A stretch of 64,000 bases of DNA from contig MU278372.1 in the NCBI GenBank assembly GCA_022385755.1, positions 310,001 through 374,000 on the forward strand, written 5' to 3'. Numbering within the stretch: position 1 is the first letter of the stretch; each line of letters opens with the position of its first letter. The notes under the pieces are model-generated. The model was not told the origin of the DNA. It saw only the letters and a list, made by a program, of their open reading frames with translations, and searched no databases. This document shows, piece after piece, positions 1 through 64,000 of this stretch. The position numbers and the translations under genes are program-made. Source of the DNA: Trametopsis cervina. Lineage: Eukaryota; Basidiomycota; Agaricomycetes; Polyporales; Irpicaceae.

Positions 1-370
1 CATGGTGACCGACGGATGGATGTGTGAGTGAGGAGGTTTCGATGTGCAGATGTCGTCGAGTTAGAAGGAAGAAAGGGTGTTGCGGTGCGGGTCGGGGGAA
101 GACTCGACGCGTGCTTCTTTTCGCAGGTTCGTTTCGTATTGTATCAAAGAGTTCGCGCGATTTCGGGATGAGCTCTCCTGTCCTTTCCACCAGTTCACCG
201 TTTGTCCGTCTGTGCTGTGTGTCGGCCGAGGGAGCTGGGGACTCCTTCGTCGCTCGCCAGGCGAAACAGGTACTTATTTCGACGCTCTGCAGCCGGTTTC
301 GTGCAATCGTCAGGCACGCTTGCGCGTGAGCGCAGGGCGGAACGGGTCGGCATGGTTTGTGGTGAGGGCC
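1..370. other. Flank of the transposon, no gene seen
   Basis: No open frame here looks like a conserved protein and no splice-linked exons could be built. It is the left flank of the Tc1/mariner insertion. With the bases right of 4219 it would reconstitute the empty site, in which one TA lies between ...gagggcc and actgactg.... Confidence 0.5.
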
Positions 371-372
371 TA

Positions 373-412
373 CAGTGCCTTGCATATGAAACTGCAGTCA
401 CTGATTTTCGCG
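373..412. repeat. Left terminal inverted repeat of the Tc1/mariner element
   Basis: 40 bp that match the reverse complement of 4178-4217 without mismatch. It is preceded by the TA target-site duplication at 371-372. The match stops at 412: the left arm continues CGAAG and the right arm AAAGTG. Confidence 0.95.
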
Positions 413-936
413 CGAAGACGATAAATATGAACAAATACCCCAGAATTGGCAAGTCACCGTCACGACAGGGGCAACTGGCGCCTAATGCGTGACTCGTCGC
501 CGCGTCGTTCCCCCGCTGTTTGTTGCGCCGTTCCCTCGCTGTTTGCTGCGTCCTCTGCTGTCCCCGCCTTCGCTGTCTTTCTACCCCCGCAGACCAACGA
601 CGGTTCGCCCGCAAACTACTCTGGTCTCTGGAAACCCAACCTTGCACCAACATGCCAACCCTATCCACGGGAGAGGCCTCCGTCCAGGCAACATGGAGTA
701 TAGTCACCGGTAGTGGCCTCGGCAAGTGAGATATTGCTTTGTGCTCGCCAGGTGAATCAAATTCAGTGCTACTAGCTCATTCTCTTCATTGTGGAGGGTG
801 CCAGTTTGCTGATACCCGCCTCGTTTCACAGTCCCGCCGTGCGACGACACCTCACTTTTTGCCCCGCCAATGGTCTTCCTTTGTAGAGAATCAACGGCAC
901 AATGGTGGCCTCTGGTTCTTGACACTTGGAGGGCAG

Positions 937-943
937 TATAAAA
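937..943 (+). promoter_or_regulatory. TATA box of the passenger gene
   Basis: TATAAAA lies 61 bp before the ATG at 1004, inside the transposon. The passenger gene therefore carries its own promoter and does not depend on flanking sequence. Confidence 0.6.
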
Positions 944-1003
944 GGAGCTGGATGTTGGTCTTCAGGTAGAGAAGGTGTGCATTCACTTGTTCTGCATTGC
1001 AAA

Positions 1004-2945
1004 ATGTCTGACCAACCCCCAACCCCTACTCCTTCCCCTCGTCGTCTCCCCCATGTCTATGGGAATGCTCGGGCAGACACGGCGCCGTATTTTATTCCGC
1101 TCTCGACACATACCAAGGAGAATATGAACCCGCTTCCACCGAGTTGCATGGACCGCAGGCCTGCTTCGTCGACTTGGCTCAACAGTGCCATGCCCGGATG
1201 GGTTGGTAGGTACTCTTTCTGTATTCCCCACCAATGCCAATGCTGATGAGGTGCAGATGGTGCTGCCAATCCGCCGCAGTTCTACCATACAGTTGAAGAG
1301 ATGGAGCAAACCCGCCGCGAGCATGGCATCTTTGCCCGCCTTGATCGCGCGGCCCTCCTGGATCCATCTACAGAAACCAGTCCTTCGCATCAACCAAGCC
1401 CGCCTGCAGCTGCTAGTAGAGCTCACTCACCCCAGCCGGGTATTGTGATGCCTCCTCGGTTGCAGCGCAGCCTTCCGCCACTGTCTCTTGTCGCTCCACC
1501 TTGTCCGCCTGTCACTCCTGTGTCGGTCGCACCCTCGCCTGCCAATGAAGGACTCAATTCAGCCAATGGTATAGATGGTATGTACCTTCCTATTGATCTC
1601 ACTATTCGCGCATCTGAATTTCTACCGCAGAGAATATTCAAAGCTTCCTTGTCACCGTAGGTATCAATTACCTCAAACCTACAGACAAGCAGGGCCGGAG
1701 CAAGCAAGTCGTAGCTAAAATGACCGAGGTGAATAAGAGAGAGCGCATGCAGCTCTCTGCATCAACAACACGTGTCGACTTCATAACGTGGTGTCTGAAG
1801 GTGCATCACCTTCACGGCAAGTATCGTCCTGGTACCACGAGTGGCCCGCGGTTTAAGATTTGGTGGAACCGAGCACTGTAAGTGTGTTCGTTTCCTACTC
1901 CTGCAATCACAGCACTCACTTCCTCTTAGAGGTGGTCGAACAAAGGCGCCGCAGGTTGATACTGACCATGACTGGTCTGTTGCCCTGACGAGCCTGCTCC
2001 TCCGCAAGACGGACACGGAGATCTTGGCTGAGTTTGACCTCAGCAACATGAGTGGGTTTCTACACAATCAGGTATGTCGCTGTGATCATTTTCGACATGT
2101 TCGCTGATCATGCATGAAAGCCATTGGATCCGACTCTTGATAATGACGTTGAATTACTACATGGTACACAAGTAAGTACACTATGCATTCTCCTTCTACA
2201 CGGAATACTGACGTTGCCATCAGGTGCCGCAGCTATCTATGTTCTCAACGGAGGAACAGCTGCATGGCAAGATTATCGTGGGGCTGAAGAAGAAGTGGCT
2301 GTGTCATACACACGTCGGCGAGCACGGTGACCCAGGATACTGTTATGTCCTGCCTGTGACAGCTGAACACATAGGTTTGAACAACCGCAAGCTGAAAGCA
2401 TGGGCCGCTGCCATTGTAAGTTGCACACCTAGTCTTCTGTGACATGTCTCATGCCATACTAGGCTGGCCATGAGTATTCCATCAATGACCCTCCTCCGCA
2501 GGTCATTGACGGGGGATCGCGCGAGGTCCCATTGGTCAAAGCTCGTGGTCGAACTGGTCCGCATGCAACTGCCTCGACATCGAGCTCATCCAGTGAGTTG
2601 ATCTCGTTGATGACACTGGCTATGATGCAGCAGATGTCGTCGCTGCAGGGCACGACCATCCAACCTGTCCAAGCTTCTGTCTCGCATCCTCCCTTCGCCA
2701 ATATATCAAGTGGTGAAGAACTCCGGGCCTGTCTGATGGACTTCCGGAACCTGAAGGACATTGATTTCCTTCCGTATCATGACAGTCTTCTCGCTCTTGA
2801 TTTCACACCTGATATTATCTGTGATGTTCCTGCCTCACGTCTATCTGAACTTCTTGGAGGTGCAGTGGAGGGGAAGGTTCGAAAATTGCAGGCCTTTAGT
2901 AAAAGCTGGGATTTACAGCTTAATAAAATTCGTAGCTCTAACTAG
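1004..2945 (+). CDS. Transposon passenger gene, unknown function (545 aa)
   Basis: Seven exons can be joined in frame: 1004-1205, 1257-1577, 1631-1877, 1930-2071, 2121-2171, 2224-2415, 2463-2945. All introns are 46-53 bp with GT..AG ends. I do not recognise the family. The first third is rich in proline and serine. The middle (about residues 175-385) looks folded, with Trp-rich stretches such as FKIWW and WLCHTH and a basic helix-like segment KMTEVNKRERMQL. A short Ser-rich linker follows. The last 65 residues (motif LSELLGGAVEGKVRKLQAF) resemble the helical pattern of a SAM domain, which is my inference. There is no DDE triad, so it is not a second transposase. A TATA box sits 61 bp upstream. 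The gene ends 33 bp from the transposase stop. It may be an accessory transposition factor, a regulator or captured cargo; nothing in the sequence decides this. Confidence 0.82.
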
Positions 2946-2978
2946 TCACGTATTTCATTGGCATCTATGACATGTACT

Positions 2979-4047
2979 CTATTCATAGCCACAGTTAATA
3001 GCCCATGCAGTTGCATGCTCAGAAGAGATAGACTGAGCTGCTTGATGAATCAGCCAAGGTCGAATGTCATTGCTTGTCACCAAGTGCTCGTGACGGCGTA
3101 GCCATGTCTTCAAGTTGTGAAAGCCTTGCTCTATCGGGTTGAAGTCGGGCGAGTATGGAGGCAGATAAACCAGCTTTGCACCTATGACCGTAGTTAGACG
3201 TATATGTAAATTCTGATATTCTCAGTACGAAACTTACCACACTCATCTACGACAATTCTTCGAATCTCTTCATCATGATGAATAGCACAGTTATCTAGAA
3301 CAACAACACTGTGTCGACCGGGATATGGGTTCAAAAGAGGGGCCTATATACATAGGTTAGCAGAAGACTTGAGAAGAAGTAACGAGGACATACAATATCT
3401 TCACGAATAAAATTGATGAACCGGTCTTTCGTAACAGAGCCTTCGAAGATATCCAATGCAATAATGCCTTCAGTTGTAAGAGCAGGTAATATAGAATACC
3501 GTTGGCCACGTATGAAAAGCTCGCGCTTCACACAAGCACGTCCCATTCGACTCCATCCTCTCAACCGGTGGTTCACTTGATTGTCCACACTTGACTCGTC
3601 CAGCCAGATAAAGTCTTCTTTCGGAATATGAGCATATGCGGCTTGCCATGTTGCTCGAAGCTCTTCATTGCGTTCTAGTGCAACCCGTGACAGGGACTTG
3701 TGCGATAATGCCATCCGGTGAAGGGCTCTTGAGATGGTGGCTATCGAAACAAAAGCTTGACGTTCATCCATAAGGTGTTCCTGTAACTCGTCCAGATACA
3801 TTGACGGGTTGGCTTGCAGCAAGGAGAACATGTAGTCGAGGTCTGATGTGTCGAGCTTCCGTGCACGCCCACGTGGAATAGCCAGTGGATTCTGTACGGT
3901 GCCATATTCTCGATACAGATGCAGAATCTTGTAGACCGTACGTTCAGAACAACAAGCAAGCTGTGCAATTTCGGCCACTGGAAGGCCAGATTCATGTCTC
4001 CATGATAGGATACGTTGTCTCATTTCAGTAGATAGGTGTGGCGGCAT
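2979..4047 (-). CDS. Tc1/mariner-type DDE transposase, intact (320 aa)
   Basis: Three exons on the minus strand: 4047-3394, 3343-3238, 3181-2979; the introns are 50 and 56 bp. Residues 1-55 form a helix-turn-helix of the IS630/Tc1 type (SERTVYKILHLYREYGTVQN), followed by a second DNA-binding segment with GRARKL at 60-65. The DDE_3-type catalytic core has the first Asp at 150 (WLDESSV), the second at 235 (VVVLDNCAIHH) and the Glu at 271 (YSPDFNPIEQGF), with 35 residues between the last two. All three catalytic residues are present and no stop or frameshift was found, so the enzyme may be active. It would cut and reinsert the element at TA sites by binding the 40-bp TIRs. An upstream in-frame ATG at 4170 lies next to the right TIR; I chose 4047 because the helix-turn-helix begins just after it. 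Confidence 0.93.
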
Positions 4048-4177
4048 AGCGTACAGTGAAGGTAAACATATGAGGCCACAGCTAGGGCGGTCAGATTCAG
4101 CAGTCGGGCCACGGCATGTGACAGAATGTGACGGCAGATTTCCATATCGGGATCTACGTGACTCGATCAAACACTTT

Positions 4178-4217
4178 CGCGAAAATCAGTGACTGCAGTT
4201 TCATATGCAAGGCACTG
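4178..4217. repeat. Right terminal inverted repeat and TA target duplication
   Basis: Exact inverted copy of 373-412, followed by TA at 4218-4219. It lies 131 bp upstream of the transposase start, so it probably overlaps the transposase promoter region. Confidence 0.95.
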
Positions 4218-4219
4218 TA

Positions 4220-5719
4220 ACTGACTGCGAGTTTCGGTCTGGTCTGATGGTGGTGTGCCTCTCTGTGTCTGTGTGCGCTGTCCGTTGTCGTTGCTAGTTG
4301 ACATTTGGGGACGTCTCCGCCCGAGGTACGCAGGAGACTCAGACGTGCATATATATATGCCGACACGAGTTGCTTTGCCTTTACCTGCGAGGTTGGTTGG
4401 TGCGATACATTTTGGAAGCAATATATTATATTCGTTGAAGGTCGCTGCAAACCGCGTCCCGATAGGAACTCGCGCGGCCCGAGCGCGGTGCAGTGCCAGA
4501 AAAGCTGTTCGTGGAATCTTTCTATTTCTACAGCACGTCGTACAGCCAGCACATGACCAGATCCATCCAAGTGGCTCAGCAGATTGGGGGCCACCATCAG
4601 CTGACCGACAACCAAACGCTCGCGCCAACGAGCCCCCCACGACCGTATATTGCGACATTACAGTAGCAACAGACATAGACGGCTGATTGAAGGGAGACAG
4701 CACTAAGACAGCGTGAGCGGAGGATTGTCCGTGGGGAGGCGGATCCGATGCTGGTTGTGTGTCGCTAGGCTGAGGCTGCGTCATGTGCGTGAAATGGAAA
4801 AGCTGCGAGCAGAAATGGACGAAATGCAACCTGTGATATCAGTACCGCGGCAGCGCGGTCGCCTCGTCAAGTCAAGTCATGGGGTCGGTTTTCTGCTTTG
4901 AACTTCAATATGAAAATGAATATGCACACAACATACGCGCGGAAAATATCCACATCGTCTGCAAACATACAGTACAGTAACGGTAAAAGTGCAGCAATAC
5001 ATCGGTGCGAGCGCACCCCCGGAGAGTCAAACAAAAAGCGCACTTTCGCCGGACTGATGGACACATGGCTCGCAGGCAATGATGCACACCATCCCATCCA
5101 CGCCAACAAACAATATTATTTCGCCCTATGCAGCCCACTAGCAGAGCCACGAAGTCCGCACACGCTCCGTGCTTATGTACGCCATACCATCTCCTTCCCC
5201 AGCCCCATCCCCATCTCCAGCCCCATCGCATCCCCGTGCCCGTGCCCGCAGATATCTCGCCATCCCGTCACCCAACAACACCCTGTCTGGCTGTCACCGA
5301 CCCGGTCTCACTTGCGCTCTGTTTGGTCAACATTACATATACATTTCCCCGTTCTCGTTCTGAAAACCCAGAACAGAAAAAGAGTAGTGTGGTAGTGTGG
5401 TAGTGCAGGGAAGGAGGGAAGGAGGGAAGGGAAGGACCCTTTGCGCTCGATGCGAGATCGAGCGTGTTCGATACGTCCATTCCACGCCGCACAATACTCC
5501 TCCTGATTGCGCTACTATATCTCCCTTTGCCTGCCTGTTACCGTATTTTCCTGTTCTATTCTATTGCATTGCCAGGCGATCCGTACGACGTATATCATCC
5601 CTCCCTCCCTCCTCCCTTGTCGTCTCCCCTCCCTTGTCGTCTCCCCTCCTCATCCCTTCATCCGCTCCTCCCTCCTCATCCCTCCTCCGCACTCCGTATC
5701 CGCCGCACGCGCTACCGCA
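4220..5719. other. Intergenic, no gene recognised; C/T-rich leader near its end
   Basis: About 1.5 kb without a supportable gene. Long frames on both strands here do not resemble proteins. From about 5180 the plus strand becomes strongly pyrimidine-rich, with two tandem copies of a CCTTGTCGTCTCC-type unit near 5616-5650. This is typical of a fungal promoter or 5' leader and precedes the membrane-protein gene at 5720. Confidence 0.5.
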
Positions 5720-7733
5720 ATGCCCGTCGACCCGCTCATCCAGCTCAAAGGTACGTCACCATCGCTTTGTGTACCGAAACGCCACGACGCTCATTGCACC
5801 TCATTGCACTCCCATCCCAATCCCATCCCGTCCGATCGCTTCGTCACATCACACCGATCACCCCCTCCTCCTACCCGCCCTCACCTACCCTCGCCGCTCG
5901 CTGTGTACGCCCTACCCTCCCTGCACCCACGCCCTCGCCCGCCTTCGTCCTCGCTCACCCGCCCTCGTCCGCCCTCGTCCGCCCTCGTCCGCCCTCGCTC
6001 ACTCGCCCTCGCCCGCCCGCCCTCGCCCTCGCTCGGGCTCGCGCACCCACAGTGACCTCAGCAGTATGCTCCTTCTTCGCGCTCGCAAGCACCGCCTTCC
6101 GGTGCTACCTCCGTCGCGAACGCTACTGGTGGGACGACGCGTGCGCCTTCTTCTCGTCCCTGCTGCTGCTCGTGCAGATCGTCGCGGTGTTCATGCATGT
6201 GCCTCATCCTGGTGCGTCCTCTTTCTTTGGTTGGTCTGTGGTTGGGGAGCAGGAGGTTGAAGAGGCGTGGTAGCGGACCTGTCGCACACGGATAACATCG
6301 CGGCGTACTACATCATGGCGGCGTCGTTCTATGCTATCATCTGGTAAGCGACTTCGCGCTGTCCCACGTCCGTCCATTGGCTAACGAGGGCGTTCGCTCG
6401 TAGGACGGCCCGACTGTCGATCCTGTATTCCGTCATACGGATAGACCCCAATCCCTACACACGCACGGTACGCATCACACACCCTACCGCATACATATGC
6501 ATATGTTCTGAAGCTGATGAGGGAACGTACAGCATCTACACCGCGTCGGCATGCTCTTCATCCTCGTTTTGCTCGTGATGACCGCCCAGCTCTTTTGGGT
6601 ACGCCTTCCCTTCCCCCCTCCCACTCCCCCTCCCCCTCGTCTTCGTGACTGACCACTCCTCCTCCGCAGGTCTGCGAGCCTCTCGCAACATGGAAGAAAG
6701 CGCTGTCCCCACAATGTCCGCTCGACAAGCAGGTCGCCATCTGCCAGCTCGTCAGTGCGTACCCCACCCCCCCTTCCTCTTTCACACCGAACGAACGAAC
6801 GAACGAATGGTAGCTGACTGAAGTGTGAAACTGAAACAGCGGATATCCTCGCAGACCTGCTGCTCATCGCCGCGCCGCTCCGCCTCATACGCGGCATGTC
6901 CGCGCAGGACGGGACGCGCAGACGACTGATGATCATCTTCTCCACGAGCATCGTCACCACGTACGTTCCCCTCCCCCTCCCTTCCTCCTTCTCTTCCTTC
7001 CTCCCTAACTCCTCACTAACTCGTCGTATGCAATAGTATCGTCTCCCTAGTGCACGCCGCGCTAATCCTCACAGACGGCGGCACAAAAGTCGTCGTCGCC
7101 GCGCTCGTAGAAGACACATTCTCCCTGATAGTCTCCAACCTCCCCGTCGTCGTCACCTTCGTCCTGCGCAAACACCATTTTGCGGACGACGCGCCCTCGG
7201 CGTCGTCGTCGTCCGACGCGGGGCAGACGGGGACGAGCACGTTTGGGTGGAGGGTTGCGTCGCGCAAGACTGGCATGAGTAGCACCGAGGGGAGCACAGG
7301 GATGTGGACGACGGGTATGAGCATGGGATTGGGAGTGGGGGTGGGGACGACGGGGACGGTGGAGAGCGATACGGCACGGGACGTCACTACCGTCAACCTT
7401 CGCGATTTCTCGACCAGTACGAACGCGGTGGTCGTGGATCGGACGATCGGGTTTGGCGCGATTGGACGCGAGGGCCGGGCGGGTAGGGAACGCGAGGCGG
7501 AAGAGAGCGAGGATGAGGATGCAGATGGGCCGGGGGATGTGAAGAAACGGCGGTTGGATGTTGATGGGGATGCAGAGGGAGATGGGGAGGGAGAGGGAGA
7601 AGGAGGAGGAGAGACGGAAGGGGGGAGACAGAGACAGAGACAGAGACAGGAGAGGAGTAGAGGTGTTGTGTGGGTGTTGCCTGAGAAGTATGAGAAGCGG
7701 GACGAGCGGCGGGAGGACGACGACGACTCGTAG
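5720..7733 (+). CDS. Seven-helix integral membrane protein, fungal rhodopsin-like type (433 aa)
   Basis: Eight exons: 5720-5750, 6053-6211, 6265-6343, 6404-6467, 6533-6598, 6670-6754, 6840-6960, 7037-7733. Together they give a chain with about seven hydrophobic helices over residues 10-270. Cytosolic-loop residues RRERYWWDDACAFF follow the first helix, a pattern of the fungal PTH11/SAT4-like 7TM proteins (Fung_rhodopsin-type domain). There is a Cys in the extracellular loop (WVCEPLATWKK) and a further conserved Cys cluster (CPLDKQVAICQ). The last 160 residues form a hydrophilic tail rich in Ser, Gly, Asp and Glu, ending in acidic-basic repeats. Intron 1 (302 bp) is unusually long and contains a 10-bp minisatellite. 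The family is known from membrane topology but mostly without ligands; a signalling or receptor role would be inference. Confidence 0.8.
5941..6000 (+). repeat. 10-bp minisatellite in intron 1 of the membrane-protein gene
   Basis: Units of the form GCCCTCGTCC run head to tail at 5961-5990, with variant units on each side. The surrounding intron is C/T-rich throughout. Such tracts mutate by slippage and may explain the unusual intron length. Confidence 0.75.
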
Positions 7734-8619
7734 TCTATCCCGCCTCGCATCTCTCATCCTGCGCGCCTTCTCTCTCTCTCTCTTTCGGTACCGTCACACC
7801 CTGCCTCTCGATGCTCTGCCCTGTTATGCGCGCTCTCCTCGTTCGCGCCGCCCCGCCTCATATCGCACACGCTCTGCTCTTCCGCAATCGCCCTCCGTCG
7901 ACGCACAATAGTGCCCCATCACCGCCCGTCCGCTTTCTGGCTCTCCCGTCTCCCATTCAAACTTAATGACTTCGTAACGCAAGTCACCCGCTCTCCCATC
8001 CGTCCTTCGTCCTTCGTTCTCTCCTTCGCTCGTTGGGTCGTTATTATAATATATGATACAATACATCGCTCTGTTGTGCTTTTCGTTTTGTGTTATGTAC
8101 CGCGTATAATAGCTTATACCTTAGGATGTTTATGTTCTGTGTACGAGTACTGTCGCGTCGTGTTATGTCGTGTTGTAGACTTGAATCATGCAATCTGGAA
8201 TCTAGGATCAATCTTACAAAGAATCAATCATCTGCGGGGTCTTTTTGCTTTTGACTGACGTCGTGTTTTGGTTGATAGATAGATAGATGTCTTTCTTTCT
8301 GGGAAGCTCGATGTGCGATACGCGTGGGAGCGAGAAGCCCGAGCTTGGGAAGCAAGTTCAGAGATGGGGACTGGGATGCCTGAAGTCTTCGTCGCAGCAG
8401 CAGACAGTTCTCATGCTGTCTGTACATCGTTGATGGACCAGATGGGTTTGAGAGGTTCCATGCGATACACAAATCATTCCACCCAGAAGCAGCAGTGTTT
8501 ATTTGCATTCATGATTCCTTTCCGTTCCGTAGAGATCGAAATTACACGACAAAATATGCAATACCGTTATTTACAACACGCATGCCATGCCACATCCTGC
8601 GGACACGCGTGAGAGGACC
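7734..8619. other. Intergenic, no gene seen
   Basis: Probable 3' region of the membrane-protein gene, followed by sequence without conserved coding signal. A small GATA tract lies near 8275-8290. A pyrimidine-rich run sits at 7765-7790. Confidence 0.45.
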
Positions 8620-10460
8620 GGCCAAGAAGGTGACGGTTTGGAAGACGGATGCATGCATGTGTGCTTTTCTGGGTTGGCGCGAGTGCGGTCTTGGAGATGA
8701 CAAGTCGAGCACACGAGAAACTGTCGGCCATCCCGTACTGTAGTCCCAGGGAGGTTGACATCCGGTCTAAGATTCTGTGCGTCGGATCGCATTTGGGGCT
8801 GGCTAGGTGGGGGTTCTTCCGAGACCACCAGCCCCGGTATCAGCATACGCGTAGAATCTCGCCACACAGAGAGGCTGACGTCCGGTTTGGCGAAGTGCGC
8901 GTTCGATCGCAAGCCTCCGGTTGAGGATGATAGTGTTTGGACGGGTCTGCCAACCTCGGTGTCAGCACGCGCGTATGTGCTTTCACGCAATGTGCGAGAA
9001 GTTTGAAGGTACGCGGGACGTCCGGTGAGCATTGTGCTGGATCTGAGACAACGCGTTGTGTGAGCGGTTGCTGGTGGGGCGGGGGCACCTTATAAAATAC
9101 GTAGCATGAAAGTAGTGAACCACTAGGAGCTGACAATAGCGTCAGTTCGAATCTGACGCATGTGGCCTGCGAACATATGATGTCAGCTGCACTGTGAGGT
9201 TCCTGTATTGCCGCAAGCCTGTTGGGAATGAGGTTTCTTCCTCGGGAAGATTTTGTGGGTACTGTAGAAACAGTCAGCCAACATGGAGCCCACGAACAAG
9301 CGTCGGCCGTCCCAGTAAGACTATCCCGCTGCAGCAGAGAGGCTGACATCCTGTCTGATGATGTGTGCGACCGCTTGCCAGCCTCCGGTTGAGGCTGACA
9401 GTTTTTGGATGGGATCGTCAACCTCAGTTTCAGCACACACGGATATGTTTTCGCGCGATGTGCTTGGAATCCTTGACCAATAGACACTGTATCTGAAACA
9501 GCGCGTCGTGTGAGCGGTGCCTCGTGAATCGGAATGCGATACGCAGCATGAAAGGGGGATGTAACGTTCCGCTGAGAGCTGGACAATAATTTGAAGGACG
9601 CGGTTTCCGTCGTCGTGTGCACTTCCCTGAATTACTGCGAGCTCCTCGGGAATGAGATTTCCCCTCTGGAAAGACTTCGCGATGAGCACAGTCAGCCTCG
9701 TGGACGAGTATCCGTCGGCCACCCGATAAGAGCACCCCACCATCCCAGAAGGCTGACAACCGGCCTTGCTATCTGTGCGTTCGATCGCCGGTTGAGGCTG
9801 ACGGCACTCAGACGTTCTTCCGGGATTGTCAACCTTAGTGTCAACACGCATACGGGTTCCCGCGCAATGTGCTGAAATTTCCCCCAAGGGGATCCTAGCG
9901 GTGGCCACCGTATCTGAAACAGCCCACAGTGTGAGCGGTTGTGAATGAAACTGGTGTATCAGCATAAAAGCGAAGGCCCCAGCCTGATACTGTAGCGATC
10001 CATTCGAGCGGACGATCGTTCTTTATAAGTTCCTATCTAACGCATTTTGTATCCTGCTAATATATGGTATCAGCTGGGCTATCATGACGGTGATAAATTA
10101 CCTTGGAACATTTGAAGGAAACTGTCAGCGTCATGTTTGCTTTTCCGGGATTGGCGCATGCACGCCAATTGAAAACAAGCTTTCTTCCTTAGAAAAACAG
10201 CAGCTAATCACGCCCACAAGAAACCAGCGGCCGACCGATTAGAGCGTCCCGCTGCATCAGAGAGACAGACATTTAGGCTGGTGATGTGTGCGTTCGATCG
10301 AAGCCGCTAGCGGAGGATGACAGGATAGGATTTGGACGTTCTTCCTAGATTGTATATTCCCACACGGCGTGCTTAAATTTCTTCCAAGAAGTTCTCAAAT
10401 ACATGGTACTCCCGGCGGGCACTACTGTATGTCTGAAACAAGCCGTCGTGTGAGCGATTG
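8620..10460. repeat. Degenerate tandem array, at least four units of about 0.4-0.5 kb
   Basis: The same ordered landmarks recur head to tail. An AGAGGCTGAC-like start appears near 8872, 9346, 9748 and 10259, so the spacing is about 475, 400 and 510 bp. Each is followed by a TGTGCGTTCGATCG-like core, then a CAACCTCAGTGTCAGCAC-like stretch and a TCTGAAACAGC..GTGTGAGCGGTTG-like stretch (near 9043, 9492, 9911, 10431). A segment like GGGAATGAGATTTCC recurs between them. A partial unit precedes the first full one (8640-8870). No unit keeps an open frame shared with the others. No TIRs, LTRs or polymerase frames are visible, so the origin is unclear. Confidence 0.8.
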
Positions 10461-11009
10461 CTAGTAGAGCGGGATGTGCCTATGTCGGTAATCTTGAAAA
10501 GGGAGTATCAGAGCAGTCTCGGTCCCGACGGACAAGACAAAATTGCGCGGTTTCCTGTAAAACAGATTCCTGGAAAGCTATGCACGAAACGCCGACGTGA
10601 GGAGGATCGTGATGACGGGTGCGAGACAAACGACAGTCCGCGTTTCCTAAAGTGGCGACGCGTTGATTGGACATATTTGGTGCACCGTTGCAGTGGCTGA
10701 CATCCGTCCTTCCGGTTTGACGGCCTGCAATAATACTTGTCAAACAACTAACGATACGCTTCTTACTCCTTGTAAAGAGGTCCGCTAACGGTTGTATAGA
10801 GAATTGCGTTCTCGTGAAATCTTCTTTTGAGGACGCCTCCAAGTTGTCTGATGACGCTGCACGTGATATCTAAACGTGGACGCTAAAGAGAGCTATGCAC
10901 TTCAGCCTTCAGCTCCTTATGTTGCTCTCATAAGAAACAACTTGAGAAGAAGCTAATTCACTGCACATGGACTCTCGCTCGAAACTGAAGTGAAATAAAC
11001 TGGGTCGCA
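10461..11009. other. Intergenic, no gene seen
   Basis: Unique sequence between the tandem array and MED4. No TATA motif stands out near the MED4 start, and no coding frame here looks conserved. Confidence 0.4.
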
Positions 11010-11972
11010 ATGTTACCATCAACTCAAACCCAATCAATGCACGCTTCCACAAGCCAGAGCCAGTCATTCTCTTTCCCAACCACTCAGTCGATCTCTCAAC
11101 CATTCGGCCTTCCTTCGCAACACAACAACACATATCCAGCATCCCCCTCAACACTTCCCATATCCGAAATCCTCATCCAGCCCCTCCTCGAGCTCCAAGC
11201 CCTCTCCCAAACCCTCTTTCATTCTCTCTCGCCGACACAAGCCAAGCCTCCTCCTGTGCCGCCTATCCAGGCGTTCATCGAAGCGGATGCGCGACTCGCC
11301 GAAGCGGTGAAGCTCGCCCGACAACACCAGATTAAGCAGCGCAAGATCGAGAGGCTGAAGGATGAGGTGCTCAAGCTGGAGCAGAGTTGGAGGGACAGCA
11401 TCGAGCAGCTGCAGGAGGGGAAGCAGAGGCTTGAGGTCGTCCTGGTGGAGAGCGAGGAGCGGCTGAAGGCGATTGAAGACGCCAAAGCTGGTGAGTCCTA
11501 TACCGCCTCTCATGACTATCTGCATTCGCCACACGCTGACTCGCTATGACCGTGGCCAGCATCGATCCCATACCCAGAACTCCTCGCATATGCACAAAGT
11601 CTCTCCGCTTTCACATCCGCCCCGCCCAACATGCCCGACATGACACTCCCCGGCCAACCGCCCCCGCCTTTATTCTTCCCTCCGTTCCCTAACGAGGAGA
11701 AGATGCGTCGTGGACGCATGAACGCCGAGGCGCCGCTTGCCCTCCTTGGGGAGACGCATTCTGTTGGGAAAGGTGAGTGTTTGGATAGATGGATGTTCGT
11801 GTGGAGAGTTGTGAGTGCTCATTGTGGGGTTGGTGTAGCTCCTACTGTGCCGCCCCCGAGATCGGTTGAGATTGCGTCGCATGTTCCAGGGGCGAATCCG
11901 TACAGGCCTGATCATCCCATGGCACAACAGCAGATATTTGATCTGGACCTGGACCTCAACCCGGATTTGTGA
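11010..11972 (+). CDS. MED4: Mediator complex subunit 4 (275 aa)
   Basis: Three exons: 11010-11490, 11560-11772, 11839-11972. The protein has a Gln/Ser-rich N-terminus. A long heptad-like helical region follows (about residues 90-160, ending EERLKAIEDAKAG). Then comes the MED4 hallmark segment with IPYPELLAYAQSLS, SAPPNMPDM and PPFPNEEKMRRGRM, and an acidic end (FDLDLDLNPDL). Length agrees with yeast and human MED4 (about 270-285 aa). MED4 is in the middle module of Mediator, bridging activators and RNA polymerase II in the nucleus. The 5' neighbour is the tandem array and the 3' neighbour the IFI6/ISG12-like duplication, so it is an isolated conserved gene inside a repeat-rich stretch. Confidence 0.92.
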
Positions 11973-12902
11973 TAGAACCAGAGAATTTCCTTGAGAAATG
12001 CACACTTGAAGCTGCAAGTTCACTCATTGGAGACACTTGGACAACGTGAAGGCCGATGACGTCCAGAAGAACACGCTGGTGAATTACCCAGGGCGATTGT
12101 ATGCCTTACTGGCCGACAGAAGCATCGCCAACGGCCGTGCCTGGGAGAACTACAGGCTCCTTGCTCATGTACCACGATACCGTCCAGCGATTGTCATGGC
12201 TATCTATGTAGGATTATCTAGCGGCGGGTGTATCATACGTAGGACGCGTCGAGAAAATGGCAGCTATCTAAAGCGAGGCGTTCAATACGGGACTTCGGCG
12301 TACATAGATTCAATGACCGCCGGTGGAGTTTATGACAACTTTCCCTCTTTAACGAGAAGGTTACAGTGTGCTGTCGGAAGTGGTTGGTGGTGAGTAAACT
12401 TGCTGAAGTGGAGTGGCGCCACAAAGGCGAGATCAGCTAAAAATGGAAATGGGTCGGAGCTGCATGGCCCAAGACTTCCAAAAGAAAATACCGGAAAGGC
12501 GGCGTCCATGCTCCGCGGTTGCACAGCGCATCAGAGAGGCTGATAGTGAACGCGCGCATAGCCATTGGCGAATTTCACGAGGCTAGACAATCTCGTCCTG
12601 TAGAGGCACGTTGACTTTGCTGAGGCTGACCATCGTTCTCGGTTTACCAAGTCCGTTATGTGACTTGGAGTGGCTGACACACAAGGACGGTGGTACCGAC
12701 AGATAAGAGAAGCAGAGAGACTGGCAGCCCCCACACATACGGATATAGGATTCGAATAGATACAAGATGTAGCATATAGCCTCTGCGTTCGGCGATATCT
12801 GAAAACAAAGTCAGACATCGTCAGTCCTGTTTGTTTGTTTAGACAACTTACAGCACTCAATGCTCTGCCGAGACCGTCTACGCTCGGTGAACAAGGTAGC
12901 CT

Positions 12903-13506
12903 TCAGTCGATGCGCCTCCTTTCTTCTGTCCGAATACGGTCGAGTACCCTCAGCACGTCCGGCCGCTGCATATAGTGCCTGAGCTCGAGAGCGAACCGCG
13001 CAACGTTCTGCAGTTCCTGCCTGAAGTGAGCAGCCAAAATCGTCACCACACCCATCTGGACTAGAGCTCCAACAAGCACAGTCCCCGCCCCACCCATAGC
13101 TGCACTCTGCAGGATGGCAAACAGGCTTCCCGCAGCCACATTGCCGATGCAAGATTGTATGAAAGCAGCAAGCGTGCCTGTTCCAACGAGGGTTCAGCAC
13201 TACAGAGACACTTGGTACAAATAACGCACCTGCAATGGGACCGCTGGCGCCGAACCCGACCATCCCTAGCAGTGGCCCCGCTATTAGCATGGGCGCAATG
13301 ATAGTTGCGCCCCCTGCCACAACGAGAACAGTTCTGCCAGGGTTAGCCTTGATCGTCGCCACTGTTTTTTTTCCGCCCTGCTTGACTACGTGGGCCACAA
13401 CGAGAGCAGCTCCTCCAGGGTCGGCCTTGACCGCTGCAATCGCATTTGCACCGCCCTGTTTTACCACATAGGCAAAGTTTGCGATATCTGCGAGGAACGA
13501 AGACAT
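12903..13506 (-). CDS. IFI6/ISG12-like small hydrophobic protein, copy 1 (183 aa)
   Basis: Two exons, 13506-13230 and 13177-12903. Residues about 60-140 are Gly/Ala-rich hydrophobic helices with the pattern of the interferon-induced 6-16 family (IFI6/IFI27, ISG12): AGPLLGMVGFGASGPIAG, then IGNVAAGSLFAILQSAAMGG. In animals these are mitochondrial or ER membrane proteins that modulate apoptosis; fungal relatives are known but uncharacterised. The C-terminus is charged (RVLDRIRTEERRRID). The N-terminal part holds two consecutive copies of a 26-residue unit (about 14-39 and 40-65, both starting VVKQGG); the paralogue at 15958-16471 has only one, which accounts for most of its shorter length. The splice site lies at the same codon in both. 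A TATA box sits 122 bp upstream. Confidence 0.8.
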
Positions 13507-13627
13507 CTGGACACGGGCGTCGTCAATATAATTGGGATTTGACACAGGTGATTGCGTACACACTTTGGGGGGTTTCGAATGGGGTGGGGTGAACCTGCTT
13601 TGTCTGCTGAGGTGCGATGAGCATCCG

Positions 13628-13635
13628 TATATATA
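13628..13635 (-). promoter_or_regulatory. TATA box of IFI6/ISG12-like copy 1
   Basis: TATATATA lies 122 bp upstream of the ATG at 13506, at exactly the same distance as in the duplicate gene (16593-16600). The surrounding bases are nearly identical in both copies. Confidence 0.6.
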
Positions 13636-14118
13636 GTGGTTCCCACGAGGTGGCTGAGGAAGTCTTTGTAAAATCAGATCATCTGCTGGAATGAATGTGG
13701 CGAGCGAATGAAGGCCTAGGTTTGCTTCGTATGACTATCCCTTGTTCTATGGATTCACGTAAGCGTCAGTCCTCGAGGACCACTTGCTGATTAGGCGTGG
13801 TAAGAAGGCAAAAAGAGAACGATCGCGGCCTTAGCCTTAGTCAGAAAGCTATTGGCCATTCCAGGTTGCATTGTTCGAGATCACCAGACTCCCGAGTAGT
13901 AAACGAAACAGTTGCATTCAGAGGGGAGAGTCGAACATCTCCTTGATATTCGATAATAGCAGTTGTTTAGCCAAATCGCATTACACCCTATACTTCCACC
14001 CGGGACGTCCTTGTGCTTGGCTTCAGTAGCTCTTATTTTCATCGCGCTCGGGAATAGTGACAGGAGGAGAGTCTGGCCAGCATGCTTACCGGGAGACTAG
14101 GAAGATGGATGCGCATTT

Positions 14119-14883
14119 TTGGGAGTGTGTCAAATCGATCACGTGCTCGTTGAGGGCTCGGATCCTATTCGACGTTGTGGCGTTCTTCACGACGAGTCGT
14201 CTCTCATCGAACACACTCTCCCCATATATTTCGCGCGGGTTCCTCAGTGGACGGATGGTCTAAACCGGACGCGAAACTGCATTCTAGTAGTGTTGAGCTT
14301 AATAGGCTCTTGTGTGCATCCGCATCCCGTTTCAGGAAGTGCTAAATCAATACGTGTACCTGGAGTTGAAGATGCGTTGAGGCTGCCTTGAACGAATTTC
14401 TCAAGACCGTCATACATTTCACTGGGTTGCGTGCAATTGGAATCGACTATGATGGAGACCGCAATCAACTCGTTTTCCTGCTTGCTGAGGTCTCCGAATC
14501 ACACGTACAGCTTCCTCCCGGTGTCATAAGCCGTGTGTTGTGTATTCAAGATCGCAACGCATTCGAACCTCCAGAATGGATCGAGCTTGAATGGCTGACC
14601 ACAGAGCCCACAGGTATGCCATTATTCCTATCCTATCCTCACCCTTGCTGGGATTGACATGCTTACGTGCCTCTAGGACAAGTGTGGAGTAAGTGTGATG
14701 CCTCCGCCGTCGTACGCAGCTGACATTTCACAGCATGCAATAAGGAGGAAGATCAAGACCATTCTCATGGAGATGATGCTTGCGAGGACACTGTCCTGGC
14801 CAGGGCGATGTCATATTCGGTAAAGAAGCATATACGCAGGAATCGGTTCGCACCATACGCGGCAACACCGGAGGTTGCATAAG
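14119..14883 (+). pseudogene. Unrecognised intron-containing gene remnant, probably frameshifted
   Basis: Protein-like exons lie between the two duplication copies. An open segment with LIEHTLPIYFARVPQWTDG ends at a possible donor near 14259. After an acceptor near 14335, one frame reads EVLNQYVYLELKM and then meets a stop at the codon after Arg. The next frame reads EAALNEFLKTVIHFTGLRA and stays open to 14613. Two short introns lead to CNKEEDQDHSHGDDACEDT and a stop at 14881-14883. A one-base shift at about 14373 would explain the break. I do not recognise the family. It could instead be a gene with a non-standard intron that I failed to place. Confidence 0.45.
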
Positions 14884-15261
14884 TGTGTGATTGCTGTTAT
14901 CTTTGCTGGTATGTCTCTTATTCCGTTCACAGTCAGCGATCTTCATGACCCCTTCCAGATGACTCCCTTTTTCGATGGTACACCTCGCATACGTCTCTTT
15001 TTCAACGCTCCATTTCAACGTTTCATCGTGTTCCTCCTCTTCCTCGCATCAATATCTGCCCCAGGACAATCGCCTGCTATCGCTCCCAGCTGTCCACTCA
15101 TGTATAGTAGTATTTGCACACCCTCTATGTGTTTTCTAATGCCTGCTGTGTGTTCCTCCTGTATAATTCTGTCTCATACCCTTATACTTCTTCTCTATAT
15201 TCAGCATCTGGTATGGATTCATTCAATCAGTTCCCGCCCATGCTCTGCTGCCTGCGTGTGT
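14884..15261. other. Spacer between duplication copies, no gene seen
   Basis: Sequence between the gene remnant and the second duplication copy. Open frames are short and give Ser/Cys/Leu-rich translations without recognisable domains. Confidence 0.4.
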
Positions 15262-15957
15262 GCTCATGTAGGACGTGTCGAGAGAATAGCAGCTATCTAA
15301 CGCGAGACGATGCAATATGGGGGTTCGGCGTATATGGCTTCAATTACTAGTACAATAACTTGTAAGACCTATCCTCCTTTAACGAGGAGAAGTTTACGGT
15401 ATGCTGTCGGAAGTGGTTGGTGGTGAGTAAGCTTGCTGAGATGGAGCAGCGCCACAAAGGCGAGATCAGCCAAAAATGGAAATGGGTCGGAGCCGCATGG
15501 CCCAAACTATCTGATTTAAGAACCAAAAGTTGTCGATAGGAGTGCATGTAATGTGATGAAAAGATCAAATGGAAATGCAGAGGGGCTGGCAGTGAACGCG
15601 CATAGCCATTAGCGGATTTGCAAGAGGCTAGACAATCTAGTCCCTCTAGAGGCACGTTGACTTTGCTGAGGCTGACCATCGCGGACGACATTTTCGGTTT
15701 ACCGAGTCCGTTATGTAACTTGGGGTGGCTGACACGGAAGGACGGTGGTACCGACAGATAGGGGAAGCACATAGATTGGTAGCCAACATACACACAGATA
15801 GAGAATTCGGATAGATACAAGATGTAACATATAGACACTGCGTTCGGCAATACCTGAAAACAAAGTCAGGCATCGTCAGTCTTGTTTTTTTGTTGAGGAA
15901 ACTTACAGCACTCAATGCTCTGTTGAAACAGTCTACGCTCGGTGAATAAGGAAGCCT

Positions 15958-16471
15958 TCAGTCGGTACGCCTCCTTTCTTCTCTCCGAATACGGCCAAGT
16001 ACTCTCCGCACATCCCGCCTCTGCATATATTGCCTGAGCTCGGGAGCTCGCCTGGCAATGTTCTGCAGTTCCTTCCTGAAGTGTGCGCCCACAGTCGTCA
16101 CCACACCCATCTGAACCAGAGTTCCGACAAGGGCGGCACCTGCCCCACCCATAGCTGCACTCTGCAGGATGGCAAACAGGCTTCCCGCAGCCACATTTCC
16201 GATGCATGATTGTATGAAGGCAGCGAGCGTGCCTGTTCCAACGAGGGGTCACCACTACAGAGACACCTGGTACAAATAACGCACCTGCAATGGGACCGCT
16301 GACGCCGAACCCGACCAGCCCTAGCAGTGGGCCCGCTAATAGCATAGGCGCGGCTAACACCACGCCTCCCGCTACAACGAGGGCACTCCTGCCCGGGTTG
16401 GCCCTGATTCTGGCGACAGCATTTGAGACGACCTGCCCTACCATGTACGCAATGTCGGCGAAGATTCCCAT
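15958..16471 (-). CDS. IFI6/ISG12-like small hydrophobic protein, copy 2 (153 aa)
   Basis: Two exons, 16471-16285 and 16232-15958. It is the paralogue of 12903-13506 and shares the hydrophobic IFI6/ISG12-type core (AGPLLGLVGFGVSGPIAG, then IGNVAAGSLFAILQSAAMGG) and the charged tail (RVLGRIRREERRRTD). It has one N-terminal unit (VVSNAVARIRANPGRSALVV) where copy 1 has two. The first ATG is at 16471; a longer frame exists upstream only through a GTG codon. The second exon is 275 bp in both genes. Both copies remain open with intact splice sites, so neither is obviously dead. Membrane location is likely from composition; function in fungi is unknown. Confidence 0.8.
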
Positions 16472-16592
16472 CTTGGACACAGGATGTCATCAATACAATG
16501 GTTAGGGTCTGACACAGGTTATTGCGTACGCACTTTGGGGGGTTTCGAATGGGGTGAACCTGCTTTGTCTGCTGAGGTGCGATGAGCATCCG

Positions 16593-16600
16593 TATATATA
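16593..16600 (-). promoter_or_regulatory. TATA box of IFI6/ISG12-like copy 2
   Basis: TATATATA is 122 bp upstream of the ATG at 16471, matching the position in copy 1. Confidence 0.6.
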
Positions 16601-17231
16601 GTGGTTTCCACGAGGTGGCTGAGGAAGTCTTTGTAAAATCAGATCATCTGCTGGAATGAATGTGGCGGGCGAATGAAGGCCTAGGTTAGCTTCGTGTGAC
16701 CACCCCTTCTTCGATTGGATAGATTCGCGTAATCATCATTCCTCGAGGACCACTTGTTGATTAGGCGTGGACAAAAACGAGTCCGACGCGATACTAGTCA
16801 GGAGGCTCTTGACCGCCCGAGGTTGTAATGCTCGAGATCGCCAGACTCTCAAGGAGTGAACGAAACAGTTGCACTCGGAGGGGAGAGTCGATATCGCCTT
16901 GATTCACAATAATAGCAGTTATTTGGCCATAGCGATTGTCTTCACACCGTACATCTTCTATATAGAGTCGACTTCCTTATTGCAGCGTCTTCTATTCCCG
17001 CACGGGGATAACTTGGCGCTTGCTGATGCTTCTTGCTGCGATTTTGCCGGGACGTGTGTGCCCAGGCGTGGTTGGGCTGCAATGGCAAGGTATGCCTATA
17101 TAAAAGCAGAGTTTCAGTAAGATATCAACGCATATTTTTGCGTGGTGTGCCCAAGGCTGACGGATGCAATGTGGGGGGGACCGTTACGTCGGATGGCCAC
17201 CAGGACTGCAAAACGTATGGGCTTGATCGTC

Positions 17232-17972
17232 TGGCTTATTCGTAAGCCATTCTGTTTGACGCACGCAACAACGTGAGCTATCGAACGGAGTGGCTGACGT
17301 CGAAGGAGAAGCATACGGCGGATACAAATCACCGTGGGTACCTGAGCTTCATCCAGATCAACGCTCTCGTATTCGAGTGGACACCGCGATGTCTTGACAG
17401 CTGTACTAGAGGGCCCGGTGCGGACAGACTCATGCAGGCAGGTCAGCGGTCAGATGAGTGTTCTCCTTGCAGGAAGGGCCGTCTTCTCGATATCGTAAAA
17501 GAGTAGTGGTGCCTAGTCACAGAGAGGTTGAGGCCTGAGCATAAGCATTCAAGTTCCCCATTCGCGAAGGTCCCGGAGAGGGCGAAGGGGAGAGGCTGAT
17601 AGCTGTAGTGGAGGCACAGAGTCAAGGGACGAGTGAGCGAGTTGTCCGGTGGAAGGAGACTTTGTATGTCAGGATTCGAACTGAACAAATATGCACAAAG
17701 ACCAGCCACCGATGCTGTCAGCCCACGGGTGCCGCCCTCATCGAAGCCAGTGTACGAGAATGGATGACCGAAAGTGGCGACGCGACGCGACATAGGGGGT
17801 TGGTTGATACCGCCACGTCAGCCACTGCGTGACATTTTGGCGATTGGATTCCGTATGTTTTGTGTATGGACGTCGTGCAGATAATCGCTACGGTGGGAGA
17901 TGCGAGTTAGCCTCCACCTGGGTGCGTCGTGGTCGTCTTGTAGCCCATGGAGTATTTCCAGACTGCTTCAAA
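17232..17972. repeat. Direct repeat of about 0.7 kb, left copy
   Basis: Matches 21378-22042 in the same orientation over nearly its whole length, from a TTATTCGTAAGCC-like start to TTTCCAGACTGCTTCAAAAG. Shared landmarks include GAGTGGCTGACGTCGAAGGA, TGTACTAGAGGGCCC and GGTGCGTCGTGGTCGTCTTG. A segment near 17670-17760 is missing in the right copy. No coding frame is conserved between copies. Confidence 0.85.
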
Positions 17973-18521
17973 AGATATGAACTTTTGCACGCGTCTGTTG
18001 AGTCGTCGCTGCACATATAACGATTCATGTAAAAATCAAGAGGAAGTCAGGATATAACAGGGCGAAAGACGGAATACACGTGTTGGATGGATGGAGTCGA
18101 TCTGTGCGAAACCGCCAAGCGCACAATATGTTTTTGCCCGCCCTGAAATTGCAAAACGTCACACCGCTCTGCCGTTTCGGGATCACCTGCTTCGTCCGAT
18201 TTCCGTATGTTCACGACTAATATATATATTTTAGTGACTGTACGTTCATCCGCCGGTGATTCTTCTTTCAGATGCGGACACAGAATATGGGATATCAAAC
18301 AAATCACGTCGCGCTCTTGAAGCGCGCCTCTACAGTCACTCGAAGCCTTCTCCAACAGAGTCGCAGCAGGGGTCGGATGTTCCAAAGAATAGGTACGCAT
18401 ACTACACACGATAATTTCACAATACGTTCCTCATTCGTAGCAGCCCCTCAATCCACTACATACGCACGCATTCAACATACGACGAGATAAGCCACGTCGA
18501 GTCTCCGCCGGCATCCTGCTA
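17973..18521. other. Intergenic, no gene seen
   Basis: Between the left direct repeat and the 3' end of the F-box-like gene. Frames here lack recognisable features. Confidence 0.4.
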
Positions 18522-19778
18522 TCATTCAGACTCCCGCCAGACAGGCACCACCTTTAATCCAAGCTCCTCCAGCTTCGTCCTCAGACCCTTCGACAGCTCC
18601 GCCGGTCCGCCCGTCTCCTCGTCCATCAACCCGACGCCCTCGACGTTCTCGAACCGCGCACACACCGCACCGAGCTTCGCCCACCTTGTCTTTCCAACAC
18701 ACGCCCATTTGTGCCTCCCACCGGTGAGCTCGATCACGAGATGCTTCAGCGCGCTAGGCGGGAGGCCCACAAGTGCGTTCACCGCCTTTGCGAACATGTT
18801 GCGGTGGCATGAGCGGGAGGGGCTCGGCATGTACAGGCGCAGGTGTATGCGTGTGAGGGCGGTGCATGATGCGAAGGCGTGTCTCAGCCCCTCAAAGTGG
18901 CTGGGCATATGATCTGTGTAAGAAGGAAATGTGCGTGAGCGGACGTGCGGCGGACAGGTGTCGTGCAACGGATACTTACGATTCTCATCCCACAGATCGT
19001 AATCAAAAAAACCAAGCTCGAGCGTCTCAACACTCCCGCCCCTCTTCCTCAAAAACTGCGCAACACTGCCCACGTCGTATGGCGCGCTGAGGGCAAACGC
19101 AAACACCGTCGTAACGGGCTCCACGAACGGCATCGCGAACGACGCGAACGGCCACACATAGTCCGTGCGCACGTGCTTAACCGCAGGCAGAGGCGGGTAC
19201 ACGTACTTGTCCTCGCGCGTCGGTGCATACCCGATCCTCTTCGTCGGCGGGGAGATCTGCACGAGCACGATGCGGTGCACGCGCCTGAAGAGCGCGAGGA
19301 TCTGTAGGAAGACGTAGGGCGAGAGCTCCACATGGGAAAAGTGCAATGCGCGCAGCCCGCGCGAGGGCGGTGTGAAGACGTCTGCTGGTGCGGGCGTGGC
19401 AGGAAGTGGGAGTATGAATTGCGTGTACTTTATAGACAACGTATTCAGACGCGGGAGGCTGTCGAGGATAGCTTTGAGCCGTGCGATGGTGAGGATCGTG
19501 TGGGTGCCCTCCCTGTCCCAGTTGCCGACGAGTGTCAGCTCCTGGACGTGCTCCGCGATGCGGGGGTGGTCGAGTAGGAAGGTGTGGTAGTCTTGGATGG
19601 TGTTCTGGAACACATTGCACACTACGCGCGTTGCGCGGAAGAGGTGGGGGAGGGCGATAGCCCGCAGGCGCTTGGAGACTTGCGAGACAGCCAGCAGAGC
19701 GCCTTTTGTTTGCTTGGTAGTTGGATCGACCAGCAGCGTTATGATCATCGCGAGCAGCTCGGTCGGGAGGCGGATCAT
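18522..19778 (-). CDS. F-box-like protein (396 aa)
   Basis: Two exons, 19778-18980 and 18913-18522, joined across a 66-bp intron whose length keeps the frame open even if unspliced. The N-terminus (MIRLPTELLAMIITLLVD) matches the start of an F-box, followed by a helix with VSQVSKRLRAIALPHLFR, as is common in basidiomycete F-box proteins. The rest has Leu-rich, roughly 25-residue periodicity (VQELTLVG, LNTLSIKY, LRALHFSHV, VETLELGF, LTRIHLRLY), suggesting degenerate leucine-rich repeats. Such proteins usually link SKP1-cullin-1 ubiquitin ligases to substrates. The ATG at 19778 is chosen because the F-box begins there; an upstream ATG in the same frame adds a basic leader unlike the family. Confidence 0.75.
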   Translation of the reverse strand: MIRLPTELLAMIITLLVDPTTKQTKGALLAVSQVSKRLRAIALPHLFRATRVVCNVFQNTIQDYHTFLLDHPRIAEHVQELTLVGNWDREGTHTILTIARLKAILDSLPRLNTLSIKYTQFILPLPATPAPADVFTPPSRGLRALHFSHVELSPYVFLQILALFRRVHRIVLVQISPPTKRIGYAPTREDKYVYPPLPAVKHVRTDYVWPFASFAMPFVEPVTTVFAFALSAPYDVGSVAQFLRKRGGSVETLELGFFDYDLWDENRKYPLHDTCPPHVRSRTFPSYTDHMPSHFEGLRHAFASCTALTRIHLRLYMPSPSRSCHRNMFAKAVNALVGLPPSALKHLVIELTGGRHKWACVGKTRWAKLGAVCARFENVEGVGLMDEETGGPAELSKGLRTKLEELGLKVVPVWRESE

Positions 19779-20044
19779 GGTAGCTTTGGCGTGTGGATAT
19801 TTCTGGACGGTAAGTTTGGGGCAGAATATGAGAGAGAGAAAAGAGAACGGCCGCTGACATCTTTTTAACCTTCGTCCAGTGTGGCCACGGCCGTAAATCA
19901 TGTGACCTTCCCAGGCTGGCCACAGCACCAGGTAACAGAGCAGCGCTTATTGGCCGTTGCTTGTGCCATCGAACAGCTGTAGCATTGGCTATTATGACGA
20001 GGGGACATGTAATGGAATGCAACGTCAGCTTGTCGAAAGCAGTA
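19779..20044. other. Spacer between F-box-like gene and chimeric relic
   Basis: About 270 bp upstream of the F-box-like gene; presumably its promoter. No clear TATA motif stands out. Confidence 0.4.
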
Positions 20045-20304
20045 CTACGGTCCCAGATCCAGCACGCCTTCGATGTCCTTAAACAGAATCATGTGCAAGC
20101 AGGTCAGAGAAGCTATCTAACAAGCCACGCTTTCGATCTACTTACCACTTTGTTCAAAGCACCCTCGAGGTCCTCTTCCTCCGCAAGCTTATTGCTCTTT
20201 CGGAGAAAAACATCCGCATGTTTCGCGAGCAATTCAGGCGACTTAGTCGTCGAGTTTCCTGTCGCGTTGTTGCGGTTGACAGAGTCTCTGCACGCCTTAT
20301 CCAG
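20045..20304 (-). pseudogene. Fragment of a cullin gene (CUL1/CDC53-like exon)
   Basis: The minus strand at 20304-20146 encodes LDKACRDSVNRNNATG and then KSPELLAKHADVFLRKSNK and EEEDLEGALNKV. This matches the cullin core, which in CUL1/CDC53 reads with SKSPELLA and a following acidic helix. A good splice donor (gtaagt) follows at 20145. The next cullin residues (MILFKDIEGVLDL) lie at 20093-20045, but the expected acceptor AG before them is absent and the frame stops right after. Only about 70 of the roughly 750 residues of a cullin are present. It sits directly downstream of the COQ5-like relic on the same strand, with the acceptor-like CTAG at the junction. It is a captured or duplicated fragment, not a functional gene. 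Confidence 0.8.
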
Positions 20305-20305
20305 A

Positions 20306-21301
20306 CTAGATACTCCCCAGCACTGATATCACGGAGAACGAGTACTGATCATATGGCTACATGGGATCAGTATATTCATCGGACCAACTTCGAGGGGAAG
20401 GAACTCACATGTTGAACAATGGGTTGTTCACTTTACTGAATTCCAAACAAGCGAAGGCACCTCCGGGCTTCAATACTCTGTATGCCTCCTTAAGCACGTC
20501 GGGCACCGATGTACAATTCCGGATACCAAATGCAATAGTGTACAGGTCATACGTGTTATCCGGGAAATATCCTACCAGCAGCGCATGTGAATTCGATCCG
20601 ATAAACGCAACCTGGGGAGCTGACACGCCGTGAGCAGAACTCAATCGCATGCGATGGGACAACGCACTACCGGGGTAAATCGCCCTCTTGAACCCTTCCC
20701 TCAGCACTCCGCCACTAATGTCGACAATGTCCACCGTCGTCTCCCGATCCGCGTACTTCTGCCTCGCATGGTCCAATATGCGCAGCGCGATATCCCCCTT
20801 GCCGCCTGCCACGTCTATACACCGAAGCGGGCCCTTCGCGCCAGGCTTCAGTGACGACACGTACTCGTCCTTCCACACCTGGTGCACGCCGAGCGACATG
20901 GCGTCGTTCATGACATCGTAGCTCGACGCAGCCAAGTTGAACACGCCCTTCACGAGCGACTCCTCCTGCTCCTCCGGTACCGTCTGGAACCCAAAGTGTG
21001 TCGTCCTGTCCGGCCCTTTGCCTCCATTGCTTGCGCCGGTGTGGTTGAGCCGCCTCGCAGCTGCAGACGGCCGGGCGAGCTTGTACGTCGAACGAGCAAA
21101 AGTGCTGCCGCCCGCGGGAGATGTATCGGAGTGCGATATGCGTTGTGCGGGCTCGTTTACGAAGACGTGTGGCAGGTCGTGGAAGATGAAAATATACAAG
21201 GCGGACGGTGCACCGTGGGCGGATGTGTGGGTGTTTATTGTCGGTGTAGCCAATCGAGTACTGCATACCATGTGATATTTCTTGAGTCGCCTACCGGTCA
21301 T
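20306..21301 (-). pseudogene. Truncated COQ5-like methyltransferase copy
   Basis: Clear COQ5/UbiE similarity (C-methyltransferase of ubiquinone synthesis): THFGFQTVPEEQEESLVKGVF, SSYDVMNDAMSLGVHQVWKD, CIDVAGGKGDIALRILDHA, FPDNTYDLYTIAFGIRNC, VLKPGGAFACLEFSKVNNP. Several points suggest decay. The SAM-binding motif reads GGKGD where GGTGD is usual. The segment after VDISGG is divergent. A 51-bp intron is needed near 20635-20690. After NPLFN, the YDQYSFSVISVLGSI block is only in frame if two bases are dropped at the acceptor. The protein then stops, lacking the last 45 or so residues (normally the AGDRDSYQYL region). The stop lies exactly where the cullin fragment begins. The start is uncertain (ATG at 21301 or 21271); the N-terminus is long and could hold a mitochondrial signal. 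Confidence 0.75.
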
Positions 21302-21377
21302 CCTGACGTAGGTCACATTTCTTAGTAGTGCGACCAACGCTACGAATACAAGGCAAAACTTATGGGCCAGATCCACT

Positions 21378-22042
21378 GGTTTATTCATAAGCCGTTCTGT
21401 TTGGCGCTTTTGGACGGAGTGGCTGACGTCGAAGGATAAGCATACAATGGATATGCATTAGACTGCGTACCTGAGCTTCACCCATATCGACACTCCCATA
21501 TTCAGGTCGAGGCTGCGATGTCTTGAAGGTTGTACTAGAGGGCCCAGTGTGGCCAGGCTCACGAAGGCAGGTCAACGGTCAGATGGGGGTGTTCTCCTTG
21601 CAGGGAGTGCCGTCGACTCGACCGGCATCGTAGAAGGGAAGTGATCCTCAGTTAGCGGGAGGCCGAGACCTGAGAATAAGCATTGAAGTTCCTCATTCGC
21701 GAAGGTTCCAGAGAGGGCGAAGGTGAGAGACTAATGGTAGTAGTGGAGGCACAGAGTCAAGAGACGAGTGAGGGGGTCGTCAGGTAGAAGGAGGCTTTGT
21801 ATGTCACAGTTCAAACCTGAGAATGCATGACCACAAGTGGCGACGCGACGCGACATAGGGGTTGAGTGGTACCGCCACGGTTAGCCACCGCGTGACATCA
21901 TTTTGGCGATTGAATACCGTATGTCTTGTGTATGGACGTCGTGCGGATAATCGCTATAGTAGGCGATGCGAGTTAGCCTCCACCTGGGTGCGTCGTAGTC
22001 GTCTTGTAGCCCATGGAGTATTTCCAGGCTGCTTCAAAAGTC
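21378..22042. repeat. Direct repeat of about 0.7 kb, right copy
   Basis: Partner of 17232-17972, same orientation. The pair encloses the F-box-like gene and the COQ5-cullin relic. Identity by eye is around 80-85 percent with indels. Confidence 0.85.
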
Positions 22043-22267
22043 AGCGAATAACAGTAGGCTACGGACGATCCACTCAACACGTTTCGACGGGATGAGTGCG
22101 CTGAATTCGCTGTCCGGTCCGATGGGGATGCTGCGCTGCGTCCAACATGCTCCAAAGAAGGAGCGCGACCTTCCATATGCAGTAGGCATCTTCGAAGCGT
22201 ACTCCAGTGCCCACTGGCTCCCGGTGGAGAACATCACCAATGACGCAAGCCACCCCTCCACGACCGC

Positions 22268-22275
22268 TATATAAA
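22268..22275 (+). promoter_or_regulatory. TATA box of the 113-residue protein gene
   Basis: TATATAAA lies 80 bp before the ATG at 22355. Confidence 0.6.
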
Positions 22276-22354
22276 CCAGCCACAAAGTCAGCGGTAAAGG
22301 CCATCTCACTCTGAACATATCCAGAACAACCGACCCTTTACCTTACACACTATC

Positions 22355-22756
22355 ATGAGCCAACTTCGTCGCAACGACCTCAGCACACAAAGCGAGGCTA
22401 CCTACACGGACGACACTGGAAAGTTCAAGAAGCCGTTCCAGACCGTCGGCAGACCAGAGGTCACTGACCATGACATCAACGACGAGTACATGCGGAATCC
22501 CCCTAATGTGAGTGGTCAGCCATGGTGTCTCTGAGTATGATGCTGACAATATGAACGTCGGATTTAGAACCAGCCCATCGAGCCGTCCACGGATCGTAAA
22601 AATCCTGGGGCCAAGGAGGGCACGTGGGAAGTAGATGACAGTGCACCTGTGGAAGATGGGGTACTGGGTGAGCCCGGCATAGGGCGATCAAAGAAGGAAC
22701 AGTTGTTGCGGGAGACGATTGAGGAGAACTCACTACACGCAAACAATACTGTATGA
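22355..22756 (+). CDS. Small hydrophilic protein of unknown function (113 aa)
   Basis: Two exons, 22355-22507 and 22568-22756, with the donor GTGAGT and acceptor TTTAG in phase 0. The protein is very polar, with many Asp, Glu, Asn and Lys, no signal peptide and no membrane helix. Motifs seen include TVGRPEVTDHDINDEYMRNPP and PGIGRSKKEQLLRETIEEN. I do not recognise a family; length and composition suggest an intrinsically disordered cytosolic or nuclear protein. A TATA box is well placed upstream. The tail-to-tail neighbour at 22877 is 120 bp away. Confidence 0.6.
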
Positions 22757-22876
22757 GCAGCGAAGGGCATGCCACAAACCGCGATTAACCAAATGTACCA
22801 TTATTCTCTAATCCTCCTGTGTGCGTGTGATGGTGACGAAGTCCCCATATTGCGAGTTATCGATTGAATAGCCATC

Positions 22877-23746
22877 TTATGAACTCTCGTCGTTCCGGAC
22901 AGATTCTGCCTTCGATTCTGCCTTCTCACTGCGCGCCAGCCGTGCCCATTCTGCTCGTCTCTTTCTATTCTCTTCATTGACCTCACGCTCCATCGCCTGC
23001 AGTTTCTCTCGCATTTCTTCCGGTCCGTCCTCCACCCAAGGGTTGTCTCTCTTCAACTTCCATCCAAGCACCTTCTTCACATGTCCGACGTACCCAACCT
23101 CGCTAACGTTACTCCTGGCAATCTTATCCAACTTGATTCGCTCGGGGGAAGCCCGACTGAGCACATGCGCTGGCATGCCCTTGCGTGCACGAATAATGGT
23201 GCGCTTGAGAACTTCGCCACGTTCTTCCCGATGCCTCTCCCGAAGTTTGTTCGCGGCGCGTCTTCGCAGAGCATCAGCGATGCGCGCGAGAAGCTCAGGA
23301 GGGAAAGGGCTATGCAGCCGAGCATTGTCTGCTGCGAACGTAGTTTTTAACCACGCCCTATGCTCCTCAATGATATCCTCTGTTTCTGGTGAGCCCTTTG
23401 TTGCGAGTGACCAAAGCCAGGTCAGTAGAAACATGGACTCACCCCATCCCCGTGAATGACCCCACCATGTGGGTGTGAATGGTTTCTCTTTCATGGTTGG
23501 ATATTCGAAATTCCCTGGCGCGACTTTCGACGCGAGGATTCTCTCAAACAACACTTCACTTTCGATGATATTCTTCAACTCCTTCACGTCAGCGTACTCC
23601 ACGTTGCGCATCTCTCGATGGCGTCTGCGCTTTGCTATCATCATGGTAATGTGTGCGGGTTGCGGCTTGAGGCGGGGGAGAGCATTGTTGTATGGTGTAG
23701 GACGGAAATAGCCTGTGATTATAGGACGGTTGCGGAGACGGTCCAT
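22877..23746 (-). CDS. Basic protein of unknown function, intronless (289 aa)
   Basis: A single open frame of 289 codons, long for this intron-rich region. The N-terminus (RPTPYNNALPRLKPQPAHIT, then a run of MMIAKRRRHREMR) is highly basic and could be a mitochondrial or nuclear targeting region. The centre has a hydrophobic Trp-rich patch (FTPTWWGHSRGWGESMFLLT) and the C-terminal third is a charged helix rich in Arg, Glu and Lys. No enzyme motif is visible. An organellar ribosome- or assembly-associated protein would fit the composition, but that is a guess. The dense charged helix continues to the stop, so the end looks natural. Confidence 0.6.
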   Translation of the reverse strand: MDRLRNRPIITGYFRPTPYNNALPRLKPQPAHITMMIAKRRRHREMRNVEYADVKELKNIIESEVLFERILASKVAPGNFEYPTMKEKPFTPTWWGHSRGWGESMFLLTWLWSLATKGSPETEDIIEEHRAWLKTTFAADNARLHSPFPPELLARIADALRRRAANKLRERHREERGEVLKRTIIRARKGMPAHVLSRASPERIKLDKIARSNVSEVGYVGHVKKVLGWKLKRDNPWVEDGPEEMREKLQAMEREVNEENRKRRAEWARLARSEKAESKAESVRNDESS

Positions 23747-25315
23747 TTCGCGCTGCGTTTAGATATGAGCGACGTAGAAGGGAGATATAAAATAGTAATG
23801 GGAACATGCCTTGGCTTCCAGTATGCTATTTTCCCACTTTATATTTTCTATATGCGCTGCTATCATACGGCTGTAGCGTTCCAGGATAGCTTTCGACCGG
23901 TCATCTCCCCGTCGGGCCAATTGGCATACATCCAAGAGCTACAAAATCCGTCAGACGCGCCGTCGCATACACGAGCTGAGCATACGTACACGTTCTCCCT
24001 TGAGCAATTCGATTTTCGTTTCCTTCGGGCTCGTCAAATGTTGATTCTGCTTAAAATGCCATGTGACGCGCCATCTAATCTTGCGACACGAACCCGCAAC
24101 AATAGCTAGTAAGCTAAAGCATGCTCGAAGGCATCGACCTCTCAGAGGCCGCATGAATCAAAGACGTACCTCAGGGGTAGGGGCTGCTTTCAACATCCCT
24201 CTGTACAGGCTCCATAGCGTCGGCACACGATGGGCGGCCAATTGCCAGAACGGAACGCGGGGTGTCACGCGACGGAGGGGCGAAAGGAGGGAGGCGAGCT
24301 CAGCGCGGCGCGCTTTGGATGATGCAGGCGACACATAGGTGCTGACTGCTTTTAGTTGCATCTGTCAGGAGAAGAAGTCACCAGTCAGCTCAGGCCTGAA
24401 GACAGGTAGGATACGTCGTGTCAGCCACTCTGCCATGGTCGAGGCTGACAGCCTGGATTTGTATCGAGAGTAGAAGCATTGAGACACATACCTGCAGCTC
24501 ACATTCGTCAGATCCAATATCTTTCGAGCGAGATGAGAGTTCGAGCTTCTGCTCGCAGGATGTGAGCGGTGAACTCAATGGATTGTCGGCAGGAGTAATG
24601 CGCGCCTTGAAAATGATCCGCTCGGACTTGTATCCTCAAGTTTCCGGTAACGTTCCCTTCTGCGTTTTTACCTCATCTCATGAATCAGAAAGTTCCTTGC
24701 TCTCAGAACTCTTGAACTCTGTGGATATTGGATAGAAGAGTGCTCGTGCTCGTTGAGGTGTGTCACATGCATTTCGACGTGAGCCTGCGACTCACATGCA
24801 TTTTGTCGCTGGTAGTGTTACTAGACCTGTTTTGACTGATTCTCCGCAGAGTCGTTTGGCGGCTTACAGACCCGTTGAACGACGACGATTTGGTCAGCCC
24901 CTAATGTACCATGCCTAGGTACGACACCCGTCATCCCTGTGTCTCGTAAGACCTACTGTACGGAAGATGTTTCGTCACAATGCCAAGCATACAAGCGCTA
25001 TCTGGCACTTAGAGAATGAACGATACACGGAGATTACTGTAGACGGGTATCGACGTTTGGCCGTTTAATAAGCGGATGCGCAACGGTCATCTTGCGCCGG
25101 CCATTGGGATGATGATGGATGCATGGCCAGTGCACCAGAGGGCTTACCAACGTTACACCAGGTGCGCCATTCCCGATGCGCGGAATACATGTCAGTGGAT
25201 TTAAGTTCGCCTGTGCTGCGGAAGGAGATATGTTAGTTGATCGCTGCTTTCACAGGTTGTCAACATGCTAGGTCTGGGTAAACAAACGAGGCCTCAATAT
25301 CGAGATATTGAAAGC
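23747..25315. other. No gene; contains the start of duplication unit A
   Basis: From about 24010 the sequence matches 31428-32125 collinearly, for example AAAATGCCATGTGACGCGCC and a GGCGACACATAGGTGCTGAC-like stretch. From about 24770 onward it is unique. No conserved coding frame was found. Confidence 0.5.
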
Positions 25316-25322
25316 TATAAAA
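25316..25322 (+). promoter_or_regulatory. TATA box of the glutathione S-transferase gene
   Basis: TATAAAA lies 76 bp before the ATG at 25398, in sequence not shared with duplication unit B. Confidence 0.65.
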
Positions 25323-25397
25323 GCTCGTCGTGCTTTTCTCCAGACGCTAATCCGCCGGCCCTCGAAGTCCGCTGAAACCCTTTACACTGAACAGAAC

Positions 25398-26336
25398 ATG
25401 TCGCACGGCAAGCAGTTCACTCTCTATACCCATGATCGCGGCCCCAATGGATGGTAAAGACAGGCGTAACGTTTGTTATCACTGTAGCTGATGTTTAGTA
25501 ACACAGGAAAGTCGCTATGGTTCTAGAGGAGCTCGGCTTAACGTTCGAGGAAATATTCCTTGACTTCAACAAGGGCGAGCATAAGGATTCTGTGCACACC
25601 AAGCACAACCCAAACGGTCGTGTTCCGACCATTATTGACCACGCAAACAACGATTTCGTTCTGTGGTATGTGCTATGACGCAGACTTTCGGTTCCTGCTA
25701 AGCACCATAATCCCCGTTCATAGGGAATCCTGTGCCATCCTTTTTTATCTTGTTGAGAAATACGACACCGAGCGCAAGATCTCGGTTGAAGACTTCGGTG
25801 ACAAAATGGTTGAGCAACAGTGGTTGTTTTATCAGGCCTCCGGTCAGGGGTAAGCTCTACTTGCATGTGTCAGTTATGTTGGCAAGCTCACGCAGCTCTA
25901 GCCCTTACTTCGGCCAAGTGACATGGTTTAGATATATAGCTCCCCCTCCACGCCTTCCCGAGGTTATCGGGCGGTACGAGAAGGAGATTCTCCGTGTCTT
26001 TGGTGTTCTGGATGGCGTTTTGTCCAAGCAAGAATGGCTAGTCGGAAACAAGTGTACTATCGCCGATATCTCTTTCATAATGTAAGCTCATTGACCCTCC
26101 GTGTGCTGTCGTCCAGCTCACTCGTCAAATAGGTGGAATCTCATTGCGCTAAGTCTCTTCAAAGAGGACAACGAATTCAACTTCGAGAAAGACTTTCCTG
26201 CTCTTGCCGAGTGGGTCCTCTCCCTAGGTGTCTCTGGCACGTTGCTAATTTTGCGTTCAGGTGGCATAAGAAAGTCGTCAGTAGGCCCGCTGTAGCGCAT
26301 ACTGTTGCCAGATGGGCTGCTAGAGCGACATCTTAA
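25398..26336 (+). CDS. Glutathione S-transferase, Ure2p-like (224 aa)
   Basis: Six exons: 25398-25453, 25507-25665, 25724-25849, 25902-26081, 26133-26210, 26261-26336. The N-terminal thioredoxin-like GST domain reads FTLYTHDRGPNGWKVAMVLEE, with NPNGRVPTIIDHANNDFVLWESCAI giving the cis-Pro and the glutathione-binding E-S pair. The C-terminal all-helical domain has YFGQVTWFRYIAPPPRLPEV and the helix-capping GNKCTIADISFIM. This arrangement is that of the fungal Ure2p/GTT-like class, which conjugates glutathione to electrophiles or reduces peroxides in the cytosol; such genes are expanded in wood- and litter-decaying basidiomycetes. It lies only in unit A of the 24-37 kb duplication, so it was inserted into A or lost from B. 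Length is normal. Confidence 0.93.
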
Positions 26337-26480
26337 GCACAACATTCTCGGATGTTGGCCCATTTTGTCCTTTCTCGTATTCAAGCGCGCTATTGTCATT
26401 AGGTTGTTCAGGATTCGTTTATTATTAGTCTCTGAGTCAGCCCAATGTCGATATCAAGACCTAGGACGGCACTGGAGACT

Positions 26481-26577
26481 TGCGACTGAAGAGGCTGACC
26501 GCAACTGAAAAGGCTGACCGTAGCTGAAAACGCTGAACGCAGCTGAAGAGTCTGACTGCAACTGAAGGGGCTGACCG
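26481..26577 (+). repeat. Short tandem repeat, five units of about 20 bp
   Basis: Units of the form GGCTGACCGCAACTGAAAA follow each other with substitutions. The corresponding place in unit B (about 32365-32395) has only about one and a half units, so the array expanded or shrank after the duplication. Confidence 0.8.
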
Positions 26578-27099
26578 GCCCCCCGTCACTTGTCGTGGAG
26601 GGAACTTGCTACCGTCCAGATTGCAATCCGGCATGTCGCTCGCCATCCCATGTGGCTGGCAGTTTTTGGCCTACCTCCCATCCTAGGAGGCTTTCGCTCT
26701 CCTCTAAGTTCAATGCCCACACCTCGTCAGCTTGTCTTTCATCTACCATTACCACCGCCCGGTCACATACTCCCCCCTCTCACTTCCCTCTGCGCGTCAG
26801 AGGGCATCCAAGTCGGTGACCTTTCCACCACCCCTCCAACCTATCATCGAGCTCCTTCTCAACAGCTTCCCCAAAAGTTACCATTGAGGACTGCAAGAGC
26901 AGCCATCGCTACTCAGTCGCTGTACGCCTACGCAGTTTCTCATACGATGTTAGCTACTCATAGCCTTATCATTCTCCTTCCGCAACTACGATGGTCACGG
27001 CGTAGGTCTCGCACACACAATCGTCGCGAGCATACTTTATCACGTCTACCGCACGGTATGATGGACGTTTAGGTCCATACCTGTGAGTAGCTCCCCGCG

Positions 27100-27640
27100 C
27101 GTCGAGTTCACGGATGACACACAGTGATTAATGTACGCCAATATCAAGTACTGGCATATTCTAAGGCATCCTATGTTCTGTTCTCCGCCATCTGTCAACA
27201 ACACTATCCTTCCTGTCACTGTCAGCCACCTCAAGTCGCACAATAGGCGGCAAACACACTTAATGAACGGAGAGTCTCGTCCATCATGGTCGGCCTCAGC
27301 AACCCAATGTGTCCTTAACGAGGCTAGTCTCTGTCATCCTCTCAAACCCACCAATGGCTATGCGCGTTCATTGTCAACCTTTCTGATCCGCTGTGCGACC
27401 GGTGACCGTAAACGCTACATCACTGTTTCAGGTACTTGGGCCGCAATTCGAACCTCCATTGTGCCATACTCACTGCTATGGACTTGGTATCGCTTCTCAG
27501 ATGGTTATTGGATGTTTTGGGGCCGTGGAGCCATTTCCATTTATGGCTGAGCTCGCCTTTGTGGCGTCAGTCCCGGTTCTCAGCAACCTCCCACACCATG
27601 AGTCACCGGCTGTGACACGGGCTTTTTCCCATCAAGGGGA
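27100..27640 (-). repeat. Dispersed repeat, inverted copy of 12.2-12.8 and 15.3-15.9 kb sequence
   Basis: Read on the minus strand, it matches the 5' non-coding part of the IFI6/ISG12-like duplications. Matches include TGTCAGCCACCTCAAGTC, GGTCGGCCTCAGCAA, CAATGGCTATGCGCGTTC, CTGATCCGCTGTGCGACCG and, further on, TTTCCATTTATGGCTGAGCTCGC. A remnant lies near 33178-33230. No terminal repeats or coding frame were identified. Confidence 0.7.
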
Positions 27641-28654
27641 TTGAAGTACTATCAATTCCTCCGCCGGTAGTAGTCGTACTGAAACTATATGTGCTGAATT
27701 TGACCGCCGATGGCGCGGCCAACTCCTCGGCGAGAAGACCTGAACGCACGGAGGCATGCCAATATAAATCGCCACCACCGTCCGGTACGCTCTGCTATGA
27801 TAAGGCCATATGCAGCAGTTTCCAAAACGCACGCGATACTGCAATCCGAAATGACTGAACATGAAACCAGGACGCGAGCATGAATACAAATACAAATAAA
27901 AGGCACAGACGAAACGCCACCTCAAACCCGAACGAAACCTCCCGGCGCTCATGGCCTCAATTCTCCGCGGCTTAATACTTTATCATCCCTATGATTGTCA
28001 CTTGGCATTTCAGAGCTTGTTCATCGGCTTACTTCGTGTCGGTCCAAAGCTCGACGTTGGTACAAAATCGCATTGCGTAATACCGCCATTGGCCGATCGG
28101 ATCAAACACCTGGCGCTGCGTTGGGCGGTCAACGTTGAACGGCCTTTGCTGTTCGTCGACTCACACGATACCGGAAGAGCTCGCGGCAAACTTTCGCCAT
28201 CATAGAGGCGTTCATCAGGGTACTTCGGGGATTTTTGACCAGGTACGTAGGCTTGGCATTATCAACAGAGAATTCCGACACAGGACCAAGGTCCGAATGA
28301 AACAGCCACAGCTGACATGTTGGCAGATCATGAATCTGTCACGCACACCTTTGCTTTTCACGGTGAGCCGCCCTCGGGAACGATGAACAGAACGCGACAA
28401 TCTGAAGATCGAACGAAAGATGCAGTCCAGTCCTGGTGTTTCATCGGCGTTCCACCATAAACGGACTTGTAACCTCACGAAACGCCAGCGGGACGCTGGA
28501 CCAGGAATCCTTAAAAGCGGGGCGGCGATGTCCATGGTTCTGCATACTCTGGCAGTATCACCACCGTTCTCCTTTGACGACTCGTTTTCCTCTCTTCGAC
28601 TATACACATAACTCTTTTTCTTCTAATCTTTTCATCAGCTTCCCTTATTTCACA

Positions 28655-29623
28655 ATGCTTTCTTTCACGGTTGTCCTCACGGCCCTCCTCGCCGCCACTT
28701 CTTCCTTCGCTGCGCCTCTGAACTCGACGTTGCATTCGTACGGAAAGCGAGACGCAGTCTGCGGATCCGACTTCCGATCACTCGTCGACTCCAGCTCCTG
28801 CTTGCCCAACCACTCCGCGTTCACCCTGACCCCTCCGTCTACCATAACCAAGGTTGCAGTGACAGTACGTGTCATCGCCATTATTGCATAGACTAATTGA
28901 CTCAAAGAAAACCAGGGTACCCAAGTGCCTGCCGACGCTCAATGTGGTAAGTGTTCATTTCTTGTTCCGTGTATCACCCGCAGTTTGGACTGATTGCGGC
29001 ACACTACTGAAGATCACACCGTCGAAATCCAATTGCTGGACACCGTAGCCAAGAAATCTGGGCTGTGTGCCCTGATCACAGCTCTCACAGCAGCGGACCC
29101 CAAGTCGAAGAAGGCAGACCTTCTTGCGCCTGCATCCGTTACCATCAGCGCACTCGCCAACTTGAACTTCCTAGACAAGACTGTGAACAACAAGGTACGT
29201 GCCTCCTTTCCACCCCGTATCACACTCGTATTAACGTAGCGGTTTGCTCTTGCAGAAGAAGAGTGTTGTCCAGAAATCGCTCAGCGGTTCGGCGCAGAAA
29301 CAGACAGACGTGGATAAGGCAGTAGGAAACTACCTGGCCCTAGTGGCGACAGCCTCGCGGGGGGTCGCAACCCAACTCGACGCGAACATCGCAACCATAA
29401 AGGCCAGAGCAGCTAGCGTTCTTGCGACCCTGCCAGACGGCAAGACGAGCCGTGACAAGGCCACTGTTGTCAAGAGGGACCTGAAGGAAGCACTGGTGAG
29501 TGTCCAACCAAAATTTCTGCAATACCCTTGTTCTTAATCATGCATGTGCAGGCCGATTTTAAGGCTACGGTCAGTGTGTCGGCTGCGTGGAACAAGGTCC
29601 TTGCCGATGCTCCCCACTCATAA
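28655..29623 (+). CDS. Secreted protein of unknown family, copy A (244 aa)
   Basis: Five exons: 28655-28864, 28916-28946, 29013-29194, 29256-29495, 29552-29623. The N-terminus is a classic signal peptide (MLSFTVVLTALLAATSSFAAP) followed by a Kex2-type dibasic site (YGKRDAVCG). The mature part is helical, with few Cys (near residues 36, 48 and 80) and Ala/Lys/Leu-rich heptads such as KKADLLAPASVTISALANL and DANIATIKARAASVLATL. I do not recognise a family. The paralogue at 34264 has the same five exons with identical lengths for the first four, so the pair arose with the segmental duplication. A TTAAAAG element lies 138 bp before the ATG, where copy B has TATAAG. A secreted effector or wall-associated role is inference only. 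Confidence 0.8.
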
Positions 29624-31427
29624 GATATTAAGTTCTGAGTTCATGTAGTATTAGTCGCATGCATAATGGGAGATTCTACAGTCGTCATTTTGCTGCTGGT
29701 GTGATATAGCACCTCGCTCTCAAGGAATACGAAGACCCGAAGGAAAGACAATACGAGACGGTCTTAACACCACTGAGGCTTCCCCCGGAGCCACATATTT
29801 CGGCATGGCCAATCGTCGGTCTGCCAAACAAGGTGGATCGATTTCAGCTTTTGTAAGATGTGGTTGGAGCAACCGCACGAAAGAGCACCGTTAGGCGTGA
29901 CTTGACGGCGGTAGAGCTATTGACCACGAGACGGCTGGCTTCGTCGACCTACGACTTCGCATGAAAGGCGGGAGTTCGTGTTCGATGTTCGACTGAACAC
30001 TCATCTATGGTAAAGTGGCGTACTCCAAACTCGAGCACGTATATTGAGTTGTTCACCATCTTCAGTGGATCAATTGAAAGGTTGTAGGTGGAAGTGTCCA
30101 CCGAAAGCGATTTTAGGGGATAGGCAACTTATTGCAGTATGGTTTATCAGCTGAAGGCCGAGCATTGAAGACAAGTTGAGAATCTCTGCTGATCCATGGA
30201 CTGGACTTCCTATTTTCAGAACCTTTCCAAAGGGTATTGATTTCTTCCGAGTGTCCATGGGCTTCGACGTCGGCGCCACAAAGAAGCCTATGTTGGACCG
30301 GCGATCGTCAAGAAGGGGTTGAATGCCCAAAACGTGAATTTGCCTTTGTGGAGAGGCTTCTGTTTTATATAGGGGAAAGTGACGTACGTGTGTTGGCGTT
30401 TGTCATCTTTTGATCTTGAGGAGGTCATGAACCAAGATGACGACCGTGTCCGGACCGAGGATCGAATGAGGCTGACCGCAAGTGCAAGACTCTTCGCCGC
30501 TTGAGGGTTCTAGATCCGATCGTGTTTCCGGATAGCTGACTCTAGATGTCACAGCAGCGAGCTTAATATTGTCTCAGAGACAGAGAGCAAGAGGGAAGGC
30601 GACCGGTGAACTGACAGCTTGCAATGACCTGAAATGACACCGCCGCGACCTCGATAGGTTTCTTCGTCCGCACAGGGTGACCTAGAAAGGACAAAGGTTG
30701 ACAGCGTCGAACGAACGAACTTACTCACCTACTAGCAACGCGGCCGACTTGCTCCGCGCGGGAACAGCAGCGGTCTTTCGAGTTGCTGACGACGTCCTCT
30801 GGGAGCAGACCTAGGTTTTGTCCCCGCTGGGGAAGAGAGGAGCGAACAAGCTTGGCGGAACGATGAGCTTGAGGTCGTATACAGCCTGAAATAAGCGAGA
30901 GGCTTGAGACGGCGGGGGTTGGGGCATCAACGGCTTGAAGGGATGGATGAGACGAGGAAGAACTCAACGAGGGGACTGGCTGGGGGTGATGGGCAGCCTA
31001 TGGCGGAGCTTGAGGCAGTAGGGGCTCAAGGCATCGAAAGCTAGATCTGCGAATAACGCACAACCGGTGGTGACGGTGGTCGTGATCGCAGCGGAGGAGG
31101 AGGTGGCCGTGGTGGTGATTGTGGAGGGGCGAAACCAACCAATGCTTCCCCCCAAAGACGAACGCGGCCTTCTTATATACAGCCCAGTCAGCCTCTCTTG
31201 CCTTCGATGTCATCCCGTCGGCGCCACATCGAAGCAGGAAGTCACAACGCGAGGCCGAAAGTGGAAACTATCCGGATACGGGCACGCGACGCGACGCGTC
31301 GCTGCGTTGCTGTAGGTTATTTGGTTGACACACAGATGTGACATGCCAGCCACATCCTGGGATTAAGGAGGCGTGCCAGCTGTGGAAGCTGACTAGGAGG
31401 AAGAAGTGCCCCCTTAAGCAATTCCAA
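29624..31427. other. Duplicated non-coding stretch, no gene seen
   Basis: Most of it has a counterpart in unit B (36190-37520). A well-conserved block (31070-31330 with 37280-37520) contains a TTATATA motif, and the nearby frames are not preserved between copies, so it may be a conserved promoter or non-coding transcript rather than a gene. Confidence 0.45.
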
Positions 31428-34263
31428 ATTCGCTCTTTCGAGCTGGTCAAGTGCCGATTCTCTTTAAAATGCCATGTAACGCGCCATCTTGCGGCACATA
31501 AGCATATTCCATGCTGACGACCTCCGTGAGGCCGCAGGTGGAAGATAGACGTACCTCATGAGTACGAGCTACTTTCAATAACTCTCTGTATAGACTCCAT
31601 AACGTCGGCATACGATAGACGTCCAGCTGCCAGGATGTAACGCGCGGTGTTGCGCGATGGAGGGGAGAAAGGAGATATGCGAGCTCGGCGCGACGCGCTG
31701 TGGCCAATGCAGGCGACACATATGAATACTTTGAGGCTCGTCTATCAGAACAACGAGTCACCAGTCAGTACCTGAAGACGGGTAGGTTTCAATCAAGGAA
31801 ACAGTCATGTCAGCCACTCTACCGAGGTCGAGGCTGACCGCCTGAGCTTGAAATAAGCGTAGAGGTACTGAAGCACATATCTGCAGCTTGCATACAGTAG
31901 ATGGGGTGTTCGTCGAGCGAGATGAGAGTTCGAGCTTCTGCTCGCAAGATGTGAGACCGATATGAGCGGTGAATTCAACGGAGGAGTAATGCGCGTCTGG
32001 GGATTGATCCGCACGGACCTCACGTTCCTGGCCCCGTTCTGCCTTTCGTTCATCCCATTATGACCAAAAAAAGTGACTGCGTTCTTGAATTCGTGAAAGA
32101 TCTGTGGAGTGTGGACAGAAGAGGACCTTTTGGAGAGTGCTCGTGATCACTGGTTGTTGCATGGAAGACTAAGGTGTGTTCGTCTCGAGGCAACCTGCGA
32201 CTCATAGAGCGACTTACATTTTGTGAAGACTATCACTCACTAAGGTCTCAAATATGCATTCGTCTTGGGTGTGCTATATCTATCGGGCTGCTCAAGTCTA
32301 TTCACATCGGTCTCCGAGTCAGCCCGACTCCGACGACAAGGCATAAGACGGCACTTGGAGAACCGCAACTGAAGAGGCTGACGGCAGCCGAAACGGCACA
32401 ATGCTACTGATCGTGACCGGACAGGCTGGCCCGCTGAACACCTTATCACTTATTATGCATGCTGAGGCGAAGCTGGCTACCGTCCAGATCAAAACCCCGG
32501 CATGTCGAACCTCATCCGAAGTGGCTGACCGTTCTTGGTCTACCTCCCATCCTAGGACTCTTCCGCTCTTCTACAAGTACTGTCTCCACCCCTCATGAGC
32601 ATGTCTCTCATCTACCACTACCATCGGCCATCCAGGCACATACTCTCCCGTATGCGCATCAGAGGACACTGAAGTCGGTGATCCCTCCAGCCACGAAGAC
32701 CTCGCCTCACCTCTTTCAGTCTTCTACTTGTCCACAACAATGCGTGTGCGTTTACCGAGCAGCCCCGTCCTCTTTGCTGAGCTTTAGTGTTACAGGTACG
32801 ACTGCGCTCAGTCAGACCTTGTGCATACCGCTGGGTGGCTAACGTGGCGAAACATTTACAAACTACCCCCCGTACACCGACAAGTACGCGAATCCACAAG
32901 CCAGTTACTGATGCTACCAACCGATCATGCAGCTCCTTCCCGTCAGCCCTACAGCCAGCCGCCACTGAGGCTTGCATGTGTCTTACATCGCACTGCATTC
33001 ACGCCGTCACGTTCCTTGTCGCAAGTAGGCTACGCATCGTCGCCCGGTCACCGTGAGTCTACGCAGCTTCTCATACGCCCGTGACCTCTCATAGCCCTAT
33101 TGTTTACGTCCAGCCTCTCTTCGCGTCTTCGATGGTCACATCGTAGGTCTTGCGCGCACAAACATGGGCACGGCGTATTGGTCAACCTCCCTGATCCGCT
33201 ATGCTACCGGAGACCGTACGCGCCATGAACCACCGATAACAGCATAGGCTTTTCCTCATTCGGTGGGCGAAAGCACTTTCACACTCCTGCTTCGGTAGTC
33301 ACCCTGAAGCTTTATATGCTAGATTTGTCCGTCGAGGATGCCATAAACTCATCGGCAAGATGTCCCGCTATGAGAAGGCTATACGGTGTCCAAAACGAAT
33401 GCGAAACTAACATATTAAGTGCGAACATAGCAATAAATACAAACCAATCGGCGGACTCGTGCTCGTGCTGAGACGCTTCAACAAGACCTTGATTCGCATC
33501 TTCTGGTTGCCTGTCTGTGTCGGCATTGCCCTCGACCATGAGTCGAACAAAAGGCACAGGCAAACACCATCTCAAACTTCAATGAAGGCTCCTGTCGTTC
33601 AACGGCTCGGTTCATCCACGACCCATTACTCGAACTCTACGATCTGTTGCATGACATCCTTCATTGGTCCCAAGCCCTACGTTGACATCAATCGCATCGC
33701 GCAAAACCGCCACTGACCGATGCGATTGAACACCTAGCGCTGCATTTGGCAGTAAATGTTGAACAGCCTCGCTGTTCGTCAACTCGCGATAGGAGCCCAC
33801 AGCGAGCTTTCATCAGGCATTCATCATGGTATACCGAGGATTTTGATCAGGTACGAGGTCTTGGCGTTGTTAATAGAGACTGTCGACCCAGGGCTAAGGT
33901 CTGAGTGAAATAGCCACATCAGACATGTTCCCCGATCATGGATCTATCACGCACACCTGTGCTTTTCGCGGTGAGCCGCTCTCGCAAACGATGAACCGAA
34001 ATCAACATCTGAATATCGTTAACCAAATAGGCAGTCCAGGCTCAAGTCCTGTATTTCATCGGCGTTCCACCACATATGCACTTGGAACCTCCATCGAGGC
34101 GCTGGACCGGGACGTATCCTTATAAGCAGGGCAGCGGTCTTCATGGTTCTGCATACTCTGGCAGTATCACCACCGTTCCCCTTTGACGACTCGCTTCTCT
34201 CTCTTTGACTATACACATAACTCTTTCTCTTTTAATCATTTCATCAGATTCCCTTATTTCACG

Positions 34264-35244
34264 ATGCTTTCTTTCACGATTGTCCTCACGGCCCTCCTCG
34301 CCGCTACTTTTTCCTTCGCTGCACCTCTGGATCCGATGCTCCATTCATACGAGAAGCGAGACGCAGTTTGTGGGGCCAACTTCCGATCCCTTGTCAACAA
34401 CGACTCCTGCTTGCCGAACAAAGCAGCGTTCACGCTGACTCCTCCGTCTACCGTGACCAAGGTGACGTTTGAGGTATGTGACATTCCTATTGATTGTATT
34501 GTCCTACAGACTCAGAAAAAAAACAGGGTAACGATGTGCCTCCCAAAGTCCAATGCGGTGCGTGCTCATTTATTATCATGCATGCTACAACTTGGACTGA
34601 TGGCGGGCGACCACTACAGACCACACCGTCGAGATCCAGCTGTTGGACCGTGTAGCGAGTAAATCCGGTCTGTGTGAGCTTATCGCGGCCCTCACTGCAG
34701 CGGACCCCAAGCTGAAGAAGGCCGACCTTCTGGCAAGTGCATCTGACAACATCAGCAAAATCGCCAACTTGAACTTCCTGGATGGGAGTGTGAATAACAG
34801 GGTACATATTTCGCTTTCTCTCCATGCTTCAGTTGTAGTAATGTGGCGGTTTGCTCTTGCAGAAAAAGACTGTCATCCAGAGATCCCTCGGCAGCCCAAG
34901 CCAACAGAGGACAGATCTCGACAAGGCAGTTGCAAGCTACCTAGACCAAGTAAAAGACGCGTCGCGTGGGGTTGCATCCACACTCGACAAAGACATTGCA
35001 GACATAAAGGCCAAGGCGGTTAGTGTTCTGGCGAAGCTGCCGGACGGCAAGGGCGGCCGCGACAAGGTCACCGCTACCAAGAATAAGTTAAAGACAGCAC
35101 TTGTGCGTGTTTTGCTGCTAATTTTTTTTTTGCAATGCCCAATGTTCTGATACATATGTACAGGCTGATTTTAAGAGTGCCAATACAGTGCTCGCAGCAT
35201 GGAACAAGGTTCTTTCCGATGCTGAGACAATCACACAAGAATAG
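34264..35244 (+). CDS. Secreted protein of unknown family, copy B (247 aa)
   Basis: Five exons: 34264-34473, 34527-34557, 34620-34801, 34863-35102, 35164-35244, with intron positions and phases identical to copy A. The signal peptide (MLSFTIVLTALLAATFSFAAP) and the Kex2-like KR before DAVCG are kept. The body matches copy A closely, for example HTVEIQLLDRVASKSGLCEL and a DKDIADIKAKAVSVLAKLPD-like heptad run. The last exon is 9 bp longer and ends in ETITQE-like residues. No stop or frameshift was found, so both copies look functional. A TATAAG element sits 138 bp upstream of the ATG. Confidence 0.8.
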
Positions 35245-36853
35245 TTACGTCGAAGTTTATGTAGTAGTCGTTGTATGCACCATGAGAGATGATCCAGTCG
35301 TCATTTTGCTACGTGTGTGATGCAACATGCAAGTCTCATGGCATGCTCCGGTACAAACACATCCCGGTAAGTCCATCTCCTGTCTGTCAAACAATATATA
35401 TCATCATCGAGTGTAACTTCATCACATATGCTTTGAAGCTTAGCTAATGAGCTTGAGGCTCGCATGTGGTTCGAATGTGCAGTTATGTTACAGTACTTAG
35501 AATGACAGGCAACAGTGATGTTTGGTATGGCGATTTGTGCAATTGTTTGGTCCATAACATCATGGTCATCATGAAAAAGACCCCATGCGCAGTCGTGCAG
35601 TCACACTCAAGGTGGTGCAGGGATTCGGAGGACAGAAGTGGATGCAGCCTGGTTACCAGATATAGAATGTTGTGACGCAGTGGTAAGACTTGTGAAGATC
35701 GATCGCCAAGCAATGCTACCCCGTGTGACCTTTTCATCATGGGTCGCGTCGAACAATTGTGATTATCTGCTTCCTTGACACCGTGCAGCCAGACTAGGAG
35801 ATGTAGCAGGTAGGCGATTCCAAGAGAGTGGTCTGGGAGGCTGACTCGAGGCGTTCATTGAGACAATGGGCAGGGCTTCACCATATACGTCCAGCGGTGA
35901 GTGTCCGTTTTGGTATGTCTACCAGAGTAACATCCTCGGGTGATATTTGCGACGGGGCCAACGATTGTAGAAGCCGTACGGAAGGGCGCCAGTGGGGGCG
36001 ACTTGACGACGGCAGAGCCATGGACCACGAGACCAGCGCCTTGGCCGTGCTACGGCTTAGTCTCCAAGGCAGGAGTCCATGTTGAATTCGACTGGGCACT
36101 AGAAGTAAGTTCATTCATCATAATGAAGACCTCACTCACCTGTAGTATAGTGGTGTTCCCCCACGCGAATGAATTGTGTTATAAACAACTCTCAGTAGAT
36201 CAATTAGATGGTTTAGGTTGATGTATCCACCAAAAGCATTTGTAGGGGGATTTGTCAAGTATAGATTGTAATCTTGAAGCCTAAATGGGAAGCGTTGAAG
36301 GCAGGTTGGGAATGCCTGCCAATGCATGCGCAGGGCTCTTTACTTTACTTTCAGGACTCTTCCACACTAGGATGAGCTCTTCTGGGTGCCGATGGACTTC
36401 GATGTCAACGCCGGAAAGAAGCAGCCTACGTCAGCCCATGAAGATGATCGCCAAGAAGAAAGGGTTGAATGCACAAAATGCCATTTTGCCTCGTTGGGGA
36501 GGTTTCTGCTTTGCATAGGGAGCAGTGACAGTCGCTGTCTTTTGATCGCGGGGTGAACATGAACCGAGACGACGACGGTATGCAATACGAAGGTCGTATG
36601 AGGCTGACCGCAAGTGCAAGACTCTTCGCTGCCTGACAACTGGATCCGGTCATGTTTCGGATAGCTGACCCTAGAGCTTGATATTCTTTTGGACACAGAT
36701 GAGGCGATCCGTGGTATGATAACCGTGAACGACCTGGACCGACACTACCGCGAACTTGCACCGCGAACCTGTGTCTTCGTTACATGCGCGGTAAAAACCG
36801 CAAAGGAGAGACGACCTAGAAAGAACGAAGGCAGCGTCCTCGTCAGCCAAGGT

Positions 36854-36912
36854 CTCACAAAGAAACGTGCTCACAAAGAAACGTGCTCACAAAGAAACGT
36901 GCTCACAAAGAA
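36854..36912 (+). repeat. 16-bp minisatellite, three perfect units plus a partial
   Basis: CTCACAAAGAAACGTG is repeated at 36854, 36870 and 36886, with a partial unit from 36902. It is absent from the matching place in unit A (around 30715), so it arose after the duplication. Confidence 0.9.
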
Positions 36913-37024
36913 GTAACGTAACCGACTCGCTCCACGCGAGGACAGCGGCTGTCTTCCGAGCCATCAGCGACGTCTTGCAGTACCAGACCTTGGTCTGAAC
37001 CATGTTGGGAAAAGAGGGACAGAT

Positions 37025-37042
37025 GACGACGACGACGACGAC
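37025..37042 (+). repeat. GAC trinucleotide tract, six units
   Basis: Six consecutive GAC triplets within duplication unit B; not present at the matching place in unit A. Confidence 0.85.
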
Positions 37043-37860
37043 GGACGAGCCAGGGTTGGCGGCTTGAGGCGGCGAGCTTGGCGAGACCATGAGTTTGAGT
37101 TGGAGGCCTGAAAAGGTTAAGAGGCTTCTGACCGCATATACTTGAGGTGTCGACCACTTGCAGTTCGGCGAGGCTTTGAGCTTGAGGTGCCAGACTCAAG
37201 AGCCTGGTGAAGAGCTCGAGTGGACTTAAGGCCTGAGGCAGCGCGAGCCTAGAACAGCGAACGAAGCAGCGGACGAAGTAGTGGCGGGAGGGGAGTGGTG
37301 GTGGAGGGTCGAAAGCAACCACCTTCCTGCCCCCAAGACGAACCCCAGCCTCCTTATATACTGCCCAGCCAGCCTCCCTCGTCTTCGATGTCACCCGTCG
37401 GCGCCACATCGAAGCGGGACGCGAGGCCGAAAGCGGAGAGTTGCCGGATATGGACACGCGACGCGTAGTGGAGCGCGTTGTTGGAGGCTGTTTGGTTGTG
37501 CAAGTGTTGAAGCCAAACCACTTGCCAGCCGCACTTCAAGAACTGGAGGAGAAGGACGTATGTCAGTTGGGGAGGCTGACTATGAGGAAGGTGTACTCAC
37601 CAGATAGCCAGTGTCCGAGCCACAGTATGCAAACCACATGAATTGGTGCTCCCAACACCTCAGCTCGGGATCTCGCCCACACGAAAGCACACTCAAGAAA
37701 AGAAAGAAATCGTTAACAATAAAAGCACGAGAAACTACAGGTACAGATACAATATCACAAAAGGCGTAACACAAATCGTCACACAGGTCATTACAACATC
37801 CACCCAACCCTTCACCTACAGCGACCCGACTCACAATTCATTGAAACGCAGCAGAAGGCA

Positions 37861-40040
37861 TTAAACCTTCTCCGGCATCTCCTCCGTCGACCGCTTCTCA
37901 TCCTCAACGCGTATACTGCCCGCGCGCGGCGAGCTCGCCTCGGTGCCCGGCTCGTCTGCGTCGAGCGGCTCGGCGAGCTCGTCGCGTCCGCCGCCCTCTT
38001 CGATCGCGAGTTTCGCCTTTTCGAAGTGTGATGCGTAGTTCCTGTACGCGTGTGCGTCAGCATTCGTATTCATATGAAGGAAAGACAAGGAAGAGAGGAA
38101 TGGACAGTACGCACTCGGGCCCGATGATGGTGATGAAGAGCACAAACGCGGAGACGACACCGATGAGGATGCCCTGCACTTTTGCGTAGTCCGGCACGGG
38201 ATCCGCGTGCCCTGCGAGGTGCGTTTTGAGGTGGTCTCCACCGGCTGCGAGCGAACAATTAATCCACATTTCGCGGAAGACGACAAAAGGAGGATACTCA
38301 CTGGCTTCGATCTGGGCAGATGCCGACGATACCATCTGCAGGGCAGAGCATATGCATCAGCATACAGGAACGCAGGAAGAGGAGGAAGAGAACACACGTT
38401 TCCAACCTGGTACGCAACACCAGGGAACGTCGCACGGAACGCAGGCGGGGAGATCTCAGCCAACTGGATCGGGATCTACACACACCACAAACCACAAAGC
38501 GTCAGAATCCATCGCTGCTCGAGTGAAAGAGGGAACGTACGACACCCCAAGCACCCTGCACGCCGAACTGGATGCAGAACGCGCCGGCAGCGAGCGCACC
38601 AAAGGTGGATGGGAGGATCCACAGCGGGATGAAGACGACGATGAGCAGCACGAAGATGCTGTACGAGTGGTCACAAGTCAGCGGTGTGATTGGGTAAGAT
38701 GGGACGAAACGTACATGATCGTCAGCCTACGCCCGAGGTATTGACTCGCCCATCCTGCGATCGCGCCTCCTCTGTTTTTGGGATGTATGATGTCAGTGTC
38801 AAATGCTATCAGCGGGGTTTGTTCGGGACTCACGCGATAGCACCCTACAGAGCGAACAGGTGAGTTTATTTGACTGGGAACGCAAAGAATAGAGGGGAGA
38901 CGTACGCAGTTACCGATGATAGTGGCGACAGTCGCGTCGTGCGACGTGAAGCCCTTCGAGTCCTGGAGGTACGTGGGGTACAGATCCTGCGAGCCGTGCG
39001 AAAGGAAGTTGAAGCCTGCCCGTCACGCACTCAACACATGCCACCAAGTCGAATGACAGCAAAACGAGCGCACCTGTCATGAGGAGCACCGCGTATATGC
39101 ACAGCAGCCAATGCTTCTTGAGCATCTCCTTCGTCTCCCTCAAGAAAATCTTCGTCGCGCTCTGTCCCTCGCCGCGCGTCGCGGCCTTGGCCGCCTTCGC
39201 GCGCAAAAACACGGCGCTCTCGGGGAGGAGCATGCGCAAGAATCCCGCGAACGCGCTCATGCCCGCGCCCGTCCAGAAGAGCGCGCGCCAGGTCTGCGAG
39301 ACGTCCGGTACGAGGAAGAGGTTGATGACGGCCGCGATGAGGTAGCCGACGGCGTAGCCCTGCTGCAGCACACCGCTCGCGAGTCCACGCGCCTCGACGG
39401 GCAGGTTCTCGAGACCCGTCGCGGCGGCCAGTCCCCAGATCCCGCCCATGCCGATACCGAAGAGCGAGCGCACGGCGAGGAATTGTTGGAAGGTTTGCAC
39501 GAAGCCGGAGCCGAGCTCGAGGATGGAGACGAGGAAGAGGTTGAACACGAGGGGCCATTTTCGTCCGTAGCGGTCGGATATGATGCCGAAGATGACCTGG
39601 TGGCGCGATGAGGTTAGTGGGCGCTGTTTGGACGGGGAGAGAGAGAGGGGAGACTTACGGCGCCGGCGGATCGGAGGAGGAGGGTGAGGGTGATTGCGGT
39701 CGTCTGTGGATGCGTTATCGTTATCGACTGCGGAGGCGCAAGAGATGACAGAAGAGGCGTACGATGTCGTGAGTCTGCTTATGGAACTGGTTCTGGAGGC
39801 GGGTCACACTCAAGGACACGCTGAAAAAGTCGACGGCGTCGCACGTCCATGCGAGCCAGCCTGGTAGAGCGTGTGAGGGGGAGGCAACTCGGCAGGAGGA
39901 AAATGAAAAGGCGGCGACTGACCTGTGAAGAGCTGTGCCCACTGGATCCAGGTGATCGTGCGCAGAACCTGGAGGAGGGGTCTCCCGCTCTGGCGCTGCT
40001 CTCTGCGGGGGATGAGGGTGGTGAGGAAGCGGGGAGCCAT
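37861..40040 (-). CDS. JEN1: JEN-type monocarboxylate/proton symporter, MFS (497 aa)
   Basis: Twelve exons on the minus strand: 40040-39923, 39860-39763, 39703-39659, 39596-39074, 39015-38906, 38844-38834 (11 bp), 38771-38715, 38658-38541, 38475-38407, 38335-38302, 38244-38115, 38041-37861. The protein has twelve predicted helices. Family motifs include WLAWTCDAVDFFSVSLSV, the MFS loop GIISDRYGRKWPL, MGGIWGLAAATGLENLPVEARG and the JEN signature NFLSHGSQDLYPT at about residues 264-276. JEN proteins import lactate, pyruvate and sometimes succinate across the plasma membrane. The tail is acidic and Ser/Glu-rich, a typical place for endocytic regulation. One donor is GTTGGA (after 38407), which is unusual but needed to keep the frame. 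Substrate cannot be told from sequence. Confidence 0.92.
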
Positions 40041-41702
40041 GGCGGGAGCAGTGAGCACTGGACGGGAGGTCGCTCGAGCAAGCAGACGGCGGCGGGGTGC
40101 TTATATGCAGTATTTATATATACATGCGTGTTCCCACTGGGGACGTCACGCTGCCCATGTCGCATTCTGATCGGAAGGTGGGCCCGGGGCAGATGAGCCA
40201 ACACTGGGAGATCCACTTCGAGCTCAATCCATACCGAAACATCTCATCACTTTCCTTCTCCCATGACCTCCCGCCCATCATTCGTCTGTGCCTGGCGCAT
40301 AACTGCATCGTGCATGTTGCTCGGCATACACAGTAACATACCGTACAAGCCCGCCAAGTACTGCGACGACGAGGCAGCCCAGTGTGCTCAAACGCGCGAC
40401 GAGTGATTGCAAGCAATTACAGCCACCCCCGCATGATATCACCATCATCGCGGGGTCACGTCTAGCAGTCGTCTAGCTTTATTTGCGTCCGCGCCCCAAT
40501 TTCCAAATGATCTCGAAAACCTTTTATACACGCTCACCATTTAGCATTGCCGAAACAGCTCGTCTGAGTGAGTGACTAACTCTCCATCCACCCTGACCAT
40601 TACACTGTGTATCAGATGGCGACAGTCAGCCTTCTGTTGATGTCCTTTCAGCACAGCACGGATCTCTTCTTCCGTCAAACACCTTGCATGCGATCGGCGC
40701 CGCCGCTGTCTGCCTCCTTGTGATTATTCCATTATGTCGAATACATCGCTTCGAACCATAAGTGCTGTACAGCCTGGGAACGGCAAGAAGCTTCGCCATT
40801 ATCGACGTACCTGACACTGGAAACTCTCACGGCTGCATACCATTTGTGGTCAGAGAAGCAAAAGCCGTGTAGCACCGTGGACGTGTCTTATGCGTCCGGG
40901 ACCCGACCCGCTTCAGCTGGATCTTAAGATGGCGTCGGCAACTGGGAGTAAATGGAGAATGTTATGCACCGAGTCTATTCTTGTTGACTGCGCTTGCTAA
41001 CATTCAGCGTCGATCATCCCTTGTTCTGCTCGCATTCTGTCCATACCGTCAGTGCTGTAAGCGTCCGGTTCCAGCATCTGGAAGTCAACCATCCCCTCTT
41101 CGAGTTGCCTATTTGTAGGCTGCTCAACGTTCAACCTTGACATGATTCTTAAGCATCCGGGAGAGGAGTACGACGATAAACTCGTGTCTATCACTGATAA
41201 ACAGAGTTCCTACTATGTTTTACATGGTCCGAGAGAGGATGTCGTTGGAATCACCCGTGCAACGATTGGTGTCCGGAATCAAGTTGTCTTGCGTGAGATA
41301 TGTTCGTGACAAGACCCGGCCAAAGGCAAAGCACATAGATACGTTGGATTGAATAAGAGTGTGGCCTAGACACAGTGAAGATTGCACACAGACCATAGAG
41401 GAGCACATGGAAAGAGTCTTGGAGGACGCCACTGAGCCGTTTGGCATTGTTTGTCTCTTCTCTATCCAAACGGTTTGTTTAGAGCACGACTCACCATCTA
41501 AACATTTTGAAGAGCACGGACACGCTGATACTACTATTGCGATATATAGAAGCGCATACACTCACGACCCACATCGAATAAATCGAATAATCAACAACAA
41601 ATCATCGTTACCGCCCTCGTACAGGACATTAAGCACAGACATATCAGCCTGAATACCAAGCATTTTGATCGTCCCCGCCAAGCAACACACAGGGACCCAC
41701 AC
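40041..41702. other. Intergenic, no gene seen
   Basis: About 1.7 kb between JEN (its promoter side) and the 3' end of KRE33/NAT10. Neither strand shows conserved exons. It is the longest gene-free stretch in the right half of the window. Confidence 0.5.
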
Positions 41703-44700
41703 CTACCGCCTCGCCTTCTTCATACTCCTCCTCGCCCCATTCTTCTTCTCCGCGCTCACATCGTCCTGCGCCTTCCTCTTCTTCCCCGTGTCCTTCTCCT
41801 TCACCTCTCTCTTCCCCGCATCCTTCGCGCTGCTCTTGACGCTGACGACAGTGGCAGTAGCCCCCGCCGCGACTTGCGCCTCCGCGCCCGTCCAGTCCGT
41901 TTGTGCGTCGTCGATCGCATACCTACCAAAACCAAAAACAGAAACAAAAGAGAGAGTCGGTCAATCCAGGCTCGCCACTACGTTCAAACGGAAGGCAGCT
42001 TGAGGCGTTCACTGTTCACTGTTCACTGCGACAAAAGCAGAACCACAGGACACTCGCACACCAGCACCGACCGTCCTCAAAGAACAGAAAACGTACCTAG
42101 ACAGATCCAGCGCATCAAGCAACGCCCTGTTTTTCTCCTTCATCTTCTTCATCGCCTCGTCGCCCGCCGCGCCAAGCTCAGCATCCAGGTTCCCCTCGAC
42201 CGGCTTCCAGCTCTTCGTCGCCGCGCCGCCCTCAGGCTGGTCAGCGATGGCGCGCATGCTGGGCGGGGCGTCGGGGATCGTAGCGCTGATCGCCGCCTTC
42301 TGCACGTCCTGCAGCTTCTTGCTGAGCTTGCGCACTAGCTTGCCGAAGAGCGCGAGTGCCTGGCTCACGGGGAGCTGCAGTTCCGCCTATTCATTTAGTT
42401 CAGAGTCAGCGCGACTGTATGTTAGACAGAGCAAGATGAAGGGAAGAACGCACCTCGACCTCCTCGATCGTCTTGCGCTGCAGACCGAGTGCGAGCAGGA
42501 TCGAGCTCTGCACCGCGCTGAGCCGCACCTCCGCCCCGAGCCGCTTCTCAAAGTAGAACGTCGAGACCGTCGGGAGTAAATCGAGGATGACGTGGTAGTC
42601 GAGCATGTTGTTCGCGTACGACTCGAGCCGCTTCAGGTCGAACGGCGTCAGGTGTAGCGACAGTTCTGTCGCGGAGAGCTCTGTGGCATAAAACGATGTC
42701 GATGAGCATCGTAGAAGGACAGGCGAGGGGACGGAGACAAAAACTTACCTCGCGACGCATCCTCGTCCAGCTTCTTGACACCCGCGTTGGCAGCTTCGAG
42801 CACACTGAGGGCCGTAACGCTTCCAAACTCACGGAACTTGAACGACAGCAGTGTCAAGAACCGGCGTCTGAAATCTACACATCGCCCACACGCGGTCAAC
42901 AACAAATTCACATCATATGTGCAGAGATGAAACACACCTTTCGCGAACTCGCTGAGCCACTGCAGTTCGTCCTCTGCCGACGAGTTCAGGCCGCGCACCA
43001 TGACGCACGTGTGTTCGCCCGTGAGCTCGCTCTGGGTCTGGCGAAGGTACAGGGGTACATAACCTGCGCGTTTCCAGAACCTGCAGAAAAACACGAACCC
43101 GGGGTCAGCCCATCAACACCCTCCATATCCATATCAGCATTCGCTGAAGTTTTTCAGCGAACGTGCAAATCTCCGCTGGCACGTACCTCAGAAGCTGCGG
43201 CGTCAGTCCGTACGATACACCCAGATAATCCAGGGTCTCGGGTCTTCGTTCGGTGAGCCGCTGGAGCAGAGGCGGCATCGCGTTCGCAGCGCGCACCGTG
43301 GGTTTGTCCGTCAGGAGGGACGTGCTCGTCTAAGGGATCTGCGTGAAAAGTTGTACGGGTATGGAAAGCAGGATGCGGCGAACCTCGTCGACGAGAGAAG
43401 GATCAGGATAAGATTCCTCGGCTCTGGCAGCCTCATCGAGATTGAAGTACTCTCCGCTATAGAACGAATTCAGCGCCTGCAGCGCGCGCGCTCCATAGCC
43501 CATCTAATCAAAGAAAAACCATCTCCGCGTGTGAGCAAATCATGTCTAATGGAGATGTGTGATAGGGATGTCGCAGATCCACTCACGCTGGCGTAATCCG
43601 GGTGCGTAGCGATTCTCACGACGCGTGCGCCCGAGAGAGACGCAAACTTGTTCTCCTGGAATTGCTGCGTTATGAGCCAGGGGATCATGTCGCCGCCGGC
43701 CCGATACCCTCTGCTGAGGCCTTCTAGCACGGAGGACTTGCTGATCTTGCCCTCGAGTGCGACTTGCATGACCACCAGAGGCTCCGGGAGATGACTCTCG
43801 TCGTCTTTGATGGGGGGAAGGAGGACGAAGAGGTGGTGGGCGGGCGCGTCTGAGAGGAGCTGCAGATCGTTGGGCTGGTTCTTGTAATGACTTGCGACGT
43901 ACAATGCCATCATACGCTGCAGGAACACTTCCGACGCAGGATGATAGCTGAACAGGGTGTCGCGGGAAACGTAAAAGAGTTCACATTCCGAAGGATGTGG
44001 GCAGCCTTGATGTGATGCTTTGGGGAGCACGGACGCGTCTAAGCACAGCAGACTGTTGAGCCATTTCTCGACTTTGTCGCCAGCGCGGTATCGGATCGGT
44101 GTCTCGAGTTTGATCTCGCGCAGGGTTCGTGCTTTCGGGGCAGCTTTCGCTACGGCCTTTTTGGAGGTGGAGGCCGCTGCATTGTCGTTTTCGTCGGGGG
44201 CGACATCCTTCGTGAGGGAGGGTCGGGTACTTTCGCGGAGTTGTTGGATCAGTTTGAGGGAGAGGGAGCGTCCTGTGCCTTCATAACCGTTGATTGTGGA
44301 AGCCATAAACACAAGGTAGGGGCCGATAAGATTGCGGACGAGAGGAAGTGGTATAGCAGCAGCCTCGTCGATAATTACGAGCTCAGCTTGTCCGAGTACA
44401 TGCGCATCCTCTGGTTGTATCCACTGAATGAAACAATGAGTCCGGAGCATCGCTGTGGAGAGTAAGGCGAGCATACCTGAATGGTCTGACGATGCTGACG
44501 GAAGATATTCACGCGCACGATAGCCTTGTTAAAGTCCGGATTTGTGCTCTGCGCGATATCGTAGTCGAGATGTTCTTCGTAACCCAGTGCATCCAAACCC
44601 TTGAATATGAAGTCAAACAAAGTCTTCAGATTCTCCGGGCTAGGACTCGTGACGAATATATTCGAATAGCCATGAGCGATAGCAGCAGCGATAGCAAGAC

Positions 44701-45774
44701 CCAAAGCAGCTGATTTGCCGCGACCACGTCCTGCAGTTAGCGTAACAGTAGACGAAAGAGTCTTCTCTGCTATAGCGTCCACGAAAGTAAGAATAGCCTG
44801 AGCTTGATCGAGGGTGGCGGCGAGTTTCAGCAGATCTCCCACGGGCTTTGTGTCTGCCAGGCTGTCCTTCAAGTCTTTCAGCTCCGATTCCTCCTTGCCC
44901 TTGCCGCGTTCCTCCTCGATAGGTTTGATGTCTTTGCCCCGCGATATCGGTAGGACATTGAGTTCGTCGTCCAGGACTAAGCAGTCATCGCAAGACCCAA
45001 GTGATAGAATGAAACGCTCATTGAATCGGGCTACCACCGTATCATGGGCTGAAGTCCTGTAACGCGCGTGTACATCCTGTAGATATATCGTTGGGATATT
45101 CGAGGGGATGAATTATAGCACCACGCACCATCGTCATTGTGTACAGCTGACGGAGAGAAGTCATCGTCTTGAGCAGTAAGACCACTAGTCCTCCTCCCTC
45201 CACAGTCTCAACAGTCCTTGCCAGGAGATTCGGCGTGATAGCTTCGAAGTCTTGCAAAACACACATGCCATAGGTGTTACCAAGGATCTTCTGGGACTCT
45301 TTATAATATCTGATTGAACGTTATAACAGGATCGCATGCAGCAAGAGCGATCACCTCACGTGTAGCGAATGTCTGTAACCGTCACAAAGATCTCGAACGG
45401 ATTCTGCTCGTTGGGCTCTCGTATACCACGCTTCACGTCGCGCTTGATCTTCGCCTCACGCTTCTTTCGATGGCTGATAGCCCTGTGTGAGCGTACTGAA
45501 AGGTATTCAGAAACGGGTGACATACGTTGTGAACCCCAGGTCCTTTTTGTAGCACCATAGTACCGACGGTCTTGCAGAGATGCGGGCTTGAGATAACAAA
45601 AAGTGGAGGTTCACAATCTGCAAGAAGTTAGCGAGAGTGAAGGCGAGGTGGTCGCCGAAACTAACATACCTGGTCCCTTCCCTTGTCGCCTACAAGCACT
45701 ATGAAGGATCTGTGGTTCTTCTTGACATTGTTGTTAATGAGAATAGGAATTCGTGGGTCAAGCTGTTTCCTCAT
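41703..45774 (-). CDS. NAT10/KRE33: RNA cytidine acetyltransferase (1068 aa)
   Basis: Thirteen exons: 45774-45670, 45617-45526, 45482-45360, 45309-45129, 45076-44477, 44423-43587, 43503-43384, 43329-43187, 43080-42938, 42874-42749, 42680-42454, 42386-42097, 41922-41703. The N-terminus (MRKQLDPRIPILINNNVKKN) and the TmcA-type helicase module are clear, with Walker A GRGRGKSAALG near 283 and the Asp-Glu box LVIIDEAAAIPLP. The GNAT module has RIATHPDYAS then MGYGARALQALNSFYSGEY. A Lys-rich nucleolar-type tail ends the protein. The enzyme makes N4-acetylcytidine in 18S rRNA and tRNA and is needed for small-subunit biogenesis. Length matches yeast Kre33. The intron at 43330-43383 uses an uncommon GTTCGC donor; without it the frame stops. 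Confidence 0.95.
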
Positions 45775-46883
45775 GTAGTCTCCAGGAGCAGTAAGAAAAG
45801 CTAAGTGATAATGTGGCTGGGACTAGACCGGGACAGTGCGCCTTCCTCTGAGCCGCGCCTCAATCAAAAATTCTGTTTCCCGATGTAATCTCGGGCGTTT
45901 ATGTGCTTTTCACGCCATATATAGGCAACAAAGTCGTTCGCTTTCGCGAACGGCACCCTACGAAACAGCCCAGGCTCGCAGATTGAACACGCCGGCATTA
46001 CGTCCACCAGTTATTTTTGTACCGCATGCGAAGCGTTACAGAAGCTAGAGCGATCCGGAAGGCCTCAAATATCGCAGACAAAGGACCTCCTTGAGACCCA
46101 TTGAATCTACACGTCTTAGGGTCAAATTAACCAAAGCTTCGCGAAATCTGTTGGCGTTAATAAAGGAGAGTCCTCGTTGACCCTGCGTATTACGTGCTAT
46201 ACGTTGGGTCATGCCATGCTCGAGGCGCAGTCTGCGGCCTCCGAGAGCCCGCTGTTCTCCCACTTAGCCAGGCTTATAGGTTCTGGACTATTGTAATATA
46301 TACAAATAGGAGTATTCGTAACACCACAGAAGCATAAACTGTTGACAGCGGGCAGCATACTTTAGGTAAGAAATATTCTGGATTATGGCGTACGTTCCGT
46401 AACGAATGACCCAGCGGCCTGACATGGGGATGAGAGACAGACGCGGTCGAGTACGCGCACCAATGGTGAATTGACAAGACAAACACGCATCTGGAATGCA
46501 ATCGGCGCGAGCTGAATCGGGTATCAGCTTTACATATCAGCGCGCCAGTGCGGGAATGGCGCGTGTGCCAGTCCGCTTAGCGAGGTCTCCGTTTTGTCCC
46601 AGGTCAGCAATGGCCTACCTCACTGGAAGAGGGTTACTTCACTGTGTTCGAGCAACTTGCTTGTAGAAGTATAGAGACGACCTCTGACGAGAACTGGTCT
46701 TGAAGGAACGAGCTTGAATGAGACTACGACGGCCGCCTGCGGCGCAGGATCTGATCCCCGCGCGCCGGCGCGGCTGTCGGTGGCTTTAGAAGCCTCGGAG
46801 CTGCACACTTCTGGGGATAATTATGCAGCCAATGAGATGAAGACCGTCATATCCGTTTCACCCTTGGCGAGGGGTCTCTGAGG
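45775..46883. other. Intergenic, divergent promoter region, no gene seen
   Basis: Between the start of KRE33/NAT10 and the hydrophobic secreted-protein gene. No coding frame or repeat stands out. Confidence 0.45.
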
Positions 46884-46890
46884 TATAAAA
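46884..46890 (+). promoter_or_regulatory. TATA box of the hydrophobic secreted-protein gene
   Basis: TATAAAA lies 110 bp before the ATG at 47000. Confidence 0.65.
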
Positions 46891-46999
46891 GACGGTGTTC
46901 AGCACAGTGGAAAATTATCGACTCACCGTTCGATTTCGACTCAGTCAAAAAACACAATCCCTAACTTACCCTCCAACACTCCCACATTCTTTTGCTAAG

Positions 47000-47796
47000 A
47001 TGCTGTCCTTCAAGTCCATCGCTGTCTTCGCTACCCTCGCCTTCGGCGCCGTTTCCTCTTTGGCTGCCCCCCTAATTGACCACAACAACGTCGTGACGAA
47101 TGCCGTCGTTGCTCGCACTGCTGAAGTTCGTGGTGTCGCCGCTATCCTCGTTGACGTGCAGGCCAAGGTGACCCCCTATGTGAACGAGTTCTGTGAGTTG
47201 CTGCGATCCATTTACCTGTTATGAAAATGCTCACCCTTCGTAGACTACATCAAGAAGGAGAATTGCACTGCGGAGGTCATCAAGCCCATTGTGGCCAGCA
47301 TTACGGTCGTTCTGAACGACGGCCTCGTTGAGGTTAAGGCCCTCGCTGGTGCTTCAGCTGATGTCATTCTGGCTGGTGCTGTCGATGCTTCCGTTAAAGT
47401 CACCGTCTCTGTCCTCGCCAAGATCGTGGCTGACCTCATCATCGTAAGCCTTCCCTTCTTGCTGTTGAAGGAAGCATACTGAATAGTTGATTTGCAGTGC
47501 ATCTTCGGTGGCATCAAGGTTATTCTGGACCTCAATGTCACCGCTGTGCTGAGTGTTGTCCTGCCTCTGTTCTGCAGCCTTGGGTAAGCCTTTTGTTTTA
47601 TGCCAGTGGCATCAACTTATGTTCATGGTTCTGCAGTGAGGTACTTGGTGCTCTTGTATGCGCTGTTCTCTCCCTTGTTGGTGGTCTCCTGGTTGGCATC
47701 GATGCTGCCGTATACGCGCTCATTGGCGTCGTTGTCGATGTCATCGTTCGCTTGAACGTTTCTGTCCTCATCTCCGTCCTTGCTATTGTGGTTTGA
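47000..47796 (+). CDS. Secreted or membrane-active hydrophobic protein, unknown family (212 aa)
   Basis: Four exons: 47000-47192, 47244-47443, 47498-47583, 47637-47796. The signal peptide is MLSFKSIAVFATLAFGAVSSL followed by AAP. The mature protein is extremely rich in Val, Leu, Ile and Ala with almost no aromatic or charged residues: DVILAGAVDASVKVTVSVLAKI, then a C-terminal VLISVLAIVV. Two or three Cys occur (KENCTAE, IICIFGG, FCSLG). The gene is of a type seen in many basidiomycetes without assigned function. The pattern fits either a secreted amphipathic wall protein or one inserting into membranes. The strong TATA box and Kozak-like AAGATG suggest good expression. The start residues MLSF match those of the secreted pair at 28655 and 34264, but the bodies are unrelated. 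Confidence 0.78.
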
Positions 47797-48073
47797 GGGA
47801 TGATGGAATTCAAGCTTCGGTTTGAAGGACCTCGCATACTATACATAATATCATGAGTAATACCAGCATAATACATACCTTTTGTGCTGTCAACTTGAGG
47901 TTTTGGCTGCTCTTCAAATATCCCGCTGGAGATATTATTTTTCCTTCTAAGAACAGTGGTGGGTGGCTGAGGATGCCCTCTGTGGGTGTATGCTGGAATG
48001 AACCTCGCCAAGTGTGTGAAGTAGCATCATATAATAAAAATAATTACATTGCCTAGTGTACTCGCTAGAGTTA
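47797..48073. other. Short convergent spacer
   Basis: 277 bp between the hydrophobic secreted-protein gene and the 3' end of the coiled-coil gene on the other strand. Nothing further seen. Confidence 0.4.
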
Positions 48074-49574
48074 TCATTTCCGACTGCCCTTTGCTCTCGT
48101 GCTTTGCTGGACACCGAGTGACTCCCCATTGAGCTTACGCTTCTTGTTCAGGGGTATAGCAGGTTTCCTGTTATGCATCTTCTGATCTGGATGAACCTCT
48201 TCAGTGACAAGCACACGCTGAGTACCATAGATTTCGCTAGGGTTGTCCTAGGAGATGGCGTGAATACATGTTATAGCTAGGGAAAACGGCGACTTACCTC
48301 GGCCCCGATAAGTAGCTGGTCATCTTCGTCGTCTTCAACAAGATCTTCGTCCTCATCAATCTCAACGTACGGTTTGCTCTTGACGGATGATCGTCTTCTT
48401 CGTCTGGCCGAGCTATCTTTCGCAGGTTGCCAGTCTGACCCGTCGGAAGCCAGCGCGACCTCTTCGTCGCTGTAAACTTCCTCTTTTACAGGTACTTCAA
48501 CCACGGCATGAACACGGCGAATAAGCTGTTGACGTGGTTGCTGGATCGCATGGTGGTCAACACGAGAGGCCGACGCTCGTGCAATAAGATCAGCTTTATT
48601 GGAAGAGGCCTTCTTCGGTGATGTTAATCGAGTAGATAGAGAATCCTCAGCGAGCGGCCTCTTCTTGGGGCTTCGAATAGGTATACTTCTGCTTACGTCC
48701 TTATGTGGCTGTGCGTCGACATACGTTCGTTCGCGATCAGTAGCGCTTTGAGGTTTAGCTTTCCTCTTGTGACTGGAAGGTATCATGTCTTCGATATCGC
48801 TAGGTAGGCTCGGTCGAGGTTTACGCATAGTGGGCGGTTGTCGTCTTGCGTCCATAGCCTCGGCAAGTATATACGTTGAAGCCCTGGAGACTGATTGACG
48901 GTTTGCATTCTTTCCCAAGTTTAATGAAAATCAGTACATGCGCAAAAAGAAAAGCGCACCTGTAGCTGCTCCGCAACCAATTCATCGATGCGCGAGGACA
49001 GTCTTGAGCGTTCTTGTTCGGCTCGGAGATACTGCTCCTTCCAGTCTTGAATCTCTCTCCGAGATGTCTCTTCAAGCCTAGCGAGTTGATTCTTCCATTG
49101 CGTTACCTCGTCCCTCAGTTGGTTGATGGTTTCGGTTTGGTGCTTGATCTATGCCGCTATGGGTGAGCACAACGCAAATGAAGGTCAGGTATAGTTGCAT
49201 ACTGTGAGTTCCGACTTCTCTAACTGAGACAAATAAGTATTCCATAACACATGCCATCTTGGCACTCACCGATGTCTGCAACAGCTCTCCGTGGCGTTCC
49301 CACTCCTTCTCCTGGAGTTGGGTCCGGCTCATAGCCTTCACGTTCTTATCCCGTTCCCGCCGCATCGTAAGCAGCTCTTCATTGATCTGGTTGAGCTCCG
49401 TTTTTGTCTGTTCTTCTGCGGCGGCGAACTGCGAGGTTCGGAGTGATGAGCTCTGCCAGTCAATAGAACAAATTCATGACTGACCGCAAGGCTGGCTGCC
49501 TTCGTGAAAGAGTTTACCGCCTCCGCAAGCATGGCTGAAGGGGTGAGATGAGAGGTGGAGGCCTTTGGTGCCAT
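48074..49574 (-). CDS. Coiled-coil protein with acidic C-terminal region, unknown family (422 aa)
   Basis: Six exons: 49574-49485, 49452-49270, 49223-49203 (a 21-bp exon), 49148-48960, 48909-48298, 48247-48074. Residues about 30-180 form a continuous coiled coil with Glu, Gln, Arg and Leu heptads (EEQTKTELNQINEELLTMRR, QERSRLSSRIDELVAEQLQ). The following region is basic and Ser/Pro-rich with several RSPKK-type elements that look like CDK or nuclear-localisation motifs (IPIRSPKKRPL, LTSPKKASSNK). An acidic patch (EIDEDEDLVEDDEDD) precedes the basic tail. This layout suits a chromosomal or spindle-associated protein, but I cannot name the family. It is divergent from the OGFr-domain gene, sharing a 316-bp promoter region. 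Confidence 0.72.
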
Positions 49575-49890
49575 AATGTTATGCACAGTTGTTGTGAGAG
49601 TGTGTCGAAGGGTGTCTACTGCGCGCGCCTAGGGCGCGTTAGCTTGCCGTTGAAACTCAGATTGTAGTCCAAGTGCGCATTTATGTAAGCTCTTCAACAA
49701 CGCGCTTCCTAACTACTTACTCAGTCTTTCTAATTCTCATAAGAGACGCGTTGACGCTAATAGCAGTCGCGTCCACAGCTCGCGTTATTATTGATAACAT
49801 GACCGTGTAACCCTGGCCAATCGCACAATGTCAAACCACCAGCTAACTCGCAAAGTTCTACATCTACTAGCGCGCAGATCATATCCGATA

Positions 49891-50812
49891 ATGTCTAACA
49901 CACTTCCTCATGATATTCGCATGTTCCTGGACGGATATAGAGACATTGAGGATGATGCATCGCAAGCTAGAAACCTCGAATTCTACTCCAACAAACGTAG
50001 GTGCCAGCCCGACAACCTCCTCATTAGCGAAATACACGACAGGTAAGCGGTGGATCAGTTGGCCCTTGATTCCTTACAAACTTGTTTTCATGCAGATGGA
50101 GAGGGGATTATAGGAAGCTCGAGTCTAGCCATGGCTTCATCCAATGGCTGTAGGTTTATCTTTATGGCATTCCCCTTACCATTGACGACCACTATGCCGC
50201 AGTTTTCCTATACAAGAGCACGGTGTTAACTTCCAGGCCCAACCTTTACAGCGGCACGAGATCCGAGCGATGGCCGCGGACAAGGACATCGTATCTCGAG
50301 TCCTTGAATCGTACCGTGTAATGTTGGATTTCTATGGCATGCAACTACAGTCCGATGAGACAGGCCTCCTGGCAAGATCAGAGCCAGAACGGAAGTATAT
50401 GGAACGCTACAGAAATCTCGTCCGTGAGTCAGTGGGCGACGACACATCGCGCAAACATCTCACGCTGTACATAGGCTCTTCTCATAATAACCTCAGAATC
50501 TCTCGCATATTGAAAAGCCTCTCTGAGTTTGGTCTAGAACGTCTCAACGCAGGTTTCCTGCTGCACGTCCTCAACGAGCAAAGTGAGAATGATGAACTTA
50601 ACACAGAAACCATCCGAGTTAGCATGGATAGATGGTGGGCGAACTGTATACGGAACGTTGAGGAACGGGAGTGGATAGGCAAATTGATCAAGAAGGTAAG
50701 GGCGGGCGATCTTGAGTTCACGAGGAGCTTGTATGAGGAGGTACTTCAGAGCAGGAAGGAAGGTCGGTTAGCATTGGGGGGGAGAGCGGTTGCAGAGGTC
50801 AGCAGTGCATAG
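49891..50812 (+). CDS. OGFr-domain protein (271 aa)
   Basis: Three exons: 49891-50042, 50096-50149, 50203-50812. The protein carries the conserved region of the opioid growth factor receptor family: NLEFYSNKRRCQPDNLLISE, then IHDRWRGDYRKLESSHGFIQ, FPIQEHGVNFQAQPLQRHEI, LDFYGMQL, RYRNLVR and LERLNAGFLLHVLNEQSE. In fungi and bacteria the domain stands alone without the animal repeat tail and its molecular role is unknown; the animal protein is nuclear-membrane-associated. An earlier in-frame ATG at 49828 exists; I chose 49891 because homologues start about 25 residues before the YSNKRR motif. The gene ends 2 bp from the stop of the next gene on the opposite strand. Confidence 0.88.
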
Positions 50813-50814
50813 TG

Positions 50815-51177
50815 CTATTGAGTATTGGCAAGTTGGGATAGTTTCGCGAATAGCTTTGCATGTCTGGCCTCTGTGTACATAGGACTGACTGCTTGGAGAG
50901 CGTCCTCAATAGTCTCATATACCATTGAATCCTCCTTGAACTTGGGGCCAAGTAATGATTATCTCATTACAGACAGATGATAGATAATTGAACTCACCCG
51001 ATATCCCTGAGACGTCAAATATATTTCTACTGTGTTCCCTTCCAGCAGCTGGATGTCAGCTGCAGCCTCTAGCTCGGTGCTACCGCCCTCCTTGATAGCA
51101 AAACTCTCGATGCTAGAGGTCTGTTCGGCCAGTGCACGAGCAAGCTCGTTGGCAGCGAAGCTGGTTGATGAAGTCAT
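50815..51177 (-). CDS. GSKIP-domain protein (101 aa)
   Basis: Two exons, 51177-50998 and 50940-50815. The chain is about the size of the GSKIP domain (GSK3beta-interacting protein) and has its typical pattern: ELEAAADIQLLEGNTVEIYL, then a TSQGYR turn and the C-terminal helices with MVYETIEDALQAVSPMYIEA and KLFAKLSQL. In animals GSKIP binds GSK3 and PKA; fungal members are uncharacterised. A longer in-frame start exists at 51267, but the ATG at 51177 gives a domain-length protein. The gene is divergent from VPS45 with 279 bp between starts and convergent with the OGFr gene, the stops being 2 bp apart. Confidence 0.72.
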
Positions 51178-51456
51178 GTCCACGATGACAATGGGTGAGT
51201 CTATGTTGATCACCAACCGCTGGCATTGAGCGCGCTCGCTCTCAAAGGTTTGGACTAACTTGATCACGACTATAACATTCCTCCTCTTTGGCTGGCTCGA
51301 ATCCCTTGAATATACATAGGCCGGTAAACCTCGGCGTGTATCTAAGGAACTGCCGACGACAGTGTCTCGTTATCCGCCGCCGTACGACACGGGGGCTGGA
51401 GACCGAAGCGCAGACCAACAACGTGAAGGCACTTACACCCGGCTTGACCTATCAAT

Positions 51457-53941
51457 ATGGACGTTGTGAAGGCTATCGAAACATACATCACAAAGATGGT
51501 GTCTACTCCAAGTGCGATGAAGGTGTTTCTGCTGGATACACATACAGTACGCCTCGTATAATTGTGCAATCGCAAAGCTACCACATTCCCTCTATTTAGA
51601 CTCCTATCGTCTCGCTCGCATCTACTCAGTCGACGCTTTTATCTCATCAGGTCTATCTGACAGACCGGATAGATAACAAAAAGCGAGAGCGGATGGCCCA
51701 CATGAAGTGTGTATGCTTTCTGCAGCCCAGCGAAGATAGCCTCGAAGCGTTGGAAGCTGAGTTGAGGGAGCCCAAATACGGAGAGTACTTCCTCTGTCAG
51801 TAGGTGTCCGTCTCTATGTATTCTCGACGGCACTCATCCGCATCGTGACAGACTTCAGCAATATCCTGAGCAAAACGTCCATCGAACGCTTGGCGGACGT
51901 AGATGAGTATGAGGTGGTACGCGAAGTGCAGGTGAGTGCAGGGTCGCAGCGTCAACCTACCTTATGGCCTGAACTGCGTCTCAAGGAATACTTTGCAGAT
52001 TTCTCCCCAATATTACCATCCTTGTTTTCGCTCAATTATACCCCGGCACCGTCAAGGCCTCCATATGGCTCTTCCCCTAATACCTGGGACCCGAAAGCTC
52101 TGGATCGCTCAGTACAGGGTATAATCGCCGTCTTGCTCAGCTTGAAGAAGAAGCCTGTGATACGGTATGAGAAGTCAAGCCCTATGGCGAAGAAGCTGGG
52201 GTTCGAGGTGCAGGTACCGTCATGTTTCACATCCCAGGAGTGAGATGACCTCCTGACATGTATAGCATCGAATTCAATCAGAATCATCGCTATTTGACTT
52301 TCGCGGGACTCAAGTACCGCCTTTGCTCCTGATTTTGGACCGTCGGAATGACCCGGTGACCCCTCTGCTCTCCCAGTGGACGTATCAAGCCATGGTACAC
52401 GAGCTTCTCGGGATACAGAATGGGCGAGTCGACCTTAGTTTAGTCCCAGACATACGCCCTGAACTCAAGGTAAATGTCACTCCGTCCATATCATTAGTTT
52501 CGCTCTGCTGACAGAATACGTGTCAAGGAAGTGACCCTCACGCCCTCTACCGACCCCTTCTTTCAGGCTCATCACTTAGCAACATTTGGGGACCTCGGAA
52601 CGTCGCTCAAATCATACGTTCAATCGTACCAGTCACATTCGCTAGCAAATAGCCCCTCCTCGATTAATTCCATTACCGACATGAAACGTTTCGTCGAGGA
52701 GTATCCCGAATTCCGTAAACTAGGCGGTAACGTCAGTAAACATGTGGCTCTTGTGGGCGAACTGAGTAGACTGGTGGAACGAGACAAGTTGCTCGAGGTA
52801 GGAGAGGTTGAGCAAGGATTGGCCACGGGGTCTGGGGCAGATCTCAGAGTAAGCTCGTGAACAGGGTGCTTTTCTTTTCGCTTTGGAGACTTACACTGAT
52901 GCTTAGAGCGTACAAGCTATTATCACCAATCCGGCTATCCCAGTCTGGAACAAACTTCGCCTGATTATGCTGTACGCCATACGATACCAGAAGTCACAGG
53001 CCAATAGCGTTGCTTCACTCATCAACTTGGCTCTGGAGAATGGTGTATCACGAGAAGACGCGCGGGTAAAGCACTGTTCTCTATGTACATGCAATAGCAC
53101 TTACTGATGGCCCTTGCCAGCTTGTTTATGTTATCCTGAATATTGCCGGCTCTGATCAACGGCAAGACGACCTATTTTCCGCAGAGACATTACTTGCGAA
53201 AGGCCGTTCTGCACTGAAGGGTCTAAAGGTAGCGCATCTTTGTCGACTTCGTAACATAACTCACACCGTGGTGTCTATGTAGGGTGTTGAGAATGTTTAT
53301 ATGCAGCATACCCCTCATCTTTCCCAAACACTTGAGAACCTGTTGAGAGGCCGAGTACGGGACGCAAGTTTACCGTTTTTAGAGGGAGCCGGACCAAATG
53401 CCGGTCTGCAGAGGTCTGTATGCTACGATCTGTTTGTTCGCAACAACTCAACTATCTCAACCCTACAGACCTCAGGATGTGATCATCTTTATAGTTGGTG
53501 GAACAACCTACGAAGAAGCACGTGTTGTGTCTCTTCTCAATCAGGAATCGTCCTCCAGTGGGTCTTATGCCGCTGGGACACGACTATTACTTGGAGGTAC
53601 ATGCGTGCATAATTCATCAAGGTTTGTCTTCTCAGCCTGTTGACTGTCATGCTTACATAGTTGATCCTCGTAGCTTCGTTGAGATGATCCGACTGGCATC
53701 GTCGAACTGGCCGTCATCCGTGTTCGAGCCGCCTGCAGAGTCTGCCAACAATATGCCCTCGCTAAACCTTAATCTTGGCGGCGTGAACGTCAGTCTCGGA
53801 GGCAGAGCCGGAACTGGCGTGTATCGTGCCAGTGGCGATGGTCCTGGTGTGAGCGTCCAGGCGGACGGAATAAGAGACGGCGTCAAGAACTTGATTGGCA
53901 AGGTCAGACAGGGCGTGGACCGCATTGCGTCGCAGCAATAG
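51457..53941 (+). CDS. VPS45: Vacuolar protein sorting protein VPS45, Sec1/Munc18 family (645 aa)
   Basis: Eleven exons: 51457-51546, 51600-51795, 51852-51931, 51986-52213, 52266-52469, 52528-52848, 52907-53065, 53121-53228, 53283-53413, 53469-53621, 53674-53941. Sec1/Munc18 signatures are clear: [15 protein letters not shown] at the N-terminus, [20 protein letters not shown] in domain 2, [19 protein letters not shown] in domain 3a and [20 protein letters not shown] near the end. VPS45 binds the syntaxin TLG2 and guides SNARE assembly between Golgi and endosomes. The fungal protein is longer than yeast Vps45 (577 aa) because of a Gly/Ser-rich C-terminal extension of about 70 residues. One intron uses the donor GTCAGT; the rest are ordinary. 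Confidence 0.95.
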
Positions 53942-54263
53942 ACCTGGTATATCTGTATCTTGTGTATCTTCGTCTGTGTATATGTAGGAGCGACCCAAAT
54001 ACCAACGTGGCTGCGTCGGTGACCTTCCAGCGGCCAAATACTGGCGAAACGGCGGTAAAAGCGCGAGTGCATCCTCGATCATGTGCATGCGTAGTGACAC
54101 GTCGTTACTTCGCAGCGCGCGTCTATTCGTATACATCTACTCGTCTCACCTTCGCTTTCCTCGTGTTATCCTCCTTTCCTCTTCTTGTGCGAGAGCGCAA
54201 GACGGTCTACACTCGGGTGTCCTCTATTCTGGTTCTTTTATCTGTGGTTTTGGTCAACTCAGG

Positions 54264-55885
54264 ATGGCTAAGGGTCTATTCGGCGGGCTGAAAGGCTTAG
54301 ATGCCTTCGGTAAAGTGGGTTGGCTGCTGCGTAATACCGCAATAGACTCTAACGAGCGAGTGGACAGACGATGGAAGATGTGAAGGTCAAGACACGAACC
54401 GGCGCAATGCGTAAGTACTCCCCGGCCGTCTAGCACGATGTTCACTTGCTGACACTAAGTACAGTGACTCTGGTTTCTGCTGCCTTGATCCTCGCTATCA
54501 CGATGATGGAATTTATCGACTATCGACGGGTGAACGTTGACTCTTCGATTGCAGTCGACAAAAGCCGTGGGGAGCGATTAACGGTCACAATAAATCTCAC
54601 ATTCCCCAGAGTGCCATGCTACCGTACGTCCCAGTTGCTTTGCTTCGGGATCCTGACACTGACTCCACCATAGTCCTGAGTTTGGACGTCATGGACATTT
54701 CTGGCGAAACCCAAAGCGACATTACACATAGTATTGTGAAATCTCGTTTGTTGGCGAACGGAGAGCGAGTCCCTGGAGAACGGATAGCAGAGCTGCAAAA
54801 CGACATTGACAAGATCAACGAACAGAGGCAGAATGGCTACTGTGGTTCGTGTTACGGTGGTCTGGAGCCGGAGAACGGGTGCTGCAACACCTGCGAGGAT
54901 GTCAGGCAGGCGTATGTCAACCGAGGTTGGAGCTTCAATTCGCCCGATGCAATTGAGCAGTGTGCGCAGGAGGGGTGGTCGGATAAGTTGAAGGAACAAG
55001 CCCACGAAGGTTGCAACATTGCAGGCGTCGTTCGTGTCAACAAGGTCGTCGGTAACATCCACTTTTCACCTGGACGATCATTCCGCACGGCGGCACAGAA
55101 TATCTACGAGCTCGTGCCGTACCTGAAGGAGGACGGTAACCGCCACGACTTCTCTCATACCGTCCACTCGTTTGCATTCCAGGGCGATGACGAGTTCGAC
55201 TTCGATAAGGCTAAAATGGGTAACAAGCTGAAGAAGAAGCTGGGTGTTCTGAACCCGTTGGATGGCACCACAATGAGGGTTCGTGTGAGCCATCTCGTGG
55301 TGGATACACATAACCTGACAAATGTTACAGACGTCCAAAGCGCAGTACATGTTCCAATATTTCCTGAAGGTCGTTTCCACCCAGTTCAAGACCCTCGATG
55401 GCAAGACGGTATGTTGACCATCGCTTATTCACTGTTTGTTCGAGCTCATCCTTTATCGTAGATCAATACTCATCAATACAGCGCGACACACTTTGAGCGT
55501 GACTTGACAAAGGGATTGGCGGAAAATAACAACGCAGGTGTACATGTAATGCACGGGATGACGGGCATGCCGGGTAAGGAGAACTGCGCTACTTGTTGAG
55601 GTGTACTGACCCACCTCTCACTTTAGGCGCATTCTTCAACTACGAGATCTCACCCATACTGATAATACACCAAGAAACCCGACAATCGTTCGCGCACTTT
55701 TTGACATCGTAAGTATCTCCTTTAATTTTCGTAGATGTATATTAACAGCATACATACGCAGAACATGCGCCATCGTTGGAGGAGTGTTGACCGTAGCTTC
55801 GTTGATCGACAGTGTGGCATTCGCAACCAGTCGTAAGCTCAAAAAGGGCGGCGGAAGCACGTTTACAAACGGGAAGCACATGTAA
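54264..55885 (+). CDS. ERV46: COPII vesicle cargo receptor ERV46/ERGIC3 (417 aa)
   Basis: Eight exons: 54264-54314, 54368-54410, 54465-54623, 54674-55278, 55331-55408, 55462-55573, 55627-55708, 55762-55885. Topology is that of ERV46: a short cytosolic N-terminus with LDAFGK, a membrane helix (LTLVSAALILAITMMEF), a large lumenal domain and a second helix (CAIVGGVLTVASLIDSVAF) before a basic C-terminus. The lumenal region has a Cys-rich loop (NGYCGSCYGGLEPENGCCNT) and the ERV46/ERGIC3 hallmark GWSFNSPDAIEQCAQEGW. With ERV41 it retrieves escaped ER proteins between Golgi and ER. It lies 322 bp downstream of VPS45 on the same strand, so two vesicle-traffic genes are adjacent. Confidence 0.95.
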
Positions 55886-56442
55886 TTTACCCGTCCATTT
55901 ATCTATCATTCATACACTTGTTCCACCACGTCATGTATTGTACCAGGATACTGTTAAATGTTAACATTCAACATTGCTGTGGTATGACTAACACCACTTT
56001 TGCATGTGCGCAATAGCATGCATTAACCCACACAGTGGGGTTATACGTATGGGTAGTTGAGGACTAGTGGCTTCTTCAATACTTCCCATGCTCAGTTTCG
56101 GACATGGTCAGCTTGTTATTCTGAGGCTTATGTGTTTACGGTCGAAGTCGCATCGACTGACCGCCTCAGGACAGTTGTGCGCGAGAGCGAATAAGAGATA
56201 AGCCGACTAATCTACTCCGCGTGGGTGATCGGCATAGGACCAGACGCGGGAGGCCACTTATCTCGTGGCTGCTGCTGGTCCGAGTTCGGAGCGGTTCATG
56301 GACGACTTAAAAGCAGATGTGAATCCTAATCGCCCCTCTTTCTCTCTCTTCTTTGCCCTCGAGGCCGACGCGCGTTCACCTCGTGCAGTAGCCTACATAA
56401 ACCGCAAACAGGCCTTAAACATCTTCTGTAGTCCTTGTAATC
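55886..56442. other. Intergenic, no gene seen
   Basis: 557 bp between ERV46 and URC1. A pyrimidine-rich run and a CTACATAAACC element lie just before the URC1 start; otherwise nothing is seen. Confidence 0.4.
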
Positions 56443-58496
56443 ATGTCTACTGATCCGGCTATCCTCACTCAGATTCTGCGTCAGCTCGAGACTCTGCAAG
56501 TCTCGCAGCAGGTGCTGCAGGCCAAGGTGCGACATCCGCTGCCAGTAACGCAGGTCATTCCTCTACTAAAGACGTTGCGTAGTTGGATAACATGAGCAAT
56601 GGTCAGCTCCCGGTGAGCAATCCATCGAGCCCACCAATGTCGCCTCAGAAAGGAGGGATACCTCTTCCGCGTGCTCAGTCAGAAACTCCTCCTGCGGCTG
56701 CAAGCCCATCTTCTTCTCTCAACAATCCTTCGTTACTCTCCACACTGGCCACTGTGCAGTCCACCAATAGTGCGACCACGCCGGAGAAGCCACTTACGGA
56801 CAAGGAGAGGGAGAAGTTACTTTACCCATCTAGAGTCATGTTGACTAGTACGTATTAATTACATATTCTCATGTCGGTATATGCTGATGTTGCCGTAGCC
56901 TACCCCGATCAGCATGGTATCCAGCCGTACCCCCTTTCTTGGGGTCATCCAGACCCTGCCACCCGCGGTGCAATAATATGCTCTCGTTTGCCTACAAGCA
57001 TCAAGCAACGCAATGCCATCGGTGCACATTCCGGCTCATACTCTATCTATCGTGCCCTTGCCATCGCCATGGGCACACTCAACCCGACGCACAAGCCAGA
57101 CTATTCGAAGACCGAACCTGCTGTGTCAGTACCTCCGCAGCCTTCCTGGGCGGACCCGTACAAGATCGTCTCGTTCGATCCGTGGGGACATCTTGTTCCT
57201 CAGGTCTTCAAACGTGAGCTCGAGGAGCTCTCTCTCGATGTCCGACCCAGTATCGCCGTCACCCGCGCGCACATGAAACTCAGTGAGATTGACGAGACGG
57301 CAAGGAAAGGCGAATTGAAGATCGACGGGAAGATTTTGTTGAAGAGTAACCCGATGCACAATGCGGATGGCAGCATCAGCGATGCTGACCCTGGTGTCGA
57401 GATCAGCATTAGCAAGGCTGCGGTTGAACCGGTTTGGTGGCTACCTGGAATTGCTGAACGCTTCGGAATGTGAGCATAGGTATATGCCTCCTCTTTTGAA
57501 GATCCTTTCTGAGACGAGCTTCCTAGATCTGAGGGCCTTCTCCGTCGTGCGCTCTTTGAGGACACCGGTGGAATGTACCCTGAGCTCATCACTCGTCCGG
57601 ACATAAAGGTCTTCCTCCCGCCAATCGGAAATCTGACAGCATATATATGTATGTACCCTCCCTCTCCATCCTATCCCGTATCTCATTGCGTTATGCAGTT
57701 GGAAATCCCGCGTTCCTATCGGACGAGTCCAAAGAGCTAACTCTGCGTGTACATGACGAATGTAAGTCATAACTCCTATGAATGCAGAAACGAGCGAGCC
57801 CTGACAGTTGCCTCTCAGGCAATGGCTCGGACGTCTTCGGATCTGATATCTGTACTTGCAAGCCATACCTGATCTACGCCATCGAGGAATGTATCCGCAC
57901 AGCGCAGCGCGGTGGTGTTGGTCTTGTGGTCTACTTCCGTAAGGAAGGCCGTGCGCTCGGTGAGGTCACCAAGTACGTACTTGTCGCCTGTTCTAGTGCG
58001 CATGCCACTCATGACTCGCCCCAGGTATCTCGTATACAACCTACGTAAACGTGGCGGCGACTCCGCCGACAAGTACTTCAAGTCCACTGAGCTCATTGCT
58101 GGTGTGAAGGACATGCGCTTCCAGGCCCTCATGCCTGATGTACTGCACTGGTTCGGCATCAAGAAGATTGATAACATGGTTTCAATGAGCGACATGTGAG
58201 TAGTTGCGTATCACGCGGGTCGCGTACATGCTCTTAAACACCTTACAGGAAATACAACGCTATCGTGGACTCGGGGATTCCCATCATCAAGCGCTATGAC
58301 ATCCCAGGTTCGTAATGTCATGCGATGCATAGACAATCCAGCACTCATTCCGCACACAGATCATCTCCTTCCGCCAGACTCTCGTGTCGAGATCGATGCA
58401 AAGATCGCTGCTGGCTACTTCACTAGCGGGAAGCAAATAACTGAGGCCGACCTTATCAGGACCGTTGGCAGGACCTGGGAAGAGACCGAGCACTAG
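56443..58496 (+). CDS. URC1: Uracil catabolism protein URC1, GTP cyclohydrolase II-like (541 aa)
   Basis: Nine exons: 56443-56526, 56583-56847, 56899-57469, 57527-57648, 57699-57761, 57819-57972, 58025-58195, 58249-58307, 58360-58496. A disordered Ser/Pro-rich leader of about 110 residues precedes the GTP_CH_N-type domain (RVMLTTYPDQHGIQPYPLSW, then RNAIGAHSGSYSIYRALA). The GTP cyclohydrolase II fold follows with the zinc-binding motif HDECNGSDVFGSDICTC and YFRKEGRALGEVTKYLVYN. This domain pair is the URC1 protein of the fungal URC pyrimidine breakdown route, first described in Lachancea kluyveri, rather than the riboflavin enzyme RIB1. The exact reaction is not settled in the literature I know. 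One donor (after 58307) is GTTCGT. Confidence 0.9.
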
Positions 58497-58858
58497 GAGA
58501 CTTGAGAATTGAACGCGGATGGCCCCTTGGGAAAGTGCCGTAGCGCACTGTAAATTACCATAAATGTCTACAATAAACGAGATTCTGTAATTCCATGCTG
58601 AACATTACGAAACGGGGCACAAAATCTCTAGACAGTGAAGTACATGAAACGTAAGGGGTGTTGTCCACACGTAAATTCAAAGCGAAGAATACATAGTAGT
58701 AGATCCGTGTCCATGTGAATGCGCATTCCTAAGAATAGTGTATCATCCCTAGGGCTGTGGTATCATCAAACCTACGGAACCGAAGCTGAGAGCAGGTCTT
58801 CAAAGCGCGAGCGACTGCGATAACTTTCCGAGATGCATTACAAACCACTACCAGCCGA
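58497..58858. other. Convergent spacer, no gene seen
   Basis: 362 bp between the URC1 stop and the Dicer stop on the opposite strand; both 3' regions probably share it. An AATAAA-like element (CAATAAACG) lies near 58570. Confidence 0.4.
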
Positions 58859-61800
58859 TTAAATCACGTACTCCGGAACGTCGCCCCATTCCATATCATC
58901 TGCGTCCTCGGGTTCCTCCTGCTGCATAACGTGCAGCTGTCGAACGGCGCCTTCGGCTGCAGCGAAGCGCACTTCGTTTACGGATGTTTTCCCTCTGTAC
59001 TTCTCCGTAGCTCTGACTTCCTCCACATCATCGATGAACACGGCGCAGCTGACCTGGCCCGCAGCTTTCTCCGTCTTGATTTCCCACTTTCTTTCCTGCT
59101 TGTCCGCCCACATGGCGAGACGGGACACAGGGTGGAGGACGTCGACGTCGTCTCTGACGATGCGTTCCATGATCTCCATCCAGCCCAGTGTCCGCAGAAC
59201 CGCTCTCACGGCGTCCAAGTTCCCATGAGAATCAAGGAAGACGGCACCAATAAGACTCTCGAACATGTCGCTGATGAACTTGGGTGCCTGCAGACTCGTC
59301 AACGCTGCCCACGGATATATGGTGTCGTTGACCAAGGCGTGCTGGATGGCGTCGCCGTTCCGCTCGTACCGAGTGAATGTGACGTGCAGATCGTCCAAGA
59401 CGAGTGGGCTGGAATGCAGCATGCACTGGTGCAAGTGTATGCGTTGCGTGTCACGGGTGAGGAAGACGCCCTCTTCCTGACTGTAGGCCGGCATCGTGGC
59501 GTCTACGTTGACGAACGTCTTCATGCATATGTAGGCGAGAAGATGAGAATTGACCAGAGATTCTTTGCGCAGATGCATGTGTCCAGGCCCGTAGTTCTTG
59601 CCTTCCGCGTGATACAGAAAATGGGTAACGACCATGTCGAGAGCGGCGTCGCCGAGGAATTCGAGTCTTTCATACGAGACAGTCTCGACTACGTCTCCCG
59701 TGTAAGAAGCATGCGTGAGAGCCTCCACCAAAAGGACAGGTCGCGAGAACTTGTACCCGAGCATCTGTTCCACCAATTCGAGCTGCCGAGGAAGGTCGTC
59801 CACAGTTTCTACTCGCGACAACGACTTTTCTACACAAACGGGTATGCTGTCCCATTGTGTGAAGCCAAGCCCGAAGAGTTTGAGGCATTCTATGGCCAGG
59901 TCGAACCCGCCGTGTTCGTACGCCGCTCCGATCAGAGATTCGACGACGTCCGCAAGCATCTTCGTCGACAGTTGCTGGGTCTGCTTTTTCTTCTTGCGTT
60001 GTTGGACCGCGGGGCTTTTGCCTTTCGCGTCGGCGTCTACTTCCAGGTCCGCGTCCCCTGCGTCCTCCGCCGCCGTCGCTTTGGCTTCTTCGATGGGATG
60101 TGCCTGCTGACGTGCCTGCTTTTGTGGCAGAGTTGATTCGTCTACGTAACGGGGCCGCCATTTCCTAGGCACAAACTGATCCCGTATGATCCACTTCTCC
60201 AATCCGAGTCTAATCGCCTCCTTTGCCAAGCGATTGTTATTAACCGCGTGATCCTTGCGACGAGACAGGTAGCCTTCATGCCAGAGAGGATATTGAGAGA
60301 ACAGCTGTATGCTCGCCGTGTACTTGAGCACAGTGTCACCCAGAGTTTCGAGACGCTGGTAATTCTGTCTTTCCTGTGATGCAGGGGCCGTGATCGCAGT
60401 GCGCAAGAGTTCGAAAGGGATGGAAGCGAGTGCCGGAGAGGAAGCAAACAATGTCGTTCGCATGTTATGGACGGTGATGCCAATAGATAGGAATCGCAAG
60501 ACTGAAGGAAGTTGGAAGGCGTACTGCACCCCTTCAACAGTGACCATATCAATCGTCGCATGCTTGGGGTGCAGGAGGAGTGGTAGCTCATGGCTGAGAC
60601 CGCTGTCCGCGGATTCGAGTGGTATAAGGAAATTAGCACGCTTGGGGAACGGCTGGACAAAGAGGAGGGGGAAGGAGAGTTCGTATTCAGGGAAGCCCTC
60701 GTATCGGTCCTCGAGTTCCTCGATCGCCTCCGGAGAGATAGGACCATAGTGCCATCCGATGAACTGCATGATCTTGTCATACTTCTCGTTGGAACGAACC
60801 AGGGCGACGTCCAGCGGGTAATCGTACTTCTGCGCCAGGGCATCCGCGTTGACACGGTCCACGTTCTCCACGCGGGAGCGCGTCGACATCTCTATTCGCT
60901 TCTTCTGCCAGTTTCGGCGTTTCTGCCACTGAAGGTCGCTGTCGCTCTGCTCCATGGGGAGGAAGACATAGCAGAAATCCTTCTTGTCGGCTGGCATACG
61001 AGAAGCGTACAGCGCCGTGAAGATGCGGCGCGTGTACTCTGTCGCCTCCGCGATCGCACCGTCCTCCTCGACTTCGGCCTCGCACGACATGACCTTGACG
61101 GATCGACTGCCCTGACCAGGCACGTACAACGTGGGAAGCTCGTCGGGGGCGAATTCGGGCAAGGGACATCTCGAGAACATATACAGGGGCGGAAGACCCT
61201 CGATGGTGATCTCGTTATACCACCAGCGCGTCTCCTCTTTAGGGACGAACCACGGGTCCATCTGGATCGGGACGTTCGCCATGCCGGCCCTCTGCTCGAC
61301 CTCTGCCAGCAGCAGCTTGACCGCGCCATCTTCGTCGGGCTCGATGATGCTCGTAAGAGGCAGGAGGTTGTCGTTCAGCAGGCCCTGCATGTACAGCCTG
61401 TGGTAGATGAAGAATGCCGCGTGATTGCGCGCAGACCGCTTGGAGCCGTAGACGACCGAAGTGGTATATCTTCTCAGCCTACGCAAAGGAAACGTGAGTG
61501 CTTATCCGACACAACGAGGAAGCGAGCATACTCTGCAGGAACCTGTCGCGGAAGGATGCATGTTACGCCCCAGGGGCCCTGGTAAGGCGGAGCGGGAGGC
61601 CGGGGATCCAGCGAGTGCCAGTTTTCCATCATGTCAGGCGGGTCAAGGTCGAATATCGGCAGAAGCTGCCCATGTCCGCTGTGTGGCAGCACTGCGCAGA
61701 AGTGATACAAATGCCCAATCGCAGAGTCCAACGTAAGTAGCGCCCTTCACCGCCGTCAGCTCGTTCACACATTCGCGCAACGCACTGCGCACTCACCCTG

Positions 61801-63704
61801 TAGACTTAACCTGGAAGCGTATCGCGTCCTCGTCCTCCTCGTCCGCCGGCTCCTCCTGCTCGCGGTCCTGGTCGGAATAAAGAGAGACCATATCCCGCTC
61901 GAGCTGCTCCCACTGCTTGATCTTCTCATGCGTGATCGGGTCGTTTCCGAACAGGACCACGTACGTGCTCCTCTCACGCCTAGCTCGGCCGCGGCTCTGC
62001 GCCCACGACACCATGTTCTCGGGCGGATTGAAGCGGACGACGTTTCCGCACGCCTGAATGTCGAGGCCCTCCTCAGCCACCGCTGTCGCGACGACGAGGT
62101 TCTTCTCGCCGATCTTGAAGTCCTTGAGCGTCTGCGTCGCGTCGAGCCGGATGATGTCCCGCGTGATGTCGAGAAAGTCGTGGCGGCGGGTTGAGCTTGA
62201 GTTCCCGAGCAGACAGCCGACACGGAACGCGTCCCGCATGTCCGGCAGCGCGCCGAGGATCTCTGCGATGGCGACGACGGCCGCGCGCCGTTGTGCGAAG
62301 ACGATGCCGCTGTATGCGCCGCCTTGCACGCGCACGTCGTGTTCCTCCTCCTTGAGGCATGCGATGAGGCGGTGGATCTTCGGGGACACGCCTTGCAGGA
62401 TGTCGGTCGGCTCAAACGATACCGGTGTAAGCTGGAGCTTCGCGAGGACGCGCAGCAGATACGCCTTCTCCTTCGCCTGCCAGGCGGCCATGATGCCCGA
62501 ATGGAGGACAGACGACGCGCGCACCTGGTTGACGACCTTCCAGACATACCAGTCCGCCGCCCAGAAGCCGAGCTCGTAGCAGAGGTCGATCGCCGTGCGC
62601 TCGAGGTCGCGCAGGCCCCGGTGGGTGAACGTGTCCTTCTTGAGCAACACCTTGGACAACCTCTGATCGACGCGGTTACGCTGCTCTCCAGGTTGCAATT
62701 TTGCGAGCTGGGAGCGCAGAGAAACCACGTGAGGGTCGTCCTCGATGTTCAGCTGCCCAAGCACCGCACGGAGCGCGCGCAGGTTGCGCGACGGCAGGTC
62801 CTCGCCGTATTCGACCGCCGGGTAGATTTCGTGCTTGAAGACGGGCCGGTGCACGAACTTGGCCAGCTCGTCACGGTTGTGTCGGGACGAGCGGATGGTG
62901 CTGTCGAGGTTGGCTTCGATGGTGCTATGAGTAAGAAGTCCTTTCAGTCAGCCATACAACAAAGGAAAAGAAGATCGAAGATGTCACCCAAAAGCCTGTG
63001 CGAGGTCTCCGCCGCCGTAGATAGGGCTCGCAGTCAACCCCAGCACAGCAGGCCGCACATAGTCCTGCCTTACGCCCTCCTGGCGGGGAGGAAGCGGCAC
63101 ATAGAATCCCTTCATAATTTCATTGTACGGATGCTTGCCCTGCGCATGGTGCGCCTCGTCGAAGACCAACAAGCTGACGTCGTACCCGAGCTTGACGTAC
63201 CCGTGACGAAGAGCGTCGAGCAGGATCTGCGGGGTAGAGACGACGATGCGGTGCGAGGTGAGCACGCCTGTCCAGAGCGCCGCGTCGCGCCATTGGTCGG
63301 GCTCGGACGCGCCAGAGATGAGGCAGACGGGGACGGGGATGGCGGATGCTATGACGTCGCGCTGTTGTTCGATGAGGGCGACGGTGGGCGCAATGAACCA
63401 GCAGATCTTAACGACCGACAAAGGTAGAGCTACAAGTCAGCGCATGTATGCGGGGGAAAGTGAAGTGATTGATGCGCACCTTTCTGCTCTGGAGCTCGAC
63501 TTCGTGCTTCATGCGCAAGATAGCGATGTGCGTCTTGCCCGAGCCGGTGTCGAGGGCGATGATGATGTTGCGACGAAGACTTTCTTCAAGGAGCTCTTGC
63601 TGATACCCACGCGTGTGTTCGAGGCGGCGGGGCTCCGGCGGCGGTGTGCCCTCCGTCGGTGTCCGCGATGATTCTGGCGTCGTTGGTGGGGTTGGTTCAG
63701 GCAT
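58859..63704 (-). CDS. DCL: Dicer-like ribonuclease (1534 aa)
   Basis: Five exons: 63704-63480, 63406-62988, 62924-61797, 61744-61532, 61478-58859. Domain order: DExH helicase with Walker A LDTGSGKT (residues 51-58) and DEAH at 158-161; helicase C with [19 protein letters not shown] and [12 protein letters not shown]; the Dicer dimerisation region ([18 protein letters not shown]); RNase IIIa with [10 protein letters not shown] at about 1038; RNase IIIb with [13 protein letters not shown] at about 1265 and [14 protein letters not shown]. The IIIa half is split by a Lys/Gln-rich insertion before its second motif ([13 protein letters not shown]). I see no clear PAZ; a short dsRBD-like segment may lie at the end. 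Acidic catalytic residues are present in both RNase domains. The enzyme would cut dsRNA into small RNAs for RNA silencing. The final exon is 2.6 kb, unusually long here. Confidence 0.95.
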
Positions 63705-64000
63705 TGCGTATACTGTATTTGGCAGTGGCGTAGGCTATCGAGGATGACGATGAGTGGTGGGGTCAAGAGGTGTTGCTGGCGTTGCGACGCTCACCTGTGT
63801 ATATATCCAAAATCCCAAAATCCTGGGGTGGTCCAAGAGATGGTGGTAGTAGACAAAGACGAGTTATTGTCGTGAGAGCCCGAAGGCGCTGCTGCAACGG
63901 CCGTCTTTATAGTTTATAGTTCTGGTGCGGCCCACTCTTGGACAGCGCAGAGCATCAGATAAACGCCAGCAAGAAGACACAGCGCAGTTTCAGTTCAGTC
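63705..64000. other. Upstream region of the Dicer gene
   Basis: Promoter side of the Dicer gene up to the window edge. TTTATAG elements near 63905-63915 could act as TATA-like signals about 200 bp before the ATG. No other feature is seen. Confidence 0.4.

Follow-up and report, generated by a model that had tools for sequence, protein, structure and literature searches.

The 64,000-nucleotide stretch of Trametopsis cervina DNA analysed here, which we call the window, contains a transposon (element A) that is probably an autonomous two-gene member of the IS630-Tc1-mariner supergroup, from a lineage that has long kept a convergent second gene beside its transposase gene. The main evidence for this reading is the pairing of the two genes, since a convergent relative of the second gene (gene 2) was found at 4/4 loci matched by the transposase of element A, strongly at C25 (element A itself) and C12 and more weakly at C3 and C31. 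Gene 2 very probably belongs to the lineage as an integral component. The role that we propose for gene 2, which is to help transposition, is plausible but tentative.

Layout and copies of element A

An earlier note on this DNA had described a 3.8-kb element with identical 40-bp terminal inverted repeats (TIRs) and a TA pair, which carries an intact transposase gene and a second, seven-exon gene in convergent orientation, both unbroken. The description proved correct at every structural point checked. The arms (371-412 and 4178-4219) are 42 nt long and 100% complementary including the TA, or 40 bp without it, and as a sequence match this is far beyond chance. TA-flanked TIRs are a feature of the supergroup. 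The two predicted genes run tail to tail. The features of element A are as follows, in positions of the window:

371..372, left TA target-site duplication, from the sequence
373..4217 (371-4219 with the flanking TA), element A, IS630-Tc1-mariner type, on contig C25, about 3.85 kb
373..412, left terminal inverted repeat, 40 bp, a perfect match to the right end and also found on two MITEs
937..943, plus strand, TATAAAA preceding gene 2, identified by consensus match only
1004..2945, plus strand, gene 2, 545 aa, seven exons (1004-1205, 1257-1577, 1631-1877, 1930-2071, 2121-2171, 2224-2415 and 2463-2945)
2946..2978, gap of 33 bp separating the convergent stop codons
2979..4047, minus strand, transposase gene, 320 aa, exons 4047-3394, 3343-3238 and 3181-2979
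4178..4217, right terminal inverted repeat, 40 bp, a perfect match to the left end
4218..4219, right TA target-site duplication, from the sequence
gagggccTAactgactg, sequence expected at the empty site of element A

The three exons of the transposase gene are intact and the frame has a single stop, located at its end. The catalytic residues are D150, D235 and E271, with 35 residues between the second D and the E (DD35E), and the product matches the Pfam model DDE_3 with 106.1 bits (cut-off 28.6), the NCBIfam IS630 model with 163.2 bits (cut-off 100) and, above the Pfam cut-offs, both HTH_23 and HTH_32. The Pfam models PAX (21.8 bits, cut-off 22) and HTH_Tnp_Tc3_2 (17.7 bits, cut-off 31.5) fell short. 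The assignment to Tc1/mariner in the earlier note holds as far as the DDE_3 and IS630 models go, but it is not borne out by the Tc3-type helix-turn-helix model. Since the IS630 model was cleared and the Tc3-type model was not, 'IS630-Tc1-mariner' is the safer name. The transposase has 595 relatives in public proteins, the best 120 of which were considered, and a Sparassis relative (P0013) gave a sequence match to Sleeping Beauty (E 0.0027). Scans with the transposase alignment detected 199 relatives in prokaryote genomes, the best 80 of the 199 being retained, and two distant loci in viral contigs.

Gene 2 is interrupted by six GT-AG introns of 47-53 bp each, and its spliced product is identical to the public T. 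cervina protein BDW22DRAFT_1432176 (P0001), in line with the seven exons claimed earlier. The TATA box that had been assigned to the gene corresponds to the TATAAAA, and 60 bases separate this motif from the ATG.

A search of the genome with the TIR, as suggested in the earlier note, and with the whole element identified a single full copy, which carries both genes; all copy numbers in this genome are lower bounds. The TIR query further detected two MITEs of 388 and 387 bp on C1 and C12, and a solo end lies on C19. The MITEs are TA-flanked, agree with element A over about 60 bp at its right end and about 44 bp at its left end and hold no sequence from the transposase gene or gene 2. As they are only 89% alike, the MITEs are, on this measure, older than the C12-type derivatives described below and are no sign of a recent burst. 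No transposase-only copy with the TIRs of element A was found in the genome, and gene 2 had no second match in it at E<=0.001, which leaves no host copy at this threshold. The combination named in the earlier note as the mark of captured cargo, transposase-only copies together with a host gene 2 elsewhere, was hence not encountered within this genome.

The second gene at diverged transposases

At E<=0.001, a search with the transposase of element A picks out four loci, namely C25, C12, C31 and C3, and this threshold defines the 4/4 count. The locus on C12 is a second complete two-gene element, from which three shorter copies derive:

C12:675,044-678,559, complete element with two genes, inverted arms 192 nt long (97%)
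C11:607,008-607,778, derivative, 771 bp
C14:551,149-551,918, derivative, 770 bp
C29:306,047-306,792, derivative, 746 bp

The C12 transposase (five exons, 330 aa, DD34E) has diverged to 35% identity with that of element A. Its partner on the plus strand (four exons, 544 aa) again lies tail to tail, with 10 bp between the stops. Comparison of the gene-2 family profile with the whole C12 second protein by hhalign gave an E of 2.6e-4 and a probability of 42%, and the Cys/His region on its own gave a score of 33.3 (E 8e-6, probability 84%), the maximum of 40 shuffles being 16.7. Just past this region, a phase-0 intron occupies the same aligned residue in both genes. In its PB1-like region the C12 protein did not match the gene-2 family (hhalign 13.6 against a shuffle maximum of 19.1), and its SAM-like region barely exceeded the shuffles (14.7 against 14.4, probability 1%), the Pfam model SAM_1 also remaining below its cut-off on this protein.

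The three derivatives have one internal deletion in common, which leaves little of the second gene and only the first exon of the transposase gene. Between C11 and C14 the identity is 100% over 773 bp and breaks off where the element ends, which points to recent movement of the C12-type derivatives in trans. Together with the MITEs of element A, the derivatives show that both genes are dispensable in cis, and they are silent on gene 2 in trans. A further C12-type fragment, 74% diverged and with no inverted ends at the site, lies at C26:14,325-14,717 and holds the start of a C12-type second gene (54% over 67 aa).

The links to C3 and C31 are weaker. On C3, stops interrupt the transposase, which scores below the Pfam DDE_3 cut-off, and a piece with the order C-x2-H...C...H converges on it from the opposite strand. 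This piece aligns with gene 2 over 41 residues (36.6%, 23.9 bits, the best of 100 shuffles reaching 19.2). When the frames of the window and of three loci were scanned with a Cys/His profile, it ranked second after gene 2 (15.6 bits, E 0.0013), followed by the C12 gene, which was not significant (7.1 bits, E 0.59). On C31, 17 bp separate the transposase from the stop of a convergent minus-strand frame, and this frame matches the C-terminal piece of C3 over 60 residues (33% identity, 37.7 bits; shuffle maximum 17.7; next best of 1,225 frame pieces 20.0 bits). The C-terminal pieces of C3 and C31 gave no blastp match to gene 2 or the C12 protein. The chain of homology thus runs from C25 to C12 and to C3 via the Cys/His module and from C3 to C31 via the C-terminus, so that the link of C31 to gene 2, through C3 alone, is indirect. 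Long nested perfect inverted repeats with arms of up to 68 bp (L031:419-2105) lie one kilobase before the broken C3 transposase.

The C2 locus (C2:1,476,039 region; L159:712-1851), whose open frame of 380 codons encodes another kind of DDE transposase below the DDE_3 cut-off, stands outside the 4/4 count. A tblastn search with seven gene-2 relatives found none of them within the 3.2 kb examined there.

Since the diverged transposases each face a convergent gene that is itself a diverged gene-2 relative, gene 2 is very probably heritable within the lineage, and the same partner, order and orientation at these transposases, together with stop codons that almost touch at C25, C12 and C31, argue for a stable two-gene element rather than a one-off capture. 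The membership of the second gene in the element, as the earlier note had proposed, is supported by these pairings, two of them strong and two weaker, and by the lack in this genome of a host copy (E<=0.001) and of a transposase-only copy with these TIRs.

The gene 2 protein and its role

Gene 2 belongs to an unnamed family of mushroom proteins, of which 12 members from ten named species were gathered; two of these came from a profile search in which part of the candidates was scored, so that 12 is a lower bound. Searches with the gene 2 protein gave nothing in Pfam (E<=10), in NCBIfam (E<=1) or among PDB sequences (E<=1), and no Pfam match above the cut-offs was obtained for the other members of the family. 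In scans of viral contigs, P0001 matched nothing and P0003 matched nothing related. The parts of the protein that could be distinguished are encoded as follows:

1631..2053, plus strand, PB1-like (beta-grasp) region, about residues 175-298, from the AlphaFold2 model
2302..2370, plus strand, Cys/His module C348-H351-C361-H370, invariant in 12/12 members
2544..2552, plus strand, RGR patch, residues 413-415, RGR in 10/12 members
2709..2942, plus strand, SAM-like helical region, residues 468-545, from the AlphaFold2 model and VIA-align

For the PB1-like region of the model, PB1 chains stood at the top of the VIA-align ranking, and Foldseek alone did not go below E 0.001. PB1 and SAM domains mediate association, and some of them polymerise. 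A PB1 domain is also mentioned, in the part of PMC8616336 that concerns them, in domesticated plant MUGB proteins. The invariant Cys/His cluster and the basic RGR patch suggest contact with DNA, and we infer that the gene 2 product may be an oligomerising, DNA-binding accessory factor. The protein is 31% identical to its Mycena chlorophos relative (P0005), compared to 59% for the transposase and its relative in that species (P0015, among the best 120 of 595). Two relatives of gene 2 that are 63% identical to each other (P0006 and P0007) are found in Arthromyces matolae, each on a short contig (1,881 and 5,608 bases), as expected of repeats.

The following mechanism would be consistent with these data. 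The TA-flanked ends and the complete DDE transposase lead us to expect cut-and-paste transposition at TA. The second gene is very probably inherited with the lineage, for which the case in this genome is strong at C25 and C12 and weaker at C3 and C31. Its product might self-associate through the PB1-like and SAM-like domains, with the Cys/His module and the RGR patch touching DNA or the transposase, and might assist transposition in trans as an accessory factor, by analogy to the second protein of PIF/Harbinger elements, which is Myb-like. The same proteins could then mobilise the gene-less MITEs. Points that weigh against this reading are the single copy of element A, the poor agreement of the PB1-like and SAM-like regions at C12, the indirect link of C31, the broken transposase of C3 and the C2 locus with no gene-2 relative in 3.2 kb. 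The data would fit a helper that binds or pairs the ends as well as a regulator or an anti-silencing factor, and we lean, tentatively, towards the helper. A wider reading, in which mushroom-forming fungi harbor an old two-protein branch of the supergroup with a fast-evolving, polymerisable PB1-Cys/His-SAM protein as obligate tail-to-tail partner, is possible, and we advance it with some doubt.

An alternative that likewise places gene 2 in the element, and that we consider unlikely, is a regulatory product that would repress the element or counteract silencing by the host, as is thought of VANC from the Arabidopsis Hiun element. The stop codons at C25, C12 and C31 are 33, 10 and 17 bp apart, so that the 3' transcript ends probably overlap and double-stranded RNA might be formed, and the far lower conservation of gene 2 than of the transposase is what would be expected in a conflict with the host. 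The invariant Cys/His cluster across ten species, however, fits a core role too.

The remaining explanations deny gene 2, or the element as a whole, a lasting mobile existence. If gene 2 were host cargo that was captured once by the copy in the window, element A would be single-copy, as it is, and the introns of gene 2 would be short and ordinary for fungi, as they are. Convergent relatives of gene 2 nevertheless accompany the diverged transposases of C12, C3 and C31, an intron position is common to gene 2 and the C12 second gene and no host copy of gene 2 was found in this genome (E<=0.001), which makes this explanation very improbable; a one-off capture is disfavoured by the three further loci C12, C3 and C31. 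We give still less credence to a domesticated, immobile remnant retained for a host function of either gene. The single copy, the two open frames and the MITEs, whose 89% similarity gives no hint of a recent burst, would agree with such a locus, but TIRs identical at 40/40 positions and an intact TA pair are not needed by a host gene, and the complete C12 element would need to have had the same history.

Relation to known systems and significance

Like other members of the IS630-Tc1-mariner supergroup, which takes in bacterial IS630 and eukaryotic Tc1/mariner, element A combines a DDE_3 domain and N-terminal HTH domains with TA duplication, short TIRs and MITEs. A typical Tc1 element carries a single transposase gene and is about 1.3 kb long (size as given in PMC7325037), and element A differs from it by its two genes, its 3.85 kb and its DD35E triad. 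The statement of the earlier note that the superfamily normally has one gene and half this length therefore agrees with the typical element but does not extend to the ciliate elements TBE and Tec, which according to published descriptions, PMC7325037 among them, are of the Tc1/mariner type and carry further genes. Given these precedents, a multi-gene Tc1/mariner member is not new as such. TBE and Tec resemble element A in their extra genes, one of which is also on the opposite strand, and differ from it by having three genes, including 22-kD and 57-kD type or recombinase proteins, and by their occurrence in ciliates.

Among fungi, the MarorTcMar-18/-21 family of Marasmius oreades is described in the relevant part of PMC9674265 as mariner-type, with a length of 3,972 bp and an inserting derivative of 1,120 bp without protein domains; it resembles element A in size and life style (short derivatives). 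PIF/Harbinger elements (and Pong) likewise encode a transposase plus a second protein in two ORFs, as stated in the portion of PMC5543537 dealing with them, and are used here as a working analogy only, as their transposase is of another superfamily than the DDE_3-type transposase of element A. Our literature search, the scope of which lay outside Repbase and the main fungal survey, retrieved no recognised two-gene fungal Tc1/mariner element with a PB1-Cys/His-SAM partner, and such an element may be in print.

If the reading with an obligate partner is true, it would mean partner-dependent transposition within the IS630-Tc1-mariner supergroup. Tc1/mariner transposases owe their value as tools to the fact that a single protein suffices, and to our knowledge transposases of the supergroup are generally thought to act alone. 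As the second protein was kept while the transposase diverged to 35% identity, partner dependence becomes directly testable in this supergroup. The element also offers a likely context for the unnamed protein family of ten named mushroom-forming species. Annotation of fungal transposons by their transposase only may split such elements and leave the second gene as a host gene, an example of which is gene 2 itself, publicly listed as the host gene BDW22DRAFT_1432176.
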